DNA of 33,296 nucleotides from Actinomycetes bacterium (GTDB taxonomy: Bacteria; Actinomycetota; Acidimicrobiia; Acidimicrobiales; Ilumatobacteraceae). Both the position numbers and the translations under genes were made by a program. This document shows, one piece after another, positions 1 through 33,296 of this stretch. The notes beneath the pieces are model-generated. The model saw only the letters and a program-made list of their open reading frames with translations, did no database searches and had not been told where the DNA came from. The stretch is from the NCBI GenBank assembly GCA_025358125.1, contig JANYKS010000026.1, forward strand, positions 1 to 33,296, read 5' to 3'. Numbering within the stretch: position 1 is the stretch's first letter; each line of letters opens with the position of its first letter.

Positions 1-88
1 CCTTCTTGTCGTTCGCGGCATTCATCACATCGACCTTCTTGAGCAGATGGTCGTCGACGAACGGACCCTTCTTCAGGCTGCGGGACAT
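1..88 (-). CDS. rpsS: 30S ribosomal protein S19, N-terminal part
   Basis: S19 is a small-subunit protein that contacts the head of the 30S and, with S13, the A-site region. Only about the first 29 residues are in the window; the gene runs off the left edge. The start [18 protein letters not shown] is the conserved N terminus of bacterial S19. The ATG at 88 follows the rplB stop by two bases and its GGAGG ribosome-binding site (about 92-98) overlaps the end of rplB, so the two are translationally linked. The order rplB-rpsS is the standard S10-operon order. Confidence 0.95.
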
Positions 89-90
89 GA

Positions 91-927
91 TTACCTCCGA
101 CCCTTGCTGGTACGGCGGCGGCGAACGATGAGCTGCTGCGACGCCTTCTTCTTGTTGCGGGTACGACCCTCTGGCTTGCCCCACGGGGAGACCGGCGGCC
201 GGCCACCCGAGGTGCGACCTTCGCCGCCACCGAGGGGGTGGTCGACGGGGTTCATGGCAACGCCACGGGTCTGCGGGCGAACGCCCTTCCACCGGTTGCG
301 ACCGGCCTTGCCGATGGTGACGAGCTCGTGCTCGCTGTTGCCGACTTCACCGACGGTTGCCCGGCAGTCGATGAGCACGCGGCGCATCTCGGTGCTCGGC
401 AGACGAACGGTTGCGAACTGACCATCCTTGGCAACGAGCTGCACGGCCATGCCGGCCGAGCGAGCCATCTTGCCGCCACCATCAGGGCGCAGCTCGACGT
501 TGTGGACGACCGTGCCGACCGGCATGAACCGCATCGGCATCGCGTTACCCGGCTTGACATCGCTGCCGTGGCCGCTGCGGACGTGATCGCCGACGTTGAG
601 GCCCTTTGGCGCAAGGATGTATGCCTTCTCGCCGTCCGCGTAGTGCAGCAGGGCGATCCGGCAGGTGCGGTTCGGATCGTATTCGATGGCCGCAACCTTG
701 GCGTCGACGCCATCCTTGGTGCGCTTGAAGTCGATGATGCGGTACTGACGCTTGTGCCCGCCGCCAATGTGGCGGGCGGTCTTGCGGCCGTAGACGTTGC
801 GACCACCGCTGCGTGAGCGGGGAGCGAGCAACGACTTCTCCGGTGTCGTCTTGGTGATCTCGGAGAAGTCCGGCGACGTCTGGAAGCGACGGCCGGCGCT
901 GGTTGGTTTGCGTGAACGAATAGCCAT
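91..927 (-). CDS. rplB: 50S ribosomal protein L2
   Basis: L2 binds 23S rRNA near the peptidyl-transferase centre and is needed for subunit association. The predicted protein is 278 residues, normal for the family. It begins [14 protein letters not shown] and carries the typical [23 protein letters not shown] segment region near residues 35-60 and the highly conserved [14 protein letters not shown] motif near the C terminus, which contains the His implicated in peptidyl-transferase function. The frame is open upstream to 972, but the ATG at 927 matches the family start; the longer reading would overlap rplW. Seven bases separate it from the rplW stop, so it is part of the same transcript. Confidence 0.97.
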
Positions 928-934
928 TGCAGTC

Positions 935-1225
935 TCAGTTCTCGAACAGCGGGATGTCGTTTCCGGCTGCAAGGGTCACTATGGCCCGCTTGGAGTCGGG
1001 CTTTTTGCCGGTGCGATTGCTCTTGCGGGCGCGGGTTGCCTTGCCGATCCGATTCAAGGTGTTGACCTTGGTGACCTTCACGCCCCAGATCGCCTCGACC
1101 GCGTCGTGGATCTCAGGCTTGCTGGCGCTCGGGTGGACCTTGAAGGTGTAGACACCCTGCTCGATGAGGGCGTAGCTCTTCTCGGAAACCACCGGCGCCA
1201 AGATGATGTCGCGGGGATCTTTCAT
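935..1225 (-). CDS. rplW: 50S ribosomal protein L23
   Basis: L23 sits at the polypeptide exit tunnel and is a docking site for trigger factor and SRP. The protein is about 96 residues and begins [20 protein letters not shown], matching the usual L23 start; the C-terminal half has the [20 protein letters not shown] basic loop typical of the family. The ATG at 1225 shares one base with the rplD stop (TGATG), a coupled start. A GTG at 1228 in frame is a possible alternative start and would add one residue. Confidence 0.95.
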
Positions 1226-2142
1226 CACTTGCCGTCCTTGTCGGTCTCATCGGATGTGTCGTCGGCTGTGTCGTCGGTCTGGGAACCGGGCTTGGAGAAG
1301 CCGGCGGCCTCAGCTGCTTGCTCGGTCGTGAACCATGCCTCGGCCTTGGTGGCCTTGTAGTAGCGGCTGCCCTGCACGTGATAGAGCATCGATTGGGCGT
1401 TGCCCTTGATGTCGAAGCCCTCCGGCTGGCTGTCGTCGGCGAGCGGGGCGTGGCTCCCGGGACCGAACGGACCCTCAGTCGTCGCCGTCGTCGCCTCGCC
1501 GTCGGCGGACACGATCGGGGTGCCGGTCGGCAGGTTTTCCTTGGTGAACACGATGCTGTCGTTGCAGAGCACGTCGTACGCGTTCAGCTCGCCGACCTCG
1601 ATCAGTTGCACATGCTGTAGGTTGCGGAAGCTCTTGACGGTCGCGATGTCATTGCGACCGTGGACGACGAGCACCGAGCCGGTGAGGCCGAGTGCGTTCA
1701 GCGCGGTTACTGCCGCTTTCGTGCTCGGGGCGTCCAAGCCCCAACTGTCGATGACAATGACCTTGCCCTCGTTCGCGCGGTCCGACAGTGCCGAGCGCAG
1801 CGCGAGCTTGATCATCTTCTTAGGTGTCTTTTGACTGTACTTGCGCGGCTTCGGGCCGAGGGCCACACCGCCACCGCTGAAGTGCGGAGCGCGAGTCGAG
1901 CCCTGGCGGGCGTTGCCGGTGCCCTTCTGCTTGAACGGCTTCTTGCCGCCGCCGCTGACTTCGGCGCGGGTCTTGGTGCTCTGCGTGCCGGCACGACGGT
2001 GGGCGAGTTGAGCGACGACGACTTGGTGCATGACGGGCACGTTCGGCTGCACGCCGAACATGTTTGGATCGAGTTCGATCGAGACGGCGTCGCCGGCCTT
2101 GGCGTTCTTGGTGTTGACGGACTTGATGGCTACGGAAGGCAT
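1225..2142 (-). CDS. rplD: 50S ribosomal protein L4 with a 100-residue C-terminal extension
   Basis: L4 binds 23S rRNA, lines the exit tunnel and in many bacteria represses its own S10 operon. The first ~204 residues are a normal L4: the [19 protein letters not shown] tunnel loop lies at about 74-92 and the C-terminal alpha/beta core follows ([17 protein letters not shown] around 128-144). The protein then continues for about 100 extra residues. There is a Gly/Thr-rich linker (205-243), a small folded-looking unit (244-283) with the pattern IKGN-x-SMLYH-x-x-GSRYY-x-x-TKAEAWF-x-x-x-x-x-AEAAGF, and an acidic Asp/Thr tail (284-305). The unit resembles small Ada-like metal-binding or 'sunset' domains attached to assorted actinobacterial proteins, but it has no cysteines. 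The start at 2142 lies four bases after the rplC stop. Confidence 0.96.
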
Positions 2143-2146
2143 GACG

Positions 2147-2785
2147 TCACTGACCCTTCACAGCGTTGCGCACGATGACGACGCCACCGTTGGGGCCTGG
2201 CACCGAGCCTCTGACGAGCAGCAATCCGCGCTCGAGGTCGGCTTCGACGATTTCGAGGTTGAGCGTCGTGACCTGCTCGTTGCCCATGTGGCCGGCCATC
2301 TTGAGGCCTTTGAGCACACGTCCGGGGTAGCTGCAGGAGCCGATCGAGCCAGGGGCACGGTGGTGCTTGTGGTTACCGTGGCTCGCACCCTGGCCTTTGA
2401 AGTTGTGACGCTTCATGACACCGGCGGTGCCCTTACCACGGCTGATCGCGGTGACATCGACCTTCTGGCCCTTGACCAGGGTTTCGACTGTGATCTCCTG
2501 CCCGACGACGAAGCCGTCGACGCTCTCGAGCCGCAACTCGACGAGACGACGCCCGGGAGCGACGCCGGCTTTGGCGAAGTGGCCAGCTTCGGGCTTGGAC
2601 AGCTTCTTGGCATCTTTCACGCCATAGGTGACCTGAAGCGCGGTGTAGCCGTCGCGTTCGGTGGTCTTCACCTGGACCACCCGGGCCGGCTCGACGCGCA
2701 GCACCGTGACCGGGACAATCTTGTTGTCCTCAGCCCAGACCTGGGTCATGCCGACTTTTTCGCCGACGATCGCTTGTTGTGCCAT
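2147..2785 (-). CDS. rplC: 50S ribosomal protein L3
   Basis: L3 is one of the two proteins that nucleate 50S assembly, and its long loop reaches toward the peptidyl-transferase centre. The ATG at 2785 gives a 212-residue protein beginning [17 protein letters not shown], the standard L3 start. An AAAGG ribosome-binding site lies about ten bases upstream. The core motif [19 protein letters not shown] (loop around residues 130-150) and the [12 protein letters not shown] region are present. The open frame runs 38 codons further upstream but is not L3-like. In most bacteria rpsJ (S10) comes just before rplC; here the upstream 275 bases carry no S10 gene, so rplC is the first ribosomal gene of this unit. 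Confidence 0.96.
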
Positions 2786-3060
2786 GGCGGCAGCCTTTTC
2801 GTCCGGAACCGGGCGAACCCGGATACTTGGTGGGTACCAGTGATCTCGTTTCCGAGACCCATTCACGCAAATGCTCCGGGGGCAGGGCCCACGGAGCATC
2901 GAGATCAGTTGTCGCCGTGCGGTTCCCGCCGACCTGGTGTTGACGCAGGCAGGCGGGCATTCACGGACTTCGATTCGTCAAGACGTTGCCCAGGCCACGC
3001 TGACCCGGACACGACAAGGTGTGAAACTCTATCCAGGTCGCAGCGTTGATTCCACCCCGT
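2786..3060 (-). promoter_or_regulatory. Structured leader of the rplC operon
   Basis: This is the 275-base gap between iolG of operon A and rplC. Read on the minus strand toward rplC it contains three short, well-formed hairpins. An 8-bp stem ATGCTCCG/CGGAGCAT uses 2871-2878 with 2892-2899. A 5-bp stem TCTCG-GAAA-CGAGA (2844-2857) has a GNRA tetraloop. A stem CCGGG-TTCG-CCCGG (2809-2822) has a UUCG tetraloop. These precede the rplC ribosome-binding site. I see no convincing sigma-70 promoter and no strong terminator for the upstream iol operon, which reads in the same direction. A role in L4-type autoregulation is inference from its position. Confidence 0.55.
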
Positions 3061-4077
3061 TCAGGTGATTTCGGTGATCTTCACGACCCGGCCCTCGGCG
3101 ACCGACTTCTTGGCTGCCAGCCCGATCACGAGCGGGGCCCGGCCGGCCTCGGCGTCGACGGGTGATTCCCCGCCACCACGCGCATACGACACGAACGCCG
3201 CCCACTGGATCAGATAGGACGGGATGTAGCGGTCGAGGAAGAAGTATGGGATGGTGGCCGTCGTGGTGCCCGCTGCACTCCGCCGCGAGCCCGTGTGTTG
3301 GAGCGGGTTGTCGCTGGCCGCCATGCCGGCCGAGCCGAACGCCTCCACCCGCTGGTCGTAGCCGTATACGGCCTGGCGGCTGTTGTCGATGGTGGTGATC
3401 GCTCCGCTTTCGTGGGTGAGCACGATGACCGCCGTGTCGACGTCGCCCGCCGCGCCGATCGCGGGGTCCACCCGCACGGCGGCCTTGGCGTACACCTCGA
3501 CGACTTCGGAGCCGGTGATGAAGCGGGCCATGTCGAAGTCGTGGATGCTCATGTCACAAAACAGCCCGCCAGACATCTTCACGTACTCGATCGGCGGCGG
3601 GGCAGGGTCGCGACTGGTGATCCGAACGAGGTGCACGTCGCCGACCGCGCCGCTGATCACTGCGTCGCGGACCGATGCATGGGCCGGGTCGAAGCGCCGG
3701 TTGAATCCGATCTGGAGCGGCACAGCGCTCGCCTTCACCACCGCCAGCGCTTCGTCGCAGTTGGCGAGGTCGAGCGAGATCGGCTTCTCGCAAAAGATGG
3801 CCTTGCCGGCACGTGCGGCTGCCATCAGCAGCGCGACGTGGGCGTCGGTGCTGGCGCAAATCGCCACCGCGTCGACATCGGGTGACGAAAGAACGGCGCC
3901 GACGTCGGTGGTGTGGGGCGCATCGAGCGCGTTGCCGGCGGCCTGCGCCGCCGCGGCGTTGATGTCCTGAACGAACGCAAGGGTCGCACCGGGCACCTGG
4001 CGGGCGACGAGCTCGGCGTGCATCTTGCCGATGCGGCCGGCACCGAGAACCGCGATGCGGAGTGGGTGTGACGTCAT
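3061..4077 (-). CDS. iolG: Inositol 2-dehydrogenase (operon A)
   Basis: Member of the Gfo/Idh/MocA family, predicted to oxidise myo-inositol (or a stereoisomer) to scyllo-inosose with NAD+. The 338-residue protein has the Rossmann motif GAGRIG at residues 12-17, the catalytic EKP triad lysine K98, and the D175/H179 pair in CDMSIHDFDMARF, spaced as in the B. subtilis enzyme (D172/H176). Close family matches such as IGFNRRFDP and SRDPAPPPIEY are visible. The ATG at 4077 overlaps the SDR stop by four bases (ATGA); the longer open frame to 4323 is a shadow of the SDR gene. It is the last gene of operon A, and no terminator is apparent before the rplC leader. Its paralogue at 29048 has the same motifs. 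Confidence 0.9.
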   Translation of the reverse strand: MTSHPLRIAVLGAGRIGKMHAELVARQVPGATLAFVQDINAAAAQAAGNALDAPHTTDVGAVLSSPDVDAVAICASTDAHVALLMAAARAGKAIFCEKPISLDLANCDEALAVVKASAVPLQIGFNRRFDPAHASVRDAVISGAVGDVHLVRITSRDPAPPPIEYVKMSGGLFCDMSIHDFDMARFITGSEVVEVYAKAAVRVDPAIGAAGDVDTAVIVLTHESGAITTIDNSRQAVYGYDQRVEAFGSAGMAASDNPLQHTGSRRSAAGTTTATIPYFFLDRYIPSYLIQWAAFVSYARGGGESPVDAEAGRAPLVIGLAAKKSVAEGRVVKITEIT

Positions 4078-4889
4078 TGGGGGGTCTCCTCGGGGGTTGG
4101 TTTGGGTGCCTCGCCGGCGCCCTGCACCGATTGGTCGAAGTCGACGACGGCACCCGTCATGAGCCCGCTCTCGTCGCTCAGCATGAACGCGATCGCCCGC
4201 GCGACCTCGGGCGGTTTGATCAGCCGCCCGGTCGGCTGGGCGGCCTCCGCCGTCTCCAGCCAACCGTCGGCTGCACCGTGGAACCGGCGCTGCACCGTGT
4301 CTTCTGCCGCGGTGTCCATCCAACCAGGGTTGATCTGGTTGACGCGGATGCCGTGGCGCATCAACGAATAGGCAGCGTTCTTCGTCAGGATGCTCAGGGC
4401 GCCCTTCGAAACGCTGTAGGCAAGGATGAACGGCTGCCCGCCGTGTCCGCTGACCGAACCGACGTTCACGATCGCGCCTTGGGTGCCTTCGCGGCGCATC
4501 AGACCCGCAGCCGCCTGGATCATCAAGAACGGCGCCCGGACGTTCACGGCCTGGATCTCGTCCCAGATCGCGATGTCGGTGCTCCAGATGTCGCCGCGGG
4601 TGGTCGAAGCCGCCACATTGACCAGCCCGTGGACCGTGGCGAACTCGCGATCGACGCCGGCCATCACCTCGAACGGCGCGTCCGGCGCGCTCAAGTCGGC
4701 CGCGATGTAGTGACAGCGGGTCGGGCCGGTGGAGAGTTCCGACGCGAGCGCCGCACCCTTGGCGCGGTCGCGCCCGACGATCACGACGCCCGCCGCGCCT
4801 CTGAACGCAACAAGGCGCGCGACGGCCTCGCCGAGGCCGTGGGTCCCGCCGCTGACGACGATCACCCGGCCACTGAGTTGCCCGGTCAT
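4074..4889 (-). CDS. SDR-family oxidoreductase in inositol operon A
   Basis: Short-chain dehydrogenase/reductase of 271 residues. It has the NAD(P)-binding glycine motif SGGTHGLG at 13-20 and the catalytic Ser145 (VNVGSVSG), Tyr158 and Lys162 (YSVSK). The C-terminal RVNQINPGWMDT segment is typical of classical SDRs. The substrate is not visible from sequence; its position between iolD and iolG suggests a second cyclitol or deoxy-sugar-acid oxidation step. The ATG at 4889 follows the iolD stop by one base, and its own stop overlaps iolG by four bases. A truncated SDR with a very similar N terminus (GGTQGLGEAVA versus GGTHGLGEAVA) lies at the right end of the window, beyond operon B, so both clusters seem to keep one. 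The last ~20 residues are a Pro/Glu-rich tail. Confidence 0.85.
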   Translation of the reverse strand: MTGQLSGRVIVVSGGTHGLGEAVARLVAFRGAAGVVIVGRDRAKGAALASELSTGPTRCHYIAADLSAPDAPFEVMAGVDREFATVHGLVNVAASTTRGDIWSTDIAIWDEIQAVNVRAPFLMIQAAAGLMRREGTQGAIVNVGSVSGHGGQPFILAYSVSKGALSILTKNAAYSLMRHGIRVNQINPGWMDTAAEDTVQRRFHGAADGWLETAEAAQPTGRLIKPPEVARAIAFMLSDESGLMTGAVVDFDQSVQGAGEAPKPTPEETPQ

Positions 4890-4890
4890 C

Positions 4891-6723
4891 TCACACCCCG
4901 ATCCTCTGGTTGGCCTTGCCCGCCTGCATCGCACCCTTGGCGGCCATCACCTCCGGCCGATCCGACACCTCAGGGACACCCACTTCCCAGAACGCCCCAC
5001 CCTCCGTCCAGACGTCTGGGTCGGTCTGCAAGACGATGACGGTGGTGCGCTCCGCGACCCGGGCGCGCTCGAAGGCCGCCGATAGTTCGACAATCGTGGA
5101 CACCGTTTCGCTGATGCAGCCCATCGAGGCCGCGTGCGCTGCGAAGTCGACCCTGACCAGTTCGGCGTGGCGGGAGTCTTGGAGTTGGTTGTTGAACGGT
5201 ACGCCGCCCTGGTTGACCTGCAGCCGGTTGATGACGGCGAAGCCACCGTTGTCGCACACGATCACGATCAGCTTGTGACCCGACAGCACCGAACTGTAGA
5301 CGTCACTGTTCATCATCATGTACGAGCCGTCGCCAACGAACGCGATGACCTCCCGATCAGGCATCGCCATCTTCGCTCCCCACGCGCCGCTGATCTCGTA
5401 ACCCATGCACGAGAACCCGTACTCGCAGTCGTAGCTGTCGAGGCCCTTGGCGCGCCACCCGTTGTTGAGCTCGCCAGGAAATCCGCCAGCCGCGGTGAGC
5501 GCGTAGTCCGTCGGCAGCGCGACTCGGTCGATCGCACCGATGACCTGGGCGTAGGTGGGAACGGCGCCCTCGATCGGCGCAGCGATGCGGTCGATGTACG
5601 CATGATACGAAGCGGCCTCACGTGCCGACCGGGCCGTCCAGTCTGCACGCGCGCCGTATCGGCCGAGCCGGGGGGCCAACTCGGCCAGCACCTCCAAGGC
5701 ATCGCCGACCACAGCCACGCTGCGGTGTTTGATGGCATCGAACGACGCGGTGTTGACGCCGATGAACGCCGAGTCCTCGGCGAAGACGGTCCATGATCCG
5801 GTGGTGAAGTCCTGCAGCCGAGTGCCGGCGGCAACGACCACGTCTGCCGCCGCGGCAAGCGCGTTCGCGGCAGCGCATCCGGTGACGCCGACCGGACCGG
5901 CGTTGAGGGGGTGCGCCGCGAGCAGGCATGCCTTGCCCGCCATCGTCTCGACGACGGGGATGCCGTGCCGTTCCGCGAACCGCGCGAGTTCGGCTTGCGC
6001 AGCGCTGTAGTGCACTCCCCCTCCGGCAATCAGCAGGGGCCGCTCGGCGGTGCGCAGCAGCGCAGCGGCCCGGTCGAGTTGTGCCCGATCGGCGCGCGGC
6101 CGGGCAATCGTGTGGATCACCGGATCGAACAAGCGCGCCGGAAAGTCGAACGCCTCCGCTTGCACGTCCTGTGGCAGCGCGATGAATGCGGGCCCGCAGT
6201 CGGCAGGATCGAGCAGCACATCGACCGCGTGCGGCAACGACTGCAGCAGCTGCTCCGGCGCCACGATGCGGTCCCAGTAGCGCACGACCGGCTTGAACGC
6301 ATCGTTGACGGTGATGGTGGGGTCGCCGAAGTGCTCGACTTGCTGCAGCACCGGGTCGGGAATGCGGCTCACGAACGTGTCGCCCGCGAGCAACAACACC
6401 GGCAAGCGGTTGGCGTGGGCGACGCCCGCCGCCGTCACCATGTTCAGCGCGCCGGGTCCGATCGAGGTCGAAGCGACCATGATCTGGCGTCGCCGCTTGG
6501 CCTTCGCGTAGCCGACCGCCGCGAGCGCCATTCCCTGCTCGTTCTGGCCACGCCAAGTCGGCAACGCGTCGCCCGCCTGCTGCAGCGCATGGCCGAGCGA
6601 TGTCACGTTCCCGTGTCCGAAGATCGCGAACACACCGGGGAACAGTGCTACGTCCCCGTCGTCGCCGGGCAGCACGGTTCGCTGCGCGATCAAGAAACGT
6701 ACGAGGGCCTGAGCCGTTGTCAT
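4891..6723 (-). CDS. iolD: Trihydroxycyclohexane-1,2-dione hydrolase (operon A)
   Basis: Thiamine-diphosphate-dependent enzyme that opens the ring of 3D-(3,5/4)-trihydroxycyclohexane-1,2-dione to 5-deoxyglucuronate. The protein is 610 residues, about the usual IolD length. The N-terminal pyrimidine-binding half has the catalytic glutamate E62 in WRGQNEQGMA. The C-terminal half has the ThDP/metal motif starting at VGDGSYMMMN and continuing to CDNGG. The YECYGFSCMGYEI-like stretch (here DCEYGFSCMGYEISG) is characteristic of IolD. The ATG at 6723 (MTTAQALVRF) is chosen because the operon B copy begins MTVAQAIV at the same place; the open frame continues upstream to 6789 over the preceding gene. 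The preceding gene ends at 6741, leaving 17 bases. Confidence 0.93.
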   Translation of the reverse strand: MTTAQALVRFLIAQRTVLPGDDGDVALFPGVFAIFGHGNVTSLGHALQQAGDALPTWRGQNEQGMALAAVGYAKAKRRRQIMVASTSIGPGALNMVTAAGVAHANRLPVLLLAGDTFVSRIPDPVLQQVEHFGDPTITVNDAFKPVVRYWDRIVAPEQLLQSLPHAVDVLLDPADCGPAFIALPQDVQAEAFDFPARLFDPVIHTIARPRADRAQLDRAAALLRTAERPLLIAGGGVHYSAAQAELARFAERHGIPVVETMAGKACLLAAHPLNAGPVGVTGCAAANALAAAADVVVAAGTRLQDFTTGSWTVFAEDSAFIGVNTASFDAIKHRSVAVVGDALEVLAELAPRLGRYGARADWTARSAREAASYHAYIDRIAAPIEGAVPTYAQVIGAIDRVALPTDYALTAAGGFPGELNNGWRAKGLDSYDCEYGFSCMGYEISGAWGAKMAMPDREVIAFVGDGSYMMMNSDVYSSVLSGHKLIVIVCDNGGFAVINRLQVNQGGVPFNNQLQDSRHAELVRVDFAAHAASMGCISETVSTIVELSAAFERARVAERTTVIVLQTDPDVWTEGGAFWEVGVPEVSDRPEVMAAKGAMQAGKANQRIGV

Positions 6724-6740
6724 GCGGACGGTTTCCAAGA

Positions 6741-7916
6741 TCAATCCTCCCTCAGCGATCGGACGTCTTCCCAGCGCCCGCTCTCCCACGAGCGCAGGAC
6801 GGCGTCTTGCACACTCACGTAGCGAACGGCATCGCTGAACCCGGGTGTGTGCTCACGCCCTGCCGCCACCGATTCGAGGAACTCGTGGTCCTCGATGCAC
6901 ACGAGGTCTTCGAACCCGATGCCGTTGGCCGAACCCGGCACGAAGTTGCCGTGGTGGGGGAAGCGGTCGCCGCCGAACACAGTGGTGAACCCGGTGTGTT
7001 TGTGCTCGGCGGCGATGTACACACGGAGCTCGTTCATCTTCTCGAAGTTCCACGCGATCGAGCCCTTCGTCCCGTAGACCTCGAAGCTGTTCTGGCTCTC
7101 AGGGCCCATCATGGATCGGCACGCCTCGAACGTGCCCCGTGCACCGTTCGCGAACGTGCACAACATCGCGATGTAGTCCTCATTGGTCACCTCGCCGGTA
7201 GGGTCGCCGGGCTTGCCGCGATCGTAATGGGTGCCCGATTCGGTGGGCAGTGGCCGGCGCCGGATGAACGTCTCGCCGGTGCCGACGACGCGCGAGATGT
7301 CGCCGATCAAAAAATGGGCGAGGTCGACGGAGTGGCTGAGGATGTCCGTGCTGACGCCGTGTCCGGCGCCGTCGATGAGGAACCGCCACGACAGCAGACC
7401 CATCGGGTCGCTGCCGTACATGCTGAAGAACCGACCGTAGTAGTTGGTGACGGTTCCGATCAGCCCCTCGTCGATCATCTGCTTCGCGTACTGCACGAGC
7501 GGGACCCAGCGGTAGTTGTATCCGACGGCACTGATCACCCCGGCTCGACGCGCGGCCCGTTCGGCGATCACGGTCTGGGCCGGTGTGCCGCCGACGGGCT
7601 TTTCACAGAACACGTGCTTGCCATTCGCGGCGGCAGCTTCGACCATTTCGACGTGGAGCATGTTCGGGCTGGTGATGAAGACGACGTCGATCTCGGGGCT
7701 CGCCACAAGCTCGTGCCAGTCGGCGGTAGCACCCAAGAAACCGAACGACTCGACGGCATCGCGGCGACGTTCCTCCACGGTGTCGGCGGCCATGACCAGA
7801 TCGGGCTCGTACCCGCGCCCGAGGAAGTAGCTCGGCGCACGGCGGCAACCACGGCTGTGGGCCTGGCCCATCCATCCGAAGCCGATCACGCCGATTCCGA
7901 GCCTGACGCGGGTCAT
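6741..7916 (-). CDS. Gfo/Idh/MocA dehydrogenase, second type (operon A)
   Basis: A 391-residue NAD(P)-dependent dehydrogenase. The Rossmann motif GFGWMGQAHS lies at 12-21, the EKP lysine is K106, and the catalytic-type D191/H195 pair lies in STDILSHSVDLAHF. The N-terminal pattern (GFGWMGQAHSR plus a long second strand) places it near the levoglucosan/anhydro-sugar and scyllo-inositol dehydrogenase branch rather than with IolG. In this setting it probably oxidises a different cyclitol isomer from IolG; the exact substrate is inference. It starts at 7916 with ATG overlapping the iolB stop by one base. A clear paralogue lies in operon B at 25979, also next to iolD, so the pairing of this dehydrogenase with IolD is conserved. 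Confidence 0.82.
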   Translation of the reverse strand: MTRVRLGIGVIGFGWMGQAHSRGCRRAPSYFLGRGYEPDLVMAADTVEERRRDAVESFGFLGATADWHELVASPEIDVVFITSPNMLHVEMVEAAAANGKHVFCEKPVGGTPAQTVIAERAARRAGVISAVGYNYRWVPLVQYAKQMIDEGLIGTVTNYYGRFFSMYGSDPMGLLSWRFLIDGAGHGVSTDILSHSVDLAHFLIGDISRVVGTGETFIRRRPLPTESGTHYDRGKPGDPTGEVTNEDYIAMLCTFANGARGTFEACRSMMGPESQNSFEVYGTKGSIAWNFEKMNELRVYIAAEHKHTGFTTVFGGDRFPHHGNFVPGSANGIGFEDLVCIEDHEFLESVAAGREHTPGFSDAVRYVSVQDAVLRSWESGRWEDVRSLRED

Positions 7917-8836
7917 CAGGAAAGCTTGCGGGGTGCTGCGGCGCTGGTGAGCGGAACGCGTGGGTCGGTAGCCATCGCGGACCAGCTATCGCGAACCCAG
8001 TGGTGGGCGGGGTCGTCACAAAAGGCCATGCTGCGTTCGCTGCCCGGGCCGGCCAGGACGTTGAGGTAGTACATCGTGTAGCCGGGCGCGGCGACGCACG
8101 GACCGTGATAGCCACGGGGCACGCAGAACACGTCGCCGTCGCGCACCACCACGTTCTGGTCGAACTCCACCGACCCGTCGGCAGCGGGCGGAGTGTAGGT
8201 GCGGTGGATGCCGAAACCCTGGGCATCGACGTCGCTCGTGCCTGCCCGGCCGATGCTGAAGAAGTAGATCTCCTCGTTGTTCACCGGGCAGTCCGGCGAG
8301 TCGTCGTGGCGATGGGGCGGGTACGAACTCCAGTTGCCGTCGGGCGTCAGCAACTCCACGCACATCAACTTCGACGCGTACGGCCACGTCTCGGGACTCA
8401 TGAAGTTGGTCACCTGACGCGTGGCCGGGCCCGCGCCGCGGGTCTCGACGGGCACGAACTCCGCGGGGCCGTAACGCGCCGTCAGCCGGTCGGGGCATCG
8501 TGCCATCGCGATCGCGACGCGCCCTCCTGTCGAGCTTCGGATCGTAAACGTCGAGTCGCGCGGCACGTACAGGAAGTCGCTGACGCGCCCGAAAACCGAG
8601 GCTCGACCATCGAGGTGGAAGGTCTCGCCGTCGCACTGCACCGTGAGATCCTCTGCGGAAAGGGGCAGGACAACGGCTTCCGAATCGTCGAGCGAGTTGG
8701 AGCGCTCTACATCGGGCGCCAACGAAAACACCTGCAACCCGGTGAACGCCCACCCAGCACGCTCCGGGGTGAGATCGACGAGGTCATCGGTGCTGGCCAG
8801 TGATCCGGCCGGGTGATGCAAGCAGGGCGCGGTCAT
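7916..8836 (-). CDS. iolB: 5-deoxy-glucuronate isomerase (operon A)
   Basis: Predicted to convert 5-deoxy-D-glucuronate to 2-deoxy-5-keto-D-gluconate. The 306-residue double-stranded beta-helix (cupin-like) protein has the expected metal-binding set: H175 and H177 in PPHRHDD, E189 in NNEEIYFF, and H244 in RGYHGP. The family's length is about 270-310. The ATG at 8836 overlaps the aldolase stop by four bases. Compared with operon B, iolB has moved: here it lies between the aldolase and the dehydrogenase, whereas in B it follows iolG. The sequences of the two copies are well diverged outside the metal-site region. Confidence 0.92.
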   Translation of the reverse strand: MTAPCLHHPAGSLASTDDLVDLTPERAGWAFTGLQVFSLAPDVERSNSLDDSEAVVLPLSAEDLTVQCDGETFHLDGRASVFGRVSDFLYVPRDSTFTIRSSTGGRVAIAMARCPDRLTARYGPAEFVPVETRGAGPATRQVTNFMSPETWPYASKLMCVELLTPDGNWSSYPPHRHDDSPDCPVNNEEIYFFSIGRAGTSDVDAQGFGIHRTYTPPAADGSVEFDQNVVVRDGDVFCVPRGYHGPCVAAPGYTMYYLNVLAGPGSERSMAFCDDPAHHWVRDSWSAMATDPRVPLTSAAAPRKLS

Positions 8837-9720
8837 CGCGGCCTCACAATACGCGCGGCGCGGTCGATCGCAGTCGCAACATCGCCGTTTGTCGGGAACA
8901 GCAACGCCCGGCCGACGACGAGGCCGCGAACGTTCGGCACGTCCATCGCTCTTTCCCAGGCGAGGAAGTCGGCCTCCGGGTCCGGGCCTGGCGAACCTCC
9001 GAGGATGAGCGCCGGCAGTGTCGTCGTTGCCAGCATCCGCGCAGGATCCTTGCTGGCGGGCACCTTGAGCCAGATGTGGGCCGAGGTGTTGCCGAGCCCG
9101 GCGCCGATGGCAACCGCGCGCAGCAACGCATCGTCATCGTCGAGGAGCTTCGCCTTGCCGGGCGCGACAAGGTGGTACGGCAACGGTTCGACCATGATCG
9201 GCAGACCGTGCCGGGCAAGGCCGCTGACCGCCTTCGCGCAGGCCTCGATCGTCGGCGCGGTGCCGGCATCGTCGTCGGCGATGCGCAGCAGGACCTTGCC
9301 GCCGTCGAGACCGAACTCGGCGATCGAATCCGGGTCGTATGCCGTCATTCGGTCGTCGAGTTCCCAGGCTGCACCCATGATGCCGCCCCGGTTCATCGTG
9401 CCGAACACGAGTTTGTTCTCGAGCGCGCCGAGCAATGCGAGGTCTTCGAGCACATCGGCGCTGCCGAGCACGCCGTCGCAGCCGGGGTGCTCGAGGGTGA
9501 CCAGGAGAGCCTCCAGCAGCCTGCGGCGGTCGGCCATGATGAACGGGTCGGAACCGACCCCCAGGGCGCCGCGCGATGTGTGATCCGCTGCGATGATGAA
9601 GAGCCGCCCATCGATGAGCAAGGGCCGGCGGGCGCGGTTTTTGAGCCGGGCGCGAGCGAGTGTCGGTTGGGTCGCGCGCTGCTCGAGCAGCGTCGCCCAG
9701 CGTTCGTCAGTGAGCAGCAT
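8833..9720 (-). CDS. Cgl0158-family (beta/alpha)8 aldolase (operon A)
   Basis: A 295-residue class I aldolase-like TIM-barrel protein, recognised as the actinobacterial family often labelled deoxyribose-phosphate aldolase or Cgl0158 family and usually found in iol clusters. Features visible are FIIAADHTSRG at about 41-51, the strand-lysine GGKVLLRI (K142), AHIWLKVP around 215-222 and the C-terminal phosphate-binding-like PNVRGLVVGRALLFP. The likely job, inferred from its place directly after iolC, is cleavage of 2-deoxy-5-keto-gluconate 6-phosphate (the IolJ step). Its start at 9720 overlaps the 3' end of iolC by 14 bases. A paralogue lies in the same position in operon B. Confidence 0.82.
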   Translation of the reverse strand: MLLTDERWATLLEQRATQPTLARARLKNRARRPLLIDGRLFIIAADHTSRGALGVGSDPFIMADRRRLLEALLVTLEHPGCDGVLGSADVLEDLALLGALENKLVFGTMNRGGIMGAAWELDDRMTAYDPDSIAEFGLDGGKVLLRIADDDAGTAPTIEACAKAVSGLARHGLPIMVEPLPYHLVAPGKAKLLDDDDALLRAVAIGAGLGNTSAHIWLKVPASKDPARMLATTTLPALILGGSPGPDPEADFLAWERAMDVPNVRGLVVGRALLFPTNGDVATAIDRAARIVRPR

Positions 9721-10666
9721 GAGTCGTCTCCATCAGTGCCTGGATGTCGTCGACGGTCGGCATGTCGTCGGCGCACATCAGCCTCGAAGCGACGATCGCA
9801 CCGGCGGCGTTGCCCGCCCGCGCGCTGTCGGCGAGGGACCAGCCGCTGAGCAGGCCATGGCACACCGCTCCCCCGAACGCGTCGCCGGCGCCGAGGCCGC
9901 ACATCACCTCGACATGGAACGGTGCGAGCCGCTCGCGCACCCCATCGGCCGTGGCGACGAGGACGCCGTCGCCGCCCATCTTGACGATGGCAGCGCTGAG
10001 GCCCCGCGCGAGCAGCCGCTCGGCGGCCTCTTCCGGATCGGTGCTGCCGACCGCGATCTCGCACTCGGTTCGGTTACCGATCGCGAGCGTGACCTTGTCG
10101 AGGACGGCATCGATCTCTTTCGTTGCCGCCGCCGGGCTACTCCAAAAATGCGGTCGCCAGTCCAGATCGAAGATCGTGTGCGTCAACCGCCCGCGCACGC
10201 CGAGCAACTCGTGCACCGTTGACCGGCTCGGCTCTTGCGACAGGCACGCAGCTGGGAACCACAGGATAGGAACGCTACGAACGACCCCGACGTCGACATC
10301 GTCGATCACGATGTTCATGTCGGGAGCCTTGGGCTCGCGGTAGAAGATGATCGTCGGATCTTCGGGCGTCTCGAGCTCGGCGAACGCAAGCGGCGTACGA
10401 AGCGACGGGTCGGTGCCGACGAAGCGGGTGTCGACACCGAACGTATCGGCGAGGGCGTTGCGGATGTAGCGCCCGAACGCGTCGTCCCCGACGCGAGTGA
10501 ACACGGCAGTGCGGTGCCCGAGCCGAGCGCACGCGACGGCAACGTTGGTCGCAGTGCCCCCGAGCGACTTGCGGAACGTGCGGACCTCCGCCAGTGGAAC
10601 GCCGAGCTGCTCTGCGTACAAGTCGACGCCGACCCGGCCGACGGTGAGCAGTTCGAGATCGGACAT
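9707..10666 (-). CDS. iolC: 5-dehydro-2-deoxygluconokinase (operon A)
   Basis: PfkB/ribokinase-family kinase that phosphorylates 2-deoxy-5-keto-D-gluconate. The 319-residue protein has the N-terminal substrate-binding glycine pair in LGGTATNVAVACARLG (about 36-50) and the C-terminal ATP/catalytic motif [10 protein letters not shown], with catalytic base D262. The start MSDLELLTVGRVGVDLYAEQ matches IolC proteins; an in-frame TTG two codons upstream is a weaker alternative. There are seven bases between the ATPase stop and this ATG. Unlike many proteobacterial IolC proteins it has no fused C-terminal aldolase-like domain; the separate aldolase gene follows instead. Confidence 0.93.
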   Translation of the reverse strand: MSDLELLTVGRVGVDLYAEQLGVPLAEVRTFRKSLGGTATNVAVACARLGHRTAVFTRVGDDAFGRYIRNALADTFGVDTRFVGTDPSLRTPLAFAELETPEDPTIIFYREPKAPDMNIVIDDVDVGVVRSVPILWFPAACLSQEPSRSTVHELLGVRGRLTHTIFDLDWRPHFWSSPAAATKEIDAVLDKVTLAIGNRTECEIAVGSTDPEEAAERLLARGLSAAIVKMGGDGVLVATADGVRERLAPFHVEVMCGLGAGDAFGGAVCHGLLSGWSLADSARAGNAAGAIVASRLMCADDMPTVDDIQALMETTHAAH

Positions 10667-10673
10667 GAGCAAA

Positions 10674-11453
10674 TCAACGGCCTTTCGACAGCTCGTGCTG
10701 GAGCGCCTCGAGCTCGGCCCCGCCCGACATGAGGCGGGTCAGTTCGGTGATCTCGATCTCGCTCTTGGCGAAGTCGCCGAGCGACTTGCCGCGGTTCAAC
10801 AGTAGGAACCGATCACCGACCGGGTAGGCATGCGAGGGGTTGTGGGTGATGAAGATCACACCGAGGCCGCGTTCGGCCGCAGCACGGATGTACTTCAGCA
10901 CGACGCCGGATTGACGAACGCCGAGCGCAGACGTGGGTTCGTCGAGGATCAGGACACGGGCGCCGAAGTAGACCGCGCGGGCGATGGCCACCGACTGGCG
11001 CTCGCCACCGGAGAGCGTGCCAACCGGCTGATCGATGTCACGAACGTCGATGCCCATCTTGAACATCTCTTCCTTCGCGGTCTTCCTCGCGAACGCCGAG
11101 TCCATCCACCTGATCGGACCGAGACCCTTCTTCGGCTCGGATCCCATGAAGAAGTTCCGCCACACCGACAACAGCGGCGCCAGCGCGAGGTCCTGGAACA
11201 CCGTCGCGATGCCCACCGCACGAGCGTCGCGGGGCGAACTGAACTCGACCGGCGAGTCATCGATCAGGCACTGCCCGGTGCTCGGGCGGTGCACGCCTGA
11301 CAGGATCTTGATGAGGGTGGACTTGCCGGCTCCGTTGTCGCCGAGCACACAGGTGACCTTGCCCGCTTCAACCGACGTGGAAATGTCTTCGAGCGCTGTG
11401 ACGTTGCCGAAGAACTTGGAGATGTGTTGCAGTTCGAGGATCTTGTCGGGCAT
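10674..11453 (-). CDS. Sugar/cyclitol ABC transporter ATPase (operon A)
   Basis: Energises import through the adjacent permease. The 259-residue protein is a single nucleotide-binding domain (the FrcA type, not the tandem RbsA type). It has Walker [10 protein letters not shown] (K44), the Q-loop VFQD (Q87), the signature LSGGERQ at 147-153, Walker B VLILDEP (E172) and the H-loop THN (H204). The start [16 protein letters not shown] at 11453 overlaps the permease stop (ATGA). The reading frame is open for another 1.9 kb upstream, but that portion is antisense-type low-complexity translation of the permease gene and is not real. A homologous ATPase is in operon B. Confidence 0.92.
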
Positions 11454-13549
11454 CAGCGAGCCTCCTGAGCCTTCTTGCGGGTGTAGTTGTTGACGAGCAC
11501 GGCGATCAGCAAGACGGCGCCCTTGAACGCAAATCGGCCGTCGGAGTTCCAGTTGGCCGAGCCGATGCCGTTGTCGGACATCGCGATGATCAGCGCGCCG
11601 ACCGACGCGCCGACGACGGATCCGTAGCCGCCGGTGAGCAGATTGCCGCCGACCACCGCCGCGATGATGTACAGGAACTCCGAGCCGTCGCCCTGGCTCG
11701 CCTGGACCGAGGTGAAGCGGAGCAGCACCATCACGCCGACGAAGCACCCGACCAGCGAGACGGTCACAAACAGCGCCGTCTTGACCTTGGCGGCCGGCAC
11801 GCCGATGGCCCGTGCGGCCTCCTTGTTGCCGCCGACGGCGAAGATCCAGTTGCCCCACTTCGTCTTCGTCAGGACGAACGCGCCGACGAGGGTCACGATG
11901 ATCCACCACAGGATCGACATGCGGGTGACGCTGAAGGCCTGATTGGCGCCCGGCTTGACGTTCGACACGTTCGTGAAGACCACCCGGATCATGAGACCGA
12001 TCACGACAAGGGCGGCGCCACCGGCCACGAGCCGGCGACCGAGGCGATCGGCCCTCTCGTGCATTTCGCGCCGCTTCTGCAACCGGGTTTCCAGCAGGGT
12101 GTTTGCGGTCAGCGCAGTCGCGCCGATCAGCATCGCCGCGAACAGGCCGCTGCGGAACCGCACCGCGCCGGAGTCGTTGCGGACCACGAATGCGAGGGCG
12201 ACGATCGCGACGACCGCGACCGCACCGACCGCCAACTGCAACGTGACGCTGACCCTGCCGGCGGCGGCCCGCGCCCTCAGCAGCATCGACAACCCGAGTG
12301 CCGAGAGGGCCATCATCGCGATGGCCCGCAGGGCCTGGACGGTAGTGAGCTGGAACAACGCGAGCGACCCCGCCAACAGCAGCAGTCCAACGCAGGCGGC
12401 GTACAGCAACGTCTGGACCGGACGGTACCACTGGAAGCGTTCCCGCGTGCGGGGCCACATGTGGCGCATCGCGATCGCGACGCCGGTCAGGGCGGCGACG
12501 ACACCCACGACCACGCGCACCGAGCTGGGGAACCACCTGAGGATCTCGCGGCGCTCGTTGCGTTTCAGCACGAGCGGTGCGAGGGACGCCAGCGCGACGG
12601 AAACGACGCCGCCGATCACCAACATTCGTACGGTCGTCGGCACGGACCGGGCTGCCGATGCGCCGGCCTGGTCCGTGCGGGGTTGATAGCGGCTCGTCGC
12701 CAGCGCGACCACCGCGACGACGACACCGACCGCGGCGACGATGCCCCACAGTGCGTTGTTGGCGACTCCGTCGGTGCGGTGCAACATTGCGAAGCCGAGC
12801 CCTGCCGCCACGACGCCGACCGTGCCGACCGGAACGAACTTCGTGTTGAGCGCGCTGCGCCGGATGAACGACTGCTCGAGCAACCCGGTGATGAGCAGCG
12901 CGCCGCCGAGCAACACGAGGGAGAGGAAGACGACATCGCGGCCGGTGAAGTTGTTCGGCTTGTAGTCGTACGCGAAGAAACGGTAGAAGCCCTTGTAACC
13001 CTTGGCCGTGTCCACGCCGCTGACGGACACCTTGTGCTCGAGCCGCTTGGCGAGCACGAGCGTGACACCCTTGAGCACGAAAAACGTCGCAAGCGTCACG
13101 ATGAAGCTCGGCAGGCCGGTGCGATTCACCAGCGAACCGTTGAAGAACCCGATCGCGCCCGCAACGATGAAGGCTGCGCCGACCGCCATCCACATCGGCG
13201 CGCCGGTGCGCATGAAGTACTTCACCATCAGCCCGACCATGATGCCGGTGGCGCCGGTCATCACGCCCGACGAGAGGTCGAACTCGCCGCCGATCATCAA
13301 CAGCGCGACGACGACGGCCATGATGCCGAGTGGAGCGGCGGCGTCGAGCACGATCAGGGTCGTTGCGGCGGTACCGAACGTGCGGCCGTTGCCCCAAAAG
13401 AAGGCCCAGACCAGCACCGCTCCGATGATCGCGCCGATCTCGGGGGACACGAGCAAGCGCTGGATCGGGCCGCGATGCGCGATGCGTTCATCTGCCGTCA
13501 CCACCTTGGCGGGCTCGGCAGGCTTCTCTGCGACAGCGACTCCGCTCAT
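11453..13549 (-). CDS. Oversized RbsC-like ABC permease (operon A)
   Basis: Membrane subunit of a carbohydrate ABC importer (BPD_transp_2/RbsC family). The protein is 698 residues, about twice the usual 310-350. Residues ~30-170 carry the family N-terminal half, including [12 protein letters not shown] (84-95) and [17 protein letters not shown]. Residues ~545-690 carry the C-terminal half with [10 protein letters not shown] (571-580) and the [16 protein letters not shown] coupling region (629-644). Between them (about 172-545) is an insertion with roughly nine or ten hydrophobic segments alternating with Arg-rich loops. The ATG at 13549 has a GGGGG ribosome-binding site just upstream; the frame extends 11 codons further without support. 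The operon B permease has the same architecture. Confidence 0.88.
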
Positions 13550-13583
13550 CAATCCCCCACAACGTATTTCACCGAAAGTCAAT

Positions 13584-13642
13584 TCTCCGAACCCCTCGGA
13601 GAGGAAATCACCGGGTCGGGGCCCCGCAGGACCCCGACCCGG
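13584..13642 (-). terminator. Hairpins between the binding-protein remnant and the permease (operon A)
   Basis: Two inverted repeats lie in the gap between the binding-protein stop and the permease start. One is an 11-bp stem CCGGGTCGGGG/CCCCGACCCGG (13611-13621 with 13632-13642, 10-base loop). The other is a 7-bp stem TCTCCGA/TCGGAGA (13584-13590 with 13596-13602). Neither is followed by a T-run, so they are more likely 3'-end-stabilising or attenuating hairpins than full terminators. Operon B has an even stronger hairpin at the same place. Confidence 0.6.
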
Positions 13643-13677
13643 ACGTGGCGACCCGTGGGCCGCTCACACTCGTGGAG

Positions 13678-13950
13678 TCAGCGGGTGCCCTTCGCGACGA
13701 GCGCCGCGACCGTTTCGACGTTGTCCTTGGTGATGAAGCCGGGACCCGTGTACACTGGTAGCCCGCCACCGACGGTGTTGGCGTTGGTGATGTTGAGGTA
13801 CAAGAACACGACCGCCAGGTAACCCTGCAGGTACTGCTGCTGGTCGATGGTGAACGCAGCCTTGCCGGCCTTGATGTCGGCGAGGATATCGGTCGACAGG
13901 TCGACCGAGCCGATGGTCACCTTGCGGCCCAGTTCGGCGGCAGCCAGGAC
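13678..13950 (-). pseudogene. 3' remnant of a sugar-binding lipoprotein gene (operon A)
   Basis: Only the last ~90 codons of a periplasmic-binding-protein gene remain. The frame reads LAAAELGRKVTIG, then FTIDQQQYLQGY, TGPGFITKDN and a final KGTR, and it aligns along its length with the last ~90 residues of the operon B binding protein (LRAAKDLGRKVTIG, FTVDQQQYLQGY, TGPGFVTKDN, QGTR). Homology stops at about 13950 and an in-frame TGA lies just upstream (about 13961-13964 on the minus strand). No signal peptide or lipobox is present. The 5' part, the operon promoter and possibly an iolE gene (which precedes the binding protein in operon B) have been lost to the mobile-element region beyond. A GTG at 13920 could start an 80-residue peptide, but that is unlikely to be functional. 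Confidence 0.85.
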
Positions 13951-14258
13951 AGTAAGGCTAGGTCAATGGGATGCGCTCCCAGCCACTCAAGAATCGGCTC
14001 GCTCAGCGTGTGGGCGATCCAGTAGTCGGCCTCGTCGGCCTGCGCTGACGAGACCGACAACGGATCGCCATGGGCTGCATCGTTTCGGGCCTCGCACCAG
14101 TCGCGAACGCGCAACCACTCGGCGCAACGCCACGAAACGTGATGATCACCCAGATCCTGAAGGACGTTCAAGCGGTCTCGGTCCTTCTTCGAGTCTGGAG
14201 AGACGAAGATAAGGGCACACGGGTCTCGCCCCTACGCAGAGATCGTTGTTGTTCTGAC
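13951..14258 (-). other. Unrecognised DNA with a gene fragment
   Basis: About 300 bases between the truncated binding-protein gene and the IS256-family end. A minus-strand frame is open from about 14230 to 13917 (core reading from a TTG at 14171: LQDLGDHHVSWRCAEWL, then WIAHTLSEPILEWLGAHPID). It has plausible protein composition, with many Trp, Asp and Glu, and no close start site, so it may be the tail of an unrelated gene brought in by a rearrangement. I do not recognise the family. No promoter or RNA gene is apparent. Confidence 0.35.
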
Positions 14259-14530
14259 CGCGACAGCGTCCCGTGAAGTGGTGGGAATCAGCGGTGTGAT
14301 TCCTGGTGGTCTCAGGTGATGGCGAGGATGCCGTCGTCTGGGACGTGGTCAGTATCGCGCGTCGGGTAGAGCTTGGCCATTGAGGCTTCGGAGAGGTAGT
14401 GGCGGTGGGTTGCCCAGTCGTCGTGTTGCCCGGCGGGCACGGCGCCGACGAGACGAACGATGGCACCGTTGTTGGGGAAGTTCTGCAGGACGTTGGTTCG
14501 TCGTTTGATCTCTTTGTTCAACCGCGCGAG
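14259..14530 (-). mobile_element. IS256-family transposase 3' end (remnant)
   Basis: The minus-strand frame from 14530 to the TGA at 14312 encodes LARLNKEIKRRTNVLQNFPN, followed by a stretch with RLVGAV, GQHDDW and YLSEASMAKL. This is the characteristic C-terminal end of IS256-family (mutator-type) transposases, whose full length is about 400 residues; here only ~73 residues survive. Downstream, around 14259-14286, the sequence CACCACTTCACGGGACGCTG resembles the right end of such elements. The upstream boundary at 14530/14531 coincides exactly with the predicted 3' end of a group II intron, so the intron appears to have inserted into the transposase gene and the 5' part was later lost. Confidence 0.82.
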
Positions 14531-14815
14531 GTAGGGATCGGGCCGGGGCGCGGTGTCGTCGTTTCTGACGGTCCGTTTCCCCGACCCGTACCTCCGAACC
14601 GGACGTGCGTGTTCCCACGCATCCGGCTCTCCGCAGGTTCGTGTCGTTGGTCAGGCGGCGGTGTTGGTTGCTCGTGGCCATGGTGTCGGGATCCTGTTGC
14701 CTCGGTAGAGGTAGCGGTGACCGCCACCTTGCCGATGTCGAACAGGACAACGTCGCCATCTGTTGGCCACCACCCTGGGAGGTAGCGGCAATGGCGAATG
14801 TTCCGTTCTTTGGCG
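14531..14815 (-). mobile_element. Group II intron 3' end with maturase C-terminus
   Basis: Minus-strand reading. At about 14815-14651 is the C terminus of an intron-encoded reverse transcriptase/maturase: NIRHCRYLPGWWPTDG, then VLFDIGKVAVT. After a one-base deletion at about 14710 it resumes in the next frame with RYLYRGNRIPTPWP. Downstream comes a canonical 34-nt domain V (14596-14629), then a domain VI-like pairing region, and the element ends at 14531 with ...CCCTAC. The reverse-transcriptase domain proper and the intron 5' end are missing, so it is a dead 3' fragment. Confidence 0.8.
14596..14629 (-). ncRNA. Group II intron domain V
   Basis: A 34-nt hairpin on the minus strand beginning GAGCCGGATGCGTG and ending CACGCACGTCCGGTTC, closed by a GGAA (GNRA) tetraloop. 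It has the length, the AGC catalytic triad near the 5' end, the bulged middle and the terminal GUUC pairing of group II intron domain V. The domain looks intact although the intron around it is truncated. Confidence 0.85.
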
Positions 14816-14952
14816 GTAGCAGTCGTTGATTTCGACGTCGTGCAAGGTCGCTGACGTCGTTGACCAGCCAGCGCCGCGCCCCCGGCGGCGAACAGGACGG
14901 CCATGGACGAGCCGCCGATTACGCTCACACCGCTGATCCCCAATCTCAATGA

Positions 14953-15021
14953 GGCGCCCGCCAGGATGGCGATCCGGGCGGGCGCCTTGATTCAAGCACC
15001 AAGAGGGAGGTGCTTGAATCA
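14953..15021. repeat. Double-hairpin repeat, copy 1
   Basis: Two adjacent perfect stems. The first is GGCGCCCGCC/GGCGGGCGCC (14953-14962 with 14977-14986, 14-base loop). The second is TGATTCAAGCACC/GGTGCTTGAATCA (14988-15000 with 15009-15021), a 13-bp stem with the 8-base loop AAGAGGGA. Similarity to copy 2 continues past the stems for about 45 bases (AACAGCAGCCGGATCACGGC versus TACAGCAGCTGGATCGCGGC). Confidence 0.8.
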
Positions 15022-15600
15022 CAACGTCGAACGTAACAGCAGCCGGATCACGGCACGCGGTGAACATGACTGGGAGGCGCGGATCTTGGCGGCAGCCGGG
15101 AGACTCTCCGGTCTCGGCGGGGGCGACAGCGCCAGCCCGCTTCGCCAAGCGTTGATAAACAGTCCCTCGTTCTGTTCTGCAGGAAAGCTGTGACGAAATC
15201 TGGTGATCGTCAGGGCGCTCAACCGATTAGGCGCGAGAGGGACAGGATGAACTACGACTGTGCAGTGAGCGCAATCGTTCCAGACGTCGCCGACACGAGC
15301 TGGATCGGCCGCGGTGCGACGACATCGAGCAGCTGCGGGCCGACGGTCCAGTGACCACCGTGTTGGTGGACCACGCGGGGGCACAACGGCACGCCGCTAC
15401 TTGAGAGAATTTCAGGTCGGAGGAGCGATCGGGCGGCTGTCGACATTCCACAGGCGACCGTTTCTCGATCGGGAACGTCGCGCACCGCCCGGCTCGCACT
15501 GACTCGAACACACGAGGACACCTGCGCGATCCTGTCGTGCCGGGCCCTCGAAGGTTGGGAGGTTGGCACGGATGCCCTGTTTGGGTCAACGTTCCACTAC

Positions 15601-15669
15601 GGCGCCGGCCAGGACCGGGATTCCGACCAGCGCCTTGACCAAAGTACCAAGAGGGCGGTACTTGAATCA
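15601..15669. repeat. Double-hairpin repeat, copy 2
   Basis: Diverged second copy in the same orientation as copy 1. The first stem is GGCGCCGG/CCAGCGCC (15601-15608 with about 15627-15634, one mismatch). The second stem is AAGTACC/GGTACTT (about 15642-15648 with 15657-15663) around the loop AAGAGGGC. In the core of the second stem, C-G in copy 1 (AAGCACC/GGTGCTT) is replaced by T-A in copy 2 (AAGTACC/GGTACTT), a compensatory double change. The outer part of the stem has three mismatches. Confidence 0.78.
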
Positions 15670-15794
15670 CGGCGGTGGACATTACAGCAGCTGGATCGCG
15701 GCACGAAGTGAACGGCGCTGTCGCGTTCTTCGTTCGGATGTCGGGTCGAGACAAGATCTGACGTTGACTCGATCGATTCATCGAAGCGAGTTCG

Positions 15795-16067
15795 TGGAAT
15801 CCGGCAGCGCCACACACCGGCTACTTGACATAGGTCTCGTCGACGAACGAGCGTCGCCCCAGGGCATGGCGACAACACTCTCGGGCGGCGTCGATCAGCA
15901 ACGGTGTGAACCGCTGCAGCCAACTCTGAGGCGTCACTTGCTCCACGTCGACGCCGCCTTCGGCAAGGAGTTTTTCCAGATCTCGACGAGAGGGGGTCGC
16001 AGACATCAACGCATCGCCAACACGTCACGTCCGGCGGGAACCGGAACCCAGCGAACCCTGACGACAA
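15795..16067 (-). mobile_element. IS6-family transposase fragment, decayed
   Basis: Minus-strand remains of the N-terminal third of an IS6-type transposase. The frame at 16067 reads SSGFAGFRFPPDV, the usual start region. A second frame carries VLAMR followed by TGA in place of the expected Trp. The third frame (16009-15821) reads RRDLEKLLAEGGVDVEQVT, then QRFTPLLIDAARECCRHALG and FVDETYVK, ending in a stop. After a one-base loss at about 15824 the next frame continues VAGVWRC, the expected sequence of the catalytic core. Homology ends near 15795. Two frameshifts and one nonsense change make it clearly inactive. FVDETYVK contains the first catalytic Asp of the DDE triad. Confidence 0.8.
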
Positions 16068-16187
16068 CTGGCCGGACAGGGCAACACGACGTGACGCTTT
16101 TCAGGCATCCCCGCCCGACCGCACGCCATCCTCCGACGGACAGTGCCTCCGACGATTCTGAGGCCGTGGCCGAGAGCGGTTTTAGCT

Positions 16188-16868
16188 TTAGTTGCATCGA
16201 CCATTGGTGGAGGGGGTTCCGGGTATCGTTTGCAGCAGTGTTTGGAGTTCGGAGGAGTCCGTTGCGAAGCCGACTCCGTTGCGAGTGCGCGACCGTGCGT
16301 AGATGATGCCGATGACGTCGCCGGTCGACGACAGCACTGCTCCACCGGAGTCGCCGGCGGCGATGTCGGCGAGCATCTCTAGGCCGTGTCGTTTGACGGT
16401 CTGCTGGACGTAGATGTCCTCCATCGTGACGAGCAGTCGCTTGCTGACGGTGACCTTCCGGTCGGTCACTCCGTTGGCGCGGCTCCAGGTCAAGGTGGCG
16501 CCGGGGCCAGGTGCGCTGTGCCCGAGCTTCAGGGCGGGCGCGTTGAGGTCGGGCACGGCGAGTACAGCGAGATCACGGTCCTTGTCGAACGCGAGCACTG
16601 CGGCGGGGTGGAGGCCGCCGGCATGGTCGACGACCGAAATCGAGGTCGCACCTGCGATGGCGTGTGCCACGGTCACCACTTGGCCCCGACGGCCCACGAC
16701 GACGCCACTCGCCAAATGGGCGGTGAGCCCGCACCCCTCGGCGACGATCCCGACGGCGGAGTTGGCGGGTTCGGCATCGTCGGGAGCGGGCCCCGCCGAA
16801 CACGCTGCGGCGAGCACGGTCAAGGTTGCGCACACAGCAACGGCGAACGCTGGGTGCCTGGCGCTCAC
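16188..16868 (-). CDS. Trypsin-like serine protease, lipoprotein
   Basis: Predicted secreted, membrane-anchored serine protease of the chymotrypsin/trypsin fold. It has 226 residues: a signal peptide with lipobox LAAAC (Cys23), a short Pro/Asp-rich linker, and a catalytic triad H69 (VTVAHAI), D99 (KDRDLAVLAV) and S174 (AAGDSGGAV). The DRDLAVL and GDSGGAV motifs are typical of HtrA/trypsin-type domains; no PDZ domain follows. The start at 16868 is immediately after the stop of the upstream oxidoreductase (16869), so the two are probably co-transcribed with lacI. A role in inositol use is not evident; it may be a passenger joined to this transcript by rearrangement. Just downstream is the decayed IS6-type remnant. 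Confidence 0.82.
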   Translation of the reverse strand: MSARHPAFAVAVCATLTVLAAACSAGPAPDDAEPANSAVGIVAEGCGLTAHLASGVVVGRRGQVVTVAHAIAGATSISVVDHAGGLHPAAVLAFDKDRDLAVLAVPDLNAPALKLGHSAPGPGATLTWSRANGVTDRKVTVSKRLLVTMEDIYVQQTVKRHGLEMLADIAAGDSGGAVLSSTGDVIGIIYARSRTRNGVGFATDSSELQTLLQTIPGTPSTNGRCN

Positions 16869-17969
16869 TCACGCCCGAGCGTTCAGGAGGCGTCCGTCTG
16901 ATGCCGCGCTCTGCAGGGCGAGATCGAGGAGAAACTGCACTCGAGCGCCTTCGGCGAGATCGGGTGTACACGCGACCCCATCGCGGATTGCGTCGACCCA
17001 CTCACCGATCATCGCCCCGCCGCCACGAAACACGTCGCGATAGGTGTCGTGCACCCGGTCTCGGCGCGCGGATCCCCAGATCTCGTCTGGAATCGGCATG
17101 ACGGCAGCGGGCCCCGGATCGTTTGCGCGCAGTCCGCGTACTTCCTGCACCGTTGACCAGTCGTTGTACGCATATACCGTGCCGTCCGAGCCATGCAGGT
17201 CGAGGTGGTGTGTCTGGTTGAAGTCGGTGCCCTCCCAACACACCGCGCTCACCTGCAGGGTGCCGTATGCACCGTTCTCGAAGCGGACGGTGATGAGCGC
17301 GGAGTCTTCGCTGCGGTCGTAGCTGCTTCCATCGGGGCGTGGCTCGCGATCGATGAAGCGGGATGTGATGCATCCGATCTCGGCGACTTCACCCAGCAGC
17401 CAGCGGGCGACATGGAGCCAATGGCTCCCGAGGTCGCCCAGCACGCCGGACCCGGCGATCTCGGTGTCGAATCGCCAGCTGTACTCGCCCTCTCGCGCAA
17501 AGCCCGTGAAATAGCGCATGTTGAGATGGAAAGGCCGACCGACGAACTCCTCGTCGATCAGCCGCTTGACGTATTGGTTCGTCGGCATGTACCGATAGGT
17601 GAACGGGACGAGCGTGATGGCTCCGTTCTGCACTGCTGCCGCGGCCATGCGCTTCGCCGCGTCAGCCGTCGTGGCGATCGGCTTCTCGCAAAGGACATGC
17701 AGCCCGCGTTCGAGCGCGGTCAGGGTGAGCGCCTCGTGGCTGTCGTTGGACGTGGCGATGACGACTGCATCAAGCCGCTGCGGGTCGAGAAACTCGTCGC
17801 TGTTGGCCGACACCCATGGGATCGTCCACTGCGTCGCGAGTGCCTGAGCCTTTGCAGCCGTGCGCCCGCACACGCCAACCACTTCAGCGTCGGGATGAGC
17901 GGTCAGGGCCGGGAGGTACATCGAGTCAGCCCACCAACTCGTTCCGAGCACACCCACCCGTACTGTCAA
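16869..17969 (-). CDS. Gfo/Idh/MocA oxidoreductase next to lacI
   Basis: A 366-residue NAD(P)-dependent dehydrogenase. The Rossmann start VRVGVLGTSWWADS has a variant glycine motif (G-x-x-x-W-x) instead of the usual GxGxxG. The EKP lysine is K96 and the D179/H183 pair lies in LGDLGSHWLHVARW. It is distinct from both IolG and the second dehydrogenase type of the two operons, so it is a third subtype in this window. It begins at 17969, overlapping the lacI stop by four bases, which points to expression together with the repressor. Its substrate cannot be read from sequence; a sugar or cyclitol is likely given the neighbours. Confidence 0.82.
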   Translation of the reverse strand: MTVRVGVLGTSWWADSMYLPALTAHPDAEVVGVCGRTAAKAQALATQWTIPWVSANSDEFLDPQRLDAVVIATSNDSHEALTLTALERGLHVLCEKPIATTADAAKRMAAAAVQNGAITLVPFTYRYMPTNQYVKRLIDEEFVGRPFHLNMRYFTGFAREGEYSWRFDTEIAGSGVLGDLGSHWLHVARWLLGEVAEIGCITSRFIDREPRPDGSSYDRSEDSALITVRFENGAYGTLQVSAVCWEGTDFNQTHHLDLHGSDGTVYAYNDWSTVQEVRGLRANDPGPAAVMPIPDEIWGSARRDRVHDTYRDVFRGGGAMIGEWVDAIRDGVACTPDLAEGARVQFLLDLALQSAASDGRLLNARA

Positions 17970-18994
17970 GAGGCAACCTCGCCTTCACGAGAAGCCTCCA
18001 CGTGCGGGCCGCTGGTCCGCCGCACGACCAGAGTTGGAGCGACCACATGGTGAACTGCGGTCGAGCGGCCGTCATCGAGTCGCTGCAAGATCAGCTCGGT
18101 TGCGATCCGACCGAACTCGCCGCGTGGTTGATTGATCGTGGTCAGTGACAGGTGGTGCATCGCCGCGAGTCCGGTGTTGTCGTAGCCCACGATGGCCAGG
18201 TCGGACGGGACGTCGAGACCGGCGTCTTCCACACGGTCCAGCGCGCCAGCGGCGCTGAGGTCGTTGGCCGCGAAGATCGCTGTGGGTCGCGGGTGAAGTG
18301 TGAGAAGTTCGTCGGCAGCGTTGTAGCCGCCGGACTCGCTGAAGTCTCCCCCTGCGGTGTTGATGCAGTCGCCGAGCCCGTACTCGCGCATCCAGGCCTC
18401 GTAGCCTTGCCGGCGTGTGGCGGCGCCGGCTCCGGATCCGCCGTCGATGTGGCTGATGCGGCGATGGCCGAGGCTCACGAGATGGTCGATGACGAGTCGG
18501 GCACCCACTGATTCGTCGCAGTTGACGGTGTCGATTTCGAGTGATGAAGCAGTGCGCCCGATCGCTACCACGGCGGCCGACTTCGCGGCCCTCTCCATCT
18601 CTCCCTCTGTCACGACCGCGCCGGCGAGGACGAGCCCATCGACGCGTAACTGCAGAAGCGTTTCGATCGCATCGGCTTCGCCACGGCGGGAGTGCTGTCC
18701 GTTGCCGATCAGAATGCGATAGCCGTTCGCTGCTGCGGTGGTCTGGATCCCATCGACCATCTCGGCGAAGAACGAATTGTGCAAATCATTGACGACGACC
18801 CCGAGAGTGTGGGTGCGGCGGCTCGCAAGATTGCGCGCCAGCACGTTGGGTCGATACCCGAGTTCGTCGACTGCCTTCAGGACGAGGGCACGCCGTTTGT
18901 CGCTGACGTTTGGCGCACCGCGCATGACGAGCGAGACGAGCGCCGTGGACACGCCTGCGGCCTCCGCGACTTGCTGCATCGTTGGTTGAGTCAT
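17966..18994 (-). CDS. LacI-family transcriptional regulator
   Basis: A 342-residue repressor. The N-terminal helix-turn-helix and hinge occupy about residues 4-60 (MQQVAEAAGVSTALVSLVMRG followed by YRPNVLARNLASRRTHTLGV), and a periplasmic-binding-protein-like ligand domain covers the rest (NDLHNSFFAEMVDGI, GHRRISHIDG, IFAANDLSAAGALD, LTTINQPRGEFG). The ATG at 18994 has an AGGAG site nine bases upstream. It is divergent from operon B and a palindrome of LacI-operator type lies in the gap, so it most likely controls operon B and itself in response to the imported cyclitol or a catabolite. The overlap with the next gene puts the oxidoreductase under the same control. Iol repressors of other groups are often IolR (DeoR or GntR type); here a LacI type seems to take the role. 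Confidence 0.9.
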   Translation of the reverse strand: MTQPTMQQVAEAAGVSTALVSLVMRGAPNVSDKRRALVLKAVDELGYRPNVLARNLASRRTHTLGVVVNDLHNSFFAEMVDGIQTTAAANGYRILIGNGQHSRRGEADAIETLLQLRVDGLVLAGAVVTEGEMERAAKSAAVVAIGRTASSLEIDTVNCDESVGARLVIDHLVSLGHRRISHIDGGSGAGAATRRQGYEAWMREYGLGDCINTAGGDFSESGGYNAADELLTLHPRPTAIFAANDLSAAGALDRVEDAGLDVPSDLAIVGYDNTGLAAMHHLSLTTINQPRGEFGRIATELILQRLDDGRSTAVHHVVAPTLVVRRTSGPHVEASREGEVAS

Positions 18995-19034
18995 CGTCGC
19001 GGGACTCCTGTGGTCGGGCTTTCAAAGACGGGCC

Positions 19035-19064
19035 TTGACATGGGGGCGTGACAAACACCATAGT
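19035..19064 (+). promoter_or_regulatory. Candidate promoter of operon B
   Basis: A perfect -35 box TTGACA (19035-19040) is followed after 18 bases by CATAGT (19059-19064), a 4 of 6 match to TATAAT. The start of transcription would fall near 19071, just upstream of the palindromic operator, which is the arrangement expected for repression. Confidence 0.55.
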
Positions 19065-19075
19065 ACGTGGAGATG

Positions 19076-19107
19076 AGAGCGCTCTAATCCGGAGGATCGG
19101 GCGCTCC
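19076..19107. promoter_or_regulatory. Candidate LacI operator(s)
   Basis: AGAGCGCTCT at 19076-19085 is a perfect 10-bp palindrome with the central CG expected of LacI-family sites. A second, partial site GGGCGCTCC lies at 19099-19107. The 23-base centre-to-centre spacing (about two helical turns) would allow two dimers to bind on one face. Confidence 0.6.
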
Positions 19108-19133
19108 AAAGACAGTCTTGAGGGGGCACGTCG

Positions 19134-20060
19134 ATGAGTGTGTTGGAACGGCTCGCTGGTGCCCCCATTTCCTGGGGCGTCTGCGAGGTTCCCGGGTGGG
19201 GCATCGAGTTGGCACCGCGGCGGGTCCTCGGCGAAATGCGGGACCTGGGCCTCACGGCCACCGAGCTCGGCTCCGACGGTTATCTGCCGACTGATGCTGC
19301 GGAGCTGAAGGACCTGTGCTCGGAGTTCGGGATCACCATGATTGGTGGGTTCGTCCCGCTCGTGGTGCATCAGCCCCAGGAGCTCGATGCCACCGTTCGG
19401 GCCGCTCGACGCGCTGCTGCTCTGATGTCGAGTGCCGGTGGCACGGTGTTCGTCACCTCGGCCGTGAGCGACTGGAACTGGGGTCCGCGTACGCCGCTTT
19501 CTCTCGCTGATTGGGAATTTGCGTCAACGACACTTGCCCGCATCGACGAGATCGTCGGTGAGTACGGGATGACGCAGGCCATCCATCCGCATCTGCGCAC
19601 GGTCCTTGAGACCCGGACTGACTTCGAGGCGCTGCTCGACGTGTCCGATGTCGGCTGGACCCTCGACACGGGACACATGCAGATCGGGGGGATGAGCCCG
19701 ATGGAGTTCATCGACCTGGCCTTCGACCGGATCCGTCACGTTCATCTCAAAGACGTCGTGATGGATCGCGCGGCACCGGTGTTCGCTGGCGATCAGTCGA
19801 TCATGGAAGGGGTGCAGGCCGGCATGTTCTGCAACCTCGGTTGCGGTGATGTCCCGATCGGCGAGGTTGTGACATCACTGGAAGCTCGCGGGTACGACCA
19901 CTGGTACGTGCTCGAACAAGACGCTGCCATCACTTCGGGGGAACCTGACGTCGGTGCTGGCCCAATTCTCGATGTTCAAGCGAGCATCGAGTTCCTCCGG
20001 GGGGTTGAGGCATCCGCCTCGACGAACGAGGAGAAACAAAACGAAAAGGGGAGTACATGA
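19134..20060 (+). CDS. iolE: Inosose dehydratase-like TIM-barrel protein
   Basis: Sugar phosphate isomerase/epimerase superfamily (AP endonuclease 2 fold), 308 residues. It most likely dehydrates scyllo-inosose (2-keto-myo-inositol) to the trihydroxy-dione used by IolD. Visible features are the start LAGAPISWGVCEVPGWG typical of IolE, the metal-site glutamate E44 (TATELGSDGYLP), the HPHLRT segment, WTLDTGHMQIGG, HVHLKDV and the final YVLEQDA. An IolH-type isomerase is the main alternative. The ATG at 19134 has an AGGGGG site about nine bases upstream. It is the first gene of operon B, and its stop overlaps the binding-protein start (ATGA). Operon A has no counterpart left. The last ~15 residues (NEEKQNEKGST) are a polar tail. 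Confidence 0.85.
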   Translation: MSVLERLAGAPISWGVCEVPGWGIELAPRRVLGEMRDLGLTATELGSDGYLPTDAAELKDLCSEFGITMIGGFVPLVVHQPQELDATVRAARRAAALMSSAGGTVFVTSAVSDWNWGPRTPLSLADWEFASTTLARIDEIVGEYGMTQAIHPHLRTVLETRTDFEALLDVSDVGWTLDTGHMQIGGMSPMEFIDLAFDRIRHVHLKDVVMDRAAPVFAGDQSIMEGVQAGMFCNLGCGDVPIGEVVTSLEARGYDHWYVLEQDAAITSGEPDVGAGPILDVQASIEFLRGVEASASTNEEKQNEKGST

Positions 20061-21157
20061 TCACATCCAAGAAATGGCTGGCATTCGTACCGGCCATGGC
20101 ACTCGTCGTCGCGTCCTGCAGCAGTTCTAGCGGGAGTGGGGCGGGCACCACCAGCGCCGGCGGGGGCGGCTCCGTCGCAGCAAGCGCCAGTTCCGTCGCG
20201 TCAAGCGCCGCCTCGTCCGGATCGAGCGCCAGCTCGGCGGCGACAACGGGGGCCTCCACCGGCGGTACCGAGGCCGTCAGCCAGACCCAGGCGGGTGACC
20301 TCACGTTCTACATGATCACCCACTCCGACGACGGTCCGTTTTGGTCGGTCGTGAAGCGTGGTGCAGAGCAGGCCGCCAAGGACCTCGGCGTCAAGCTCGT
20401 CTGGAAGCCAGGGAACAACGACCCGCAGGTGATGGTCAAGGACATCGAAGCGGCAGTGGCCGCCGGTGCGTCCGGCATTGCCGCGTCGCTGCCGAATGCT
20501 GACGCACTGGTTGGACCCCTGAAGGCCGCCGTTGCGGCCCACGTTCCGGTGATCACACTCAACTCGGGCTCCAAGGACTACCAGGCCATCGGGGCGCTGA
20601 CCCACGTCGGGCAGAGCGAGGATGTCGCCGGAAGTGGTGCTGGTGACCGCCTGAACGCAGCCGGTGCCAAGAAGGTCCTGTGTGCCCAGCAAGAGCAGGG
20701 CAACAGCGGCCTCACCGAGCGTTGTCAGGGTCTCGAGAAGAGCTTCAAGGGCAAGGTCGTCACACAGTTCGTCGGCCTCGATGCTGATACGACTGCGCAG
20801 CAGAACACGATCAACGCCGCGCTCGCTGCCGATCCGGCCATCGACGCCATTCTCGGCGTCGGCCCGGTGGTCACCATGTCGGCGCTTCGCGCAGCGAAGG
20901 ACCTCGGCCGGAAAGTCACCATCGGTGGGTTCGACCTCACGCCCGAACTGCTCGGAGCGATCCAGGCCGGCGACATCGCCTTCACCGTGGATCAGCAGCA
21001 GTACCTGCAGGGTTACATGCCGATTCTGTTGTTGTACCTCAACGTGACCAACCAGAACACCCTCGGTGGAGGTCTCCCGATCCTCACCGGGCCGGGCTTC
21101 GTCACCAAGGACAACGCCGCTGAAGTGATCAAGCTCAGCAAGCAGGGAACTCGCTGA
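20057..21157 (+). CDS. Sugar/cyclitol-binding lipoprotein of ABC transporter (operon B)
   Basis: Extracytoplasmic substrate-binding protein (periplasmic-binding type 1, RbsB-like), 366 residues. It has a signal peptide with lipobox VASC (Cys21), a Ser/Ala/Gly/Thr-rich linker from 22 to about 75, and then the two-lobed domain starting LTFYMITHSDDGPFWSVVKRGAEQA, which contains the usual DDGPFW-type binding-site start. The hinge region near the C terminus reads GGFDLTPELLGAIQAGDIAFTVDQQQYLQGY. Expected ligand: inositol or an isomer, from context. It overlaps iolE by four bases. The 3' end aligns with the truncated gene fragment at 13678-13950. A strong hairpin downstream probably keeps its transcript level above that of the permease. 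Confidence 0.93.
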   Translation: MITSKKWLAFVPAMALVVASCSSSSGSGAGTTSAGGGGSVAASASSVASSAASSGSSASSAATTGASTGGTEAVSQTQAGDLTFYMITHSDDGPFWSVVKRGAEQAAKDLGVKLVWKPGNNDPQVMVKDIEAAVAAGASGIAASLPNADALVGPLKAAVAAHVPVITLNSGSKDYQAIGALTHVGQSEDVAGSGAGDRLNAAGAKKVLCAQQEQGNSGLTERCQGLEKSFKGKVVTQFVGLDADTTAQQNTINAALAADPAIDAILGVGPVVTMSALRAAKDLGRKVTIGGFDLTPELLGAIQAGDIAFTVDQQQYLQGYMPILLLYLNVTNQNTLGGGLPILTGPGFVTKDNAAEVIKLSKQGTR

Positions 21158-21168
21158 GACCCGTGTGA

Positions 21169-21237
21169 GCCGTCGCATTCGGCGACGGCCTACATGACAC
21201 TCCAGGGGGGTGGAACCGAGCCGCTCGGTTCCACCCC
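21169..21237 (+). terminator. Two strong hairpins after the binding-protein gene (operon B)
   Basis: The first is GCCGTCGC/GCGACGGC (21169-21176 with 21182-21189, 5-base loop). The second is a perfect 14-bp stem GGGGTGGAACCGAG/CTCGGTTCCACCCC (21207-21220 with 21224-21237) with a 3-base loop. No T-run follows, so partial termination or 3'-end protection of the binding-protein mRNA is more likely than complete termination. Confidence 0.75.
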
Positions 21238-21277
21238 GCCTGATGTTGACCGGCGCGAAGTTTGGTTGGAGGAACCC

Positions 21278-23227
21278 TTGACGACAATCGACAAACCATC
21301 GGTGCAGCCGGCGGAGCCCGAGCTCATGGTCGCCAATCGTGGTGCGACGGCATCAGCTGTTGCGCCCGACGGCGACGAGCGCCTTGCCTACCGTTCGGTG
21401 TTCCAGCGCCTCTTCATGCGCCCGGAGGTCGGCGCCATCATTGGCGCTGTTGGCATCTGGACGTTCTTCTGGGCCGTGTCCGGAACGTTCGGGACCGTGG
21501 GCCAGACATTCGGTTGGTTGGACACTGCGGCGACGCTTGGCATCATGGCTGTCGCTGTCTCGATGTTGATGATCGGCGGCGAGTTCGACTTGTCATCGGG
21601 CGCCATGACGGGCGCGATGGGAATGCTGATCATCTACCTGGTCAAGGCGACGGGCGCCCTCGGAGGCCGTGGGTTTCCGCTCGAACTGGCAATCCCGCTG
21701 TCCCTTGCCCTTGCGCTGGGGATTGGCTACCTCAACGGATGGATGGTCGAGCGAACGGGGCAGCCGAGCTTCATCATCACGCTCGGCACATTCTTCGCAT
21801 TGATCGGGCTCAAGCTCGGCCTGGCGAAGCGTTTCGTCGGCCAGATTCAAATCGGCCGCACCGACGAGGCATCGGACTTCAAGTACTTTCGCCCGTTCTT
21901 CGCAGCTGAATGGGAGCGCAACAAGCATGAGTTCGCCCAGCGCGACTTCTGGTACATCGCTCTCGTGGCAGCAGGGGTTCTGATCTCGATTCTTGCGGTC
22001 TGTGAGCTGTGGTTCAAGCGGCGTGCCGAGCCGAAGGCAACCGGACTCGTTCAGTTCCTTGTCAGCGCTGCGGTTGGAATCGCTGCAGGCATCGGGCTCA
22101 ACGTCACCGATGGGGTTGGCGCAAACCTCGCGATCGGCGTGTTGATAGCGCTGTGCATCGTCGTCGGGCTGCACGGATGGGTGTCGTGGCGATACGAGCC
22201 AATCGGCGAACGCGGTTCCGTGGCGTTGGATTCGACAATGATACGACGGACTGTGCTGGGCTTGGCTCTCGTGGTGCTCGGCGGAGTCGTAGCCGTGGTC
22301 ATGGACTCGAAATCGACCAACAACTTCGTGTTCCCGTTCACCACCCAGGGCGTGCGCGTGATGCTTGCATCCGCACTCGGCGTCGCAGGCCTCACGTTGC
22401 TGGCGATGGTCTCCCAGGCTGCGTTGCGCGTGAATGCGGCGTCAAAGTTCATTGCCACGTCAGCGCTTGCGCTCGGCATCGCTGTGATCGCGGCGACGAT
22501 CTACATCGCTTCGAAAGCGCCCAAGTTTCGAGCCGCGTTGTTCCCGTTCCTGCTCTTCTTGGCCGTGTTGATCTTCACGTGGGGAATGCTTGCATCCAGG
22601 TTCGCAGAGCGGCGCGCGGTGGCTGCACGTGCGGATCGATTGGGCAACCGAATGTTGGCCCTTGGAATCCTGAGTGTGCTCATCGGGCTGGCGATACGAA
22701 TGCTCTTCATCACCAAGGCCGAATTGCTTGCCGGAGTGCCGCCGGCAAAGACGTCGGTACGACTGTTGTGGTTCGCATTGTTCACCGCAGCAATGATGTG
22801 GGTGCTGGCTCGGACACGGTTCGGGAGCTGGACCTTCGCAGTCGGCGGCAACAAAGAGGCGGCTCGCCAGGTGGGTGTGCCCGCTGCGCGCACCAAGACG
22901 AAGCTGTTCATGCTCGTCGCGTTCGCAGCCTGGTTCGTGGGCATTCTCGTCGCGTTCCGGATCAACTCGATCCAGGCCAATGCGGGTGATGGGCAAGAGT
23001 TCCTGTACATCATCGCAGCCGTGGTCGGCGGGACGCTGCTGACTGGCGGTTACGGCTCAGCATTCGGAGGCGCGATCGGCGCCTGCATCATGTCGATTCC
23101 GTTGATCGGCATCTCGAGTGCCCGGTGGAACACCGACTGGCGCTTCCTCATCATTGGGACGATCCTGCTGCTCGCAGTGGTGTCGAATCGGTATCTCCGC
23201 ACCAAGGCCGGGGCGGTTCGGCGTTGA
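21278..23227 (+). CDS. Oversized RbsC-like ABC permease (operon B)
   Basis: Membrane subunit of the cyclitol importer, 649 residues. The N-terminal family half (about 45-185) includes [19 protein letters not shown] and GQPSFIITLGTFFALIG. The C-terminal half (about 495-640) includes [18 protein letters not shown] and [21 protein letters not shown]. The middle ~310 residues (187-495) are an insertion with about eight hydrophobic segments, for example 225-245, 283-302, 325-342, 390-411 and 420-439. I choose the TTG at 21278: a GGAGGA ribosome-binding site sits five bases upstream, while the ATG at 21194 has none and lies among the hairpins. The open frame upstream therefore belongs to the leader. 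Confidence 0.87.
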   Translation: MTTIDKPSVQPAEPELMVANRGATASAVAPDGDERLAYRSVFQRLFMRPEVGAIIGAVGIWTFFWAVSGTFGTVGQTFGWLDTAATLGIMAVAVSMLMIGGEFDLSSGAMTGAMGMLIIYLVKATGALGGRGFPLELAIPLSLALALGIGYLNGWMVERTGQPSFIITLGTFFALIGLKLGLAKRFVGQIQIGRTDEASDFKYFRPFFAAEWERNKHEFAQRDFWYIALVAAGVLISILAVCELWFKRRAEPKATGLVQFLVSAAVGIAAGIGLNVTDGVGANLAIGVLIALCIVVGLHGWVSWRYEPIGERGSVALDSTMIRRTVLGLALVVLGGVVAVVMDSKSTNNFVFPFTTQGVRVMLASALGVAGLTLLAMVSQAALRVNAASKFIATSALALGIAVIAATIYIASKAPKFRAALFPFLLFLAVLIFTWGMLASRFAERRAVAARADRLGNRMLALGILSVLIGLAIRMLFITKAELLAGVPPAKTSVRLLWFALFTAAMMWVLARTRFGSWTFAVGGNKEAARQVGVPAARTKTKLFMLVAFAAWFVGILVAFRINSIQANAGDGQEFLYIIAAVVGGTLLTGGYGSAFGGAIGACIMSIPLIGISSARWNTDWRFLIIGTILLLAVVSNRYLRTKAGAVRR

Positions 23228-23263
23228 GTTGGTCATCCGAGCAGCGATCCACGGAGGATTTTC

Positions 23264-24076
23264 ATGTCTGAGCACGCCCTCCTCGAACTCGACAACATCT
23301 CGAAGTACTACGGCAACATCATCGCCCTCTCCGGGGTGAGTACATCGGTCGCCGCCGGCGAGGTGACGTGCGTGCTCGGCGACAACGGTGCCGGCAAGTC
23401 GAGCCTCATCAAGATCCTGGCCGGTGTCCATCAGCCGACCGAAGGCTCGATTCGCATGAACGGCGAAGAGGTGTCGTTCGCATCGCCTCGTGAGGCACTC
23501 GATCACGGGATCGCCACCGTGTATCAGGATCTTGCGATGGTTCCGCTCATGTCGGTCTGGCGGAATTTCTTCCTCGGATCGGAACCAACAAAGGGGCTTG
23601 GACCGTTCAAATTCATCGACACCGCGAAGGCGAAGCAGATCACCAAGGACGAGTTGACCAAGATGGGCATCGACATCCGCGATACGGAGCAACCCGTCGG
23701 AACGCTGTCCGGTGGCGAACGCCAATCCGTCGCCATCGCTCGCGCCGGCTACTTCGGTGCAAAGGTCCTCATCCTCGACGAGCCAACTTCCGCGCTCGGC
23801 GTGAAGCAATCGGGCGTCGTGTTGAAGCGCATCGTCGAAGCTCGCAACAACGGACTGGCGGTGATCTTCATCACCCACAACCCTCGGCACGCCTACCCGG
23901 TGGGCGACCGCTTCCTCATCCTCAACCGCGGTCACTCGATGGGCTCTTTCGCAAAGGATGAGATAGCGATCGACGACCTCACGCGTCTCATGGCTGGTGG
24001 CGCCGAACTCGAAGCGCTCGAGCACGAACTCCAAGCCAGCGGAGCATCGTCTGACCGCCCTCTCGCGCAGCGATGA
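23264..24076 (+). CDS. Sugar/cyclitol ABC transporter ATPase (operon B)
   Basis: Single-domain ATPase of 270 residues, paralogous to the operon A protein with a one-residue offset. Walker A is GDNGAGKSS (K45), the signature LSGGERQ, Walker B VLILDEP and the H-loop THN (H205). [18 protein letters not shown] is the expected start; a GGAGG site lies about seven bases upstream of the ATG at 23264. It is 36 bases behind the permease and overlaps iolC by four bases. Only one nucleotide-binding domain is encoded, so it must act as a homodimer. Confidence 0.93.
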
Positions 24077-25056
24077 TGGCGCCCTTCGACCTGAGCACCC
24101 TGCAGGTTCTGACGTTTGGCCGGTCATCGGTCGACCTGTATCCCGAGCAGCACAACGTTCCGCTCGCCGACGTCCAGACGTTTCGCAAGTCGATCGGAGG
24201 GAGCCCGACCAACGTCGCGGTCGCGGCAGCGCTGTTGGGTCGCAGAGCAGCACTCATCACCCGGGTGGGCAACGACCCTTTCGGGGCCTACATCCGCAGT
24301 GGACTGCGCCGGTTCGGCGTGCATGACGCGTTCGTCTCCACCGACCCTGAGCTGCTCACGCCCGTCGTGTTCTGCGAGCTGATGCCTCCCGAGGAACCCT
24401 CGCTCTACTTCTACCGAGAGCCCAGAGGGCCCGAGTTGAACATCTCCGTCGACGACCTGCCACTCGATGCCATCTCGTCCGTCCCGGTGTACTGGACGTC
24501 GGCTTCCGTCTTTGCCGAAGAACCGAGTCGCTCGGCCGCAATGGCGGCGCTGCGCCTCCGCGCTCGTGCGACACACACCGTGATCGATCTCGACTATCGG
24601 CCGATGTTCTGGGAGTCGCTCGAGCAGGCGCGTGAGTTCGTCTCGCCATCGATCGATCTGTGCACGGTGGCGGTCGGCAATCGCGACGAGTGCGAGATGG
24701 CGGTCGGCACTCGGGAGCCTCACGAAGCAGCCGACCGAATGCTTGAGCGCGGTGTGTCACTGGCAATTGTAAAAATGGGCGCTGAAGGCGTGTTGGTGGC
24801 AACCGCCGAATCTCGCACCATCGTTCACCCGATCCGCGTCCAGGTGGTCTGCGGCCTCGGGGCGGGTGACGCGTTCGGCGGCTCACTCTGCGACGGTTTG
24901 CTGGCCGGCTGGGAACCGACCGAGATCGTGTCGCGCGCGAATGCTGCGGGGGCAATCGTGGCCGGCCGGTTGATGTGCTCCGACGACATGCCGACCGCTG
25001 CGGAGATCGACCAACTGTTGGCGAGCGGCATCATGCCCGAACGGGTGGCCTCATGA
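24073..25056 (+). CDS. iolC: 5-dehydro-2-deoxygluconokinase (operon B)
   Basis: PfkB-family kinase, 327 residues, paralogous to the operon A IolC. It has the N-terminal [17 protein letters not shown] motif (about 40-56) and the catalytic [10 protein letters not shown] with D266. The [14 protein letters not shown]-like region (here [13 protein letters not shown]) is shared with copy A (IIFYREPKAPDMN), typical of IolC. It begins with ATGATG at 24073, overlapping the ATPase stop, and ends with a four-base overlap onto the aldolase. Confidence 0.93.
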
Positions 25057-25982
25057 GTTCCCACATGACGATCATTTCCGACGTACGTTGGGCCGAGTTG
25101 CTGGACACCCGTGCGACCCAGCCCGAGGCGATCGATCGTGCGCTTGCGGCCCGTACATCGCGGCCGATGCTCGCCGAAGATGGAGCAACCTTCATCGTCG
25201 CCATCGATCATCCGGCGCGTGGCATGGTCGGCATCTCAGGTCAACCCTTCGTGATGGCGAACCGCCGCGACGTCCTCGAACGCACAATGGTTGCCCTCGC
25301 CGACCCCGGTGTGGACGGGGTGATGGCGACGCCCGACATTCTCGACGATCTTGCTCTCCTCGGGGCCCTCGACCGCAAGGTCGTGTTCGGGTCGGTGAAC
25401 CGGGGTGGCCTCATGGGGTCGGTGTGGGAGCTCGATGATCAGCTCACGGGACACACCGTCGAGTCGATCGTCGAGCAGAACCTCGACGGGGCCAAGATGC
25501 TGCTGCGCATCGATCTCGCGGACAGGCGCACTCGGCGCACGATCGAGTCGTGCGCCGAGTGGGTCACAGGGCTGGCGGCAGCCCACAAGATGGCGATGCT
25601 CGAACCGCTGCCTTACACGACGAACTCCGACGGACGGGCCCTGCTCGACACGGACGCCGACGCGCTGGTGAAGGTTGTCGGGGTGGCCAGTGGTCTGGGT
25701 GCATCTTCGGCGTACACCTGGCTGAAACTGCCCGCCACCGACCAGATCGAACGCGTCATGGCAGCCACCTCGCTCCCCGGCCTGATCCTGGGCGGGGCTC
25801 CCGGCCCCCACCCCGAGTCAGCCTTCGACGACTGGCGCCGCGCGATGGCTGTGCCGAACGTTCGTGGACTCGTCGTCGGCCGCGCACTCCTCTATCCCCC
25901 CGACGGCGACGTCGCGGCAGCCGTCGCTACTGCTGCCCGCATCGTCCACCCCTCGCCCTCGACAAAGGCTATATCCCCATGA
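25053..25982 (+). CDS. Cgl0158-family (beta/alpha)8 aldolase (operon B)
   Basis: Class I aldolase-like barrel of 309 residues, paralogous to the operon A protein. It shows FIVAIDHPARGMVGISG near the N terminus, DGAKMLLRIDLAD with the candidate Schiff-base lysine, SSAYTWLKLPA, and PNVRGLVVGRALLYPPDGDVAAAV near the end. Probable role, from context, is cleavage of 2-deoxy-5-keto-gluconate 6-phosphate to malonate semialdehyde and dihydroxyacetone phosphate. The ATG at 25053 overlaps the iolC stop (ATGA); a second Met at 25065 is possible. The frame extends further upstream over iolC without support. It ends by overlapping the next gene by four bases. Confidence 0.82.
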   Translation: MSSHMTIISDVRWAELLDTRATQPEAIDRALAARTSRPMLAEDGATFIVAIDHPARGMVGISGQPFVMANRRDVLERTMVALADPGVDGVMATPDILDDLALLGALDRKVVFGSVNRGGLMGSVWELDDQLTGHTVESIVEQNLDGAKMLLRIDLADRRTRRTIESCAEWVTGLAAAHKMAMLEPLPYTTNSDGRALLDTDADALVKVVGVASGLGASSAYTWLKLPATDQIERVMAATSLPGLILGGAPGPHPESAFDDWRRAMAVPNVRGLVVGRALLYPPDGDVAAAVATAARIVHPSPSTKAISP

Positions 25983-27142
25983 AACGCACCAGGATCGGCG
26001 TCGCCGTCATCGGCTTCGGCTGGATGGGCCAGGCCCACTCGCGTTCGTACATGCGTATCCCCACGCTGTTCCCGGAGCGCACGTACGACCCCGAGTTGAT
26101 CATCGTCAGCGACAACATGCAGTCGCGGGTGGACGAGGCCGTGGAGTCGTTCGGCTTCCGGGAGGGCACGACAGATTGGCGGGCTGCCGTCGCACACCCC
26201 GATGTCGACGTCGTGTGCATCTGTGCACCGAACATGCTCCACGAACCGATCGCCATCGCCGCGGCCGAGGCGGGCCGACATGTGTTCTGCGAGAAGCCGG
26301 TCGGCGGCACGCCCGAACAGACCGTCCGCATCGAGGCAGCCAGCCGCAAAGCAGGCGTCATCACCGGTGTGGGCTACAACTACCGCTGGGCCCCACTCGT
26401 GCAGTACGGTAAAGGGCTGATCGCGGACGGAACGCTCGGTGAGATCACCAACTACAACGGCCGGTTCTTCACGATGTACGGCTCGGACCCAATGGGGTTG
26501 CTGTCGTGGCGGTTCCAGCTCGACGGCGCCGGACACGGTGTGTCGTCAGACATCCTCAGCCACTCGATCGACCTCGCGCACATGCTCGTGGGTCCGATCA
26601 AGAAGGTGATCGGCACGGGCCACACCTACATCGCCGAGCGACCGCTGCCCACTGAGGGGGCGACGCACTACAGCCTCGGCCAACCGGGCGACCCGACCGG
26701 ACCCGTCGAGAACGAGGACTACTTCGGCGCCCTGGTGCAGTTCGAAAGTGGTGCGCGTGGCTGCTTCGAGGCAAGCCGCACGATCGTTGGACCGGAGAGC
26801 CAGTGTGCGTTCGAGGTGTACGGCACCAAGGGTTCGCTGAAGTGGAACCTGGAGACGATGAACGAACTGCAGCTGAACATCGTCGGCAACCCAGCACGCG
26901 GGTACACCACGGTCTACGCCGGTGATCGGTATCCGTATCACGGCCACTTCGTCCCCGGGGATGCGAACTCTCTGGGCTACGAAGATCTCAAGGTGATCGA
27001 GGACTTCGAGTTCCTCTCCTCGGTCGCCGCCGGCCGCCAGCACAATCCTGGCTTCGCCCAGGCGATCGACTACGTCAGCGTGCAAGCGGCACTGCTGAAG
27101 AGTTGGAAGTCCGAACAATGGGAAGCCGTGACTCGGCTGTGA
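25979..27142 (+). CDS. Gfo/Idh/MocA dehydrogenase, second type (operon B)
   Basis: A 387-residue NAD(P)-dependent dehydrogenase, clearly paralogous to the one at 6741-7916. The start is MKRTRIGVAVIGFGWMGQAHSRS, followed by the HVFCEKPVGGTP lysine motif, VGYNYRW and SSDILSHSIDLAHML with the Asp/His pair. The long match YGSDPMGLLSWRF is shared by both copies. It probably oxidises a cyclitol isomer other than IolG's main substrate (scyllo- or chiro-inositol would fit), but this is inference. The ATG at 25979 overlaps the aldolase stop; the frame is open far upstream through the aldolase gene, which is a shadow. It directly precedes iolD, as in operon A. Confidence 0.84.
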   Translation: MKRTRIGVAVIGFGWMGQAHSRSYMRIPTLFPERTYDPELIIVSDNMQSRVDEAVESFGFREGTTDWRAAVAHPDVDVVCICAPNMLHEPIAIAAAEAGRHVFCEKPVGGTPEQTVRIEAASRKAGVITGVGYNYRWAPLVQYGKGLIADGTLGEITNYNGRFFTMYGSDPMGLLSWRFQLDGAGHGVSSDILSHSIDLAHMLVGPIKKVIGTGHTYIAERPLPTEGATHYSLGQPGDPTGPVENEDYFGALVQFESGARGCFEASRTIVGPESQCAFEVYGTKGSLKWNLETMNELQLNIVGNPARGYTTVYAGDRYPYHGHFVPGDANSLGYEDLKVIEDFEFLSSVAAGRQHNPGFAQAIDYVSVQAALLKSWKSEQWEAVTRL

Positions 27143-27153
27143 GCTCCCGAAGA

Positions 27154-28992
27154 ATGACGGTTGCTCAGGCGATCGTCGGGCACATGATTGCCCAGACGAC
27201 CGAACTCGGAAACACCACCATCGCGCCCTTGTTCCCCGGCGTGTTCGCCATCTTCGGTCATGGCAACGTGACCTGCCTTGGTCACGCGCTCGAAGAGCGA
27301 CGGGACGAACTGCCGACATGGCGGGGCCAGAACGAACAAGGAATGGCCTTGGCCGCAACGGCTTACAACAAGGCTGTCCGTCGCCGTCAGATCATGACAG
27401 CGACATCCTCCATCGGGCCCGGCGCAACGAACATGGTCACCGCAGCCGGCGTCGCACACTCGAACCGGATCCCACTGCTGCTCCTCGCCGGCGACTCATT
27501 CTCGACGCGGACACCGGACCCGGTGCTGCAACAGGTCGAGCACTTCGGCGTGCCGTCTACGACCGTCAACGATTCGTTCCGGGCCGTCACGCGCTACTGG
27601 GACCGGATCACGGTGTCCGACCAGATCCTCACGTCACTCCCCCAGGCGATCCAGACGATGTTGGATCCAGCCGATTGCGGCCCAGCCTTCTTCGGCCTCC
27701 CGCAAGACGTACAGGCGATGGCGTTCGACGTGCCCGAGGAGTTCCTTGCGCCTCGTCACCACGCAATCGTTCGCGCACGACCCGACCGTGGCCAACTCGC
27801 GGCAGCGGTTGAGGTGCTGCGCAACGCATCGAAGCCGCTCATCCTCGCCGGTGGTGGTGTGCACTACTCGTTCGCGGAGGCCGCGGTACTCGCATTCGCC
27901 GAGCGGCACAACATCCCCGTCGTCGAGACCGTCGCCGGCAAGGCCACGCTGGTCGCGGCCCATCCCCTCAACTGCGGACCGATCGGCGTGACCGGCTGCG
28001 AGTCGGCGAACAACTTGGCAGCTGCGGCCGACGTGGTCCTCGCAATCGGGAGCCGCCTGGAAGATTTCACGACAGGCTCGTGGACCCTGTTCAAGAATCC
28101 CGACCTGACGATCATCGGCCTCAACGCAGCTCGCTTCGATGCCCACAAGCGCCGTTCGCTACCGCTCGTCGCCGACGCTCGCGAGGGCATCACCGAGCTT
28201 GGGGATGCGCTCGGGGCCTGGCGCTCCGGCGACGACTGGATCGGGCGCGCAACCAACGAACGCGCGTCGTATCACGCCTACATCGACAAGATCGCCGCAC
28301 CCACCGAGAACAATGCCGAGCCCGTCACCTACGCCCAGGTGGTCGGCGCGATCGACCGGAACAAGTTGCCCGGCGACTACGCGTTGGCCGCCGCCGGCGG
28401 CTTTCCGGGCGAAGTCAACAACGGCTGGCGAGCCGACGAACTCAACAGCTTCGACTGTGAATACGGGTTCTCGTGCATGGGCTACGAGATCGCAGGTGGC
28501 TGGGGCGCAAAGATGGCGATGCCCGACCGCGAGGTCATCGTGTTCGTCGGCGACGGCTCGACGATGATGATGAACTCCGACCTCTACAGCTCGGTGATCT
28601 CCGGGCACAAGATGATCGTGATCGTCTGCGACAACGGCGGGTTCGCCGTGATCAACCGGTTGCAGGTCAATCAGGGCGGTATTCCGTTCAACAACCTGCT
28701 CGACGACTGCAAAGGCCCCAACGTCGGCGTGCGTGTCGACTTCGAGATGCTGGCACACGCTCAGGGTTGCCGTGCGGAGACGGTCTCGACGGTCGCCGAG
28801 CTGGAGGCTGCGATGGTTCGCGCTCGTGCGTCGGAACGTACGTACGTGATCGCCTTGCAAACGCATCCCTACCGTTGGACCGAAGGCGGCACCTACTGGG
28901 AGGTTGGCGTCCCCCAGGTCTCCGATCGGCCCGATGTCGTGGCCGCCCACGCTGACATGTTCAGCGGCAAGTCCAAACAGCGCCGAGCATGA
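27154..28992 (+). CDS. iolD: Trihydroxycyclohexane-1,2-dione hydrolase (operon B)
   Basis: ThDP-dependent ring-opening enzyme, 612 residues from the ATG at 27154. The catalytic glutamate is E61 (WRGQNEQGMA). The ThDP/metal motif VGDGSTMMMN is followed by CDNGGFAVIN, and DCEYGFSCMGYEIAGG matches the family and the operon A copy. Start choice: MTVAQAIVGHMIAQ aligns with the start of copy A. A GTG at 27139 overlapping the previous stop (GTGA) and an ATG at 27118 are also in frame and cannot be excluded. Long stretches, such as PVLQQVEHFG and LNAGPVGVTGC/LNCGPIGVTGC, are shared with copy A. Confidence 0.92.
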   Translation: MTVAQAIVGHMIAQTTELGNTTIAPLFPGVFAIFGHGNVTCLGHALEERRDELPTWRGQNEQGMALAATAYNKAVRRRQIMTATSSIGPGATNMVTAAGVAHSNRIPLLLLAGDSFSTRTPDPVLQQVEHFGVPSTTVNDSFRAVTRYWDRITVSDQILTSLPQAIQTMLDPADCGPAFFGLPQDVQAMAFDVPEEFLAPRHHAIVRARPDRGQLAAAVEVLRNASKPLILAGGGVHYSFAEAAVLAFAERHNIPVVETVAGKATLVAAHPLNCGPIGVTGCESANNLAAAADVVLAIGSRLEDFTTGSWTLFKNPDLTIIGLNAARFDAHKRRSLPLVADAREGITELGDALGAWRSGDDWIGRATNERASYHAYIDKIAAPTENNAEPVTYAQVVGAIDRNKLPGDYALAAAGGFPGEVNNGWRADELNSFDCEYGFSCMGYEIAGGWGAKMAMPDREVIVFVGDGSTMMMNSDLYSSVISGHKMIVIVCDNGGFAVINRLQVNQGGIPFNNLLDDCKGPNVGVRVDFEMLAHAQGCRAETVSTVAELEAAMVRARASERTYVIALQTHPYRWTEGGTYWEVGVPQVSDRPDVVAAHADMFSGKSKQRRA

Positions 28993-29047
28993 TAGTCGTC
29001 CACGTGGCGACTCGCTCATGGCATCCGAACTACTCAGGAGCACACTC

Positions 29048-30082
29048 GTGACCATCAGATTTGCACTTCTCGGTTGCGGCCGCATCGGCAAGATGCACGC
29101 CGGAATGCTGGCGAGGAACGTCAGCGGAACATCCGTCAGCGTCGTCTACGACGTGGTCGATGCAGCGGCGCAAGCCGTGGCCGCCGACGTCGGTGCGCGT
29201 GTTGCTGCCTCGCTCGACGAGGCGGTGAATGACGATGACGTGGACGCAGTGGTGATCTGTACCAGCACCTCCACACACGTCGAGGCGATGATCGCCGCTG
29301 CGCAGGCAGGCAAGCCGATCTTCTGCGAGAAGCCGATCTCGCTTGATCTCGCCGAGGTCGACCGTGCGCTGGTCGCCGTGGCGACCGCTGGCGTGAAGCT
29401 GCAGATCGGGTTCAATCGCCGCTACGACCCGAGCCACAGGTCTGTCGCAGACGCCGTGCAGCGCGGTGCGGTCGGCGACGTCCACCTCTGCAACATCACC
29501 AGCAGGGATCCGGGCCCACCGCCGATCGAGTACATCGGCACGTCAGGCGGCCTGTTCAATGACATGACCGTGCACGACTTCGACATGGCCCGTTACGTCA
29601 CCGGCAGCGAGGTCATCGAAGTGTTCGCCAAAGGTGCGGTGCGTGTCGACCCGTTGATCGGTGAGGCCGGCGATGTCGACACCGCCGTGATCGTGCTCAC
29701 GCATGAAGGCGGTGCGCTGACAACCATCGACAACAGTCGCAAGGCCACCTACGGGTACGACCAGCGCGTCGAGGCTTTCGGTTCGCTCGGCATGGCGTCG
29801 TCCGACAACACGCACGAGTTCAACGGCGCCCTTGCGACGGCCGCCGGGTACCAGCGACCGCCGCTGCAGAACTTCTTCCTCGAGCGCTATGCGCGCAGCT
29901 ACCTCGATCAATGGGCGGCCTTTGTTGACATGGTCGACAACGATGGTCCGAGCCCGGTGACCGGTGCCGATGGGCGCGCCTCGCTGTTGATTGCGAAGGC
30001 AGCGTTGCAATCGATGATCGAGAATCGTCCGGTCACCCTCGCCGAAGTCGACAGGGCCAACGCGGCCACGACCAGATCATGA
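29048..30082 (+). CDS. iolG: Inositol 2-dehydrogenase (operon B)
   Basis: Gfo/Idh/MocA-family inositol dehydrogenase, 344 residues from a GTG start at 29048. That GTG is preferred because CAGGAG lies seven bases upstream and because MTIRFALLGCGRIGKMH aligns with copy A; an ATG at 29018 would add ten residues. Key residues are the GCGRIG motif (9-14), K95 of CEKP and the D172/H176 pair in NDMTVHDFDMARY, which fall at the same numbers as in B. subtilis IolG. IGFNRRYDP and SRDPGPPPIEY are family signatures. It lies 55 bases after iolD and seven bases before iolB. Confidence 0.92.
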   Translation: MTIRFALLGCGRIGKMHAGMLARNVSGTSVSVVYDVVDAAAQAVAADVGARVAASLDEAVNDDDVDAVVICTSTSTHVEAMIAAAQAGKPIFCEKPISLDLAEVDRALVAVATAGVKLQIGFNRRYDPSHRSVADAVQRGAVGDVHLCNITSRDPGPPPIEYIGTSGGLFNDMTVHDFDMARYVTGSEVIEVFAKGAVRVDPLIGEAGDVDTAVIVLTHEGGALTTIDNSRKATYGYDQRVEAFGSLGMASSDNTHEFNGALATAAGYQRPPLQNFFLERYARSYLDQWAAFVDMVDNDGPSPVTGADGRASLLIAKAALQSMIENRPVTLAEVDRANAATTRS

Positions 30083-30089
30083 CCGGATC

Positions 30090-31013
30090 ATGACCCAGCC
30101 TCAGTCCCACTCGGGCCAGCCGATTCGTCAGGCTCGACCTATCGGTCCGATGCGTCACGTCGACATGGGTCATCACCGCGCCCGCGTCTTGGAAGGTTCG
30201 GTCAGGATCGACGTAACTCCGGCGAACGCGGGTTGGGACTTCTTGAGCTTCGCAGTCCTCGAACTGCAGCCGGGCCAATCACACCGCGCTCAGCTCGACG
30301 GCGAGGAAACGGCCATCGTCCCGCTATCGGGCGCCGGCATTGTGACCGCTGATCACGAGACATTCGCATTGAGCCGTACGAGCGTGTTCGAGCAGATGCC
30401 ATGCATCGTGTATGCACCTCCGAAGACGGCGATCACGGTGACCGTTGCCGACGATGCCGGTGGTCCGTTCGAGTTTGCGATCGGCTCGGCGCCGGCGGAG
30501 GGCAAATACCCCATCCGCCTGATCGAACCAACGCAGATGAGGCAGGAGTTGCGTGGCGGAGGACAGGCGTACCGGCACGTGAACCATGTGCTGGCTCCGC
30601 CAATCGATGCCGAGCGGCTCATCCTGTACGAGGTGTACGTACCGCGGGGGACGTGGTCGGGTTGGGCGCCGCACTGTCACGACGGCCGCGACGGGTCCCC
30701 CTACCTGGAGGAGGTGTACTACTTCCGCCTCGATCCCGGCAACGGGTTCGTGATGCAGCGCAACTGGCGTGACGACGAGAACTTCGATGAAATGTTCGCG
30801 GCACGCGACGGCGAGGCCGTGCTCGTCACGAAGGGGTATCACTCGTCGGTCGCCTGCCCCACGTCGCACATGATGTTCCTGAACTACCTCGCTGGTGAGC
30901 TCTACGACACCGAGCGTAGGACCCCGCCCTGCTTCGATGCAGAGTTCACGTGGATCCACGACAACTGGGATCTCAACGCCTGGGAACTTCCCGTCGTGCA
31001 GGTGCCCACGTGA
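30090..31013 (+). CDS. iolB: 5-deoxy-glucuronate isomerase (operon B)
   Basis: Cupin-type isomerase, 307 residues. The metal-binding set is H195 and H197 (WAPHCHDG), E208 (YLEEVYYF) and H251 (KGYHSS), in the same order and spacing style as copy A. ARVLEGSVRIDVTPANAGWDFLSF near the N terminus is typical IolB. Compared with copy A it is the more standard sequence. The ATG at 30090 follows iolG by seven bases, without a strong ribosome-binding site, so coupling is likely. Its stop overlaps the GTG of the next gene. Confidence 0.93.
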   Translation: MTQPQSHSGQPIRQARPIGPMRHVDMGHHRARVLEGSVRIDVTPANAGWDFLSFAVLELQPGQSHRAQLDGEETAIVPLSGAGIVTADHETFALSRTSVFEQMPCIVYAPPKTAITVTVADDAGGPFEFAIGSAPAEGKYPIRLIEPTQMRQELRGGGQAYRHVNHVLAPPIDAERLILYEVYVPRGTWSGWAPHCHDGRDGSPYLEEVYYFRLDPGNGFVMQRNWRDDENFDEMFAARDGEAVLVTKGYHSSVACPTSHMMFLNYLAGELYDTERRTPPCFDAEFTWIHDNWDLNAWELPVVQVPT

Positions 31014-31834
31014 TCTCGGAGCTCGCCGATCAGGACGGACGATTCTCCATCCTGGCGGTGGACCATCGCGATTCTTTACGTCATTTCCTGCGACCCGACG
31101 ACCCAGACTCCATCACACCTGAGGAACTCACTGCGCTGAAGATCGAACTCGTGGCGGGCGTTGCTGATCTCGCGACCGGCGTGATGCTCGAGCCCGAGTA
31201 CTCCATCCCGCAAGTGATCGACGCGGGAGCGTTGCCTCACGGCGTCGGCTTCCTTGCGGCCCTGGAATCGCAGGGTTACCTCGACGAACCTGAGAAGTCG
31301 CCGACCAAGATTCTCGATGGCTGGTCGATCGAGCAGGCGAAAGCATCCGGTGCTGCCGCTGCGAAGCTGCTGCTGGCATACCGGCCCGACGGTCGGCTTG
31401 CCGCGGAGCAAGAACGGATCGGCCGCGAGGTCGTTGAGGCCTGCCACGCGATCGATTTCGCCGTTGCGGTCGAGCCGCTCTTCTATGGCCTGGGACCGGA
31501 CGACGACCGCGCTGCGATCGTCGTCGAGACCGCTCGTCGGTTTGCCGCGATGGGACCCGACCTGTTGAAGCTCCCGTATCCGGGAACGCGCGCAGCGTGC
31601 GAGGAGATCAACGAAATTGCGACCATGCCGTGGGCGATGCTCTCAGGCGGCGGGTCGTTCGACGATTTTGCCGATCAGCTCGCGATCGGTGCCGGTGCGG
31701 GTTGCTCAGGCTTCATGGTGGGACGCGCGCTGTGGGGCGAGGCCGTCAAGGCATCGCCTGCAGATCGGCCTGCCATCATCACCGATCTCGTGCGTCCCCG
31801 CTTTGCACGCCTCTGCGCCATCAACGCTCGCTGA
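31010..31834 (+). CDS. LacD/YihT-like class I aldolase
   Basis: Class I aldolase of the tagatose-1,6-bisphosphate/sulfofructose-phosphate aldolase type, 274 residues from a GTG at 31010 that overlaps the iolB stop (GTGA). Features are ILAVDHRDSLRHFL (14-27), AAAAKLLLAYRPDG with the probable Schiff-base lysine K119, AVEPLFYG (E155), DLLKLPYPG (K187) and the phosphate-loop-like MLSGGGSFDDF with GCSGFMVGRALWGEAV. It is unrelated in sequence to the Cgl0158-type aldolase in the same operon, so operon B carries two candidate aldolases. Its likely substrate is 2-deoxy-5-keto-gluconate 6-phosphate or a close relative; this is inference. It is the last gene of the operon. Confidence 0.83.
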   Translation: MISELADQDGRFSILAVDHRDSLRHFLRPDDPDSITPEELTALKIELVAGVADLATGVMLEPEYSIPQVIDAGALPHGVGFLAALESQGYLDEPEKSPTKILDGWSIEQAKASGAAAAKLLLAYRPDGRLAAEQERIGREVVEACHAIDFAVAVEPLFYGLGPDDDRAAIVVETARRFAAMGPDLLKLPYPGTRAACEEINEIATMPWAMLSGGGSFDDFADQLAIGAGAGCSGFMVGRALWGEAVKASPADRPAIITDLVRPRFARLCAINAR

Positions 31835-31875
31835 TGCTCACCAACTTTCACGGTCGCTCCGCACAGGAAAAGCGA
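31835..31875. other. Convergent intergenic gap
   Basis: Only 41 bases separate the aldolase stop from the stop of the dioxygenase gene on the other strand. A weak 6-bp inverted repeat GTCGCT/AGCGAC (31853-31858 with 31871-31876) is the only structure; it is a poor terminator candidate. Confidence 0.3.
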
Positions 31876-33012
31876 CTACTGAGCGGCCAGGCGTGCTGCC
31901 AATTCGTTGACGGCCCAACGCTCGCGCAGTGCGCGGAGCGTGATGTCGACGGACGACTGATCCGAGCTTTCGCCTTCCGGGCGATTCCGGTCGAGGTCGC
32001 CCGGAAATGGATACCCCTCGGCACTTGCCGCGAGTACACGACGCACGGCGTCTGCGCTCATGTCCGCGTCCAGCAGCACCGGATAGAGCGCGAGCACCAC
32101 CGCAGTTCGATCGACGTATTCCATCGCACGTCCGAGCGCAGAGGAAATCTGCAAGAGGTTGGCGATCCGCCGCACGTTGCTCGTTCGGTTCGTTCCAGCG
32201 CCGTGGAACAGCGCCGGATTGAAGAAGACTGCGTCACCGGCCGACAACTCGAGTTGCACGTGGTGGTCGGCGAAGTACTGCTTGAACTCCGGTCGCCGCC
32301 AGGCGACGTATCCGGGCGCGTATTTCTGCGAGTGCGGAAGGTACATCGTCGGTCCGGTCTCCACGGGCATGTCGCAGTGCGCGACCGCGCCTTGCAAAGT
32401 GAGCATCGGCGACAGAAGATGCACGTGTGCCGGGTACGCCGCGGCTCGATCGTCAGGCATGAAGCCGAGGTGATAGTCACGGTGTGGTTGCTGCTGGAGA
32501 CCGCCGGGATTGACGATGTTGACCTGCGACGTAACCTGGTAGCCGGGGCCGAGCCAGGCGTGGCACATGACAGCGAGGATGTCGTTGGCGTAGTACCGAA
32601 CAAACAGTTCGGGTTCCCTCATCGCGACCTTCTCCAGCGCTTTCCACACCCGATCGTTGTCACCGGGCCGGGCGAAGTGGTCGCCACCGCCGACGCCACG
32701 CTCACGTTCCTCAACGATGATCCTACGGAAGACCTCCGAGACCGCTTCGACCACGTCACGTTCGAACGCGTTGCGGAACACGACGATGCCCGGGCCAACG
32801 AGCAGGGCGTCAGCGAGTTCGGCCATCGCCGACATGCGCCCTGCACGCGTAGCAATCTGTTCGCGCAGCGACCCGCTGTCGTAGACGATCGTGTTCTGTT
32901 CGATCGCGCTCGCACACGGATAATCGTCGAGCAGCGTCGGCTGTGCGCACAAGGCGATCAGGTCGCCGAGGTCGCACTCCGTAGCATCGAACCAGTGGTC
33001 GGGCACCCCCAA
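31876..33012 (-). CDS. Phytanoyl-CoA dioxygenase (PhyH) family protein
   Basis: Predicted Fe(II)/2-oxoglutarate-dependent oxygenase, about 378 residues. The iron ligands are visible: H177 and D179 (PHRDYH) and distal H270 (ALFHGAG), with R276 positioned to bind 2-oxoglutarate. Other signatures are TSQVNIVNPGG and VETGPTMYLPHSQKY. The start is uncertain. The frame opens at a TTG (33012) and a GTG is at 33006. The first ~55 residues look like real protein, while the first Met (residue 60) would cut into the fold. Function is not determined; the family hydroxylates or oxidatively cleaves varied substrates, so removal of an O-methyl group from methylated inositols is a possible but untested link to the neighbouring operon. 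It converges on operon B and is divergent from the SDR gene. Confidence 0.82.
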   Translation of the reverse strand: MGVPDHWFDATECDLGDLIALCAQPTLLDDYPCASAIEQNTIVYDSGSLREQIATRAGRMSAMAELADALLVGPGIVVFRNAFERDVVEAVSEVFRRIIVEERERGVGGGDHFARPGDNDRVWKALEKVAMREPELFVRYYANDILAVMCHAWLGPGYQVTSQVNIVNPGGLQQQPHRDYHLGFMPDDRAAAYPAHVHLLSPMLTLQGAVAHCDMPVETGPTMYLPHSQKYAPGYVAWRRPEFKQYFADHHVQLELSAGDAVFFNPALFHGAGTNRTSNVRRIANLLQISSALGRAMEYVDRTAVVLALYPVLLDADMSADAVRRVLAASAEGYPFPGDLDRNRPEGESSDQSSVDITLRALRERWAVNELAARLAAQ

Positions 33013-33043
33013 AATCTAGCGCTTTGAGAACGAGGTTTCTGCC

Positions 33044-33296
33044 GTGAGCATCACCATCATCAATGGAGGAACACAGGGGCTCGGCGAAGCAGTCGCCCGC
33101 AGGCTCGTTCAGCAAGGAGCGACCGGACTCGTCGTGGGCGGCCGATCAGACGACCGAGGACAAGCCCTCGCAGCGGAGCTCACCGAGCTCGGCACCCCCA
33201 CAATCTTTGCGCTCTCCGACATGACCGACCCCAATGCTCCCCGGTACCTCGTCGACGTGTGCCTCCAGCGATTCGGCGCGCCGAACGGCGTCGTCA
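33044..33296 (+). CDS. SDR-family oxidoreductase, N-terminal part
   Basis: The first 84 residues of a short-chain dehydrogenase, cut by the right edge. GTG at 33044 is the only start in frame (a stop lies at 33017) and has a GAGG site eight bases upstream. It has the glycine motif NGGTQGLG (7-14), VVGGRSDDRG, and an Asp (LSDM) where SDRs contact the adenine. The N terminus is very similar to the SDR of operon A. It is divergent from the dioxygenase gene with only 31 bases between. Confidence 0.82.
   Translation, partial: MSITIINGGTQGLGEAVARRLVQQGATGLVVGGRSDDRGQALAAELTELGTPTIFALSDMTDPNAPRYLVDVCLQRFGAPNGVV

Follow-up and report, generated by a model that had tools for sequence, protein, structure and literature searches.

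The window (the whole 33,296-nucleotide stretch of DNA analysed here) encodes an RbsC-type permease in which a first-pass annotation had noticed a large membrane block between the two conserved halves of the protein. This raises the question of whether the block is an assembly artefact, a second permease built into the first, or a membrane domain of its own – and, if the last, what it would do for an ABC importer.

Permeases and operons

The window contains two paralogous inositol-type gene clusters, operons A and B (Table 1), each with a permease of the same type. The two permeases score 113 bits (A) and 111 bits (B) against PF02653 (BPD_transp_2), with a gathering score of 26.8; this family matches each of them in two stretches, and no other Pfam family reaches its cut-off. 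Alignment of A with B likewise breaks into two separate pieces, with identities of 42% and 44%. Scores against NF040906 (XylH/GguB) were 120.2 bits for A and 92.9 bits for B, short of the curated cut-off of 450. The stop codon of permease A shares bases with the start codon of the ATPase gene (TGATG, 11451–11455).

Table 1. Permeases, inserted blocks and associated transport genes in the window
Feature	Coordinates	Strand	Description
ABC ATPase of operon A	10674–11453	minus	single-domain, 259 aa, PF00005
Permease A	11453–13549	minus	RbsC/CUT2-type (BPD_transp_2), 698 aa, open frame without stop
Inserted block of A	11924–12955	minus	residues ~199–542; five hairpins, 10 helices
Fifth hairpin of A	12350–12547	minus	residues ~335–400; absent from B and the other four-hairpin forms in the alignments
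Binding-protein gene of operon A, 3' remnant	13681–13944	minus	88 aa
Substrate-binding protein of operon B	20057–21157	plus	366 aa, lipobox-like start
Permease B	21194–23227	plus	RbsC/CUT2-type, 677 aa, paralogue of A
Inserted block of B	21920–22753	plus	residues ~243–520; four hairpins, 8 helices
ABC ATPase of operon B	23264–24076	plus	single-domain, 270 aa, PF00005

Operon B has a complete set of binding protein, permease and ATPase. The nearest NCBIfam model to its binding protein is the rhizopine binding protein, at 221 of 420 bits and so below cut-off. The binding-protein remnant of operon A is 63% identical to the end of this protein, and the DNA upstream of the remnant (13945–16868) has no resemblance to the rest of a binding-protein gene. 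A search of the window's own genome at E ≤ 1e-5 returned only these two as binding-protein matches. A 113-nt direct repeat, 77% identical, lies between the two operons (14953–15065 and 15601–15713).

Operon A is an inositol catabolism gene cluster, encoding IolB, IolC and IolD proteins that all score above their NCBIfam cut-offs. An IolE-like protein reaches 135 of 290 bits, below cut-off. For an IolG-like dehydrogenase (6744–7916, minus), the nearest model is levoglucosan dehydrogenase (303 of 650 bits), with inositol 2-dehydrogenase behind it (118 of 355 bits), both below cut-off. From this context the substrate of the importers is predicted to be inositol or of inositol type. Two ribosomal protein genes at 1228–2139 and 2150–2896 (minus) flank the iol region; they encode L3 and L4, the latter with a C-terminal extension that matches the 'sunset' domain above cut-off. 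A tRNA-Ala call inside an SDR-like ORF (4784–4866, minus) is probably a false positive.

The inserted block

The block lies in the extracytoplasmic loop that separates core helix 5, which starts SFIVTL, from core helix 6. With the threshold used, there are 17 hydropathy peaks in permease A and 15 in permease B, of which 10 and 8 fall in the block (residues 206–525 in A, 252–506 in B). The claim of a real extra membrane domain was borne out for both copies, as was the claim that the number of helices about doubles, with 8–10 block helices on top of the core. By hydropathy, neither permease keeps to the ~10 helices per chain usual for CUT2; provided that the core has the usual 10, A would have about 20 in total and B about 18. 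The extent first proposed, residues ~172–545 or ~370 residues, was right as to the insertion and needs some adjustment at its borders. These were set by alignment against insert-less relatives, and because residues 172–198 have a counterpart there, as part of the ordinary loop, the insertion in A starts at ~199 and measures ~340 residues; that in B measures ~278 aa.

Counted from SFIVTL to the GGN motif, the gap measures 419 aa in A, compared with 353 aa in B. In insert-less permeases it is 76–84 aa (14 rows of the core tree described below) or 77–80 aa (8 loci in a sample of 143 genomes of the class). Across the loci, gaps of 63–84 aa hold no helices, 128–141 aa two, 353–363 aa eight, 401–436 aa ten, and 460–477 aa twelve. 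In one set of loci (L183–L208, 23 of 26 readable) the gaps were 353–412, 77–80 or 63 aa, with 132–141 aa in those of XylH type. A search of the 143 genomes with the C-terminal half (E ≤ 1e-30) found eight copies of 636–736 aa with the block and eight of 348–407 aa without it. In the searches made, ordinary RbsC homologues lack the block, which disposes of the objection that it might be a common part of the family.

No known family accounts for the block. A Pfam search with the block alone from six members gave no family common to them, the best match (Bax1-I, 1.6e-4) occurring in one of the six. The best PDB match to the block had a non-significant E of 2.9, and phmmer searches (E ≤ 1) with the insert-less permease and with XylH found no solved structure of a relative. 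No such block was found described in a literature search of titles and the beginnings of abstracts.

An error of assembly, a fusion or a frameshift might be suspected, as the window's assembly is in 118 contigs and one titled record (L037) has a permease frame broken within the block, next to an undetermined residue. This reading is refuted, and its probability is negligible: among the 19 loci of titled genome records the other 18 have the same block in frame, and so do 33 loci of 33 further genomes of the class (with 8, 10 or 12 helices). The block is also under purifying selection. Its dN/dS is 0.053–0.233 over 18 pairs, far below 1, with dS above 1 in four pairs, where the values are rough. 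The same comparison gave 0.002–0.099 for the core, some dS being saturated, and evolution is faster in the block.

In all, permeases A and B are very probably 10-helix CUT2 (RbsC-type) permeases of predicted cyclitol/inositol-type ABC importers, with an inserted membrane domain.

Distribution

Of 395 genomes of the class, 35 (among them the window's own) matched a profile of the block at E ≤ 1e-6. In the family the profile matched 33 of 150 genomes at E ≤ 1e-4, and a part of these matches was read. In the phylum, a search with permease A matched 48 of 396 genomes at E ≤ 1e-30, and the block profile gave seven matches at E ≤ 0.01 in a draw of equal size (396). Three of the seven are true (G000, G069, G263), all in the window's class, and the other four are weak (E 0.001–0.007). 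Other permeases of the phylum with both halves listed have the halves 0–54 nt apart; in phylum genomes with one half listed, the absence of the block rests on the block-profile search. None of the 761 plasmid records with a permease match had a single place covering 80% of permease A. Phyla beyond Actinomycetota were covered by a scan for close relatives and by the plasmid collection.

The 19 related loci come from records titled Acidimicrobiaceae, Acidimicrobium, Ilumatobacteraceae or Ferrithrix, or only Actinomycetota, Actinobacteria or Actinomycetes, and these titles point to the class Acidimicrobiia. Within the searches made, the block thus appears to be confined to this class. At every locus read it sits only within this permease. 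Four block-matching frames are short (G624, 265 aa; G852, 432 aa; G853, 316 aa; G822, 221 aa), and two of these, G624 and G853, begin at the start of a contig. In the window's own genome, the block profile gave one weak match outside the permeases (contig C33, E 0.008).

Helix counts were made in 33 of the 35 class genomes, leaving out the window's own genome and the contig-edge G624. At these 33 loci the ATPase gene always adjoins the permease gene, and a binding protein is encoded at 31, the other two (L103, L120) stopping at a contig edge. In all but one (L130), some gene of the stretch is related, at 40% identity or more, to a gene of the window's iol cluster. The binding proteins look like lipoproteins: of the 48 read, 47 have a lipobox-like cysteine by pattern search, with some matches spuriously far upstream, and that of L104 has none.

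Comparison with known permeases

With RbsC/AraH-type CUT2 permeases (PF02653) the A/B group shares the gene order binding protein – permease – ATPase, but it has 8–12 additional helices inserted between helices 5 and 6 of the core. For 17 CUT2 proteins, a survey of ABC uptake porters gives TMS numbers of 7–12 (PMC3654945); the block-bearing permeases would have about 18–22 if their core has the usual 10. Insert-less permeases of inositol operons in other Actinomycetota (for example L043/L135, 355 aa) have similar operon genes and identities of 57% in the C half and 46–48% in the N half, with 79 aa from SFIVTL to GGN and no block. Insert-less relatives (L134, L135) are thus found in a similar type of operon with up to 57% C-half identity.

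Permeases of the XylH/GguB type (NF040906) carry a single extra hairpin in the same loop (128–141 aa, two helices), unlike the four to six of the block. Two helices were found in this loop in all 22 XylH/GguB-type loci read (28 fetched), in E. coli XylH, and in seven further loci of the 143-genome sample (L202 being the same place as L156). The loop between helices 5 and 6 is therefore a known place for extra helices, and what is new in the block is its size, its conservation and its variable number of hairpins. The shared site makes it conceivable that the block arose by expansion of the XylH/GguB hairpin, but this is rather doubtful: the best match between the two (E 8.5e-4) is no better than noise, reversed controls among the block hairpins reaching 1e-4, the nearest core relatives have no hairpin at the site, and forms with two or three hairpins were not seen among the loci read.

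The first-pass annotation had also suggested that one chain might act as a pseudo-dimer, the block being a degenerate second permease. FhuB is an example of the ABC uptake permeases with 20 TMSs in a single chain. Such permeases are described as having arisen by duplication of 10 TMSs to 20 (PMC3654945). The resemblance to these lies in the ~20 helices per chain; they consist of two 10-helix copies, whereas the block does not resemble the core. The PF02653 match in A does enter the block (residues 406–684), and two of 81 hairpin pairs between A-type blocks and the core reach E 5e-4 and 9e-4, but reversed hairpin controls reach 1e-4. The whole block scores E 0.07 and 0.10 against the core halves, no better than reversed-sequence controls (0.03–0.08), and among the 25 of 27 families listed for the block on its own (E ≤ 10), BPD_transp_2 does not appear. 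The variable number of hairpins also argues against a second permease. With a block so unlike the permease core, the pseudo-dimer is rejected as highly improbable, and the earlier observation that the block holds no second set of permease motifs is upheld. One core pair at 5e-7 in the hairpin comparison proved to be an overlap artefact of 11 columns.

Number and history of hairpins

The block is an array of hairpins. In the 33 class loci, 16 have 8 helices, 9 have 10 and 8 have 12, so that four hairpins are the commonest number and five or six the others found. The helices of L123 (7 or 8 by hydropathy, depending on threshold) and L109 (11) were counted by alignment. A base of 8 helices is common to the block-bearing permeases in the alignment. 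In A, as in several further lineages, the fifth hairpin follows base helix 4; L127 and L133 have a different fifth hairpin, after helix 1, and the 12-helix forms have an added hairpin in the cytoplasmic loop preceding the last helix.

A core tree computed without the block has 53 rows, 38 of them insert-bearing and 14 insert-less. All 38 insert-bearing rows lie on one side of a branch with support of 87/99, below the starred level, and the 12-helix forms make up one group (100/100). A single origin of the block has moderate, not decisive, support from this best tree. The cores of the insert-bearing permeases also have signature residues, such as a lysine after GGN, presumably in the coupling loop, that is found in 38 of 38 insert-bearing and 1 of 14 insert-less rows. 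Provided that the hairpin following helix 4 is one and the same in all lineages, it requires at least three changes among the insert-bearing rows; each of the other two extra hairpins requires one. The tree thus gives moderate support to at least five changes of hairpin number after the origin.

Some hairpins resemble each other. Base helices 1–2 match 7–8 at E 1.1e-6, with 1e-4 for the best reversed control (296 pairs), which supports their homology. The match of helices 1–4 to 5–8 (E 5.7e-5, reversed 3.5e-4 and 2e-3) is driven by this pair. The extra hairpin of L127/L133 resembles its neighbor, with Smith-Waterman z values of 6.6 and 5.4 (L133) and 2.8 and 3.4 (L127). Its profile E is 3.2e-5, where the best reversed match for this hairpin is 7.4e-4; the lead over the strongest reversed match in any set is just threefold. 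This resemblance makes tandem duplication likely there. For the hairpin added in the 12-helix forms the results are mixed (z 6.7 in L115; profile 1e-3, worse than the reversed 2e-4), and duplication is therefore not claimed. All these z values are the best of 813 unit pairs, uncorrected family-wise. The remaining hairpin pairs showed no similarity clearly above noise.

Sidedness and conserved residues

The loops of the block obey the positive-inside rule. With loop sides assigned by helix parity from hydropathy, K+R make up a fraction of 0.216 in cytoplasmic and 0.115 in outer loops; L109, with its odd count, was excluded, which leaves 27 of 28 sequences. The short outer loops are the most conserved part, with a mean conservation of 0.472 against 0.378 in cytoplasmic loops and 0.329 in helices (p 0.005 and 4e-6). 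The outer ends that flank the block have values of 0.457–0.509 and belong partly to the ordinary loop. Motifs on the outer face include TD..N, T.Q..R and S...KFR; T.Q..R is kept in 28 of 28 block-bearing alignment rows, with 4, 5 or 6 hairpins. Conserved outer residues include T108, D109, T186, Q188, R191, K247 and R249 in the gap numbering of B. There are also conserved cytoplasmic residues (E74, W135-R136, R276 and D284, same numbering), which make a function on the inner side possible.

Possible role of the block

As a whole, the observations are best explained by a CUT2 permease with a lineage-specific hairpin domain that would serve as an outer-face scaffold, a reading for and against which the chances are about even. 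With a core, an ATPase and an operon of ordinary appearance, the importer should go through the transport cycle usual for CUT2, and since insert-less relatives occur in the same type of operon, the block should be dispensable for transport itself. The hairpins may pack beside the permease core, adjoining the gate-side loop, and form a membrane scaffold that would present a conserved polar outer face near the substrate entrance. This face might aid docking of the binding protein or shape the entrance vestibule; the block would be neither directly coupled to ATP nor a second translocation unit. The outer-face role itself is tentative and somewhat less probable than the reading as a whole. Counting against it, permease A retains the outer motifs though its own binding-protein gene is a remnant.

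The hairpins might instead only stabilize the permease or its dimer, with no specific role on the outer face and with near-neutral changes in number. The variation from four to six hairpins among relatives and the weaker constraint on the block than on the core would fit this, but the higher conservation of the outer loops within the block, and a T.Q..R motif kept whatever the number of hairpins, make it rather unlikely. Recruitment of a partner, in which the block would dock another membrane or lipid component and add a function to the importer, is suggested by the conserved residues on both faces; it is less likely still, as among 16 probes with window proteins only the ATPase and binding protein are near-constant neighbors. 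A further possibility, speculative and quite improbable, is that an undescribed domain growing by hairpins builds its own substrate-capturing vestibule, in an importer with a shared binding protein or no dedicated one – a reading for which the intact permease and binding-protein remnant of operon A can be cited.

For CUT2 permeases, the loop between helices 5 and 6 stands out as tolerant of insertion: the loci read have 0, 1, 4, 5 or 6 hairpins there. With a conserved core and, at a single loop, 8, 10 or 12 added helices that vary in even steps among related genomes, these permeases offer a natural series for the study of domain gain. They would also allow a test of whether added helices in the membrane change the encounter of an ABC importer with its binding protein.
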